IMG/VR virus record: IMGVR_UViG_3300037341_000136
Coordinates: 1-39,906 of that record
Source of the DNA: a virus
DNA length: 39,906 bases
Strand: one strand, 5' to 3'
Shown here: positions 1 to 39,906 of the stretch, piece after piece
Layout of the letters: the number at the start of each line of letters is the position of its first letter
Position numbering within the stretch: position 1 is the first letter of the stretch
The notes under the pieces: model-generated
Databases searched by the model: none
The model's input: only the letters and a program-made list of their open reading frames with translations
Told to the model about the DNA's origin: nothing
Program-made: the position numbers and the translations under genes

Positions 1-353
1 TGCGAGAATGAAATCAGATGACACCGGCGCGGGATTTTTGATATGGCTGCCGTAGGTCGTTTGATACGAATTATTCGGCCCTGTCCCAAACGCAACGTAG
101 GCCTGGTCGCTCCGGCCTCTGCCGTAGGTAGCGGTATAGCCAACACTGAGACACCATGTAGATCCGTCTCCGTTCCACGAGGCGGCACGGACACTGCGCC
201 CTTGCAGACCGCCAGACGGATCGGGACAGTAGATCTGTGTCCAGTCTGCCCCGGCCGTGCCCGTCCAGTACGCCGCATTTGCCGACCAGATAATCCATTC
301 GTTCGGGTTTGTTGGACGAATGACAAGGCCACTCCACGCCGCCCCAGCGACCG
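1..353. repeat. Left copy of 353-bp near-identical terminal repeat
   Basis: The first 353 bases recur at 39554-39906 with six mismatches, at positions 128, 129, 213, 271, 283 and 313 of this copy. Both copies code for the same part of the tail hub protein in the same frame. Three changes are silent and two codons change the protein (Thr to Val, Gly to Ser). The simplest reading is assembly overlap of a circular or circularly permuted genome, with two population variants caught at the ends. A diverged true terminal repeat is less likely. Confidence 0.9.
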
Positions 354-2712
354 GCAATGCCACCGGCGTCCAACCAAGATCGGCCTTATGCCACCAGAGA
401 TAGTCCCCGGCTCCACTCACGCCGGAGGGGAGTAACAGTATCTCCCCTGGCGCAGCAGGATTTTGCGCCTGTCCGTAGCCGATGCGAAACACGCTCGTCG
501 GTGTGTCTATCGGGAAGGCACTGCCGTGATTGACAACTTTCAATGCGCCGCTGTCTGTCGTTGTGGTGATTTCTTCCGCCGCGAACGCCCCGGCAGACGC
601 CTGCGTGACCTTGAACAGCCGCACCCCGAGTGCGGTGGTTGCGGCATACGTGAGTTGCCCGAACAGCCCGTCGCGCACCAGATCCTGCGCCCCGCCGCCA
701 GACGCGACAATGTAGCCCTCCGTGTATTGCCACGGCGTGACGGCGGCCAGGTCGAGCGGCGGATCTGTGACCCCAGACCAATCTATCGTGTACCCGGCTT
801 CCTCGAATGCCCAGGCATCAGCAATGTCCAGGACGCCGGAAAAGACGACCAGATGTCCCCACGCAGCAGACGCCACTTTTCGCGCCGTGCTGCCTGCCTC
901 GCCGGTCACGAGTGCGGCAAAATCAGCGCCGTTATACGTGATATACAGCGTATTGCCCGCACACACGCGCATCTCACCGAGTGCGACCGGACTCTGCTCG
1001 CAGTAGGTAATGTCGTCTACGAAATCGTAGACCGTTGCCCACGCCTCGCCGCCGTCGGTCGAGTAGTACAGCGTGCTGCCCGCAGCGACGAGGATGTGCT
1101 GTGGATTGCCCTCATTGACACTGATACAGCCAATAGATCCACTGAAATTGTGTAGAACGTCGGGAACTGTTGCTATATAATCATCAATTTTGTAGAGATC
1201 GCCGTTTGAAAAACCTGCGAACAGCGGCCCCTGGTCGTTGATCTGGGGCACTGCGGTGCAACTCCCGCCCGGATCGAACCCCCGCCAACCCTCTGGTGTC
1301 AGCACACGCAGCCCGTCCCCGCCAGCAGCCAGGGCCAGGCTACGGAGAAACCGTTCTGTCGTCGGCGCAATGTTCTTTGTCTCCGTATCACCTTCGCCAC
1401 TGCCCGCCTCCACAACGAGTGTCGCGGTGGCTCCGTCCAGGGCTGGGTAGATGACAAGGGGATCTGTCTCGCTGCTGCTGCTGGGCGAGGGTTGGATCTC
1501 GCCAGAACAGGCGAACGTCCAGGCGCGGGAGGTGATGGTGAAGCCTGATGGGTCGCTGCTGGCATCGGCAAACTGCACCACCGTGCGGGTCGCCATGATG
1601 CCGGCCACGCTGACGGGCTGTTGCTCATACTGCGCGGTGAAATCGGCATCAGGCGGCGGTATCAGCGTGATCTCGCCGTCTGCTGGCCGAGCGCCCACAC
1701 TGAGCAGCAGTGTCATCGTGTCGTGGTTCGAGGTGACACCCAGCACAATTGCTGGTGTGTTCGTTGCGTAGCCACACGACGATGACCTAAAGTAGAGACT
1801 ATCGCCCGGCTTCAGTGTCGGATGCAGAACCGCATCAACGCTGACTTCTGTGCTCTGCCGGTTGCGCCGAACAATCTCTCGCTCTGCAATCGCCGAGGCG
1901 CACTCGTTCGTTTGTATCCACTCGTAGGACTCCTCAATCGCTTCTCCCGACGCACCACTCACCGTGAACGTGGCGTCGGGAATGGTCATATCTGGACGCC
2001 GTGGGCCGTAGGCCTTGAACGATGCCACGACACGTCTTGTCCCACCGAGGGTGCGCCCCGCGCCGAGGGTGCCAAACTCGCCGCCGGGCACGTCTGCATT
2101 GTACGCATAGGTGCGCGTCGGCGTTGTCTCCGGCCAGGCGGGATAGTCAATGACGTTGATCGTCCCGTTCGTGCCGACAATGAGTTTTGTTCCGCCGAAC
2201 GTCATGAGCGTGTCCAGGGCATCCTGGACAGATGTGCCCTTTTTGATAACGATGGCGTAGTTTGGCCCAAGCACGTAGTCGCTGCCCGGATCGTGTACCG
2301 TGCCGCGCTTCCCGACGGGCAGATCGGCAGCATCAAAGAGCGAGGTGACGGCAGCAGTAATGGTCGTGGACGACCAGACAATATCGCTCGGCACGTTCGT
2401 ACTGAGGAGGCCGAGCGCATCTATCAGAAGGATGGCAAACCCCTCTGGCTCGTCCCGTACATCAATGCTATCCACAATGCCCGTGAAGATGACGTCGCTC
2501 TCGCCGTTGCACGTCAACGTGAGCGCCGCATCATCACCGGCGCTCACGCCAGGAAACGCGACCACCGGCACACGGCAGGTGCTGCGCTGCTGATTGAAGC
2601 CAAGCGAGAGACCGGGAAGATCGTCGCCGCACGGAATGGTCACGCCAGCAACAACCAGCGTGACAGACCAGGTAAGCGTTGTCGCCCGAAGGGTTGCATC
2701 ACTAATCGCCAT
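1..2712 (-). CDS. Tail hub / adhesion protein, N-terminal 904 residues (continues at 39553 on the circle)
   Basis: The frame runs from an ATG at 2712 to the window edge with no stop. It re-enters at 39553 and ends at 38999, giving about 1,088 residues in all. It begins two bases after the upstream 122-aa gene and follows the tape measure gene, the usual place for a baseplate hub. Roughly the first 330 residues look like a phage tail-hub (gpD/late-control-like) fold. Further on, residues 551-558 read STDGGEAW, an Asp-box as found in beta-propellers of sialidases, with degenerate copies later (for example WHKADLGW and a TAGADW stretch). This suggests a hub fused to a carbohydrate-binding propeller at the tail tip. 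The assignment is inferred from position and motifs. Start and frame are certain. Confidence 0.8.
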   Translation of the reverse strand, partial: MAISDATLRATTLTWSVTLVVAGVTIPCGDDLPGLSLGFNQQRSTCRVPVVAFPGVSAGDDAALTLTCNGESDVIFTGIVDSIDVRDEPEGFAILLIDALGLLSTNVPSDIVWSSTTITAAVTSLFDAADLPVGKRGTVHDPGSDYVLGPNYAIVIKKGTSVQDALDTLMTFGGTKLIVGTNGTINVIDYPAWPETTPTRTYAYNADVPGGEFGTLGAGRTLGGTRRVVASFKAYGPRRPDMTIPDATFTVSGASGEAIEESYEWIQTNECASAIAEREIVRRNRQSTEVSVDAVLHPTLKPGDSLYFRSSSCGYATNTPAIVLGVTSNHDTMTLLLSVGARPADGEITLIPPPDADFTAQYEQQPVSVAGIMATRTVVQFADASSDPSGFTITSRAWTFACSGEIQPSPSSSSETDPLVIYPALDGATATLVVEAGSGEGDTETKNIAPTTERFLRSLALAAGGDGLRVLTPEGWRGFDPGGSCTAVPQINDQGPLFAGFSNGDLYKIDDYIATVPDVLHNFSGSIGCISVNEGNPQHILVAAGSTLYYSTDGGEAWATVYDFVDDITYCEQSPVALGEMRVCAGNTLYITYNGADFAALVTGEAGSTARKVASAAWGHLVVFSGVLDIADAWAFEEAGYTIDWSGVTDPPLDLAAVTPWQYTEGYIVASGGGAQDLVRDGLFGQLTYAATTALGVRLFKVTQASAGAFAAEEITTTTDSGALKVVNHGSAFPIDTPTSVFRIGYGQAQNPAAPGEILLLPSGVSGAGDYLWWHKADLGWTPVALPVAGAAWSGLVIRPTNPNEWIIWSANAAYWTGTAGADWTQIYCPDPSGGLQGRSVRAASWNGDGSTWCLSVGYTATYGRGRSDQAYVAFGTGPNNSYQTTYGSHIKNPAPVSSDFILA

Positions 2713-2714
2713 CG

Positions 2715-3083
2715 CTACCCCTCCGGCCTGCTGAATGTGACCGTGCCGATGTAGCCCGCTCCACCGCCCCACGAGTCGAGCGTGAGCGCATCGACGCGGG
2801 CCGTCCAGGTGGTGGTGCCGTCGCTCAACGGCGCGACCGTGCCAGCGGTGGAGGCGGTGCGGAGATTGCCCGCTTCCACCGCTGCGGTGCTCCCGCCCTG
2901 GTCGTCATCAACCAGGATGATTGTGCCGGTCAGCGTCCAGTTTGTGCCGTGGATGCTGCGCTGTGTCCGGTTCGTTCCGGCCAACAGGTGGTCGGTGGCA
3001 CGTACGTTCGGGTGCCAGGTCGGATCACGCAGCTCTGGCCGCTGGAACTGGAATTTTATGGTGGTATTGAATGTCCAGATCAT
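2715..3083 (-). CDS. Small tail protein between tape measure and hub (122 aa)
   Basis: A 122-residue protein starts with a 4-base overlap on the tape measure stop and ends two bases before the hub start, so it is translationally coupled in the tail operon. It is rich in Thr, Gly and beta-prone stretches and has no membrane segment. Its position matches that of distal-tail or minor tail proteins in other siphophages, which sit between the tube tip and the hub. I do not recognise a specific family. A structural role in the tail tip is inferred from position only. Confidence 0.7.
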   Translation of the reverse strand: MIWTFNTTIKFQFQRPELRDPTWHPNVRATDHLLAGTNRTQRSIHGTNWTLTGTIILVDDDQGGSTAAVEAGNLRTASTAGTVAPLSDGTTTWTARVDALTLDSWGGGAGYIGTVTFSRPEG

Positions 3084-6000
3084 GCGATTCCTCCCGCAAC
3101 AATGCGCTCCAGTGTCGCGCTCAGCCGGGCGTCGGCCTGGTCGAGAATGGTGCTGGTCAACTCGTGGAGGCGGGCAGTGGTATCAACGACTGGATTTGTA
3201 ATAGTGATTCCGCCCAGATTGACAGTCATACCTCCGGTATCGCCCGCCGTGCGTTCCGGTCTCAGGTCCGGACCAGGGCCGGGCGGCAATGCCGGTGTCA
3301 CCATGCCGCCCTGTCCGCCCATCAGGAGATAGGTGCGCCCTCCGACTCCCAGCAGTTCGGGCGCGCCGCCCTCGGTTACCTCATACATGCGGTTGGGCTC
3401 CACCGGGCCACCCAGCGCCCGGCGACCGGCCACGCCACCCCCGGCAACGGTCGTCAGGTCGCCACGCGCTTCTTCACTCGGTATTTGCCGCGCCGTGGCC
3501 TCCTCGATGACCACGCGCTCGACTGTGGTGTGCGTGGTTACTATCTCGGTGGGTATTCTTGCGAGGGCGTTCCTGATGCCCTCAGCCGCCGCCTCTGCCT
3601 CGCCGGGGATTTCCATCAGGCGCGCCGCGTATTCGTCCGGGCCAATTTTACCCTGACGAAAATCCTCCGTCGCTTGCTCGGTCAGTTCTTTGATCGTGGC
3701 GTCAACTACCTCTTGTGTATGTACCGCACTGGTCTGGACATCCCGCAGATGACCGATGTACTCATCGGTATTTTCACCACCTTTGGCTGCCCACTCATCA
3801 ATGCTTTGTGTCATCTGTCCGAATGAGCGGTCAGTCAGCGACTGCTGCACACCGAATTGCGATGCAATGTCGGCGGTCATCGCATCGAGTGCTTCCTGGC
3901 TGACCCCGTCTCGCCGTGCGCGGGCAACCGTGTAATTGATAAGCTCCTGGCCCAGATGGGCCATCTGCGCCGCTTGCTGGCGGGCATAGCTTTCAGCAGC
4001 CGCCAGTTCTTGCTCCTGGTAGCTTTGCTGTGCGGTCGTTAGCTTCTCGCGCTGTGCATCCTCCAGATTAACAATTTGTTGCTGGAGTTGCGCCCGCTCC
4101 TCCTCGGTTGTTGCGGCGGCAAGCTTTTGTGCTAACCCGGCACGCTGCTCATTGAACGTGGTAATCAGGTCGGCAACATTTGCCTGGTGCTCCCGTTGTG
4201 CATCCTCGCGTTCCTGGAGGAAATCGCGCTCCGTAGACACTGCTTTTCCGAACGCCTGCGCACCATTCTCGGCGGATCGCGCAGCAGCATCGCTGAGGGC
4301 CTCCATCTCTTCAGCGGTAAGGGCAGCCTGTACCCCTACTCCTGCGGTCGCCTCCGCCGTCGCCGTCGCCGCCCCGGCAGCGGCGGTCAGGTCGGCAGTG
4401 GCATCTTCAAGTGCTGCTTCGTATGTCAGGATACGTGCGGCATTTGCCTCCCATATCGCGGGGTCTTTTTCGCCCCGCTCCGCCAGGTCGCCACGGATCT
4501 GGAGTTCCATTGCCAGAAGCGCCTGGAGGCCGCGCACCGCTTTCGCCTCAGACGCCACCGCTTCCTGGACACCGTCGCTGGCCTGTTCATAGTCGCGTAT
4601 GGCATCCCGCGCTTCCAGCACGCTTTCGCGCTGGTTCAGCCACTGCTCGGCAGCCGCATCCCCCCAATCGTTGGTGCGGAGTGCATCCATGCCCCGCCCA
4701 ATATCATTGAGTCGGGCAATGAACCAGGGCATAGTATCATTGGCAAGACCGAGCAAGCTGTCAGAGAGTGGAGTCAGGCCCTCGGTAAGCATCGCCTGGG
4801 TTTTCGCCGTGACCGCGGCGGAGAGTTGCCCCCAGTTTTCATACTGGATGGACATCTCCTCAATCGCCCGTCCGTTCGCATTCGCCGCGGCAACACTGTC
4901 GCCCAGGGCCAGCACCGCTTCTTCGCCCATATTCTCCCACAGACCGCGGAAATATAACACGCCGATTTCCTGGCGCTTCAGGGGATCTTCGATGGCGTTG
5001 AGGCCAGCGATAATCTGCTGGAACGCCTCGCCTTCGCTGATTTCGCCTGATGCGAGGCGCTGTTGGATAGACGCAAAGCCCGCGTCGAGTTTGCCGACCG
5101 CTTCGAGCACGGCAGGGTCTTTGAGGTTGACGCGGAACTCGTTAAGGCTATCACCGATCTTATCGGTGTTTATAAAGCCTGCTTGCAGGCCCTCATTCAA
5201 TACCGACAGCGTGCCAGCGGCGGTTAGTCCCAATGCCGCAAAGTCATCACTATATTCATTGAGGGTATCCTGAAGATCGTCAAAGCGATCCAGGTTCATC
5301 TGCTGCCCTTTTGCCATCAGCGTCAGCGCGGCTCCGGCCGACACCCCGAACTCGTCGGACATGCGTGCGGCGGTGCGGAAACTCTCAGTGGTGTCAATTC
5401 CGAACGCCTGCTGAAGATACTGCCCCTGTTCGACAACGTCCTGGAGTTCATTGCCAGTCAGATCTCCAAACGCCCGGCGAGCTTCATTTGCCAGATCCCC
5501 CGTCTGCTTGATTGCAGCCCCGGCCCCGACAACCGCCCCGGTGAACAGCGCCCAGGGACCAACCTGCTGAAGCGCGACGGTAAGGTTCTTGCCAATCGCG
5601 TCGCCAAGACCGGCAACGCGTTTCGTCTGGTGATCTGCCGCGTTCGCGGCCCGTTCCGCAGCCCGTGTCGCCGCTTGCTCCGCCCGGATCTTTTGCGTCA
5701 ACAAGTTGTAGTAGCGCGTCGTGCCCTCGCTGGTGCCCTGGAGCGCTTGCTCCAGGATTTCGACCTTCTGCGCATGCGTAGCCGATGCCAGTGCTGCGCG
5801 GCGCTGCGCATCATCCAGGCGCTCAAACTCGCGCAATGACTGCGCGGTTGCCGTTGCAGCCTGACGGAGCGACCGTCCCAGGATCTCGCCGGTGGTGTGC
5901 GATGCCCCCGCCATGGCGGTGAACGTTCGCTCAACCCGTTGCCCATCCGTGCGCACGGTCGACTGGAGTTGCACAAACGCGCGCTCCATTGCGCGCGTTT

Positions 6001-6085
6001 GGCGCTGCATCAGTGTGGCTGCACGCTCCAGTCCGGACAGATCGATCCCGACCGTCCCGAAAGCAGAGCCAACATGTACGGGCAT
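3080..6085 (-). CDS. Tape measure protein
   Basis: This is the longest gene (1,001 aa), placed directly after the tail chaperone pair. In long-tailed phages this position and length mark the tape measure, which sets tail length and is threaded through the tube. The protein is strongly alpha-helical and rich in Ala, Gln and Glu. A short hydrophobic stretch lies around residues 170-200 (LFTGAVVGAGAA) and long coiled coils around residues 620-700 (repeats such as QREHQANV and AQREKLTTAQQ). At about 1.5 angstrom per residue the tail would be near 150 nm. The start at 6085 has AAGGA upstream with good spacing. A peptidase domain was not seen. Confidence 0.92.
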   Translation of the reverse strand: MPVHVGSAFGTVGIDLSGLERAATLMQRQTRAMERAFVQLQSTVRTDGQRVERTFTAMAGASHTTGEILGRSLRQAATATAQSLREFERLDDAQRRAALASATHAQKVEILEQALQGTSEGTTRYYNLLTQKIRAEQAATRAAERAANAADHQTKRVAGLGDAIGKNLTVALQQVGPWALFTGAVVGAGAAIKQTGDLANEARRAFGDLTGNELQDVVEQGQYLQQAFGIDTTESFRTAARMSDEFGVSAGAALTLMAKGQQMNLDRFDDLQDTLNEYSDDFAALGLTAAGTLSVLNEGLQAGFINTDKIGDSLNEFRVNLKDPAVLEAVGKLDAGFASIQQRLASGEISEGEAFQQIIAGLNAIEDPLKRQEIGVLYFRGLWENMGEEAVLALGDSVAAANANGRAIEEMSIQYENWGQLSAAVTAKTQAMLTEGLTPLSDSLLGLANDTMPWFIARLNDIGRGMDALRTNDWGDAAAEQWLNQRESVLEARDAIRDYEQASDGVQEAVASEAKAVRGLQALLAMELQIRGDLAERGEKDPAIWEANAARILTYEAALEDATADLTAAAGAATATAEATAGVGVQAALTAEEMEALSDAAARSAENGAQAFGKAVSTERDFLQEREDAQREHQANVADLITTFNEQRAGLAQKLAAATTEEERAQLQQQIVNLEDAQREKLTTAQQSYQEQELAAAESYARQQAAQMAHLGQELINYTVARARRDGVSQEALDAMTADIASQFGVQQSLTDRSFGQMTQSIDEWAAKGGENTDEYIGHLRDVQTSAVHTQEVVDATIKELTEQATEDFRQGKIGPDEYAARLMEIPGEAEAAAEGIRNALARIPTEIVTTHTTVERVVIEEATARQIPSEEARGDLTTVAGGGVAGRRALGGPVEPNRMYEVTEGGAPELLGVGGRTYLLMGGQGGMVTPALPPGPGPDLRPERTAGDTGGMTVNLGGITITNPVVDTTARLHELTSTILDQADARLSATLERIVAGGIA

Positions 6086-6098
6086 CGTGCGATCCTTC

Positions 6099-6666
6099 TT
6101 ACAATGCGTGTAATACCGCCAGTGGGACCGGGGTCAATGGCGGGGTTGTGCCGTTTGCGTGGGACGGCGCATCGGCGCGAGTTGCCAGCCATGCAATCGT
6201 CAGGTCGATCTGGTAATCATCCCAGTCACCCGTCAACAGGCTGCTCGGTCGCTGACCGTAGCGCCGGGCCAGTGTGTCCAGAGTACTCGCCGTTTGCGGA
6301 TACGTCGCCAGGAAACATTGCCAGGGGCGCAACCCCCGACAGCGCCCAGTTAAAAATGTCCAGCTTATCCTCGGTGTCGATTTCGTCAATGCCCAGGGTG
6401 TCGTCCCCCGGCTCGTCACCCAGTATCGGGGCAACCATTACCGCCGCAACAACGATATTCAGGACATCGCGCATATCGCCGATATCCTTGAGCTGAAAGC
6501 GAAACGCCTTTTGTGTGATAAGTGCTTCCACCTGGCCCACCAGGGGCGCGGGGATGTCGCCGTGCTCGGCGAGGGTGAGTAGGGTCACCCGACGCACGGT
6601 GACGTGCAGGCCACTGGACAAAACAAGCTGCTGCTGGCGCTGCGCACGCCATGTCTCGAGGTCCAT
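6099..6666 (-). CDS. Tail assembly chaperone, frameshifted long form (gpGT-like)
   Basis: The second frame (open from 6434 down to 6099) has no good start of its own but continues the chaperone with a typical C-terminal segment (RRYGQRPSSLLTGDWDDYQ). Joining the frames needs a net +1 (equivalently -2) shift and gives about 188 residues, stopping 13 bases before the tape measure. Two places allow clean +1 slipping: GGG followed by G at 6336-6333, and CCC followed by C at 6327-6324. Lambda-type phages use -1 shifts here; -2 and +1 versions are known in other phages. The shift is inferred from the overlapping frames. Confidence 0.75.
6226..6666 (-). CDS. Tail assembly chaperone, short form (gpG-like)
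   Basis: A 146-residue protein lies between the major tail protein and the tape measure, the position of lambda gpG. It begins MDLETWRAQRQQ and has a mostly helical body that would bind and protect the tape measure before tube assembly. Its last 35 or so residues (after about residue 112) look non-conserved and Gly/Ser-rich. They overlap a second frame that encodes a more protein-like C-terminus, as expected if the conserved product is a frameshift fusion. The family call rests on gene order and on the overlapping second frame, not on recognised motifs. Confidence 0.8.
   Translation of the reverse strand: MDLETWRAQRQQQLVLSSGLHVTVRRVTLLTLAEHGDIPAPLVGQVEALITQKAFRFQLKDIGDMRDVLNIVVAAVMVAPILGDEPGDDTLGIDEIDTEDKLDIFNWALSGVAPLAMFPGDVSANGEYSGHTGPALRSATEQPVDG
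6321..6339 (-). promoter_or_regulatory. Candidate +1/-2 programmed frameshift site
   Basis: On the minus strand the zero frame reads TCG GGG GTT GCG CCC CTG. A glycine tRNA on GGG, or a proline tRNA on CCC, can slip one base forward and keep full pairing, because each codon sits in a run (five G, four C). The next codon is then TTG or TGG in the downstream frame. The runs lie near the middle of the frame overlap, just before the two products diverge. Confidence 0.55.
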
Positions 6667-6675
6667 ACAGAACTC

Positions 6676-7224
6676 CTACGAAGTTGCTAATGCTGCTGCG
6701 GTTTCCTTTTTGGTGAAGGTCACAATCTTACTGCTGTTCCCGGTATCGCGGACGGCAACCCCGCCAAGCTGCGGCCCCGGAAACTGTCCATACTGCATAT
6801 TGGCCTGCACGTTGTTCGTGACTTTGGCCTTCCAGATTTTTACCTCCAGGTCATCACCCAGCTCGGAAATCGCCCGGCCTTCAATGATGACATAGGGCAC
6901 CCCGACAGCATTCGTTGTGGCGGCAATGATGTCAAGGGTCAGGGTTTGATCCGGAGTGGTCCCCGCTTCGGTTGCGGTCAGCCCCAGCATTGCCGCCAGG
7001 ACATCCATCGGCAGGCCTACGAGATTGGTTGACCACTCGGCTCCGATAATTTTGGACACCACCGAGAGGATACCGACGGTTGCTTCAGCCCGGCCCGATT
7101 GGAGCAGGAGGCTGATATTAAATTGGGTAGTTTCCGGGAGGTCGATGACCTGTGGGGTTACATCAAACGTAGTAATGCGCACCTGGTCAATGCTGAAGGG
7201 AAAAATCTTAGGTGAGAGCGACAT
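6676..7224 (-). CDS. Major tail tube protein
   Basis: A 182-residue protein sits directly upstream of the chaperone pair, the standard place of the tube subunit. It is beta-rich (IDQVRITTFDVTPQVIDL) with a C-terminal stretch ending in a Lys-rich strand (KIVTFTKKE), as in ring-forming tail tube proteins. About 100 copies of such a protein stack to make the tube around the tape measure. It starts with ATG at 7224 and ends 9 bases before the chaperone start. The family is inferred from order, size and composition. No Ig-like extension is present. Confidence 0.8.
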   Translation of the reverse strand: MSLSPKIFPFSIDQVRITTFDVTPQVIDLPETTQFNISLLLQSGRAEATVGILSVVSKIIGAEWSTNLVGLPMDVLAAMLGLTATEAGTTPDQTLTLDIIAATTNAVGVPYVIIEGRAISELGDDLEVKIWKAKVTNNVQANMQYGQFPGPQLGGVAVRDTGNSSKIVTFTKKETAAALATS

Positions 7225-7236
7225 AGAGAATACTCC

Positions 7237-7644
7237 TTATATGCGCCGCAGGCCGCTCCAGCGACTGATTTGAAGCGCGGCCTTTAGCGTTGTATCTTCG
7301 GCATGCAGGACTGAACCTGCATCCATCAAGAGCCATGCGACATCAGGAATATGCGTATGGTACAGAAGCGCGTGTATCCGCAGACGTGCGCTGTCTATGG
7401 TCACCTCCCCTGAGCGCTGATAGAGATAGATCGCAATATCCAGCCTGTTCGCTACGCGGTTACGAGGAACATCCCCCGTGAACGCCACCAGCGCACAGGG
7501 AAGAATCTCTTGGTCGCTATCAAACGCTGCGGGCGTGGACTGGCGACTGATTACCCCGACTGCGGTTGCGTCGTAGATCCCCCCGGGGAGCAATCCGACC
7601 AGGGCGGCATCGCTCTGCAGATAGGTCAGTATTGCCGGACCCAT
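7237..7644 (-). CDS. Tail terminator / tail completion protein
   Basis: The ATG at 7644 overlaps the previous stop (TGATG), giving 135 residues; a TTG three bases earlier is a less likely start. It begins GPAILTYLQSDAALVGLLPGGIYD, a pattern typical of phage minor tail proteins of the gp17/gpU type, which open with a short helix and a (G)I(Y/F) loop and then list pairwise values. Such proteins cap the tail tube and join it to the head. The position between the gp10-like component and the tube protein fits. Family membership is inferred from pattern. Confidence 0.72.
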   Translation of the reverse strand: MGPAILTYLQSDAALVGLLPGGIYDATAVGVISRQSTPAAFDSDQEILPCALVAFTGDVPRNRVANRLDIAIYLYQRSGEVTIDSARLRIHALLYHTHIPDVAWLLMDAGSVLHAEDTTLKAALQISRWSGLRRI

Positions 7645-7982
7645 CAAAAAATCTCCTGTAGCCGCTGTTCAATGTCGGGTATTTTTTGGCTAATTGTCGG
7701 CCAGATCACAGCGAAGCGTTCGGCATGGTTCAGTTCGAGATATCGGCCGTAGTCGATATCCTCGCCGTGGCTGAGAAAAACCGTTACTATATCTTCGGCC
7801 ACGTCCACCGTAGCAAGCAATGCACGGCGTGCATTGCCGGTACGGTCCTGCCAGGGTGCGTCGCGCCGTGCCGTCGCCTCCAGATCATCTCGTATCAGAT
7901 CGGCAACCACCGTAACTGCATAACGTACCTGCTGGACATAGGCCAGCAGGCCCGGTGTCAACGTGTCGTTCCAGGCGGTCAT
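7644..7982 (-). CDS. HK97 gp10-like head-tail component
   Basis: A 112-residue protein overlaps its upstream neighbour by four bases (ATGA). It has the pattern of HK97-gp10-like proteins: an N-terminal helix, an RDDLEATARRDAPWQDRTGNAR block (residues about 30-51) and a C-terminal GRYLELNHAERFAVIWPT segment. The core words, APxxTGxxR and YGxxLExG/HxxR, are characteristic of the family. It most likely helps attach the tail to the head or complete the tail. Confidence 0.82.
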   Translation of the reverse strand: MTAWNDTLTPGLLAYVQQVRYAVTVVADLIRDDLEATARRDAPWQDRTGNARRALLATVDVAEDIVTVFLSHGEDIDYGRYLELNHAERFAVIWPTISQKIPDIEQRLQEIF

Positions 7983-8299
7983 TGCCGGACCTCGATGGCC
8001 GCTACGGTCAACACATCCCGATCCGGCCAGACGTAGACAACTTCATACACCGATCCGACATAGGTCAGCCGGTCGCCCTGGGCAATATCCATATCATGTC
8101 GCCCATAGAGGCGGAGTTGCCCGGTGGCTGCCTCGCCTCCGTCGGAACGCCCCTGCGATACAGACGATGGGTCTATATAGACTGACTGTGTGGTCAATGC
8201 CGCAGTGCCCCGCCGCAGTACCACAGGCATCGTTAGCGACCGTGCATTGATATCGCGTAACTGCACAACGGTCGCGCTGTTGAGTAGCGGTGTACTCAT
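7979..8299 (-). CDS. Head closure / neck protein (106 aa)
   Basis: A 106-residue, beta-rich protein starts with ATG at 8299 and overlaps the gp10-like gene by four bases. The last third (QGDRLTYVGSVYEVVYVWP) resembles the small beta-barrel of head-tail joining proteins, in which a D-x-(L/I)-x-x-x-G-x-x-(Y/W) strand pair recurs. Its position between the connector and the gp10-like gene matches the head closure (stopper) protein. The call is from order and pattern. Confidence 0.65.
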   Translation of the reverse strand: MSTPLLNSATVVQLRDINARSLTMPVVLRRGTAALTTQSVYIDPSSVSQGRSDGGEAATGQLRLYGRHDMDIAQGDRLTYVGSVYEVVYVWPDRDVLTVAAIEVRQ

Positions 8300-8335
8300 G
8301 CTTATAACCCTCGATCATAGCCAGCCGCCACTGCG

Positions 8336-8680
8336 TCACCTCATCTTGTTTTTTGTCCCGGCCGCAATATGACCAATCCGTGCCCCACGTCCCGATGTGG
8401 GAGTGGGCGACTGAGCGGCAATGCGGTTCCATTGGGCAAGTCGCTGAGACCACGACACACTCAGACCGCTCGGCAGTGTCACCCGATCCGGTTGACTGGC
8501 GAATTGTGCCGCCAGTCCCGCCGCCAGGTTGCGCAGTGCTGCCTGTTCATTATTGCTGTGCAATGCAAGCGAGGCTGCATAGTCCTCATCCTGAAGCATT
8601 CCCGGATCTACGGTATCGCCCAGGGCAAAGCGCAGTCGGTCCTTTGCAGTTGTTCGGGACTGGTCATAGCTGAATGCCAT
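8336..8680 (-). CDS. Head-tail connector protein (114 aa)
   Basis: A 114-residue protein follows the major capsid gene after 8 bases. It opens with YDQSRTTAKDRLRFALGDT and continues with helix-rich, Leu/Ala-rich sequence, like adaptor proteins (gp6/gp15 type) that dock onto the portal. A short, mostly polar tail (residues about 90-114) ends KNKMR. The next gene starts 36 bases on. It acts in the virion neck if the inference from order is right. Confidence 0.62.
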   Translation of the reverse strand: MAFSYDQSRTTAKDRLRFALGDTVDPGMLQDEDYAASLALHSNNEQAALRNLAAGLAAQFASQPDRVTLPSGLSVSWSQRLAQWNRIAAQSPTPTSGRGARIGHIAAGTKNKMR

Positions 8681-8688
8681 TGCCGCTC

Positions 8689-9831
8689 CTAGGTCAACAC
8701 CGGCTCGGTTGTCGGAATAGTATCAGTGAACGATCCCACGGTCAGGCAGGCCGACGCCGCCTTGCGATGCAAGCGCGGAAAGCCGCGCGCCACACCCCAG
8801 TAGGTCACGTTCGGCGGGTTCAGGTCCGGACTGGCCGTCGTGTAGGCAATCGGGCCACGCTGCCGCCCTCCAAGATCGCCCGCTGCGGTCTGTGCCAGGC
8901 TTGCGACGACACTTTCTGTCACGATGCCGTTGGCAAAGTCGGCTACCGCTGGATCGTCATCATCGTTCGTGCTACTCAAGATGACGTTCGTAATCGGCAA
9001 AAACGGAGCATTTGCCACCGCCCCGGCGGGGGTTTGATACCAGTAGCGTGCGTCGTACAACTCGATTTCCATTGCGAGTAGGCGCGAGGCGAGATCCTGC
9101 ATCTGGCCCAGCGCGGCGGTGCTTAAATTGGTGAAGCTCAGTCCGGCGGTCAGCAATGCCGTGGCCTTGTCCTGGAACTCGGTTGTGGCGATCATATAGC
9201 GGAATGCCTGTGTGCTCATCGTGACGCGGTTGTAGACCACGCCGTAGCGCACCCGGCCAATCAGCACCGCATTGAGGATGTCAGCCACTGGCGTGGCAGT
9301 GGCTGCCGTGTCCCAGGCGACATTGGTCGTAATCGTCAGGTCGGACGGCCTGCCCCACGAAACGTTCGTCAGCGTGATGCCTAATCGGTCATAGCTCAGA
9401 CTGCCGACGTGCATGGCGATAATCAGCGCCTCCATACGCTGCCGCAGGCCCAGCAGCACAGCATCCAGCGTGCGGGTTTCCCAGTCCAGGAACATCGCCC
9501 GGTCGTCAGTCATCGCCATACTCATCGTCAGAGCCAGTAGCTGGTTCAGCATGTCCTGGTTCATCGCTACGCCGATTTTCAGGTTCGGAACCGCCGTACT
9601 CTCCAGGGCGAACCTCCCGGCGTTGTACGTTACCGCCTGGGCATCGTCGGCAATCAAGTCGGCGATGTAGGCGTAGCCGGTGTACGATGCCATAATCTCA
9701 TTGTCCATCGCCGGAACCACCGGCGTGCGGTTGAGGAACAGCAGATCATCCGGCAGCAGGCGCACATCCTGGAGTTGCTGCATGATTGCATTGACACGCG
9801 CGGCGCGCAGCATCTGAAGTGATGGTGTCAT
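8689..9831 (-). CDS. Major capsid protein (lambda gpE-like family)
   Basis: A 380-residue protein follows the decoration protein. It has no long N-terminal scaffold arm and shows the pattern of the phage major capsid E family: LPDDLLFLNRTPVVPAMDNEI near the start, a YNAGRFALESTAVPNLKIG block at about residues 69-87, and a C-terminal segment ending in a beta-rich strand. The preceding protease gene carries its own scaffold-like tail, as expected for this family. It assembles into the icosahedral shell. A start at ATG 9831 gives normal family length. Confidence 0.85.
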   Translation of the reverse strand: MTPSLQMLRAARVNAIMQQLQDVRLLPDDLLFLNRTPVVPAMDNEIMASYTGYAYIADLIADDAQAVTYNAGRFALESTAVPNLKIGVAMNQDMLNQLLALTMSMAMTDDRAMFLDWETRTLDAVLLGLRQRMEALIIAMHVGSLSYDRLGITLTNVSWGRPSDLTITTNVAWDTAATATPVADILNAVLIGRVRYGVVYNRVTMSTQAFRYMIATTEFQDKATALLTAGLSFTNLSTAALGQMQDLASRLLAMEIELYDARYWYQTPAGAVANAPFLPITNVILSSTNDDDDPAVADFANGIVTESVVASLAQTAAGDLGGRQRGPIAYTTASPDLNPPNVTYWGVARGFPRLHRKAASACLTVGSFTDTIPTTEPVLT

Positions 9832-9840
9832 GGTGGTCTC

Positions 9841-10626
9841 CTAGCCCGCGTAGCGGATGCGCGGGAATGCCGCTTCAAATGCCGTCCATGATGGCTCGGT
9901 ACCGGCCCCCAGTGGCACGATGTTATCGCCGCCGACCCGCAGTTGGTCCTTCCAGACGGTGCCGCCGTCAAACACGTCGGGATGTGCCGATGGCGCGGCA
10001 ATCAGACCGCCCCCCGGCGTTTCCAGCAGGCTTTCGTTCAGGATGTAGGCATACCCCCGGCGGAGGAATTGCCGACCGTCGGTAGCGGCGCTGTCATACG
10101 GTCCGTACCCACCGACAGCCGCACCTTCCGTGACCGTTGCAACGGCGGCGGTTCCGGCCCCGCCGGTCAGATTGGTTGCATCGGTCGTGACCGCAGCGAC
10201 ATTCCCTGCCCCCAGCGGGTAGGTCAGGGTGTAGACGCCGGTATCCTCCGTCACCGCCACCCCGGCGTACACTCCGCCCAGTCCGCGAATGGCCGCCTGT
10301 GCATCCGCCGCGCTAACGTTGTATGCCAGCGCCGCTGTTGTCGTGCCATTGGCGGTGACGGTGAATGTCCCGCCGGTCGCATCAATGGTGATTGTCTCGA
10401 CGTTTTGAATACCTTTGGCACACAGGACAGCACCAAAAGGGATGCCCTTCTTGCCGATTTCGATAACCGTGCCGTCGGCCAGGGTCAGATTGGCCCCGCT
10501 CACCGCGTTGACCGTGGTCCAGTCAATGGTTATCCCGCCCACGGCCCAGTCCACGCCCTGGTGGTGCGCCAGCACCTGGATCGGACGTCCCGTCTCCGCC
10601 AGTACCTGCCGTCCATAGGTTGCCAT
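9841..10626 (-). CDS. Head decoration-like protein with an inserted Ig-like domain
   Basis: The 261-residue product overlaps the protease stop by one base (TGATG). Its first 70 and last 80 residues form the core expected between protease and major capsid: short, beta-rich, with a late VFDGGTVWKDQLRVGG segment. Residues about 74-165 are a separate repeat-like domain (ATGGTFTVTANGTTTAALAY ... GVYTLTYPLGAG) of a kind common on phage surface proteins. Lambda gpD occupies the same position and stabilises the shell. Here the insertion would project from the capsid. The family is inferred from position; the insertion is seen directly. Confidence 0.7.
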   Translation of the reverse strand: MATYGRQVLAETGRPIQVLAHHQGVDWAVGGITIDWTTVNAVSGANLTLADGTVIEIGKKGIPFGAVLCAKGIQNVETITIDATGGTFTVTANGTTTAALAYNVSAADAQAAIRGLGGVYAGVAVTEDTGVYTLTYPLGAGNVAAVTTDATNLTGGAGTAAVATVTEGAAVGGYGPYDSAATDGRQFLRRGYAYILNESLLETPGGGLIAAPSAHPDVFDGGTVWKDQLRVGGDNIVPLGAGTEPSWTAFEAAFPRIRYAG

Positions 10627-11939
10627 CAGCGCACCTTCTTCCCGTTCTGGCGCTCGGCATAGCGCCGGGCGTGGTCGGCAGCCTCGTTAACATCGGCGTT
10701 TGCATCCGCCGGGGCGGGGGTCTGTACCGGATTGGTCTGCACCGTAAGCGTGCCGGTGCCGGTGCCCTCGACAGGGACACGCTCCTGGGTCAGCGCATGA
10801 CCGGGGCGGGCGTGGACCGCCGCACGCAGCAACTCGACGCGGCTTTGCCCATCGCGCGGATGATCCGCATCGTCTCCGGCACAAACCCGATACAGCGCGA
10901 TCAGGCTATCCCGTTCGCCGGGGAATGCCTTGTTCCCGTGTATCGCCTGCTCCACAAACGCAACGGCCTCGCTGTCGATGCGCTGTCGGCGCTCGGTTGC
11001 CAGTTGTTGGCGGAGTGCCACCAGCTCTGCCTCGGCCTGCGCCTGCTGTTCTGCGGCAGTGGCGTTCTGCGCCGCCGCAATAGGTTCTGTTCCCATCGGA
11101 ACCTCCTGGATAAAAAAGTACGGGCGCGGCGTCAGCGCTGCCAGTACCCCCTCATAACTACCAATCGCGTCGGCCATGCCCGCATCGACCGCGTGCCGTC
11201 CGACCAATACGCCCCCCTGCCCGAACCGCCCCATGACCGTCTCAACGTCCACGCCCCGGTTACGGGCAACGCGGTCGATGAACACATCGGCCAGCGCGTC
11301 TAAGCGCGTCTGAATTTCGTCTCGCCCCTCATCGCTGCCAGGGTCCACATGTTTTCGTGGCGACTGGCTGCTCCTGAATACAATGTCGCGACTACCGGTC
11401 CTGGCCGGGTCTCGCACGGCCATGAGCACGCCGATACTTCCCAGCATCGCCGTGTCGTCAACGACCACCCGCTCCGCCGCCGCCGCCAGCCAGTAGGCAG
11501 CACTGGCCCCCAGGTGGCCGACATAGGCCGTTATCGGTTTGCGACTGCGCGCGGCGTAGATCATCTCTGCCGTTTCGTTAATGCCGTTGATCTCGCCGCC
11601 GGGACTGTCGATATCCAGGACAATGCCGGATATGGCCGGGTCGGTCAGGGCCGCATCAATATCCCGTGCCAGGACATCTATCGTTGCACCACCAGAGTAG
11701 CGCGTAAAAATGTTCGCATAGCGGAAAATCGGCCCCTGGATCGGAATGGTTGCGACGCCGTCGCGCACGGTGACGGCCCGACTGTTCTCCAGGCGCGTGC
11801 CCAGGCGACGCTCTACCGCCTCCAGTGGGTCGTTCTCACGCAGGGCAATAGCGCAGAACAAATCAAGGTAGTCCGGGGTCATCGCCCAATCGAGCGACGT
11901 AATCAGGTTGAACGTCCGTTCGGCGGGCCGGTCACTCAT
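10626..11939 (-). CDS. Prohead protease of the S49 (SppA/ClpP-fold) type with C-terminal scaffold
   Basis: A 437-residue protein overlaps the portal stop by four bases. Residues 104-115 (GIVLDIDSPGGE) and 143-172 (LGASAAYW, then LGSIGVLM) are the hallmark of S49 peptidases. Ser146 is the expected nucleophile and Lys196 in SPRKHVDP the probable base. After about residue 285 the sequence becomes Ala/Gln/Glu-rich and helical, then a low-complexity Pro/Thr/Ala tail, as in protease-scaffold fusions such as lambda gpC/Nu3. It would direct capsid assembly and then cleave the scaffold. All key residues are present. Confidence 0.88.
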   Translation of the reverse strand: MSDRPAERTFNLITSLDWAMTPDYLDLFCAIALRENDPLEAVERRLGTRLENSRAVTVRDGVATIPIQGPIFRYANIFTRYSGGATIDVLARDIDAALTDPAISGIVLDIDSPGGEINGINETAEMIYAARSRKPITAYVGHLGASAAYWLAAAAERVVVDDTAMLGSIGVLMAVRDPARTGSRDIVFRSSQSPRKHVDPGSDEGRDEIQTRLDALADVFIDRVARNRGVDVETVMGRFGQGGVLVGRHAVDAGMADAIGSYEGVLAALTPRPYFFIQEVPMGTEPIAAAQNATAAEQQAQAEAELVALRQQLATERRQRIDSEAVAFVEQAIHGNKAFPGERDSLIALYRVCAGDDADHPRDGQSRVELLRAAVHARPGHALTQERVPVEGTGTGTLTVQTNPVQTPAPADANADVNEAADHARRYAERQNGKKVR

Positions 11940-13312
11940 TGTGCATCCTCGTCTTCGTCGGGTACATCCTCCACCGGCACGGGCTGTACCTCCGCGTCCG
12001 TGGCCATGCGTGGCGGTAAATTGAGTAACTCATCAATCGCCGGGAATTGCGACGGGTCGAGATAGTCCGTGCGGGCCAGCGCCGCCAGCGCTGTCCACAT
12101 CCCGGTGACATCCTGGGTTTCGGCATTGGCAAGCGTTGCATACGGGGTCAGTTGCCGCATCCCGTCGCCACGATTGGCAATGACTATCTGCTGTAAGACA
12201 TCACGGCGAAACATGCGGGCAATGCCGCGCTTCGTCTGTCGAACGAGCGTCGCCAGGATCGACGCATGCACATCGCCCTGGGCCCGCGTGCCGTAGGTCG
12301 CCTCCTCCGTCGCCAGCGTCTGGTAGAGGATAGCCTTCGTGATCTGCTTGTCGAACAACTCGAATGCATGCAGAAACGGCGTGCCGTCGCCACTGCTCCC
12401 AAGGCTATCCAGCGTTGCCCCAGAGGGCAGCGCCAGTGCGGTCCCGTTGCGGAATTGGAGCAGGCGGGTCAACAGCGCCTCTTCCGGCGTCTGATATTCG
12501 CCGGTCGGATTACCGGCGGTATCGTAGACCGGCTCATCTGCTGCGTTCGGCGCGGTTGTGCCGACCAGCGATGGCGATGCGAATTGCGACAAATATTTCA
12601 GGTATTCTGGCCATGCCTGCATCTTCAGCCACCAGGCGTTATACGCCGGGCGCAGCAGCGATGTCCCGCGTGGGTCATTATTTGTTGGGCGAACGCTAAG
12701 GATAGCGAACTTGCTGCGCGGGATAATATGCGCCCGCTGTTCGTCATTCAGGAGCTGCCCACGCAGGAGCTGCTGCCCCGGTTCATTTCCGATAAGGCCA
12801 ACGACATTGCCGAAGGTATCCGTGACAAATGCAATGTTCGCGCGCGGCTTGACATTCAGCCGCCGCAGCACCAGTTCCGTGCGGCCCGTGTATGAGGTAT
12901 CGTAGGCGTAGACCTCTTCCGCCACTCGATTGCCCAATGCCAGTGCGGAAAGCATATCCCAGAGCACATCGTCAAGCGGGGTCTCCAGGTCGTCGAGCTG
13001 CTGCTCGACCAGGCCGAGCAGCTCAATCGCCTGGTCGTAGCCGTCGGCGTCGGCGCTATCAACCGCTGGCCGGATACTCAGGCCGTCCTCCAGGATGCCC
13101 GTACGCAACACATCAATACATGCCCCAGCCTGAGGATCGCGCAACATGCGTTCATAGATGTCGTCGCCCAGTTCCGCCGTCAAATCGTCTATCGGGAGCG
13201 GCAGCGCGGTCAGGCGCTCGCGATAGGACGCATACCAGGAGACCACCCCGCCTGCCACATACTCGCGGGTGGGATCAACGGCGCGCATCGGTTGTGGGGC
13301 GGCAGTAGTCAT
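11936..13312 (-). CDS. Portal protein (DUF935 / Mu gp29-like)
   Basis: Starting at the ATG at 13312 the protein has 458 residues. A TTG at 13339 would extend the frame but lies in the loop of a terminator hairpin, so it is not favoured. The stretch PRSKFAILSVRPTNNDPRGTS followed by LLRPAYNAWWLKMQAWPEY is typical of DUF935 portals. The C-terminus is acidic (DVPDEDEDA). Twelve copies form the ring through which DNA enters the head. No clear ribosome site precedes the ATG, which falls three bases after the terminator T-run. This implies tight control, or translation of read-through RNA only. Confidence 0.85.
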   Translation of the reverse strand: MTTAAPQPMRAVDPTREYVAGGVVSWYASYRERLTALPLPIDDLTAELGDDIYERMLRDPQAGACIDVLRTGILEDGLSIRPAVDSADADGYDQAIELLGLVEQQLDDLETPLDDVLWDMLSALALGNRVAEEVYAYDTSYTGRTELVLRRLNVKPRANIAFVTDTFGNVVGLIGNEPGQQLLRGQLLNDEQRAHIIPRSKFAILSVRPTNNDPRGTSLLRPAYNAWWLKMQAWPEYLKYLSQFASPSLVGTTAPNAADEPVYDTAGNPTGEYQTPEEALLTRLLQFRNGTALALPSGATLDSLGSSGDGTPFLHAFELFDKQITKAILYQTLATEEATYGTRAQGDVHASILATLVRQTKRGIARMFRRDVLQQIVIANRGDGMRQLTPYATLANAETQDVTGMWTALAALARTDYLDPSQFPAIDELLNLPPRMATDAEVQPVPVEDVPDEDEDAQ

Positions 13313-13315
13313 GGC

Positions 13316-13352
13316 AATAAAAAACGGCACAGACCTCAATGGGTCTGTGCCG
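13316..13352 (-). terminator. Intrinsic terminator directly before the portal gene
   Basis: On the minus strand an 11-bp perfect stem (CGGCACAGACC, pairing 13352-13342 with 13335-13325; 6-base loop) is followed at once by TTTTTT. It has no T-run on the plus strand, so it stops leftward transcription. It lies between a promoter at 13388-13417 and the portal ATG at 13312. Confidence 0.85.
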
Positions 13353-13385
13353 GTGGCTCAATAAAGCGGTGGGCAGTTTATGTCG

Positions 13386-13550
13386 TTATTGTACGCTGTT
13401 CGGCGCTGCTTTGTCAACGGACTTCGTCGGGTGCGTCGTTTCAAGGGCAACAAGGGCACTCTTACAGCGCCGATGCACCTCCGAGCCACGCGGTGCGTCG
13501 TTGACAATGTCGCGCAATGCCTGGATTGCAACCGCCTTCGTGTTGGTCAT
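13386..13550 (-). CDS. Small protein between terminase and portal (54 aa)
   Basis: A 54-residue protein begins at ATG 13550, eight bases after the large terminase stop. The sequence is helical and basic (MTNTKAVAIQALRDIV ... VHRRCKSALVALETT). It lacks any motif I recognise. Tiny genes in this position occur in many phages, some with a role in packaging. The last third of the gene contains the promoter for the downstream leader, so its DNA has a double use. Confidence 0.6.
   Translation of the reverse strand: MTNTKAVAIQALRDIVNDAPRGSEVHRRCKSALVALETTHPTKSVDKAAPNSVQ
13388..13417 (-). promoter_or_regulatory. Strong sigma70-type promoter before the portal leader
   Basis: On the minus strand TTGACA (13417-13412) and TACAAT (13393-13388) are separated by 18 bases. 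Transcription would start near 13381 and reach the terminator at 13352-13316 after about 30 bases, giving a leader of roughly 65 nt unless the polymerase reads through into the portal gene. Confidence 0.75.
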
Positions 13551-13557
13551 GTTGGGA

Positions 13558-15300
13558 TTATCTGACACGGTAGCCCTCCACCTGGGGACGCTGCCCCCCG
13601 GCCACTGCACGGGCAGGGCGAACAAACAGATAGTCCGGCGCACAGGCCAGCGCACAGCCGTCGCCGTCGTCGGGACTATGCCCCTTGTGTCGTTTGCGGA
13701 ATACGTCTTTGGGTTCCAACCGTTTGACATCGCGCCCGCCGACCTTGACCCACTCGTAGGTGCGCTCGCACAGATCGATCTCCAGCCCATCGGGCGGACG
13801 ATCCAGGCGGAGCACCTTGAGCGCCTCGGCGGTATGCCAGTAGCATTCGGTGCCCAGGTCGGCAAAGGTTTTCGGGTCATGCGGCACGCTATTGTTGTTT
13901 ATCTCCAGCACCTGGAAATCGGCAAAGGCCTGGCGCAGCTCCAGATCCCGCCGCAGCTGGTCGACGACCCCGCCGCCAAATCCGCCGCCGCCGTCGATAC
14001 GGATATGCAGCGAGGTCACCCCCTGCGCGGCCAGCGGCAACGCCGCCTGCACGATGGTGCGTGCGTAGATCGTCGTGTCCTGCTGGCTGAACCGCGCTGC
14101 GCGCCAGACCCGGCTGGCGTGCCGGATATAGAGTGTGCCGCTATCGCCACCCCAGCGCGCCACGTCGACGCCCATCCGCGCCTGCTGTGGCTGCTCGCCG
14201 GAGGGAACGCGATGCCGGGCCGCCTCGTAGCGACCAGGTGGGCAAAACACGTTGTCGGCGAAGGTCGCTGGCGCAATGCCCAGCACACGGAAGAGAAACT
14301 CGGCATCGGGCGCATAGATCACGCCCGGCCGCCAGGGCAGTTCAAAGGTATAGGCGTCGGGATCGTGGGCGGCGACGACCTCGCAATGCCGGGTGTCGCC
14401 GTCGTCAATCATCGTTTCAACATAGGCCCGCTCCACCGCGCCGGGAATCAGCACCGTGCCCGAGCGCACATTCGGGTGATGCACACAGGAAAGGCGGAAG
14501 TTCGCAACGTTCGTACCGCTGGCGAGTTTGTGAAAGCGTGAGGTACGGGTGCGCGGGTTGGCCAGCATCACCACAATAGCAATCCCGCCCGAGGCCATGC
14601 TTTTGATGGCCTGAAAGACAAACTCGGCCACGCCTTCGGCCTCGTCGATGACAAACAGCAAGTAGGCTTCGTGCTGGCCCTGCACCCGCTCCGAGCCCTG
14701 GCCGTGGGCGTTGTTCGTGGCCCGACCTTTCACAAAATGATTGCCGCGGCCGGGGTCTTTGATCTCGGGCGTATCGAGCACGCGCCCGGGCAGGCCGCGC
14801 CCGCGCCGCTGGCTGCGGATCTCCTTGAAGAGCAAATCGTTGATCTGCTCGTGACTGGGCGCGAAGGCGTAGGTGACACTCGGCGCAAAGCAGTCGAAGA
14901 AGTGCGAGACGATGCCGGCAGCCAGGCATGTTTTGCCGACGCCATGGCCAGCTTCGACCCGGATCATATGCTTGATGGGCTCGCCCGGCTGCCAGCAGGT
15001 CAGCGCATCCACGCTCAGTCGGCTGGCATCGAAATCCCGTCGCTCGTGCTGCTGGCGCAGTGCCAGTGCATAGGCGTCGAGGATCTCGGCCTGCCCCGGC
15101 GCATCGGGGCTGCCGCGCCAGGGCTCCCAGCCCAGCTTCTCACTGATATAGCGCTGCGGCGCAAAGGCATAGCGCGCAAACGGCGACTCGTCGGCAAGGC
15201 CGCGGCGGCGGCGTTCGCGTTCGGCGCGGGCGCGCAGTTGCAGCGCACTATGGGGCGAGCAGGACAGCAAGCGGGTCGTCTCCATTCGCGAGCCGGTCAA
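13558..15300 (-). CDS. Terminase large subunit
   Basis: This 580-residue packaging motor ATPase and nuclease overlaps the small subunit by 53 bases. Walker A is AGHGVGKT at residues 117-124 and Walker B LLFVIDE at 214-220. The C-terminal RNase H-type nuclease shows acidic residues in MGVDVARWGGDSG (Asp379), HIRIDGGG (Asp436) and HSPDDGDG (544-547). It cuts DNA and drives it into the prohead through the portal. Length and motif order are normal. Which packaging mode is used (cos or headful) cannot be read from this sequence. Confidence 0.95.
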   Translation of the reverse strand: MTGSRMETTRLLSCSPHSALQLRARAERERRRRGLADESPFARYAFAPQRYISEKLGWEPWRGSPDAPGQAEILDAYALALRQQHERRDFDASRLSVDALTCWQPGEPIKHMIRVEAGHGVGKTCLAAGIVSHFFDCFAPSVTYAFAPSHEQINDLLFKEIRSQRRGRGLPGRVLDTPEIKDPGRGNHFVKGRATNNAHGQGSERVQGQHEAYLLFVIDEAEGVAEFVFQAIKSMASGGIAIVVMLANPRTRTSRFHKLASGTNVANFRLSCVHHPNVRSGTVLIPGAVERAYVETMIDDGDTRHCEVVAAHDPDAYTFELPWRPGVIYAPDAEFLFRVLGIAPATFADNVFCPPGRYEAARHRVPSGEQPQQARMGVDVARWGGDSGTLYIRHASRVWRAARFSQQDTTIYARTIVQAALPLAAQGVTSLHIRIDGGGGFGGGVVDQLRRDLELRQAFADFQVLEINNNSVPHDPKTFADLGTECYWHTAEALKVLRLDRPPDGLEIDLCERTYEWVKVGGRDVKRLEPKDVFRKRHKGHSPDDGDGCALACAPDYLFVRPARAVAGGQRPQVEGYRVR

Positions 15301-15772
15301 GTTGCTCCGGACTCAGCGTCGATAGATCGAGATACTTCAACAAATCGGGAGTCTTGCCGAATAACTGGTAGTGTTCGCCAAGCTTGATGAGCGCGGCCTG
15401 CGCGTCATAGAGTTCCACCTCCGTGCCGTACTTGCCGGGCTTGAGCTTCTTGATAAGGTGGATCGCGCCGCTGCGCTGTGCTTTGGCCAGATCGAGATTC
15501 CAGGTGTCCGGGTGGTCGCTATCAATACTGATAAAATCGGCGAGAGAGCCGCGTGCCTGAGCAGTCAGCCGAAGCAACACCTCGCCCGCGCTCATCGCCA
15601 GTTCATCCAGGGCATCCTGGATCGCGCCCTGAATGTTCACATTTGTTAACAATCTACTCGCTTGCTGGCATGCGGTTTTATCGCTGTATCCGGCCCGCCG
15701 AGCTGCCTCGGTTCCATTCCAGCAAGCGAGGTAGTGATGAACGAACGCGCGCTGTTTTCCTGATAGGGACAT
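15248..15772 (-). CDS. Terminase small subunit
   Basis: A 174-residue protein of the Terminase_2 (XtmA-like) family. The N-terminus reads LSGKQRAFVHHYLACWNGTEAARRAGYS, the characteristic helix-turn-helix that recognises the packaging start. A middle segment (SDHPDTWNLDLAKAQ, then KKLKPGKYGTEVELYDAQAAL) is also typical of the family. It overlaps the large subunit gene, so the two are co-translated. It is the first gene of the morphogenesis block. Confidence 0.9.
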   Translation of the reverse strand: MSLSGKQRAFVHHYLACWNGTEAARRAGYSDKTACQQASRLLTNVNIQGAIQDALDELAMSAGEVLLRLTAQARGSLADFISIDSDHPDTWNLDLAKAQRSGAIHLIKKLKPGKYGTEVELYDAQAALIKLGEHYQLFGKTPDLLKYLDLSTLSPEQLDRLANGDDPLAVLLAP

Positions 15773-15826
15773 TGGTAACTCTCAGAGCAACGATCGGCGG
15801 ACAGGACCGGCAGGGTGCATGTGTTT

Positions 15827-15835
15827 ATTGTAACA
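15827..15835 (-). promoter_or_regulatory. Extended -10 promoter before terminase
   Basis: The minus strand reads TGTTACAAT, an extended -10 element (TG-n-TACAAT), about 55 bases before the terminase start. No matching -35 box is visible. It could start the morphogenesis transcript. Confidence 0.5.
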
Positions 15836-15883
15836 CAAAGGTTCGCAGTGCGACCGCAACGCAACCAGGGTAGCACATCAGTG

Positions 15884-15961
15884 TTACGGCAGTATTACTA
15901 TGATATTTGCCATTTCCTGGCGCTTTTGTTCTGTTCCCCGCGCCTGGGCGTCGGCTATCAT
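15884..15961 (-). pseudogene. Remnant of the coiled-coil gene (25 aa)
   Basis: The frame starts ATG at 15961, overlapping the TGA of the 27-aa frame before it, and ends at 15884. Its beginning (MIADAQARG) matches residues 7-15 (MIADAQARE) of the 140-aa coiled-coil protein at 16279-16701. The shared DNA, about 25 bases, is at 15937-15961 and 16658-16682. The rest (TEQKRQEMANIIVILP) is different. It looks like a leftover of a partial duplication and is probably not functional. Confidence 0.45.
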
Positions 15962-16041
15962 TTACCTACTCGCCTTTCCTGCCACGCCGCCATAATATTC
16001 CGCATCGACAGATCAAACGCCGTATATGGCGCATCGGGCAT
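15958..16041 (-). CDS. Possible 27-aa protein
   Basis: A short frame from ATG at 16041 encodes MPDAPYTAFDLSMRNIMAAW then QERRVGK. A GGTGAT sequence lies just upstream of the ATG and the stop overlaps the next ATG. The amino acid composition looks like a real helical peptide. I recognise no family. Without homologues it remains tentative. The rest of 15,773-16,228 outside these frames shows only the promoter and a hairpin. Confidence 0.4.
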   Translation of the reverse strand: MPDAPYTAFDLSMRNIMAAWQERRVGK

Positions 16042-16175
16042 ATCACCCGTGGCTGACCATCAGGGGGGGCCTGATGTGGTAATCCCCACATTACAAACCA
16101 GCGAAACGGTTTTGCATTCTGCATAGCTCTCTCCAAACCCGCTCTGCTCCCTCCGACTCCGGCGATCGGGGGAGT

Positions 16176-16210
16176 GCTATGGGCAGCTTCTATGACAAGC
16201 TGCCCATAGC
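16176..16210. terminator. Perfect hairpin without T-run
   Basis: GCTATGGGCAGCTT and its exact complement form a 14-bp stem with a 7-base loop, just past the end of the coiled-coil gene. No T-run follows on either strand. It may be a transcript-end or processing hairpin of the leftward unit. Confidence 0.5.
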
Positions 16211-16278
16211 AGAACCATGAGATGGTGGTTACGTTTTGGCTGTGGCATCCTGCTCCAGTGCCTTGCGTAGCTGCTCCT

Positions 16279-16701
16279 TCAGAACGATATTTCGCCTTTG
16301 TCTTCTTCAGGCACGCCTGACAGATCGCGGACAGCCAGAAGTATGAGGTCTTTCACTTGCTGGCTATCCGAGTAGTGATTTATCAACTTCTTGATGATGC
16401 GGTTATCCGGCATAAACCGCTTCAGTATCCACGTTGCTGTGTAGGCGCTATTGGAGAAGGAGAGCGCGTAGCTCCCGCCCTGGTGCGAGAAGAAGAGCGC
16501 TGGAGTGCCGTTGCGCAAGACGCGGATCTCTCCCAGATTCAGCCACTCGACGCCCAGTTGCGTTCCGATGCGCCGGGTTAACCATGTAATCTTCTCCTGC
16601 CGGCGCCACTCTTCTTCCCGCGCCTGGGCGTCTTCCCGCTGCCGCCGCCGCTCCGCTTCCCGCGCCTGGGCGTCGGCTATCATCTGGTCTATATCATGCA
16701 T
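16279..16701 (-). CDS. Coiled-coil accessory protein (140 aa), C-terminus possibly frameshifted
   Basis: Starting at ATG 16701 (overlapping the upstream gene by 8 bases), residues 8-40 are a charged helix with a repeat (DAQAREAERRRQRE, DAQAREEEWRRQEK). A globular part follows (LGVEWLNLGEIRVLRNGTPAL) and a helical end. The frame stops at 16279 after DKGEISF. If one A were added to the A-run at GAAATATC, it would continue as NIVLKEQLRKALEQDATAKT and stop at 16229, which reads more naturally. A lost base in a homopolymer, real or an error, is likely. The function is unknown; it belongs to the early left-hand cassette. Confidence 0.6.
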   Translation of the reverse strand: MHDIDQMIADAQAREAERRRQREDAQAREEEWRRQEKITWLTRRIGTQLGVEWLNLGEIRVLRNGTPALFFSHQGGSYALSFSNSAYTATWILKRFMPDNRIIKKLINHYSDSQQVKDLILLAVRDLSGVPEEDKGEISF

Positions 16702-17200
16702 GTTGCGCTCCTGGCTCCGGCTCCCACGACAGCTGCGGCAAACGGGAGAGGTTGCCATCGGAGCAGTCAATGACCTGTATATCACCATCACTATTGTGCG
16801 CCGCGACGGAACAGGCGTGTGCATAGCGCAGGTTCTGCGATGGTCCGGGAAACACCCCCGTCTGGTAGCCGTCCGGGATGTCGCGTACCGCTTGCGGCAG
16901 AATTGCCACCGCCTGCTGTGCAAAGCGCCGACCATCCGGCGAGACATAAGACCGGGTCTTGATAATCCGATAGCGCGGCTCCGCTGAGTACCGCGCGGCT
17001 TTCCCGGCAAACTCCAGCGCGGTATCGGCCTCCTCGTGACAGATGCGCTTGCATTGCTCCAGCAACTCGGCCTGCACCCGGTCAGGGCTTTCATCCGGCT
17101 CCAGGGTTGCCGTCAGTGTTACCGCCGGTTTGACATTGCTGTAGTCCGGCAAACTCTCGGTCATGCCGTACGATACGGTTATCTCGGTGATACGGGCCAT
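16694..17200 (-). CDS. Conserved phage-type hypothetical protein (168 aa)
   Basis: The ATG at 17200 has GAGGAG seven bases upstream. The protein begins MARITEITVSYGMTESLPDY, a pattern I recall from unannotated phage and plasmid proteins, and continues with TLTATLEPDESPDRVQAELL. It has no membrane segment or catalytic motif I can identify. It is transcribed with the small genes on either side. Beta strands in the first 50 residues and an amphipathic helix after them suggest a compact fold. Confidence 0.65.
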   Translation of the reverse strand: MARITEITVSYGMTESLPDYSNVKPAVTLTATLEPDESPDRVQAELLEQCKRICHEEADTALEFAGKAARYSAEPRYRIIKTRSYVSPDGRRFAQQAVAILPQAVRDIPDGYQTGVFPGPSQNLRYAHACSVAAHNSDGDIQVIDCSDGNLSRLPQLSWEPEPGAQHA

Positions 17201-17360
17201 GTTCGTGCTCCTCTCGAATACCAAACTCATTACGACTGGCGGCGTCCCATCCGCGCGCATAGCCGCGCCGTTCCGCTGCCGCCAGCCACTCACGCACCTG
17301 CCAGACGCACAGGCCCAGCAGGACCAGCGCGCCTGCTGCTGCTACCCAATCCATTTGCAT
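17091..17360 (-). CDS. Small membrane protein (89 aa)
   Basis: The ATG at 17360 overlaps the previous stop (TGATG). Residues about 4-20 (WVAAAGALVLLGLCVW) form one membrane segment near the N-terminus, followed by a basic, soluble tail with YARGWDAA. Its 3' end overlaps the next gene by 110 bases in another frame, which is unusual. Sequence quality in that overlap, or a real nested arrangement, may explain it. Single-pass proteins like this are common in phage early regions. The function is not known. Confidence 0.5.
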   Translation of the reverse strand: MQMDWVAAAGALVLLGLCVWQVREWLAAAERRGYARGWDAASRNEFGIREEHEHGPYHRDNRIVRHDREFAGLQQCQTGGNTDGNPGAG

Positions 17361-17569
17361 CACCCCCCAAATAGCGCCTGCCGTTGCGCCGCTGCAATTG
17401 CAGCGGCGGTCTGTGGCGTGCATTGCGATTGCAGCGTTTCCAGGAGATCCGTGATGTGCTGCAACGCTATCAGGATGTGACCGATCTGCATCGACTGCAC
17501 CGTGTATCCGGTGCCGTCCGCCTGCTCCAGGTGGTATCTGATTTCTTCAAGTGTTTCTGCCGGTGTCAT
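17360..17569 (-). CDS. Small helical protein (69 aa)
   Basis: The ATG at 17569 overlaps the upstream stop (ATGA). The protein MTPAETLEEIRYHLEQADGT and onward is nearly all helix, with a Leu/Ile-rich stretch (IGHILIALQHITDLLETLQ). It resembles small phage proteins of unknown role that oligomerise through helices. There are no Cys pairs or membrane segments. Confidence 0.6.
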   Translation of the reverse strand: MTPAETLEEIRYHLEQADGTGYTVQSMQIGHILIALQHITDLLETLQSQCTPQTAAAIAAAQRQALFGG

Positions 17570-17763
17570 GCTGCCCTCCGGTGTGTCTTCCGTCGCGCAT
17601 CCAGCGTGGGCACCTCGGCCATGTGCCACGTTGTACGTAGGGTCTGAAACCAGGTGCTGCCGTCGGTAAAACGGACATATGTCCCGTCGTCAACCACTGG
17701 CGCAGTCGGTGGATTGCGCTCCTGCCAGTGGCGGATGCGCACGGCTCGTTCCTGTCGTGACAT
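17566..17763 (-). CDS. Small basic protein (65 aa)
   Basis: The ATG at 17763 has GGGAG seven bases upstream. The protein is Arg- and His-rich (SRQERAVRIRHWQERNPPTA) with a short strand-turn-strand part (GTYVRFTDGSTWFQT). I recognise no family. It is coupled by a 4-base overlap to the next small gene in the left early cassette. Confidence 0.6.
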   Translation of the reverse strand: MSRQERAVRIRHWQERNPPTAPVVDDGTYVRFTDGSTWFQTLRTTWHMAEVPTLDARRKTHRRAA

Positions 17764-17872
17764 GATATACTCCCTGAGGCGTGTGCTACTGTGATTAATG
17801 CAACCCCCGGCAGACGTGGGGGTCATCCCAAGAAATAGTACCCCGATTGTCCAACTCGGCCATTGCAGGAGA

Positions 17873-17976
17873 TTATACGTCATCAACCTGATCATCGAAG
17901 CCGGGTTCTCCGCATTCCCATCCAAACACCAGGTTGCCCTCGTTGTCCCTGTACAGTCCGCCGCTTTCTTTGACAT
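17873..17976 (-). pseudogene. Small gene with apparent one-base deletion (34 aa)
   Basis: From ATG 17976, preceded by AGGAG, the first codons read MSK and then leave the natural frame. In the neighbouring frame a very protein-like stretch follows (SGGLYRDNEGNLVFGWE ... FDDQVDDV) ending at 17873, but it has no start codon. One extra A in the TCAAAGAAAGC run would join the two into a 34-residue protein. The break is in a homopolymer, as at the end of the coiled-coil gene, so a sequencing error or a recent mutation is likely. Confidence 0.4.
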
Positions 17977-18007
17977 TACGTGCTCTCCTGTCAACGCCGA
18001 TGGAGGA

Positions 18008-18030
18008 CCGGGCCGGACAGTCCGGCCCGG
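18008..18030. terminator. G+C-rich hairpin after the 67-aa gene
   Basis: CCGGGCCGGA and its exact complement are separated by three bases, with further CCCGG repeats beside them. It lies 15 bases past the stop of the 67-aa gene on the minus strand. There is no T-run. Confidence 0.5.
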
Positions 18031-18045
18031 CCCGGCCCGGCTCTG

Positions 18046-18249
18046 CTAGATAACCCGACTGTTCGTAATCGTGGCGATTGCTGCCCAATAATCCCAATCA
18101 GCGGCGAAATCATCCAGGACTGTCTCTGTCAGGCTATGTGCTACATCCAGTGCCGCATCCAGCGACAACCCCTCCTCGCGGCACAGATCTGCCGCAATGT
18201 CCATCCACGCCAGGCGAATATCAGTATCATCATGCTCGATCGTTGTCAT
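18046..18249 (-). CDS. Small acidic protein (67 aa)
   Basis: The ATG at 18249 has AAGGA seven bases upstream. The protein (MTTIEHDDTDIRLAWMDIAA ... DDFAADWDYWAAIA) is acidic and helical, rich in Asp and Trp. Acidic mini-proteins of phages often mimic DNA or bind host proteins, but nothing here proves such a role. It is the last coding gene before the RNA-like elements at 18,405-18,915. Confidence 0.6.
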   Translation of the reverse strand: MTTIEHDDTDIRLAWMDIAADLCREEGLSLDAALDVAHSLTETVLDDFAADWDYWAAIATITNSRVI

Positions 18250-18404
18250 GTCGGTTCCTTTCGTTCTCATAGAAATTCGCGCGGTGGAAACCACGCCGTT
18301 TTAACGGCAGTTGAGGAAACCGCGCTCCTCCTTTTTTGCTTGTACGGATGTTCGCATAGTGGCGGCTTCTGGCCGTAAGACCCAGGTGCCGCCAAACCTG
18401 TTGC

Positions 18405-18662
18405 CTGTTACCAGGCACGCGCCCGAAGGCGGTAAGGTGAGCCTCGCCAAAGTTATGAGAGGGTTTTTGGGTGTAGCACTGTTCCTTCCCGTCAGAACTG
18501 TTTAACCACAACCCGCAGAGCCTGGGGCTGGCTCACGTACCTCAGGGTGCCTATACATTCCTCTCTAACGTAGCCCGGAGAAATCCACCACCGGGCTGAG
18601 GCTGGTCAACCAGGCTTACGGACGAACCGCAAGCCCATCCGCTTTAGCGGTGGGTAGTTGAC
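18405..18662 (+). ncRNA. Structured RNA element, copy 1 (resembles HEARO/omega RNA of IscB)
   Basis: About 258 bases with no protein frame that fits. It shares an ordered set of blocks with the element that follows it: TTACC ... GGTAAGGTGAGCCTC, then TTTAACCAC, then a CCTGGGG/CCTCAGG stem around CTGGCTCACGTA, a GCCCGG/CCGGGC stem, and a terminal hairpin GCCCATCCGCTTTAGCGGTGGG ending GTTGAC. That final hairpin is like the right ends of IS200/IS605-type elements. Stem bases vary but still pair between the two copies. The match to HEARO RNA is from memory of its consensus words (TTAACCAC, GGCTGGCTC). No IscB or TnpB gene is nearby. Confidence 0.55.
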
Positions 18663-18915
18663 CTGTTACCTCTTGCTTTCTTGCCTTGCGGCAGTAAGGT
18701 GAGCCTCGACCATGTTCACCCGGCTTGTCATGCTGGTAGCACGGGCCATTCCGCGTTGGCCTGGTTAACCACCAGCGATAGTGCCTGGGGCTGGCTCGCG
18801 CACCCCAGGGTATCGTGACCGGCTGAACGGAGCCTCGAAAGGCCAGGTCTGGTCATACCCGGATTACTCGCCGGAGCGTGCAAGCCGCCTGACTTCAGTC
18901 AGTGCGGTGTATGAC
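18663..18915 (+). ncRNA. Structured RNA element, copy 2 (tandem paralogue of copy 1)
   Basis: About 253 bases start directly where copy 1 ends. It has TTACC ... CAGTAAGGTGAGCCTC, GTTAACCACC, the stem CCTGGGG/CCCCAGG with loop CTGGCTCGCGCA inside a CGATA/TATCG stem, GCCTcgaaAGGC, and an end hairpin (GCCGCCTGACTTCAGTCAGTGCGG) followed by TATGAC. The loop words are nearly the same as in copy 1 while flanks have diverged, as expected of a conserved RNA. No protein-coding partner follows; 18,916-19,021 shows nothing recognisable. It could be a mobile mini-element. It runs antisense to the leftward transcript. Confidence 0.55.
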
Positions 18916-19021
18916 ATAAGGGGCTACCATCGGCGTCGAACCCCGCCACCCTGTTTGGATACCCCTGCCGGCAGTTGCGGCGCTCCTGGGGCGTTCTGGC
19001 GGCTCTCAGGGGCATTGCGTG

Positions 19022-19058
19022 CTGGTTGAGCGCCGACTTCACGCAGGCGCTCAACCAG
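19022..19058. terminator. 13-bp perfect hairpin at the end of the 49-aa gene
   Basis: CTGGTTGAGCGCC pairs with its exact complement across an 11-base loop. The stop codon of the 49-aa gene lies in the stem. No T-run is seen. It separates that gene from the RNA elements. Confidence 0.5.
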
Positions 19059-19200
19059 ATAGTGCTATCTCCTCAACCTCACCGACTACCTCCCAGTCGT
19101 ACGCCACGAAGGTACCTGTTTCCAGGCGGTGAAAGACGCCGCGTGTCCAGATACACAGGATGCCGCGCACACAATACAACGCGTCGGGTCGGTATGTCAT
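19051..19200 (-). CDS. Small protein (49 aa)
   Basis: The ATG at 19200 has GGAGG five bases upstream. The protein reads MTYRPDALYCVRGILCIWTR ... FVAYDWEVVGEVEEIAL and has two Cys and several aromatics, with alternating strands that suggest a small beta barrel. No family is recognised. It follows the SWIM-domain gene by 74 bases in the same leftward unit. Confidence 0.6.
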   Translation of the reverse strand: MTYRPDALYCVRGILCIWTRGVFHRLETGTFVAYDWEVVGEVEEIALSG

Positions 19201-19274
19201 GGTGCCCTCCATTTGCCCGGCGTGCCTGGTCCCGGTTGGTCTCCGATCACCTGCCAGGCACGCCGGGCGCGTCC

Positions 19275-19820
19275 TTACGCCGCCAGTTCCCGATCCGTCG
19301 TTTCCGCCTCCGCCGCTATCGCCTCCAGCGCCCGGCGCACGAGGTGCGCTGCCGCACGGTGGTAACACGGTTTCGGCTTCTCGGTCAGTGTGTATGCCTC
19401 ACACTGGCATACCCCGTTGCTGTAGTAGACGATGCCGCCGCGCGAGGAGGGGAAGAACAGTGCGGTATCCCGTGCGCTCCAGCGGATCGTCTCCTGTTTT
19501 TTCAGCCAGTCCCGGCCTTTCCGTATCGCATTGTGCCACCGCACGGCGTCCGGGTTTGCCAGCGCAGTAGCCGCGACCGCCGTGACGGTCTCGATAATCT
19601 CTGCGACCTGGATGACTTCAACGCCGGCCCCGCCCTCCGGCCCGTCACCGTCCGGCTCACCGTCCGGCTCACCGTTCGGGGTCAGCCGGTCGTAGATCAG
19701 GGTGTCCAGGATGCGCTCCGCGTCGGCGTACGTGGCCGCGTAGCCGATGAATTCGCCGTCCAGGGTCATCTCGAAGTCCCTGGTCAGCTGGTCGTATTGG
19801 ATGCGCTTCTGCGGTGTCAT
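19275..19820 (-). CDS. SWIM zinc-finger protein, first gene leftward of the switch
   Basis: The ATG at 19820 has AAGGAG six bases upstream, and a promoter (TTGACA, 17 bases, TATACT) lies just before it. Residues 132-161 carry the SWIM pattern C-x-C-x11-C-x-H (Cys138, Cys140, Cys152, His154) with YYSNGVCQCEAY and PCYHRAAAHL around it. SWIM domains bind zinc and usually DNA or protein partners. Residues about 50-65 form an acidic Gly/Pro linker (EPDGEPDGDG). The N-terminal 45 residues may form a separate small fold. As the first leftward product under operator control it may act in early regulation or DNA metabolism. Confidence 0.72.
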   Translation of the reverse strand: MTPQKRIQYDQLTRDFEMTLDGEFIGYAATYADAERILDTLIYDRLTPNGEPDGEPDGDGPEGGAGVEVIQVAEIIETVTAVAATALANPDAVRWHNAIRKGRDWLKKQETIRWSARDTALFFPSSRGGIVYYSNGVCQCEAYTLTEKPKPCYHRAAAHLVRRALEAIAAEAETTDRELAA

Positions 19821-19870
19821 TGCAAGCTCCTTGCTGATGAATGCTTAACTAAGTTTCGTCTACAATTAGA

Positions 19871-19899
19871 AGTATACACTAAAGTGTTGAAGCTGTCAA
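19871..19899 (-). promoter_or_regulatory. Leftward promoter of the switch region
   Basis: TTGACA (19899-19894) and TATACT (19876-19871) are 17 bases apart on the minus strand. It drives the SWIM gene and perhaps the whole left arm. Both boxes overlap operator-like repeats. Confidence 0.75.
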
Positions 19900-19982
19900 T
19901 ACTTTAGTGTATACATTTTAGTGTTGTACCTGAAAAAACGGGGGTATCCCAGGAAAGTATAGTGTATACATCAAAGTGTTGA
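19872..19982. promoter_or_regulatory. Cluster of four operator-like repeats
   Basis: GTATACACTAAAGTGTTGA (19872-19890) faces an inverted copy TCAATACTTTAGTGTATAC (19896-19914; one mismatch). Related plus-strand copies follow at 19909-19926 and 19964-19982. Each contains an ACACT/AGTGT-type dyad. The set covers the -35 or -10 boxes of both divergent promoters. A third possible promoter (TTGAAG, 17 bases, TATACA, at 19887-19915, plus strand) also lies inside. Confidence 0.7.
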
Positions 19983-20007
19983 CACTATAACAAAGGTGTG
20001 CTAGACT
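19979..20007 (+). promoter_or_regulatory. Rightward promoter of the switch region
   Basis: TTGACA (19979-19984), 17 bases, TAGACT (20002-20007). It would start transcription of the regulator gene about 30 bases before its ATG. The -35 box overlaps the fourth operator repeat, so bound regulator would block it. Confidence 0.7.
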
Positions 20008-20042
20008 GGAATTCGTCAGGCAGACTGAGAAAAGAGGAAATT

Positions 20043-20300
20043 ATGAGGTTACTGGTCAAAGAACTAGCAGAACAGCGTGGTATCACCAAGGCGGCACTTG
20101 CACGCATGTCTGGGCTTGGAACAACGACCATTTACCAACTTTGGAATGCCGATGAAGCGCGCGCCCAGTCGGTGCAAATTAGCACGCTGGTAGCAGTTGC
20201 GCATGCCATAGGGGTAGAATGGAGAGATCTTGTGGATAGCAGGGAGTATACTGAAGACAACAAAAACGCCGGAATGGTGAGCGTCCCTAACGCTGCATAG
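20043..20300 (+). CDS. Cro/C1-type transcriptional regulator (85 aa)
   Basis: The ATG at 20043 follows AGAGGA with good spacing. Residues 3-60 form a helix-turn-helix of the Cro/C1 type: KELAEQRGITKAALARMSGL (helices 1-2), then GTTTIYQLWNADEAR (recognition part), then ISTLVAVAHAIGVEWRDLV. It resembles small YozG-like repressors with no dimerisation domain. It most likely binds the four repeats just upstream and controls both its own and the leftward promoter. The last codons run into a terminator stem. Confidence 0.85.
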   Translation: MRLLVKELAEQRGITKAALARMSGLGTTTIYQLWNADEARAQSVQISTLVAVAHAIGVEWRDLVDSREYTEDNKNAGMVSVPNAA

Positions 20301-20318
20301 CACCATTCCGGCGTTTTT
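20262..20318. terminator. Bidirectional terminator after the regulator
   Basis: An 18-bp perfect stem (AAAAACGCCGGAATGGTG and complement) is followed by T-runs on both strands, and a second small stem (AGCGT/ACGCT) lies in the loop. It ends the regulator message and would also stop leftward transcripts from the integrase side. It also overlaps the last codons of the regulator. Confidence 0.85.
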
Positions 20319-20458
20319 GATCGGGCGCGCTGTCTATCCTACCAAGACTATCAGCGCTCCCGCCCGATGCCTGCACCGCTGACGCGGTACCTGCACCTTT
20401 CTATATAAATATTCTTTTTTTGAGTGTTGCGCCCGGCCATTGCGCCGGGTGAGGAGGG

Positions 20459-20881
20459 TTACACTCCCTCGATGATTGCCTGCCGCCGCGCGGCATATTC
20501 TTCATCGGTAATCAGCCCACGTTCTCGCAGATCGCCCAGGTGCTGTAACCGTTGTTCTGCAGATGTCGTTGCGTCCGGCGGTGACGGCGCATTACGCCCG
20601 GCGGTGGCGGCGCTGATATCATTCATCAGTGCCATCTCATCAAAGATAGTCGTGCCCGTTTGTTGTCGGGCGACCCCGGCATACCAGCGCCCGACCGCGA
20701 GGGTGTGTTCGCGCAGATCAGCATTGGCGGGATCGGCTTTCAGGTGTGCGAGGGTGCGCTGATATCTGGCCTGAGCTGCGGCAATGGTGCGGTCCAGGGC
20801 ATGCCGCTGATACCAACGGCCGCCAAGGATAGCGAAAATCCCGATGATAGGCACCACGATGCACAACAGCGTCGTATCCAT
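20459..20881 (-). CDS. Membrane protein with SHOCT domain (140 aa)
   Basis: The ATG at 20881 has AGGAG six bases upstream. Residues 4-22 (LLCIVVPIIGIFAILGG) form one membrane segment. Residues about 107-140 (AEQRLQHLGDLRERGLITDE, then EYAARRQAIIEG) match the short SHOCT domain found at the C-terminus of many small membrane proteins. The gene lies just past attP. It may be a lysogeny gene, expressed from the prophage. The function of SHOCT is not known beyond oligomerisation. Confidence 0.7.
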   Translation of the reverse strand: MDTTLLCIVVPIIGIFAILGGRWYQRHALDRTIAAAQARYQRTLAHLKADPANADLREHTLAVGRWYAGVARQQTGTTIFDEMALMNDISAATAGRNAPSPPDATTSAEQRLQHLGDLRERGLITDEEYAARRQAIIEGV

Positions 20882-20918
20882 AGGTAGCTCCTGGTGTGAT
20901 GCAGCGTACGGAGTTAAG

Positions 20919-20960
20919 AGCGGGAGACGGGATTCGCACCCGTAGCCCACCTGATTATGA
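20919..20960 (-). other. Probable attP core: 3' half of a tRNA gene
   Basis: On the minus strand, bases 20960 down to 20919 read as the 3' half of a tRNA: anticodon-loop part TCATAA, a stem half TCAGG, a perfect T-arm (ACGGG, loop TGCGAAT, CCCGT) and an acceptor strand CTCCCGC. No matching 5' half lies upstream. Such half-tRNA copies next to an integrase mark integration into a host tRNA gene (possibly with CAU anticodon), which is restored on insertion. The integrase stop codon lies inside this block. Confidence 0.75.
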
Positions 20961-21890
20961 CCACGAGTCGGGGAGCCGCCTGACCGCCGCCTGCTTGAGC
21001 GTCAGATCGCTCTGCAGGTAGCGCGCGGTCGTTTCCAGTGAGTTGTGCCCCATAAGCTCCTGCAACGTCCGCAGATCCACCACGCGCACCAGCCGGGTGG
21101 CAAACGTGTGTCGCAGCCGGTGCGCACTGATCTCCAGATCCTCATCGCGCAACCGTCGTTCAAAAAGCTGACCGAGCGTTTTATGCGAGAGCTTCTCACC
21201 ACCGCGCACACTACACACCACCGGACCGCGACGATCCTGCTTCGGCGTTCGTTCCAGTTCCGCCGCCAACCTTGGGTGAATTGGCAGCGCCCGATCCTTA
21301 CCGCCCTTGCCGCCCCGCACGATGAGCGACCCATCGGGCAAATCAACATCCCGCCAATCCAGATCGACAACCTCGGCCCGACGCAAACCGGCGTAGAGCA
21401 TCAACAAAACGATGCGCCGGTCGCGAAGGAGCAGGCGCGCCGCCACGCGGTCCAGCGTCGGCGTTGTCCGGGTCAGCCAGCGGTCGAGACGCGCAAGCTC
21501 ATCGCTGCTCAAGGCGCGCGGCAACGGCTGTGTTTTGCGCGGCCAGCGGAATTGCGCGGTCGGATCGTCACTCCGCAGGCCGACACTGATACACCAGGTC
21601 GCATAGCTGCGCACAACCGTCAAGGTTTTTCGCAGCGTTGACGAGCTCAGATGCGCGCGCTCGGCCTGATAGAGCGCCAGCCGCGCAGCATCCAGATCCG
21701 CTACGGTCGCGTCCTCGCCCAGCCAGGCGACGATGCGTCGCATTTCGCGCCGGTAGGTATCGACTGCGCGCGGTCGCAGTTTTTGACCTGCAAGCCAGGC
21801 CAGCCATTGGTCTGCCGTTTTTGAGATCGATGGAGATACCGTCAGTGCAACGGCGACCGCTGCCGTTTTCGTCTTCTCTTCTTTGGGCAT
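20955..21890 (-). CDS. Tyrosine-type integrase
   Basis: Starting at ATG 21890 (GGAG nine bases upstream), the protein has 311 residues. An N-terminal SAM-like core-binding domain covers about residues 22-105. The catalytic residues are Arg170 (GLRRAEV), Lys195 (GGKGG), His257-x-x-Arg260 (HRLRHTFAT), His282 (GHNS) and Tyr291 (TARYL). All are present. It would catalyse integration and excision at attP. Its 3' end overlaps the attP core, and a stem at 21885-21949 could fold over its start. A longer frame back to 21965 lacks a ribosome site and is not favoured. Confidence 0.95.
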   Translation of the reverse strand: MPKEEKTKTAAVAVALTVSPSISKTADQWLAWLAGQKLRPRAVDTYRREMRRIVAWLGEDATVADLDAARLALYQAERAHLSSSTLRKTLTVVRSYATWCISVGLRSDDPTAQFRWPRKTQPLPRALSSDELARLDRWLTRTTPTLDRVAARLLLRDRRIVLLMLYAGLRRAEVVDLDWRDVDLPDGSLIVRGGKGGKDRALPIHPRLAAELERTPKQDRRGPVVCSVRGGEKLSHKTLGQLFERRLRDEDLEISAHRLRHTFATRLVRVVDLRTLQELMGHNSLETTARYLQSDLTLKQAAVRRLPDSWS

Positions 21891-21949
21891 ACTCGCACTC
21901 CAATGTTGGCTACCTCCAGGCCCTCGCCTGGGAACAGTCGAGTATGCCC
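21885..21949. promoter_or_regulatory. Inverted repeat over the integrase start codon
   Basis: GGGCATACTCG at 21885-21895 and its exact complement at 21939-21949 are 43 bases apart. In the integrase message the right arm comes first, so it could pair with the start codon region (GAGTATGCCC) and hide it. A DNA-binding site is another explanation. Confidence 0.5.
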
Positions 21950-21996
21950 CAACGTGGGGCGACATATGCGCCCCGGCAGTTACGGCACGAATGTAC

Positions 21997-22017
21997 GACC
22001 TGATGTGTCATCAGGTC
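21997..22017. promoter_or_regulatory. Short perfect hairpin in the leader of the right arm
   Basis: GACCTGATG, three bases, CATCAGGTC, 17 bases before the ATG of the 131-aa membrane protein. It may be an operator dyad or a leader structure. The interval 21,891-22,034 shows no clear promoter. Confidence 0.45.
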
Positions 22018-22034
22018 TCACAAGGAGTATCACG

Positions 22035-22430
22035 ATGTCTCTTTCTAGTATAGACCAGCACCATTACTTTGTGACCAATCCCGCAACCCGGGAAGCATTT
22101 ACGGCGGCGGGTGCTGCTGGCGCACTGCTTCTGCTGGAGCATCTCGCCCTGTGGGATGAGCCGTTTCGCCTGAATCGGACCCAGGCGTATGCCCTGGGTA
22201 CCGTCACGCTGGGGGCATGTTTTACCTGGTGGGCATTGCGCGCGCGGATGCCCAGCGCGGCGGTGGCCTGGTGGCTCATCGCCGCGCTGGGCGGCACGCC
22301 GGTCATGGTCGCATATTGGGTCCGCTGGGTGCTGGGTTGCCTGGACGGACGGGCACTGCATGCCGGTCAGGTAGCCGGTAAGGATGTAACACACAATGGG
22401 CACAACGCACGAGCAACGACGCGATATTGA
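22035..22430 (+). CDS. Membrane protein, first gene of the replication block (131 aa)
   Basis: The ATG at 22035 has AAGGAG eight bases upstream. Hydrophobic segments are seen at about residues 20-38 (FTAAGAAGALLLLEHLAL), 50-66 (ALGTVTLGACFTWWALR) and 72-95 (AAVAWWLIAALGGTPVMVAY). The tail is polar. No family is recognised. Its 3' end overlaps the next gene. Confidence 0.6.
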   Translation: MSLSSIDQHHYFVTNPATREAFTAAGAAGALLLLEHLALWDEPFRLNRTQAYALGTVTLGACFTWWALRARMPSAAVAWWLIAALGGTPVMVAYWVRWVLGCLDGRALHAGQVAGKDVTHNGHNARATTRY

Positions 22431-22611
22431 GGATATGGAAAACCTTGCCGCCGTGCTCCACACGGCGGATGAGGTGCTCCGCCTGCTGGCACTTCACACG
22501 CGGAGGCGGCATCTCCTGGATGAGATTGCCCACGCCCGCGCTTCAATCCAAAGAGGCCAAGAGATTGTCTGGCGGCAGCGGGAGCAGTTGCATAAAGATG
22601 CAGGGGGATAA
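22396..22611 (+). CDS. Small coiled-coil protein (71 aa)
   Basis: The ATG at 22396 overlaps the end of the membrane protein by 35 bases. The sequence is one long charged helix (DIEDMENLAAVLHTADEVLR ... HARASIQRGQEIVWRQREQL), suggesting a coiled coil. No catalytic or metal sites. It is followed by 32 bases and then the initiator gene. Confidence 0.5.
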   Translation: MGTTHEQRRDIEDMENLAAVLHTADEVLRLLALHTRRRHLLDEIAHARASIQRGQEIVWRQREQLHKDAGG

Positions 22612-22643
22612 ATGATGCCTGAATACACGAGTGGAGGACCGTC

Positions 22644-23558
22644 ATGGACGGAGGAATAATTCGCGTACGCCGTAGCCGGAAATGGGCGGCGGTCAACATC
22701 ACCGGCGCAGAAGACGTTGACCTGAGTTGGGAGGCACGCGGGGTGCTCTGGTATCTCCTGGTCAAACCCGACGACTGGCAGGTCTGGTTTGCTGATCTCC
22801 TGAACAAGGGACCATCAGGCCGGGACAAACTACGCCGAATTTTCCGCGAGTTAATAGCGGCTGGATATATGCGCCGGTACCGCGTTCATCGCGGAGAGGA
22901 CGGCCGCTTTGTATGGGTGACTGAAGTGTATGAAGAACCCCAGGAAGCAACCGGGTTTTCAGGCGATGGTGATGACGATATTCCCGATGAAGATGAGGAG
23001 GAAGGGCCCCTACCATCGACGGGTTTTCAGGCGATGGAGGAGGTACCATCGACGGGTTTACCATCGACGGGTTTACCGGCGATGGGTTTACCGTCGACGG
23101 TAAACCCGTCGATATACCATGATCCAACCAACCATGATCCAACCAACCATGATCCAACCCACCACCCCCGCACTGGTGGGGGTGGGTTGGATCATTCTGA
23201 AAAATCCACTCCTACCGAAACCGAGCACTATTTGCTTGAGCAGGGGTTTCACCCCGCATCGGCCCGGGCCTTCCGCGAATATCCGCTACCGGCAGTTCGG
23301 GCAGACTATGAGCGCCGCACGGCTGGCGGGTCCGGTCCCGGCGCGATTGTCCAGGCGTGGCGAGCGTGCCCGCCACATCTGGCAGGTCCGCCCCGCAAAC
23401 GGCAGCCCTCGGACACCATCCGATTTGCCGGGCATATCACCGAGGAGGTGCGCACCAGGTGGCTGGATCTCTGTGCGCAGCATCCCGCACATACGGCGCA
23501 GATTGCGGCGGAATTCCTCCAGCGCTATCCGGTGCCAGCGCAGATGGAGGTGGCATGA
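22644..23558 (+). CDS. Replication initiator-like protein with origin repeats in its gene (304 aa)
   Basis: The ATG at 22644 has a GGAGGA region upstream. Residues about 1-95 look like a winged-helix domain (LSWEARGVLWYLLVKPDDW, then SGRDKLRRIFRELIAAGYM), as in phage replisome organisers of the lambda O or DnaD-like kind. Residues about 105-175 are low-complexity, coded by tandem DNA repeats (STGLP and HDPTN units). The C-terminal 110 residues are a helical domain that probably meets the helicase. It overlaps the DnaB gene by four bases. The lambda O gene likewise contains the origin in its middle. Call by pattern and position. Confidence 0.72.
   Translation: MDGGIIRVRRSRKWAAVNITGAEDVDLSWEARGVLWYLLVKPDDWQVWFADLLNKGPSGRDKLRRIFRELIAAGYMRRYRVHRGEDGRFVWVTEVYEEPQEATGFSGDGDDDIPDEDEEEGPLPSTGFQAMEEVPSTGLPSTGLPAMGLPSTVNPSIYHDPTNHDPTNHDPTHHPRTGGGGLDHSEKSTPTETEHYLLEQGFHPASARAFREYPLPAVRADYERRTAGGSGPGAIVQAWRACPPHLAGPPRKRQPSDTIRFAGHITEEVRTRWLDLCAQHPAHTAQIAAEFLQRYPVPAQMEVA
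22951..23195. repeat. Iteron-like array, candidate replication origin
   Basis: Fifteen-base repeats ACCATCGACGGGTTT occur at 23012-23026, 23045-23059, 23060-23074 and, diverged, 23075-23089 and 23090-23104, with an inverted copy at about 23100-23113. Next come three ACCATGATCCAACCA units (23116-23160). A 14-bp inverted repeat (ATGATCCAACCCAC at 23149-23162; complement at 23182-23195) follows, then an A-rich stretch. An 18-base block (GGGTTTTCAGGCGATGG) is also repeated near 22953 and 23021. The order repeats, dyad, A-rich suits a phage origin. Confidence 0.7.
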
Positions 23559-24889
23559 TGGAGAAACCCATTCCGTTCGATATCACAGCGGAACGTGCAG
23601 TCCTGGGGTCCATCCTGCTGGAACGCGAGGCGATCGTGGCGATTGCGGATGTGCTGCATCCGCACGCCTTTTTCCTGGAGAAGCACGCCTGGATCTACCA
23701 GGCCATGCTGACTTGCTATGCCCGGCGCGTGCCCCCCGATCTGGCAACGGTGGCCGACGAGTTGCGGCGGCATGATCGGCTGGAGCCCATCGGGGGCATT
23801 GCTGTCCTGGGCGAACTGGCTGCCGAAGTCCCCACAGCGGTGCATGTCGAGTATTATGCGCAGATCGTGGCCCGCACCGCGACCCTGCGGCGGCTGATTG
23901 CCGCCGGCGGGGAGATCGCGGCGCTGGGCTACTGCGAAGATCAGGATCTGGATGCGACGCTCCAGCAGGCCGAGGCGACCCTGCTGACCGCGTTGACCGA
24001 CCAGCAAGCCACAGATTTTCATGGCATGGGGGCGGTCTGCCAGGAGTATTTTGCCTGGCTGGAAGCCCTGGATGCCGAGGGCGACCGGGGATTGCTGACC
24101 GGCTTTCTCGATCTGGACGATCTGCTGCGCGGGTTGCAGCCGGGGAACCTGGTGGTGCTGGGCGGGCGACCAGGCAACGGCAAGACCTCGTTCGCGCTCT
24201 CCCTGGCCTACACGCTGGGCGTGCAGCGCGGCCACCCTATCGGCATCGTCTCGCTGGAGATGGGGCGGCAGGAACTGCTCGGTCGCCTGCTGGCGATGCA
24301 CACCGGGCTGGACACGCGCACTTGCCGGGCACGACCCACTGACCGCACGCGCCAGCGGCTGCTCGATGCGCTGGGCGTGCTCAGTGCGGCACCCATCCAC
24401 ATTGAGGATACCGCAGCCATGAGCATCGGCACCATCCGCAGCAAGGCCCGCCGGTTGCGCATGCGGCAACCGCTCGATCTGCTGATTGTGGACTATCTCC
24501 AGTTAGCCACGGGTGATCATCTGCGGCGGAACGGCAATCGCACCCAGGAGGTGGACGAGATCTCACGCGGGTTGAAGGCACTGGCACGCGAGTTGGGCTG
24601 TCCGGTGCTGGCGCTGGCGCAGCTCTCCCGCGCCGTCGAGGGCCGCGCCAGTCATGTGCCGACCCTGGCGGATCTGCGCGAGTCCGGCCAGATTGAGGCG
24701 GATGCGGATGTGGTCTGTTTTATCTATCGGGAGGAGGTGTACGACAAGGAAACGGATAAACGCGGGATCGCGGAGATCCATGTCGCAAAACATCGCAATG
24801 GGCCGCTGGGGATGGTGCCGCTGCGCTTTGAGGCGTGTACCACCCGGTTGCGAAATCTGGAGGTGCTTCGGGTGCCGGAGGGACACTAA
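23555..24889 (+). CDS. dnaB: Replicative DNA helicase, DnaB type
   Basis: The ATG at 23555 overlaps the initiator stop (ATGA) with GGAGG upstream; the product has 444 residues. The N-terminal domain (about 1-150) opens FDITAERAVLGSILLE, typical of DnaB. The RecA-like domain has Walker A GGRPGNGKT at 203-211, Walker B LLIVDYLQL at 309-317 and the late motif QLSRAVE ... DLRESGQIEADADVV at 356-387. It unwinds DNA at the phage fork as a hexamer, loaded by the initiator before it. Length and motifs are normal. Confidence 0.95.
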   Translation: MMEKPIPFDITAERAVLGSILLEREAIVAIADVLHPHAFFLEKHAWIYQAMLTCYARRVPPDLATVADELRRHDRLEPIGGIAVLGELAAEVPTAVHVEYYAQIVARTATLRRLIAAGGEIAALGYCEDQDLDATLQQAEATLLTALTDQQATDFHGMGAVCQEYFAWLEALDAEGDRGLLTGFLDLDDLLRGLQPGNLVVLGGRPGNGKTSFALSLAYTLGVQRGHPIGIVSLEMGRQELLGRLLAMHTGLDTRTCRARPTDRTRQRLLDALGVLSAAPIHIEDTAAMSIGTIRSKARRLRMRQPLDLLIVDYLQLATGDHLRRNGNRTQEVDEISRGLKALARELGCPVLALAQLSRAVEGRASHVPTLADLRESGQIEADADVVCFIYREEVYDKETDKRGIAEIHVAKHRNGPLGMVPLRFEACTTRLRNLEVLRVPEGH

Positions 24890-24891
24890 AA

Positions 24892-24918
24892 GACCGGGCT
24901 GCTAACGACAGCCCGGTC
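24892..24918. terminator. Hairpin after dnaB
   Basis: GACCGGGCTG, a 7-base loop, CAGCCCGGTC, right after the helicase stop. A TTTT run flanks it only on the minus strand. It may end or stabilise the message or block antisense transcription. Confidence 0.5.
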
Positions 24919-24994
24919 AATCTGGAGGAGGTCAGGTGGTATATGCGTCATCCCCTGCCTCTTTCCCATTCTACCACGAAAGGGAGGCAGCAGC

Positions 24995-25300
24995 GTGAAC
25001 ACAATGAAAGTTACCACAAGTATCGAAATACCTTCCGAAAAATATACGGAGTTCGCGGAGGGCTACGCCGATTTGATCGAGCAACTTTTTGCGGACCGTC
25101 CGATGATCCCGCCATTCGAGATTCGGCACACCTCCGCGTTCAAGATGCGAGAGCCGATGAGCCGACAGCACTGGCTGGAAGCGAAGGATGAAATTCTCGC
25201 ATCCATGGGCGCGGAGACACCTATGGAGCGGGCGCTGCGCGGGGGCGGCCTGGAACTGGTCGCATCAGGGCCGTTGGGGGAGCGCCGCGATGAGAGTTGA
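24995..25300 (+). CDS. Hypothetical protein (101 aa)
   Basis: A GTG at 24995 sits seven bases after GGGAGG; an ATG nine bases later has poor spacing. The protein begins MKVTTSIEIPSEKYTEFAEG after a few residues and is helical and acidic with a short Gly/Arg tail. It overlaps the next gene by 11 bases, so it is likely translated with it. No family recognised. The 24,890-24,994 gap holds only the hairpin. Confidence 0.6.
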   Translation: MNTMKVTTSIEIPSEKYTEFAEGYADLIEQLFADRPMIPPFEIRHTSAFKMREPMSRQHWLEAKDEILASMGAETPMERALRGGGLELVASGPLGERRDES

Positions 25301-26699
25301 CTATCTCGATTTCCTCTCCCGCCGCCGACCGTCTGCGCCAACGGCCGGGATTGACATAGTTCCCGATGACCTGCACCCATCGCTGTTTCCGTTCCAGCGA
25401 GAGGCTACTCGACTGGCGTTGCAGCGCGGACGCGCGGCATTATTCGAGGATACCGGCCTGGGGAAATCGCGCCAGATCCTGGAGTGGATGCGCATCATCA
25501 CCCAGGCAACCGGACGCAAGGCACTGCTGCTTACGCCGCTGGCAGTGGCGCACCAGTTTGTCGAGACGGAGGCCCCGGCGCTGGGACTGACGTTGACCTA
25601 TGCCCGCTCCCAGTCGGATGCGGATGCCGCCGGGGAACTTGTGGTCACGAACTACGAGATGGCAGCGAAGTTCGACCCGACGCGCTTTGTCGCCGTGGCA
25701 CTCGACGAGGCCGACATTATCAGTAACTACGTCGGCAAGACCAGTCGGCTACTCACGGAGATGTTTCGGGACACGCCGTATCGCCTGGTGGCAACCGCTA
25801 CTCCGGCCCCGAATGACTTGATTGAACTGGGGCGCTATAGCCAGTTCCTGGGGATTATGGACAGCGGCGAGATGCTCACGCGCTACTTTATCCGGGATAG
25901 CCAGTCCGCCGCCTCGCTCCGGTTGCGGCACTGGGCCGCTGCGGGGCCGTTCTGGGACTGGCTGGTCTCGTGGGCGCTCTGCCTGGGTCTGCCGTCCGAC
26001 CTGGGGCCAGATTACGATGATAGCGGCTACCTGCTGCCGCCACTGACGATTGAACAACATATGGTCAATGTCGACTACAGCGCAGCCCTGGAACAGGGCC
26101 AGTTGTTTCCCGATTCCGTCCACAGCGCCACCGGCATCTGGAAGGTCAAAAAGGAGACGCTGGATGCTCGCTGCGAGTTGACTGCCGCGCTCGTGGCGCG
26201 CAAGATCGATACGCCGTGGGTGGTCTGGTGCGAGACCGATGATGAGAGCCGGCTGCTGGCCCGGCTCATTCCCGACGCGGTCGAAGTGCGCGGCTCGCAC
26301 AAGCCGGAAGAGAAGGAGCGCCGGTTGCGGGCATTCTCGGAAGGCCGCGAGCGCATCATCATCACCAAGCCAAAGATCGCGGGGATGGGCCTGAACTGGC
26401 AGCACTGTGCCGATATGGTCTATTGCTCGCCTACGTTCAGTTTCAAATACTTTTACCAGGGACTGCGGCGTATCTATCGGTTTCGGCAGGAGCGGCCGGT
26501 GACCTGTCACGTTGTGATTGCCGAAACCGAGGAAAACGTGATTGCAGCGGTCGAACGGAAGCAGCGGCAACATCGCCAGATCCACGAACAGGCCCGCGCG
26601 GCCATGCGCCGGCGACGGGAACTCGGTGACGACTGGCGCATCACAACCGGGGAACTTCGACCTATCCAGGTTCCGGCCTGGCTGCGAAAGGTGGCATGA
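25290..26699 (+). CDS. SNF2/DEAD-like ATPase (helicase superfamily 2)
   Basis: The ATG at 25290 has GGGGGAG upstream; 469 residues. Motif I is EDTGLGKS (about residues 53-60), motif II LDEADII (138-144) and motif III ATATP (168-172). The C-terminal RecA domain ends with YQGLRRIYRFRQ, the SNF2-type motif VI. These phage SNF2 ATPases usually stand beside methyltransferases, as here. It may remodel nucleoprotein at forks or modified DNA. Nothing separates it from an active enzyme: all main motifs are there. The last 60 residues are a charged helix (RKQRQHRQIHEQARAAMRR). Confidence 0.88.
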   Translation: MRVDYLDFLSRRRPSAPTAGIDIVPDDLHPSLFPFQREATRLALQRGRAALFEDTGLGKSRQILEWMRIITQATGRKALLLTPLAVAHQFVETEAPALGLTLTYARSQSDADAAGELVVTNYEMAAKFDPTRFVAVALDEADIISNYVGKTSRLLTEMFRDTPYRLVATATPAPNDLIELGRYSQFLGIMDSGEMLTRYFIRDSQSAASLRLRHWAAAGPFWDWLVSWALCLGLPSDLGPDYDDSGYLLPPLTIEQHMVNVDYSAALEQGQLFPDSVHSATGIWKVKKETLDARCELTAALVARKIDTPWVVWCETDDESRLLARLIPDAVEVRGSHKPEEKERRLRAFSEGRERIIITKPKIAGMGLNWQHCADMVYCSPTFSFKYFYQGLRRIYRFRQERPVTCHVVIAETEENVIAAVERKQRQHRQIHEQARAAMRRRRELGDDWRITTGELRPIQVPAWLRKVA

Positions 26700-26706
26700 A
26701 GGGTCA

Positions 26707-26736
26707 GGCTATGGCTGCCGTCGCGCGGCCATAGCC
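26707..26736. terminator. Hairpin between converging genes
   Basis: GGCTATGGC and complement GCCATAGCC, 12-base loop. It lies between the ATPase stop at 26699 and the end of the RHH gene, overlapping its last codons. No long T-run. Confidence 0.45.
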
Positions 26737-26873
26737 TCTTGCAGTAGTACCAGGATCTCGGCGTTGAGCGACCGCGCATCCTGCTTTGCCAGCGTCACAA
26801 GCTGCTCGTGCAGCGTGGTCGGAATACGGATCGTGACCTTCTTCTCGTCGGCATCGGCTTTCGTCTTCGGCAT
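26709..26873 (-). CDS. Arc-like ribbon-helix-helix regulator (54 aa)
   Basis: A short gene on the minus strand inside the right arm, ATG at 26873 with GGAGGGG upstream. The protein starts MPKTKADADEKKVTIRIPTT and continues with LHEQLVTLAKQDARSLNAEI then LVLLQEAMAA. This is the classic ribbon-helix-helix pattern: a short strand VTIRIP, then two helices with a turn at SLNAEI. Members such as Arc and toxin-system antitoxins bind DNA as paired dimers. It faces the HNH gene across a divergent promoter with matched inverted repeats, so it is probably autoregulatory and controls the HNH/methyltransferase genes. Confidence 0.85.
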   Translation of the reverse strand: MPKTKADADEKKVTIRIPTTLHEQLVTLAKQDARSLNAEILVLLQEAMAARRQP

Positions 26874-26899
26874 GTCCCCTCCGTGATGACTATGCCGTC

Positions 26900-26928
26900 A
26901 TTATAGCGGCATCTTGAAGGCACCGCAA
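26900..26928 (-). promoter_or_regulatory. Promoter for the RHH gene
   Basis: TTGCGG (26928-26923), 17 bases, TATAAT (26905-26900) on the minus strand, about 27 bases before the ATG at 26873. The -10 box is perfect and lies in an operator repeat. Confidence 0.75.
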
Positions 26929-26942
26929 CGGCGTGCTATAAT
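26914..26942 (+). promoter_or_regulatory. Promoter for the HNH/methyltransferase genes
   Basis: TTGAAG (26914-26919), 17 bases, TATAAT (26937-26942), about 40 bases before the HNH gene. It overlaps the inverted operator repeat. Confidence 0.75.
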
Positions 26943-26981
26943 GACGGCATAGTAACGGCATTATAGCGGCACGGTGAAGGT

Positions 26982-27593
26982 ATGCCCCCTCGAATGGATC
27001 GCCCGTCGCGCGAGTGGATGGAGCAGAAGTATGTCACCGAGGGCCTCGATTGCACTCAACTGGCGGAACTGCTCGGCATCAACTCCAAAACCGTCTGGAA
27101 GTGGCTGCGTGCCTACGGCATACAGACGCGCCCGCGCGGGTCGAATGAGGCAGTGCTTTTTAAGAAAGGCCAGCACAACGGCTTCAACGGTTCGATGCTT
27201 TCCGAGGAGTCGCGGCGCAAGATTGCCGAAGCCCACAAGCGCAACGGACATGTACCGTATCTGAAGGACGGCAAGCCGTGGATGAAGGGCCGCAAGGGGG
27301 AATTGTCAACCAACTGGAAAGGTGGTATCACTCCAGAGCGGCAAGCGGTCTACGACTCACGCGAATGGAAAGAAGCTGTCAAGGCCGTATGGAAGCGTGA
27401 CAACGCAACCTGTCAGCGATGCGGCAAGCGGCACAATATTTTTACGAACCGTGGCACTTTTGATATTCATCACATCGTAAGTTTCGAGGTCGCAGAGCTT
27501 CGATGCGAAGTGAGCAACCTTGTTCTTCTGTGCGAGGAATGTCATTACTGGGTTCACAGCAACGCCAACACTCAGAAGGAGTTTCTAGGATGA
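26982..27593 (+). CDS. HNH nuclease with N-terminal HTH (203 aa)
   Basis: Residues about 20-46 (EGLDCTQLAELLGINSKTVW) are a helix-turn-helix. Residues 74-90 (SEESRRKIAEAHKRNGH) are like the NUMOD3 DNA-binding helices of homing nucleases. The C-terminal HNH domain has zinc cysteines at 144, 147, 184 and 187 and the active motif DIHHI ... N179 ... H188. The ATG at 26982 has GAAGG very close by; an ATG at 26994 is possible. It overlaps the methyltransferase by four bases. It could be a free-standing homing nuclease, or the nuclease partner of the methyltransferase. Confidence 0.82.
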   Translation: MPPRMDRPSREWMEQKYVTEGLDCTQLAELLGINSKTVWKWLRAYGIQTRPRGSNEAVLFKKGQHNGFNGSMLSEESRRKIAEAHKRNGHVPYLKDGKPWMKGRKGELSTNWKGGITPERQAVYDSREWKEAVKAVWKRDNATCQRCGKRHNIFTNRGTFDIHHIVSFEVAELRCEVSNLVLLCEECHYWVHSNANTQKEFLG

Positions 27594-28654
27594 CAGGTCA
27601 ATGCTTTGAAAGCGCAATAGGCCAGAACTATGCGCTGTACCACGGCGATTGCGTTCTTGTACTTCCTGGTTTACCAGACAATAGTATCGGCCTATCCATC
27701 TCTTCATGGCCATTTTCAGATCAATACAGTTATTCGCCGTCGCCACACGACTTTGGGAACTGCGACGGCGATACGGATTTCTTTCAGCAGATGACCTATC
27801 TGCTTTCGGAGTTGTATCGCGTGACGATACCCGGTCGTTTTGCGATTGTGCATTGCAAGGATCGCATTATCTACGGCAGCCGCAACAACGGCTACCGGCA
27901 CATTGAGCCATTCAGTGACAAGGTGACGGCTGCGATGCGTGCGGCGGACTGGCTATTCTTCGGGCGCATTACCGTGGCGACTGACCCGGTGAGGGAAAAC
28001 AACCAGACCAACAATCTGCCCTACTCCGAACTCTTGAAGGACGCCTCACGCTTTGGGGTCGGCATGCCCGAGTATTTACTGCTGTTCCGCAAGCCGCACA
28101 CCGCCACGGCGGAGGGTGGGCAGTGGTCGGATGAGCGGGTCACAATGGATAGCGATGCCTACACGCTCCCGCGCTGGCAACTGGATGCCAACTCGTTCTG
28201 GCGGAGCGACGGGGAGCGACTGCCCTGGGAAGACGGTGGCTATAACTACCAACGCCACGTTGCCTACCTGGAAGACCTGGATCGCAAGGTGCTGCTGGGC
28301 CGGTCGCATGGCCAGTCGGTCCCCACCGATAACCCCTGGGTCTGGTGGGATATCAGCCGGATCAAGGTGTTGAATGGACGCCTGGCCAAAGAGAACGAAG
28401 ACGAGAAACACATCTGCCCGCTTCAACTTGACTTGATCGAACGCTGCATCACCCGATGGAGCAACCCCGGCGATACGGTGTTGGATTACTTTGCCGGTAT
28501 CGGCAGCGTGCCCTGGGTAGCGCTACAGATGAACCGGCGCGGCGCGGGGATTGAGTTGAAGCGCAGCTACTACGAGGTAGCACGTCGCTACCTCCAGGAT
28601 TTGGAGTTTCAGCAGGCGCAGCCGACGCTGTTTGATCTGGCCGAGGCGCTATGA
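27590..28654 (+). CDS. DNA methyltransferase, N4-cytosine/N6-adenine type
   Basis: The ATG at 27590 overlaps the HNH stop (ATGA) with AAGGAG upstream; 354 residues. Order of motifs is permuted: the catalytic motif IV region is near the N-terminus (SISSWPF, residues 36-42, in place of the usual S/D-P-P-Y/F), and the AdoMet motif I is near the C-terminus (LDYFAGIGS, about 298-306). A large central block (LYRVTIPGRFAIVHCKD ... VGMPEYLLLFRKP) is typical of phage methyltransferases. It would methylate phage DNA, for protection or marking. The exact base and site cannot be read. The changed motif IV is worth testing. Confidence 0.82.
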   Translation: MTGQCFESAIGQNYALYHGDCVLVLPGLPDNSIGLSISSWPFSDQYSYSPSPHDFGNCDGDTDFFQQMTYLLSELYRVTIPGRFAIVHCKDRIIYGSRNNGYRHIEPFSDKVTAAMRAADWLFFGRITVATDPVRENNQTNNLPYSELLKDASRFGVGMPEYLLLFRKPHTATAEGGQWSDERVTMDSDAYTLPRWQLDANSFWRSDGERLPWEDGGYNYQRHVAYLEDLDRKVLLGRSHGQSVPTDNPWVWWDISRIKVLNGRLAKENEDEKHICPLQLDLIERCITRWSNPGDTVLDYFAGIGSVPWVALQMNRRGAGIELKRSYYEVARRYLQDLEFQQAQPTLFDLAEAL

Positions 28655-28986
28655 GCGATACCGAGAGCAGCGCAAAGTCCAACAGTATAGTTGTGAGAGG
28701 TGTAATGATGCGCTTCTACCTCGGAAGTGCTGAGGAAATACGGGCGTTGCGGGCAACGTTGCGAACGCAACGGCGTGACGACAGGATACCGCAGCAGGAC
28801 GCGGAACCATTACGCAACGATGCTACCTCGCGCAACGTTACGCAATCAGTTGCGCAACGGGTACGCGAGGCCTGGGAGGTTGATCGTGCGTTCAACCAGT
28901 CGGCACTGGCGCGGAACCTGGGGGTCCATAAATCCACGGTGAACCGGATTGTCAGGCAGTTGACCCAGGAGGACGGCAATGATTGA
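28651..28986 (+). CDS. Helix-turn-helix protein (111 aa)
   Basis: The ATG at 28651 overlaps the methyltransferase stop; an ATG at 28705, behind AGAGGTG, is another option. Residues about 80-108 (FNQSALARNLGVHKSTVNRI) form a clear helix-turn-helix of the kind used in phage regulators. The middle is Arg- and Gln-rich. It may control replication or late genes. Confidence 0.7.
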   Translation: MSDTESSAKSNSIVVRGVMMRFYLGSAEEIRALRATLRTQRRDDRIPQQDAEPLRNDATSRNVTQSVAQRVREAWEVDRAFNQSALARNLGVHKSTVNRIVRQLTQEDGND

Positions 28987-29284
28987 CCCGCGAGATCGCG
29001 CCGTCCAGATACTCACGGTCTACTTCCGTCGCCTGGTTGAGGCGACGGGACATAGCTGGACCGAACGGAACGACCGACATATGTCGGAGTTGGCCGACTG
29101 CCTGATTGATGCGGCCTGTGAGCCGGACCCGCAGATCTTGGCAGGGTTTGCCGCAGAACTGGATCGGCCGTACACCGGCACGACGATCCGGCAGACGCGC
29201 CCGCTGACGCCGGATGACGACCCGCACTACCAGGCGTGGCTCCGGCAGCGGAACGCGAACGGAGGGCAACATGGACCAGGGTGA
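28979..29284 (+). CDS. Hypothetical protein (101 aa)
   Basis: The ATG at 28979 overlaps the previous gene by 8 bases, with GGAGG upstream. The protein is helical at first (RAVQILTVYFRRLVEATGHS) then polar with a Gly-rich end. It contains no known motif. Part of the tightly packed right-arm operon, before a 51-aa gene. Confidence 0.6.
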   Translation: MIDPRDRAVQILTVYFRRLVEATGHSWTERNDRHMSELADCLIDAACEPDPQILAGFAAELDRPYTGTTIRQTRPLTPDDDPHYQAWLRQRNANGGQHGPG

Positions 29285-29426
29285 TATGTTTGCAGCAGAG
29301 TTGCCCCATCCGGGTGAATACCCAATCCCACCCGGGGCGCGCCAATCGTCTGGGCACGGACGGAGCAGGGACGGGCTATCCCGCTGGCGCTGTCCACAGC
29401 GCGGGACTGCGCCGGTCGGCGGGTAG
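29271..29426 (+). CDS. Small protein (51 aa)
   Basis: The ATG at 29271 follows GGAGGG and overlaps the previous stop by 14 bases. It reads MDQGDMFAAELPHPGEYPIP and then a basic Arg/Ser/Gly tail. It may be disordered and bind nucleic acid. No family recognised. Confidence 0.5.
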   Translation: MDQGDMFAAELPHPGEYPIPPGARQSSGHGRSRDGLSRWRCPQRGTAPVGG

Positions 29427-29475
29427 CAATGAATCATTTCGTGGACTGCCCCCAGGGAAGAAAATGGAGGAGACG

Positions 29476-29946
29476 ATGAGCGGGAAATACGCACAGAAAA
29501 CGAGCGTCAACAAAGATGCGTCACTCGCGGAGATCGAACGCACGCTGACGCGCTACGGTGCCACCGGGTTTCTCTATGGTTGGTCAGGGACGGATGCGAT
29601 GGTCGGGTTTGTGCTGCGCAACCGCCAGTTTCGTTTGATCATCCCGATGCCAGATCGGAACAGTCGGGAGTTTCTCAGGACACCGAAGCAGGGCCGATTA
29701 CGGTCAAAGACGGCAGCACAGGAGGCGTATGACCAGGCGGTGCGTCAGCGCTGGCGTGCATTGGCGCTCTACGTCAAAGCCGTGCTGGAAGCGGTCGAGG
29801 CAGGTATTCTTAGCTTTGAGGATGCATTTCTGGCGTATACCGCCCTGCCGGGTGGCCCCACAGTGGGACAGTGGATGCAGCCACAGTTGGAACGCACGTT
29901 GGAGCAGGGACAGATGCCGCCCCTGCTGCCGCTACCACAGGAGTAA
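29476..29946 (+). CDS. Conserved phage protein of unknown function (156 aa)
   Basis: The ATG at 29476 sits five bases after GGAGG; an upstream ATG at 29464 is part of that signal. The start SGKYAQKTSVNKDASLAEIE and the GFVLRNRQFRLIIPMP strand pair match a widespread phage family beside replication genes, though its job is unknown. The C-terminus is helical with a Pro/Leu end. The exonuclease gene follows three bases on. Confidence 0.75.
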   Translation: MSGKYAQKTSVNKDASLAEIERTLTRYGATGFLYGWSGTDAMVGFVLRNRQFRLIIPMPDRNSREFLRTPKQGRLRSKTAAQEAYDQAVRQRWRALALYVKAVLEAVEAGILSFEDAFLAYTALPGGPTVGQWMQPQLERTLEQGQMPPLLPLPQE

Positions 29947-29949
29947 CCG

Positions 29950-30621
29950 ATGATTGCCCTTGATATCGAGACGTTGGACTTCTTTTCGGATGACCGCATC
30001 AAGCGACTGCCACGGCCCATACAACTGTTGGCGATGCGGTTCGGTTGTGCGTACACGCTGGATATGGACACCGGGGCATGGACTGGCTACTGGCCCGAAG
30101 ATCCCGGCCTGCCCACTGAACAGGATGTGGTGAGCGGCCCGACCGCACTGCCGTGCCTGTGGCAGCACCTCATCAATCAGACCATTGTCGGCTGGAACCT
30201 GTTCGAGTTCGACATCCCGTACCTGATGCTTCATCTGAACCGGCACTGCGACAACGACGGCGATCCCTGGCTGGACCCGATGCGCATTATTGACCTGATG
30301 GCAGTTTTGAAAACCGCCTCAAAACCATTCGGGAAAGAGCGCTGGTACAAGTTGGATGTGATCGCAGCGACCAATCTGGGGCGCGGAAAATTGGGGAATG
30401 GGCAACAGGCGGCAACGTGGTTGCAATCAGGCGATCCGGCGCTGCTGCGCCAGGCGGCGGCGTATTGCCGGGAAGATGTACAACTGACGGCAGATCTGTT
30501 CCAGACTGCGCAAACGACCGGGCTGCTCTGCCCGGCACGACCGGAACGCAGTGAGGTCGGAGATCTGCGGGTGTGGCTCAATACCGACGGCGACCTGGTG
30601 GACTGTCGGCGGGAAGAGTAA
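29950..30621 (+). CDS. DEDDy 3'-5' exonuclease (DnaQ-like)
   Basis: The ATG at 29950 follows the previous stop by three bases. Exo I is LDIET (Asp5, Glu7), Exo II GWNLFEFDIPYL (Asn83, Asp88) and Exo III YCREDVQLT (Tyr172, Asp176), the DEDDy pattern. Length is 223 residues. It is like the 3'-5' proofreading exonucleases of family B polymerases but without a polymerase part, so it may work with a host polymerase or trim ends in repair and recombination. Confidence 0.88.
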   Translation: MIALDIETLDFFSDDRIKRLPRPIQLLAMRFGCAYTLDMDTGAWTGYWPEDPGLPTEQDVVSGPTALPCLWQHLINQTIVGWNLFEFDIPYLMLHLNRHCDNDGDPWLDPMRIIDLMAVLKTASKPFGKERWYKLDVIAATNLGRGKLGNGQQAATWLQSGDPALLRQAAAYCREDVQLTADLFQTAQTTGLLCPARPERSEVGDLRVWLNTDGDLVDCRREE

Positions 30622-30649
30622 TTTTGCGCACAGATACTGCACACTGGTG

Positions 30650-30691
30650 TATAATCGACAGAGAGACCGGGCAGCGCGGCAACGCTCCCGG
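30650..30691 (+). promoter_or_regulatory. Promoter -10 and leader hairpin before the membrane gene
   Basis: A perfect TATAAT at 30650-30655 (no clear -35) is followed by a hairpin with stem CCGGG/CCCGG and AGCG/CGCT at 30667-30691. It lies between the exonuclease and the membrane protein. Confidence 0.45.
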
Positions 30692-30744
30692 CGTGGCCAC
30701 TGCGTATGTGCTATGCCGTGCGCCCTGGTCCAGGGAGAGCAAAG

Positions 30745-31230
30745 ATGAGTGTACGTTCAAGGCCATTGCCCAGGCAATCATCAGATCGCGGAGCAGCTAT
30801 CGCCACTGGCGGCATGCTGTTGCTCTTTGGTGTTCCGCTCTGGCTTGTCGGTTCCCGCTATACACTTGACGGCTGGCTGACCGCGCTAGGTTGGCTACTG
30901 GCCTGGTTGGGTATACCGGTTACTATACCGGATATGCGATGGGGCTTTTTCATCGGAGGAATGGCGCTGCTTGGGCTTGGATATTCCTACGTTGAAATCC
31001 GTAGGCGTCCGGGGCCACAAACGGACGCACTTCTGTGGGCGATATGGCTTGTAGTTATCGCGACCGATGTCGGCAGTACATTCTTTGGGTTTCGCGGCGA
31101 GCAGACCAGCGAATGGCCGTTGATGGCATGGATGGCAGAGACGTGGCCGGTTGCAGCGGTGGTCGCCGCTGTGTTGACGTTTCTGCCGGAGTGGTTTATC
31201 ACCGGCGGGTGGAAGCACCTGCGCGGATAG
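30745..31230 (+). CDS. Multi-pass membrane protein (161 aa)
   Basis: The ATG at 30745 follows GGAGAG. Four hydrophobic segments are seen: about 17-38 (AIATGGMLLLFGVPLWLVG), 43-60 (WLTALGWLLAWLGIPVTIP), 64-80 (WGFFIGGMALLGLGYSYV), 95-115 (LLWAIWLVVIATDVGS). A fifth may be at 130-150. No signal for transport or enzyme function is seen. The end is basic (WKHLRG). The protein is of unknown role. Confidence 0.6.
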   Translation: MSVRSRPLPRQSSDRGAAIATGGMLLLFGVPLWLVGSRYTLDGWLTALGWLLAWLGIPVTIPDMRWGFFIGGMALLGLGYSYVEIRRRPGPQTDALLWAIWLVVIATDVGSTFFGFRGEQTSEWPLMAWMAETWPVAAVVAAVLTFLPEWFITGGWKHLRG

Positions 31231-31245
31231 AAAGCGAGACGTGAC

Positions 31246-31749
31246 ATGGAAAACGTAACCCCGGCGATGCTGTTCCAACTGTTGTTTACCGTCTTGATTA
31301 TCGCAATCATTGCGCGGTGGTGGGAAAACATACAGGCGTGGGGGTTGCGTCTTATGTCGCGTTATCAAGGTCCAGGCGATGCACCGGAAGAGGTTCAGGA
31401 TGAGGACATTACGGCGGTTCTGAACGAACCGAACGAACCGGCGAACGGTGGTTCCGGCGCGTTCAGACGCGGAGAACCGTCCGGAACGCAGGGTTCCGTG
31501 CTGAACCTCACGGCGAATGAAGTTCGCGCTGTGCAGGTCATCATTCTGCGGCGTGAGCGGGAGGCAATGCAGGGGCGCAAGCTCTCAAAGTCGAAGGCGA
31601 TTATGGCGGCCTTTGGGGTCAAGCGTGGCGGTACCTCCACGTATGAACGGGCCAGCGAGATCTACGACGCGCTCTTTACCCAGCCGAAAAACACACGTTA
31701 CATCACACTGGATAAACACCGTCAACCCGTTATGGAGGATGCATCATGA
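31246..31749 (+). CDS. Membrane-anchored protein with possible DNA-binding C-terminus (167 aa)
   Basis: Residues 7-24 (AMLFQLLFTVLIIAIIAR) form one membrane segment. A polar linker with Asn/Pro/Glu repeats (NEPNEPANGG) follows, then residues about 90-145 (NEVRAVQVIILRREREAMQG ... SKSKAIMAAFGVKRGGTSTY), a helical domain that looks like a DNA-binding helix-turn-helix. It may tether DNA or a replication complex to the membrane. It is the last gene of the right arm, meeting the left arm 22 bases further on. No terminator is seen between. Confidence 0.6.
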   Translation: MENVTPAMLFQLLFTVLIIAIIARWWENIQAWGLRLMSRYQGPGDAPEEVQDEDITAVLNEPNEPANGGSGAFRRGEPSGTQGSVLNLTANEVRAVQVIILRREREAMQGRKLSKSKAIMAAFGVKRGGTSTYERASEIYDALFTQPKNTRYITLDKHRQPVMEDAS

Positions 31750-31771
31750 CCGACTAGCACCGCCCGGCATA

Positions 31772-32440
31772 TCAACTATTCTCCTGGCTTTTTCGCTCCG
31801 CCTCAGCTAACCGCTCGGCAATGCCTTGCTCAATCCTGGACAATAACTCTGATTGTCGCCGTGGTCCGTTCAGATCCTGCTGTTGCATATCTTCATCAAG
31901 CCTGGCCGTTACTCCCCGGATGCGGCTCCAGGCTTGATTTATATCATGCTCATTCTTCGCAATGGCATGATCCATCCGCTCGATGACCGACAGTACCTCC
32001 GTCACACTGGGCATCTTCTGGATAAGCGCCCCGACCGCAACCTGTTGCTTCATTGTTGTTGTTTGCATATCGGTGATGGCATTGCGCATGCTGGTCAACT
32101 CAGCCAGCATCTGTGCCTGCACCGCTATGTTTTGCTCATTCTGCTTCATCGAGACTTCAAGTTGGCTTTGCATCCAGTTGAACACCTCACGGGTCATCTC
32201 TCGGTTTTCCCGTTGTGCGGTAAGCTCCTGCTCCAGCCGACGCTCGGTTATCAAGAGTTCTGAGGCCTGTTCTTTTTCGTGGAATTCCTGAGTTTGCTGC
32301 ACACGTTGGATCTCGAACTCGACCCGCCGTGCGACGTAGGGGGCCAGCCATTTGGCGGCCGCCCCGATCATCAGGAGGATAATACCGAGCTGGCCGGGCC
32401 CACTGGCCAGCAGTGACCGGGCAAGCTCGTCCCAGGTCAC
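31772..32440 (-). CDS. Membrane coiled-coil protein at the end of the lysis block (222 aa)
   Basis: The ATG at 32440 overlaps the receiver gene by four bases. Residues about 13-32 (GPGQLGIILLMIGAAAKWL) form one membrane segment near the N-terminus. Residues 40-215 are almost all helix with Gln/Glu-rich heptads (RRLEQELTAQRENREM, QAQMLAELTSMRNAI). The layout is that of an inner-membrane spanin or anchored signalling rod. It is the last gene of the leftward unit. Confidence 0.62.
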   Translation of the reverse strand: MTWDELARSLLASGPGQLGIILLMIGAAAKWLAPYVARRVEFEIQRVQQTQEFHEKEQASELLITERRLEQELTAQRENREMTREVFNWMQSQLEVSMKQNEQNIAVQAQMLAELTSMRNAITDMQTTTMKQQVAVGALIQKMPSVTEVLSVIERMDHAIAKNEHDINQAWSRIRGVTARLDEDMQQQDLNGPRRQSELLSRIEQGIAERLAEAERKSQENS

Positions 32441-32835
32441 AATCCTGCTCGAATCGCAGCTAGTACATCGTCAAAGCTGAACGGCTTGGTAAAGTACCAA
32501 TCAATCAACTGTTTACCATTGACCGGGTGACGGGCCTGCTTCTCTACATCCGGTGTTCCAAACGCGGTGATCATGATAATGACCGTGTCTGGGTACGCTT
32601 CTCGGATCTTCGTCGCAAGCTCAAGCCCGTTCATGCTGGGCATGTTGTAGTCGGTAATGACAAGCCGGGCCGGATATTGCTGCATGGTGTTCCATGCAGC
32701 CAGGCCGTCAATGGCGACCAGGATTCGCTCATTCTTCCATTCAAGCTCGATGATGCGCTTGATGATGGTCAGGATGTCGGTTTCATCCTCGACCAGAAGT
32801 ATCCCCTCCGGCGTCTGTTCGTTCTGTTTTCGCAT
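32437..32835 (-). CDS. Stand-alone CheY-like receiver domain
   Basis: A 132-residue protein with a complete receiver active site: acidic pair Glu16/Asp17 (LLVEDE), phosphate acceptor Asp62 (ITDYNMP), Thr90 (MITAF) and Lys117 (FTKPF). It has no output domain. The start at 32835 overlaps the holin-like gene by 53 bases and its end overlaps the coiled-coil gene by four, so all three are co-expressed. A receiver among phage lysis genes is unusual. It could be phosphorylated by a host histidine kinase and bind the membrane coiled-coil protein. That link is inference. Confidence 0.9.
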   Translation of the reverse strand: MRKQNEQTPEGILLVEDETDILTIIKRIIELEWKNERILVAIDGLAAWNTMQQYPARLVITDYNMPSMNGLELATKIREAYPDTVIIMITAFGTPDVEKQARHPVNGKQLIDWYFTKPFSFDDVLAAIRAGL

Positions 32836-33181
32836 ACCCCTTTATTTCCGGCGATAAGTCGGTTAGTCCGTGGTACACCTGATTCACGACCGGGGCCAGC
32901 AATGAGGTGCTTATAATTGTCCAGTATGAGTCATGTGTCATGTACGAAAGCGGAATAGCCAGCAGCGCCGCAATGACAATCGGGAAGACCATCGCTGTCT
33001 GGCGTGCATAGCGCGGCGCATGTAAGAGTTTGTACAACAGAACCAGGACTTTTCCTGGTTGTCGCTTCGGTGGCGGAAAGACGTTCTTTATCCGCTCAAA
33101 CAGTAATGAGGCAATGACCCCGGCTCCGCTGAATGTGGCACCGTAACTCAGAACAGCGATGAGTTGTTCGTTGGGCATCAT
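32783..33181 (-). CDS. Holin-like membrane protein (132 aa)
   Basis: The ATG at 33181 (GAGG upstream) overlaps the endolysin stop. Hydrophobic segments lie at about residues 6-27 (LIAVLSYGATFSGAGVIASL), 62-80 (TAMVFPIVIAALLAIPLSYM) and 85-101 (WTIISTSLLAPVVNQV). The tail is polar. Position after the endolysin and segment pattern suggest a class I-like holin that opens the membrane for the lysin. Not proven by family motif. Confidence 0.65.
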   Translation of the reverse strand: MMPNEQLIAVLSYGATFSGAGVIASLLFERIKNVFPPPKRQPGKVLVLLYKLLHAPRYARQTAMVFPIVIAALLAIPLSYMTHDSYWTIISTSLLAPVVNQVYHGLTDLSPEIKGYAKTERTDAGGDTSGRG

Positions 33182-34626
33182 TGGACCTCTTTCAATGCCC
33201 TGCGTGCCCGATTCAAGATATTCATCCCATATGCCAGGTCATCACCGGGAGCGGGAACCGGCTGACCAGCATCGACAACTGCCCACTTTTGATGCAGATC
33301 GACCCACTTCGGAGCCGAGCCCCGGCCATGACTCTGGAGCAGCGGTCCCAGGCGCGGGTTGGCATCTGCGATAGCCAGGAGGAATGATGTGTCGTCTTCC
33401 CGGTCAGCATAGTGATACAGATGGAGACATTGTACAAACACAGCCTCTTCGATGGTGTCAAATGCTTCGCCCCTGGCACCATCGTTTGTCGCGCCAATTC
33501 CGGCAACATTGTTGTATGTTTTGAATCGCTCTGATTGAAATCCTCCGGTTTCTTTGTCGGCCTGGTGCAACGCAATCCAGTTCGAGATTCCGAATAACCG
33601 ACCACAGCAGCCATACGCCGCAGCTAACGCTGTGGCCTGTTCACTCGGCAGTGATCGTTTTGTTTGCAGCCAGGTTGCTACTGTCTGATCCGGGAGAAAT
33701 GGCCCACCGATAATGTCGGCACTATCCAGGATGCCCATGTCGTCTTCGTCTGGTTCTTCCTGCCGATCTTCGGTCAGCTCCAAAGCACTCATATGGATAA
33801 ACCCCTCATTCCACTGCTGGTCAGGTACATAAGCCATATGTACCCACCTCTTTTCCCCTTGGATAGTCTCTCCGGATTCATCGTATTTGATGACATCAAC
33901 AACAATTATACGCGGATTTTCTGTTGTCCCCGGCTTAATGTTCCGAACAACATCATAGTGACGTGATGGTCCGGTTCGTATCGTTGCTCGAATACCTTGC
34001 TTGACAGCATATCGTTGCATGGTCTTGAGTGGAGGATGCTCAACGACTGGCGTTTGTTTTATAAAACCACCGCTAGAGCGGTATTGTTTAACAGCTTCCA
34101 TGAGTGGTGTGCCGGGGCAATATGCAGTTGTACCAAGTTCAACATGTCCAAGCACCTTTTGGCGTGGAATATTGAATTCTTGACATAACGTATGGATAAG
34201 TGTAAGCATGCTTTGTTTCTGTTCGCCGGTCGGTTGCTGATACTGCATTGTTTTCTCATTTAGGCCAATTGGGACATGAATAGCAATCCCCTTCGGGTTT
34301 GCTTTGCTATGGCCACAATGCCACAGGCTTGATGTTAATTCTCTGGTTTGCAAGATTTCACCATTAGCGCCGATCACATAGTGATATTGCAGTCCATCAG
34401 CCCCGGACGGCACACCTGCCCACCCCTTCTGCATTTGCCAGCCTACGTCTATCCTCAACTGCTCCATCAGTCCCGGCATGGCAAGCCGGTTGGTAGCGAC
34501 TGGCGGGCCGTTGAAGTGAGCCACGATATAGGAAATATCGGAAAGACGCCGCCATCCGATAGTCCAGCCTGCCCGTGGGAGTTGCGTGATGATATTACGT
34601 ATTGGAAGGTCTGCGAGCTTACTCAT
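33178..34626 (-). CDS. Endolysin with amidase, SH3-like and glucosaminidase parts (482 aa)
   Basis: The ATG at 34626 overlaps the 73-aa gene by four bases. Residues about 30-175 are an Amidase_2 (N-acetylmuramoyl-L-alanine amidase) with zinc ligands His37, His161 (GHVEL) and Cys170 (CPG). Residues about 205-285 look like an SH3-type wall-binding domain. The C-terminus resembles glucosaminidases: the catalytic Glu359 in KETGGF and YNNVAGIGA at 371-379. Two different cuts in peptidoglycan by one protein are known from Gram-positive phages. It carries no signal peptide, so a holin would release it. Confidence 0.85.
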   Translation of the reverse strand: MSKLADLPIRNIITQLPRAGWTIGWRRLSDISYIVAHFNGPPVATNRLAMPGLMEQLRIDVGWQMQKGWAGVPSGADGLQYHYVIGANGEILQTRELTSSLWHCGHSKANPKGIAIHVPIGLNEKTMQYQQPTGEQKQSMLTLIHTLCQEFNIPRQKVLGHVELGTTAYCPGTPLMEAVKQYRSSGGFIKQTPVVEHPPLKTMQRYAVKQGIRATIRTGPSRHYDVVRNIKPGTTENPRIIVVDVIKYDESGETIQGEKRWVHMAYVPDQQWNEGFIHMSALELTEDRQEEPDEDDMGILDSADIIGGPFLPDQTVATWLQTKRSLPSEQATALAAAYGCCGRLFGISNWIALHQADKETGGFQSERFKTYNNVAGIGATNDGARGEAFDTIEEAVFVQCLHLYHYADREDDTSFLLAIADANPRLGPLLQSHGRGSAPKWVDLHQKWAVVDAGQPVPAPGDDLAYGMNILNRARRALKEVQ

Positions 34627-34844
34627 TTATTTTCTCCTTCCAGGATAAGGTTGTTTCGATGGATATATCCCACTCGTTCTGTGTTGTCTTTATGGTTATA
34701 GATCTTAATCTGTACCCATCCGGCATGTGGTCGATCCAGTGCATGACCAGAGACAATCACTCCTTCACGCAGTCGGAATAATGGTCTTCCGGCATGTGGC
34801 CCGGAATATACCGAGGTGTCGGGTTTTGTTCGGTAGGATGGCAT
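34623..34844 (-). CDS. Small SH3-like protein (73 aa)
   Basis: The ATG at 34844 follows the previous stop by two bases. The sequence (PDTSVYSGPHAGRPLFRLRE ... GWVQIKIYNHKDNTERVGYI) has the strand pattern of bacterial SH3 domains: a VY-x-GP turn, GW-x-x-I, and a late GYIHRNNL. It overlaps the endolysin gene by four bases. It may be a separate wall-binding piece that helps the lysin, or a tail part. Confidence 0.65.
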   Translation of the reverse strand: MPSYRTKPDTSVYSGPHAGRPLFRLREGVIVSGHALDRPHAGWVQIKIYNHKDNTERVGYIHRNNLILEGENK

Positions 34845-34846
34845 GT

Positions 34847-35197
34847 CTATGGTGTCGTTTCAGAAGTACCATCAGGCCATATTTTGTACAGAACATCCTC
34901 AACTGTCATGCCGCTATTTGCGTCTACAACGGTTTCCATAAATCCATGAACAGCATCTGTTGTTGCTGCTAATGCCGCAGCGCGAGCAGCACTCATGGTT
35001 GTCCCGGGTAATGCATGGTCTGGTGTTGCTGCAGCCGCAATATCGTCTGCAATTGCATTCGCATGATACATTCGTCGTGCTTTGGTTACTCGCTCAAGAA
35101 TGCGTCGTGCGTCTTCAGTAAGTGCTTCGACTTCCTTGCGCCAATGTTCAATTGGTGAAGGCGTTGTTGTTGAACTTGTAACAATTGGATCTGACAT
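34847..35197 (-). CDS. Helical protein between tail and lysis genes (116 aa)
   Basis: ATG at 35197 with AGGAG upstream; a GTG at 35203 is less likely. The N-terminus is Ser/Thr-rich (DPIVTSSTTTPSPIE). Then helices (HWRKEVEALTEDARRILERV) and an Ala-rich middle (ATTMSAARAAALAATTDA). No known family. Possibly a tail fibre chaperone or connector. Confidence 0.55.
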   Translation of the reverse strand: MSDPIVTSSTTTPSPIEHWRKEVEALTEDARRILERVTKARRMYHANAIADDIAAAATPDHALPGTTMSAARAAALAATTDAVHGFMETVVDANSGMTVEDVLYKIWPDGTSETTP

Positions 35198-35199
35198 AG

Positions 35200-35925
35200 T
35201 CACACTCCTAACGGAATATTATATTTACTCGAAAAATATTGCTCCCACTCCTCGATGACCGAAATAATCGGAAGAGATGACCACAGGACGGCCTCGAGAA
35301 TATGGAGATGTACCGAATGTACGTCACTTTGTCCGAGCATCCATTGTGATTCAATGCCTGTTTTTCGATGCCCAAATACATAGATATTCAACTGGTCAAT
35401 TGGATTAACCGGATCTCCAAGTGACTGACCGACTCCATTGCGTCGTTGAATGATCTCTGGAGATGCATGAAATACTCCGGTCTGTCCATTCTCGAAAAGG
35501 TAGGCGCGGTCGTCATAAGCTCCTCGATACCGCCCCAAGCATGCACCATATCCCTGCCATGTTGTTGCTGGCGAATACGCCACGGCAATCTGTGCAAAGG
35601 CGGGAAAATGTTGATAGGTACGAAGAGCAAAATGATAACCAGTATTTCTTTGACTGAGATATGACGCATGACCGTTCACGCTTGAACACGTAATGGGTCG
35701 AATACTCGATACCGGGAACATATGACGCTCATTTCCGGATATGTCATACGCGATTTCAATCGGATCTCCCAGCGTTGCCGGAACACCAAACCGTCTGTCA
35801 GAGAACGCATGGTCAGCGTTATACCATGCAAGAACATTGCTTGTATCGACTGGTGTGTTATACCAACGGCGCTCTCGCGTTCTATACGCCGGTCCTGGGC
35901 GTTGTGGAAAGGAATAAAATGTCAT
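35200..35925 (-). CDS. Lectin/LamG-like tail protein, second copy (241 aa)
   Basis: The ATG at 35925 overlaps the first copy by four bases. Its N-terminus (YSFPQRPGPAYRTRERRWYN) and body (AWYNADHAFSD ... YDISGNERH) match the first copy block for block. The D-x-SGN-x-R pattern is typical of concanavalin A/LamG-type lectin folds. It would bind host sugars. A tandem duplication in tail adhesins often widens host range. Confidence 0.72.
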   Translation of the reverse strand: MTFYSFPQRPGPAYRTRERRWYNTPVDTSNVLAWYNADHAFSDRRFGVPATLGDPIEIAYDISGNERHMFPVSSIRPITCSSVNGHASYLSQRNTGYHFALRTYQHFPAFAQIAVAYSPATTWQGYGACLGRYRGAYDDRAYLFENGQTGVFHASPEIIQRRNGVGQSLGDPVNPIDQLNIYVFGHRKTGIESQWMLGQSDVHSVHLHILEAVLWSSLPIISVIEEWEQYFSSKYNIPLGV

Positions 35926-36680
35926 ACGAAGTACCTTTCCATCAGAACCTGTTCGATCCACGTAATGGTGTCCAGATCTAATGTTGATATGAGAACAATC
36001 TCATAGATCAGTAAACTGCACACATAACGTTGCCAATCTGATGTTGCACCAATTTCCCATGGATACACAGCCCCTGGATTGTGATGCCCAATCGTGACAA
36101 CACATGGCCGATCAATATCAAAAATTGCGCAAGTATCCATCCATGCTTCAAATTGATTGGGGGATGAATACCCCCTGCTTCGCAACAGCGGAATTCGTAC
36201 AGACGCATTAAATTGACCATATTCACCAGGATCGAATATATATGGACGAGGACTAGTGCTACGAATAGTTGTAGCTCGTCCACACACGGCACCGTAATAG
36301 GACCACGTATCACTCAGTGAGCGGAACGCAATGACCTGTGCTTGCGCCGAAAATGATTGCGCTGTCTTGACTTGATAGTTATAACTGCGGTGTGTTGATG
36401 TAGACAGTACTTCTATCGCAGGAAAACTATAATCGGTCACTGCGTTTAACGATGGGTATGCTGCATTCCCAACACAATCCCGTCCGTTTCCGCTCAAATC
36501 CTCAACGACAAGAATAGTATCGCCTGTGCCTGGTCGTGTTGCCTTCGCAGTATCAGACCATACTGCATCCGCCCGATAGTGTGCTAGGACTTCGGGTATA
36601 CCAGAAATGCCGCGATTGAGTACACGGCGCTGCGAAAAATCATATTTCGGTCCGGGTCGCTTTGGGAAACCATGCCACAT
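35922..36680 (-). CDS. Lectin/LamG-like tail protein, first copy (252 aa)
   Basis: The ATG at 36680 comes one base after the previous stop; a TTG at 36701 would add seven residues. It begins MWHGFPKRPGPKYDFSQRRV and has AHYRADAVWSD and EDLSGNGRDC, the signature of LamG/jellyroll lectins (DLSGNGxx). The matching words in the second copy show shared origin. Probably a receptor-binding tail component. Confidence 0.74.
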   Translation of the reverse strand: MWHGFPKRPGPKYDFSQRRVLNRGISGIPEVLAHYRADAVWSDTAKATRPGTGDTILVVEDLSGNGRDCVGNAAYPSLNAVTDYSFPAIEVLSTSTHRSYNYQVKTAQSFSAQAQVIAFRSLSDTWSYYGAVCGRATTIRSTSPRPYIFDPGEYGQFNASVRIPLLRSRGYSSPNQFEAWMDTCAIFDIDRPCVVTIGHHNPGAVYPWEIGATSDWQRYVCSLLIYEIVLISTLDLDTITWIEQVLMERYFV

Positions 36681-36681
36681 G

Positions 36682-37077
36682 TCAATACTCACCGACAACA
36701 AGGTAAATTGTTACTTCCGCAGCAGCAGTAATTGCTGTTTCCATCTTGGCCTTGAAACTATGTCCAGATTCAACATGCCATTGAATATCATATGGTTCTA
36801 AGAATGTCAGGCGAGACGGGTCTAAAAAATTAACTGCCTGAATTGGAACATTGGTGACAGCAGCAGGGAATTTCAAAGACAAAACAAGGCCATCTTTTGT
36901 CCCATCGTTTTTCATGATTGTAATCCAACGACTTGTTGCATCATTACTGGTTGCCCAGATTGCTTTCACAATACCGCCATTCGCTCCGATTGTATAGATC
37001 GACAGTGCGTTTGTTGAGTCACTACTTGTTAGTTTCAACTGCGGTGTTTTGATGGTCTGAGCAAATTTTGCAGCCAT
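36682..37077 (-). CDS. Tail fibre-associated protein (131 aa)
   Basis: The ATG at 37077 overlaps the previous stop (TGATG). The protein is beta-rich (SIYTIGANGGIVKAIWATSN ... RWITIMKNDG) and ends in a VTIYLVVGEY strand. The pattern (an N-terminal Thr-rich strand, then an ATSND-x-x-RW block) is one seen in small structural proteins of siphophages. Role in the tail is inferred. Confidence 0.6.
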   Translation of the reverse strand: MAAKFAQTIKTPQLKLTSSDSTNALSIYTIGANGGIVKAIWATSNDATSRWITIMKNDGTKDGLVLSLKFPAAVTNVPIQAVNFLDPSRLTFLEPYDIQWHVESGHSFKAKMETAITAAAEVTIYLVVGEY

Positions 37078-37664
37078 CACCAATACCTCTCATACATAAA
37101 CAGATCAAGCATGGACTCCTGTATATCTGTAAGTCCCGAACTGCTTGAAGATCCAAAAATCATCCCATCTTCAGTGTTAGCGACCGTTAAGACCTTCCCG
37201 GCCTGACCACTATAACTTGCCGGAGTATCACTTAGGCCCAGAATTGTTCCTCCAGACGAACCAAACGTAACCCTGGCAACTCCGCTTCCTTGATCAGATA
37301 CACTCCCATCTGGAAACTCGATTGCAGTCACGTTTCCAATTGATGGTGATGCATCTACTTCACGAACAGTAATGCTCCCTCCGCTGGCAACAGCAACAGC
37401 AACATCAACTATCCCACCGCCAAGATTTGTCAGCGAACCGTTCGGGAACTGAAGATTCAGGACATTGGTGAATTGTGTGCCATCTGGTTCGCTAATGTTT
37501 ATTGAACGAACAGATTCTGGTATCCAGTCTTCATGAATATCGCCATTCCCGTCCCCACGGGGAATAGCATGCGCAGTTGATGTTGTTTTGATATCCTCTT
37601 CCGAAACAACGTCTTCATACTCCTGACGACCACTTGCTGTATTAAGTATAATAGCTTTGGGCAT
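37077..37664 (-). CDS. Tail fibre protein with internal repeats (195 aa)
   Basis: ATG at 37664 overlaps the previous stop by one base. Two repeats are seen at about residues 66-90 and 106-135 (LQFPNGSLTNLGGGIVDVAV and IEFPDGSVSDQGSGVARVTF). A GLSDTPASYSGQAGKVLTVA unit follows, a common linker in trimeric phage tail fibres. The C-terminus is helical (SMLDLFMYERYW). A fibre shaft is likely. Confidence 0.75.
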   Translation of the reverse strand: MPKAIILNTASGRQEYEDVVSEEDIKTTSTAHAIPRGDGNGDIHEDWIPESVRSINISEPDGTQFTNVLNLQFPNGSLTNLGGGIVDVAVAVASGGSITVREVDASPSIGNVTAIEFPDGSVSDQGSGVARVTFGSSGGTILGLSDTPASYSGQAGKVLTVANTEDGMIFGSSSSSGLTDIQESMLDLFMYERYW

Positions 37665-38218
37665 TATTTCACCAGTCTGTGTGGTTGAATATTCAGGATA
37701 ACATGAAATGTACTGTTTCCAGTATCGACAGATGATATCATCCCGATAGACTGATTATATTGACCAGTGGAAATAGCACCAGGAGCCTTCATTGGAATAC
37801 CAGCAGTAGTCCCAAGAAAAACTTCATGCCAGAGGTCTCCAGCAGTAACACCAGTTGTTCCAATGTCGAATATGACATCTCCGTAAAATTGGACCGTTAC
37901 CGGCGCACCGGAGGCTGCTCCTGACTCAGAATATGCTGCACATCCTTTATTGGCTGAGTTTGCAACTGCCAGTCCAGCTTTAGCACCGCCTGATTCATCA
38001 ACATAACATAATGTACGCGCTCCAATCGTCTCGGCTGCGGTATATGTACGTGTTGGAATACTTGCATCTGGCACAAAACCTGGATCAATTTTATTTGATC
38101 CATCTGGTTTAATAGCGATAACCCGTCCACCATCATTACCGCCACTTGGCTCGGTAAGCGGCGCAATGATAACTTCTTGTCCAGTTGTAAAATCTTTCCC
38201 TAATGGTCGATCAGCCAT
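37664..38218 (-). CDS. Beta-rich tail/fibre protein (184 aa)
   Basis: ATG at 38218, four bases after the previous gene. The sequence has DUF2190-like or fibre-knob features: GARTLCYVDESGGAKAGLAV and GDLWHEVFLGTTAGIPMKA. Such domains coat virions or tail fibres. It lies in the A+T-rich fibre cluster. Confidence 0.62.
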   Translation of the reverse strand: MADRPLGKDFTTGQEVIIAPLTEPSGGNDGGRVIAIKPDGSNKIDPGFVPDASIPTRTYTAAETIGARTLCYVDESGGAKAGLAVANSANKGCAAYSESGAASGAPVTVQFYGDVIFDIGTTGVTAGDLWHEVFLGTTAGIPMKAPGAISTGQYNQSIGMISSVDTGNSTFHVILNIQPHRLVK

Positions 38219-38222
38219 GGTT

Positions 38223-38999
38223 TTACCTCACAATCTGATAGGTTTGCGGAATAATCATAGCCTCCGCAATTGTTGTTGAAACGACAGATATAATAATGCC
38301 AAGATCCTGAATGATAGTTCCAGGAACATCACTTGGTGGTCCAGTTATCGCATACCCCCCTGTTCCCAGACGAATCGGTTTCATTTGGGACGTGCTGGTT
38401 AATCCAGGAATGTAAACCTGGGTATTATTCCCGAATGGAAATATTTCGGCTGTCTGTCCAATGCCATATCCCTGGTTAACAAAACCAACTGCCAGTGTAT
38501 CGGTCGAGGTCGCATCAGCCGGCTTACACTTTTTTGTTCCATTATTATTATAGATTGTGACAAAGTGACCTGCCAGCAATGATTCCCCAACCTCAACAAA
38601 GAAGCTCTTTGTCTGCAAACGAACATCATCAGATCGAACTAACTTCTGTGTATCTGATTCACCACCATCTGCAACAGGCAGCCGCGCAAGCACGAACGTG
38701 CCAGTTGTCACCTGACTGGCATCTATCTCCAAACCGCTCGTACCTATGTCAAGATCGCTCAGGTCTGGCTTGTCGGCTATTTCGCTCCACCGCACGTACT
38801 GCGTCGGGTTACTCGTCTTAGCGACAAACAACGACCCGACGCCGTGGACAAACTGCGTTTTCGCCGCGTGTGCCGCAATGTCTGCGCTGATGGCGCTGTC
38901 CATCTCCGCTGCGATTGACGATGCCGCCGACACGACCCGTTTATCTGCACTCGTTTTCAGCGCGTCTACAAGCCGACGTAATGCGATGTCTGTTGACAC
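38223..38999 (-). CDS. Tail fibre-like protein (258 aa)
   Basis: A GTG at 38999 overlaps the hub stop (TAGTG). The N-terminal 50 residues are helical (RLVDALKTSADKRVVSAASS), fit for attachment to the hub. Then IADKPDLSDLDIGTSGLEID, a typical fibre linker, and a beta-rich C-terminal part (AVGFVNQGYGIGQTAEIFP). It may be the fibre base. Confidence 0.68.
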   Translation of the reverse strand: MSTDIALRRLVDALKTSADKRVVSAASSIAAEMDSAISADIAAHAAKTQFVHGVGSLFVAKTSNPTQYVRWSEIADKPDLSDLDIGTSGLEIDASQVTTGTFVLARLPVADGGESDTQKLVRSDDVRLQTKSFFVEVGESLLAGHFVTIYNNNGTKKCKPADATSTDTLAVGFVNQGYGIGQTAEIFPFGNNTQVYIPGLTSTSQMKPIRLGTGGYAITGPPSDVPGTIIQDLGIIISVVSTTIAEAMIIPQTYQIVR

Positions 39000-39906
39000 T
39001 ACGACACCTCCCGCAGTGCAATCGCACCAATCGCCGTCAGCGTGGCCGGCACGTCAAGACTGGCCCACTGCGCCCCGTCGAATGTCGTCACCCGACTCGC
39101 CGTGTGCGCTGCCACGCCCCGATAGCGGCTGCCAGACACGATGCGCACGTAGGTGTCATCGCCGCCAGCGGCGTATTGCGTTGATGCCGCACCGGTGATG
39201 TTCAGGATTTCCACAATCCCCGTCACCCCGCCACACGCGAACACACGCCCAGGCGACGCTGGCCCACACCACGCCACCGATGATCCGGCGCTGATCACGC
39301 CGACCGGCAGTGCGGCATTGTAATTCGCCGTGTAGCCGACGTTCGTACCCCACGTTGCCAGGTATGCCCGCCCGCTAAGACCGTACCGACTGCGCGGCAC
39401 ATACGCTGATTCTCCGGCGTCCGTCACTGTCTGTGTTGACGTGCTGGCAAGGCAGACCTGCGTTGCCAGGCCAGGGTTGAATGCCGGAAATTCAGTACGC
39501 GCTGTTGTGGCGTAGCCGACCAGTTCATCACCGTAGCCAGGGAGCAGGAGTGTTGCGAGAATGAAATCAGATGACACCGGCGCGGGATTTTTGATATGGC
39601 TGCCGTAGGTCGTTTGATACGAATTATTCGGCCCTGTCCCAAACGCAACGTAGGCCTGGTCGCTCCGGCCTCTGCCGTAGACAGCGGTATAGCCAACACT
39701 GAGACACCATGTAGATCCGTCTCCGTTCCACGAGGCGGCACGGACACTGCGCCCTTGCAGACCGCTAGACGGATCGGGACAGTAGATCTGTGTCCAGTCT
39801 GCCCCGGCCGTGCCCGTCCAGTATGCCGCATTTGCTGACCAGATAATCCATTCGTTCGGGTTTGTCGGACGAATGACAAGGCCACTCCACGCCGCCCCAG
39901 CGACCG
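38999..39906 (-). CDS. Tail hub / adhesion protein, C-terminal part (joins 1-2712)
   Basis: This frame is open at the window edge. Bases 39554-39906 repeat what is at 1-353; 38999-39553 add the last 184 residues and the stop at 38999. A GTG at 39577 is inside the frame and is not the true start. The sequence is Gly/Thr/Tyr-rich with blade-like repeats (YLATWGTNVGY, RVFACGGVTGIVEIL, YVRIVSGSRYRGVAAH), as in a beta-propeller. The whole protein is about 1,088 residues on the circle. Confidence 0.8.
   Translation of the reverse strand, partial: VAGAAWSGLVIRPTNPNEWIIWSANAAYWTGTAGADWTQIYCPDPSSGLQGRSVRAASWNGDGSTWCLSVGYTAVYGRGRSDQAYVAFGTGPNNSYQTTYGSHIKNPAPVSSDFILATLLLPGYGDELVGYATTARTEFPAFNPGLATQVCLASTSTQTVTDAGESAYVPRSRYGLSGRAYLATWGTNVGYTANYNAALPVGVISAGSSVAWCGPASPGRVFACGGVTGIVEILNITGAASTQYAAGGDDTYVRIVSGSRYRGVAAHTASRVTTFDGAQWASLDVPATLTAIGAIALREVS
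39554..39906. repeat. Right copy of 353-bp near-identical terminal repeat
   Basis: It matches 1-353 with six substitutions and no gaps. Removing one copy gives a circle of 39,553 bp with the hub gene intact. Confidence 0.9.

Follow-up and report, generated by a model that had tools for sequence, protein, structure and literature searches.

A temperate phage carries, on the minus strand of its genome, a 645-bp element in which two omega RNAs lie one behind the other, and which we consider likely, as an explanation taken whole, to be a mini-element of the IS200/IS605 type that has lost IscB and is no longer autonomous, and whose second omega RNA is nested where the lost iscB gene had its start codon. 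Three features lead to this reading: ends that are shared with chromosomal elements, a leader that is preserved up to the start codon, and the last ten codons of IscB. The window, i.e., the whole stretch of 39,906 bases that was analysed, is an IMG/VR record encoding an integrase, the small and large subunits of terminase, a portal protein, a DnaB-type helicase and a methylase, and it is this set of genes that identifies the phage as temperate.

Two omega RNAs and the remains of an iscB gene

The element, its parts and its immediate surroundings are as follows (L032, L033 and L065 are relatives of its parts; L007 is a sister phage).

18271..18915, minus strand: whole mobile mini-element, without counterpart in L007; its ends match those of L032 and L033
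18916..18931, minus strand: guide A, GATGGTAGCCCCTTAT, just 5' of HEARO position 1; flanking phage DNA, not part of the element
18694..18915, minus strand: omega RNA A (HEARO, RF02033), with the hairpin GTCATA...TATGAC at its 5' end doubling as the element's left end
18663..18693, minus strand: ribosome-binding region that preceded the lost iscB of element A (its leader), identical in L032 and running to the position of the former start codon
18678-18663, minus strand: guide B, AAGCAAGAGGTAACAG, 16 bases of the A-type IscB leader
18432..18662, minus strand: omega RNA B (HEARO, RF02033); its first base begins its own left end, GTCAAC
18358..18431, minus strand: tail of B, two small hairpins and a hairpin with a 7-bp stem, TGGCGGC..GCCGCCA (fold z -4.1)
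18301..18357, minus strand: 18-codon remnant, MRTSVQAKKEERGFLNCR and a stop, its last ten codons being the IscB C-terminus (the L032 IscB ends in YHTRKEERGFLRCR and a stop)
18271..18325, minus strand: right end of element A, a 7-bp stem GCGCGGT/ACCGCGC round an inner hairpin, then GAATTTCT, as folded
18267..18270, minus strand: ATGA, target motif and presumed TAM, also directly after the right ends of L032, L033 and L065
18046..18249, minus strand: small phage gene outside the element, just downstream and on the same strand as the omega RNAs; its frame is intact in L007

Comparison of the window with the Rfam covariance library produced exactly two matches, both to RF02033 (HEARO), both on the minus strand and both spanning model positions 1-211: RNA A at 18915-18694 (130.6 bits, E 5e-27) and RNA B at 18662-18432 (130.2 bits, E 7e-27), where the gathering score of the family is 83 bits. 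The same family search returned zero matches in 14 control genomes. The initial annotation of this DNA, which had recognised omega RNAs of the HEARO class from the letters alone, was thus right about the class of both blocks. It had read them on the plus strand, with GTTGAC and TATGAC as 3' ends, and here it has to be turned around: as the RNAs lie on the minus strand, these motifs are their 5' termini, GTCAAC and GTCATA. The extent it gave, 18405-18915, was too narrow for a unit of 18271-18915, and it missed both the surviving 3' end of IscB and the leader, which show where the element came from.

The two RNAs are 58-62% identical (62% on the Rfam alignment). In alignments fitted to the Rfam model, and to that extent somewhat biased in its favour, 52 of the 62 comparable pairs are paired in both copies, 19 of them having changed on both sides, against at most 13 paired and at most 4 double changes when the partner was slid by 1-3 columns; B and L065 differ by 17 two-sided pair changes (slid controls, 0-4), and A differs from L032 by 7 and from L033 by 6, concentrated in the stem at model positions 130-136/166-172, at an identity of 82-84%. 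The earlier claim that the stems are conserved despite base changes is upheld by these counts. For B no close relative was found, the best being ~68-75% identical.

What lies between and behind the RNAs tells of a former gene. The tail of A reproduces the leader of L032 as far as the start codon, the exact point at which RNA B starts. The hairpin TGGCGGC..GCCGCCA that closes the tail of B is its putative, and uncertain, right end, with GCCGCCACT as the presumed terminus; the ATGC that follows departs from ATGA/ATGG, and no close homologue of the tail was found. The first codons of the 18-codon remnant (MRTSV) may derive from the old IscB N-terminus. The right end of A overlaps the iscB stop codon and is 95% identical, over 64 bp, to the right ends of L032 and L033. 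No known family was found for the small gene beyond it.

The pair was also described from the outset as orphan, and this holds. Searches of the window by tblastn with two IscB proteins as queries gave no match, the TnpB zinc-ribbon (PF07282) is likewise missing from the window, and a Y1 transposase (PF01797) was found neither there nor in L007, i.e., the element lacks the transposase gene that an autonomous member of IS200/IS605 would carry. The element is not traversed by any long frame: stops number 6-9 per frame and are never more than 87 codons apart, on which ground a translated region is rejected. No clear promoter was seen adjoining it. The HNH protein at 26982-27593 was considered as a substitute for IscB and rejected: it scores 25.6 bits, where the IscB cut-off is 175, and is an HNH endonuclease of the ordinary phage kind. 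This endonuclease (203 aa) overlaps the start of a DNA N4/N6 methylase frame (26982-28654 for the two), and they may be a linked pair.

An element-free sister phage

The sister phage L007 (IMGVR_UViG_3300037858_000055) is 95-99% identical to the window phage. The two run co-linear to window position 18916 and resume at 18270, L007 having nothing of the stretch between, so the whole 645 bp, from the left end at 18915 to the right end at 18271, behaves as a single insertion/deletion unit. The flanks are 99% identical in the two phages (8 mismatches in 900 bp on one side and 1 in 276 bp on the other), and the existence of so near a phage without the insert makes the unit look like a real, fairly recent mobile mini-element. 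The right end of the unit abuts ATGA as it does in its relatives, yet where the window has the 645 bp, 17 other bases, GTGACCGAAATCTACGA, stand in L007 (L007:930-946). The empty site is therefore not an exact join of GATGGTAGCCCCTTAT and ATGAGAACG, and a simple insertion of 645 bp does not account for the difference; either a small adjacent deletion in the lineage of the window or a scar or insertion in that of L007 would. No third allele of the site was found, the left flank occurring only in L007 and the neighbouring gene only in the contig of L007. The element is not conserved among the relatives of the phage, and its exact 645-bp, double-RNA form was seen in the window phage only.

Relatives in chromosomes

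The HEARO core pattern, when applied to genome contigs, led to a Chloroflexaceae MAG (G024) with two elements, L032 and L033, so that the same ends are found at two other sites, one with an IscB remnant and one with a single RNA. L032 opens with a left end and an RNA at 88% identity to A, followed by the leader GGCAAGAAAGCAAGAGGTAACAG, a decayed iscB (start MHHVLVLDKNS.., with most of the N-terminal half lost), a right end at 95% and ATGA. Its subterminal hairpins, left and right, are thus common to the window element and to an element that retains part of iscB. L033 is a 401-bp mini-element with a single omega RNA, no IscB, the same ends (left 84%, right 95%) and, again, ATGA. Over ~250-260 bases A is 84-88% identical to these two.

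More widely, HEARO RNA is present in at least 40 of 400 Chloroflexota genomes, with at most five candidates scored per genome. At 22 of the 91 chromosomal HEARO loci no IscB lies within ~1.5 kb (4 of the 22 are on truncated contig pieces); because orphan omega RNAs are as common as this, the lack of iscB in the window counts against an autonomous element and not against the RNA class. None of the 91 has a second HEARO in its flanks. Where copies of an element occupy different places, the left border is HEARO position 1 in most pairs and the flank differs from copy to copy, as expected if the guide is taken from the flank; the right borders of multicopy elements are ATGA, ATGG or ATAAAA in most pairs. 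ATAAAA is also a TAM used for the engineered IscB NovaIscB (PMC13180657). Three omega-RNA-only copies of 411 bp in the Chloroflexota genome G324 (L166-L168), 99.8-100% identical and with the right border ATAAAA, occupy unrelated sites, and a pair of 421-bp omega-RNA-only copies without IscB occurs in G148 (L156/L164), all five starting at HEARO position 1. Such near-identical copies indicate that omega-RNA-only mini-elements are mobile elsewhere. Group II intron matches were also noted near two chromosomal HEARO RNAs (L141:2736-2812 and L159:2301-2394), possibly introns in or near IscB elements.

Of the three options raised in the initial annotation, it is that of mini-elements moved by a host transposase that gains support, from the absence of the unit in L007 and from the IS605-type ends that it has in common with chromosomal mini-elements. 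The host in question was sought through the portal protein, of which there is no homologue in the genome contigs or in 82 genomes of the order of the Chloroflexaceae MAG, and no transposase or IscB that would serve the window element was found in an identified host.

Proposed origin and alternative explanations

By the account that we favour, an element A would have lost nearly all of its iscB, keeping the left end, omega RNA A, the iscB leader and the right end over the stop codon, and an element B, likewise reduced to its omega RNA, would have come to sit exactly at the former iscB start codon. That B is nested in A is the best reading of the position at which B starts. A Y1 transposase (TnpA) of the host, acting on the terminal hairpins, would have mobilised the element in trans, as its ends and its identical multicopy relatives suggest; most likely, host proteins acting in trans both move and serve the element.

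The "tandem" of the initial annotation stands insofar as two RNAs follow each other, and fails, probably, insofar as it implies plain duplication. Array-like amplification of one omega RNA would explain why A and B share the order RNA, small hairpin, GGTAACAG, and why their final 17 bases are identical. We nonetheless think it unlikely: the two RNAs are much less alike than A is to single-RNA elements in other genomes, the first base of B is that of its own left terminus, and the tandem arrangement is without parallel at the other 91 loci. A different challenge comes from the idea that the element jumped once and is now dead debris, its RNAs inert and neither expressed nor used. Among the rivals to a guide function in trans this is the foremost; it leaves the anatomy untouched, and we give it an appreciable, though lesser, chance of being correct. 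It is in keeping with a phage that has neither IscB nor transposase, with a deleted nuclease gene, with the lack of an obvious promoter, and with a further phage (L173, below) that retains just a left-end fragment. Set against it are the scores of 130 bits that both RNAs still reach, with pairing kept through two-sided changes, the stem that has been largely rewritten between A and its 84-88% identical relatives (by the 6-7 two-sided changes given above), and the identical omega-RNA-only copies elsewhere, from which it follows that such elements still move.

It could also be supposed that the phage has recruited the RNAs as a device of its own, to use or titrate a host IscB, whether as a weapon against related phages or as a decoy against a defensive IscB. 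Guide A does match the homologous locus of a real, element-free sister phage, but wherever such an insertion occurs, its flank becomes guide A, and the match needs no recruitment. Nothing shows IscB acting in defence in these hosts, the relatives of the phage do not conserve the element, and a weapon or decoy adds an assumption that no observation requires, all of which makes such a device highly improbable in our estimation.

Guides and possible targets

Guide A has an exact match in L007 at the element-free site, where the next bases are GTGACC (GTGA, not ATGA). Among all the loci retrieved, the window and the L032 element alone contain the 16-mer of guide B, which in L032 stands next to ATGCAC. 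Neither adjacent motif is the ATGA of A-type right ends, so that cutting of either target is hypothetical. Were a host IscB to accept these RNAs, RNA A would direct it to the element-free phage allele and RNA B to A-type IscB elements that lack the nested insert, and cutting of element-free or insert-free copies would favour those that bear the element, with a retention or gene-drive effect. We infer such guiding in trans, and the initial annotation's suggestion that the RNAs "hijack a host IscB" is possible in this sense. In its boldest form, the element would be a nuclease-free, selfish phage element with two guides and a borrowed host IscB, one guide converting or destroying element-free sisters and the other attacking intact IscB elements of the parent type at the iscB start codon. 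We regard this as a speculative and rather improbable extension; if true, insertion of the nested RNA would at once silence the nuclease gene of the parent and take its place.

Relation to known systems

The window element resembles HEARO/IscB elements in the full-length covariance match of both copies, in a 5' terminus that is the left end of the element, in the iscB leader that follows A and in a right end that overlaps the iscB stop, and differs from them in having no iscB, in holding two RNAs in one element and in being borne by a phage. Stand-alone chromosomal omega RNAs were reportedly found in Ktedonobacter racemifer by Altae-Tran and colleagues in 2021. These, too, have no adjacent IscB and presumably act in trans; the 22 loci described above are of the same sort, each with a single RNA, whereas the window has two together, carried by a phage of which an element-free sister is known. 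A likeness is also apparent to the PATEs of Haloquadratum (palindrome-associated, transposase-free IS605 derivatives, for which PATE-in-PATE nesting is recorded), which are short, have near-terminal IS605-like palindromes, make no target duplication and are too short for a transposase; in the part of that source available, guide RNAs are not described for PATEs, and the ends in the window are of the IscB type (PMC3119063). The TnpB of IS200/IS605 is a retention system and a gene drive on plasmids, where element-free copies are cut (PMC11870625). There, as here, the guide records the insertion site, but the nuclease is encoded in the TnpB element, whereas the window element would need an IscB, not a TnpB, supplied by its host (PMC11870625).

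The RNA class and stand-alone omega RNAs are already known, as are transposase-free IS605 derivatives with nesting (PMC3119063). No description of a two-RNA IscB mini-element, or of a phage-borne one, was found in the literature searched, which mostly excluded subscription papers. What the element adds is an apparent case of omega RNAs that move between chromosomes and phages as discrete mini-elements, unaccompanied by their nuclease. Since a chromosomal relative, a recorded guide and an allele free of the element are all available as defined sequences, the action of orphan omega RNAs in trans, and their possible drive through phage populations, become directly testable.

Other viral copies

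Right-end and B-core patterns gave no further copy among the viral contigs. Two of them have the HEARO core motif, and these, which served as positive controls, carry complete HEARO-IscB elements (L003:5561-7134 and L004:8186-9776) with IscB proteins of 444 and 440 aa that are 59% identical. A human faecal phage record (MT835856) has a HEARO followed by an IscB-like frame. The left-end 28-mer was found in one further phage among the viral contigs, without the rest of the RNA: at L173:13680-13750 (IMGVR_UViG_3300037826_000044) there is an A-type left-end hairpin, 85% identical over ~71 bp, with no remaining omega RNA, perhaps the mark of a second, more reduced visit of the A-type element family to phages. 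The IMG number of L173 is close to that of L007. Elsewhere in L007, ~890 bp (L007:2995-3886) are extra relative to window positions 16035-16039 and complete a 264-aa frame (3166-3960), a gene whose body the window may have lost; the part adjoining these ~890 bp resembles the L173 gene that ends right before the A-type left end.
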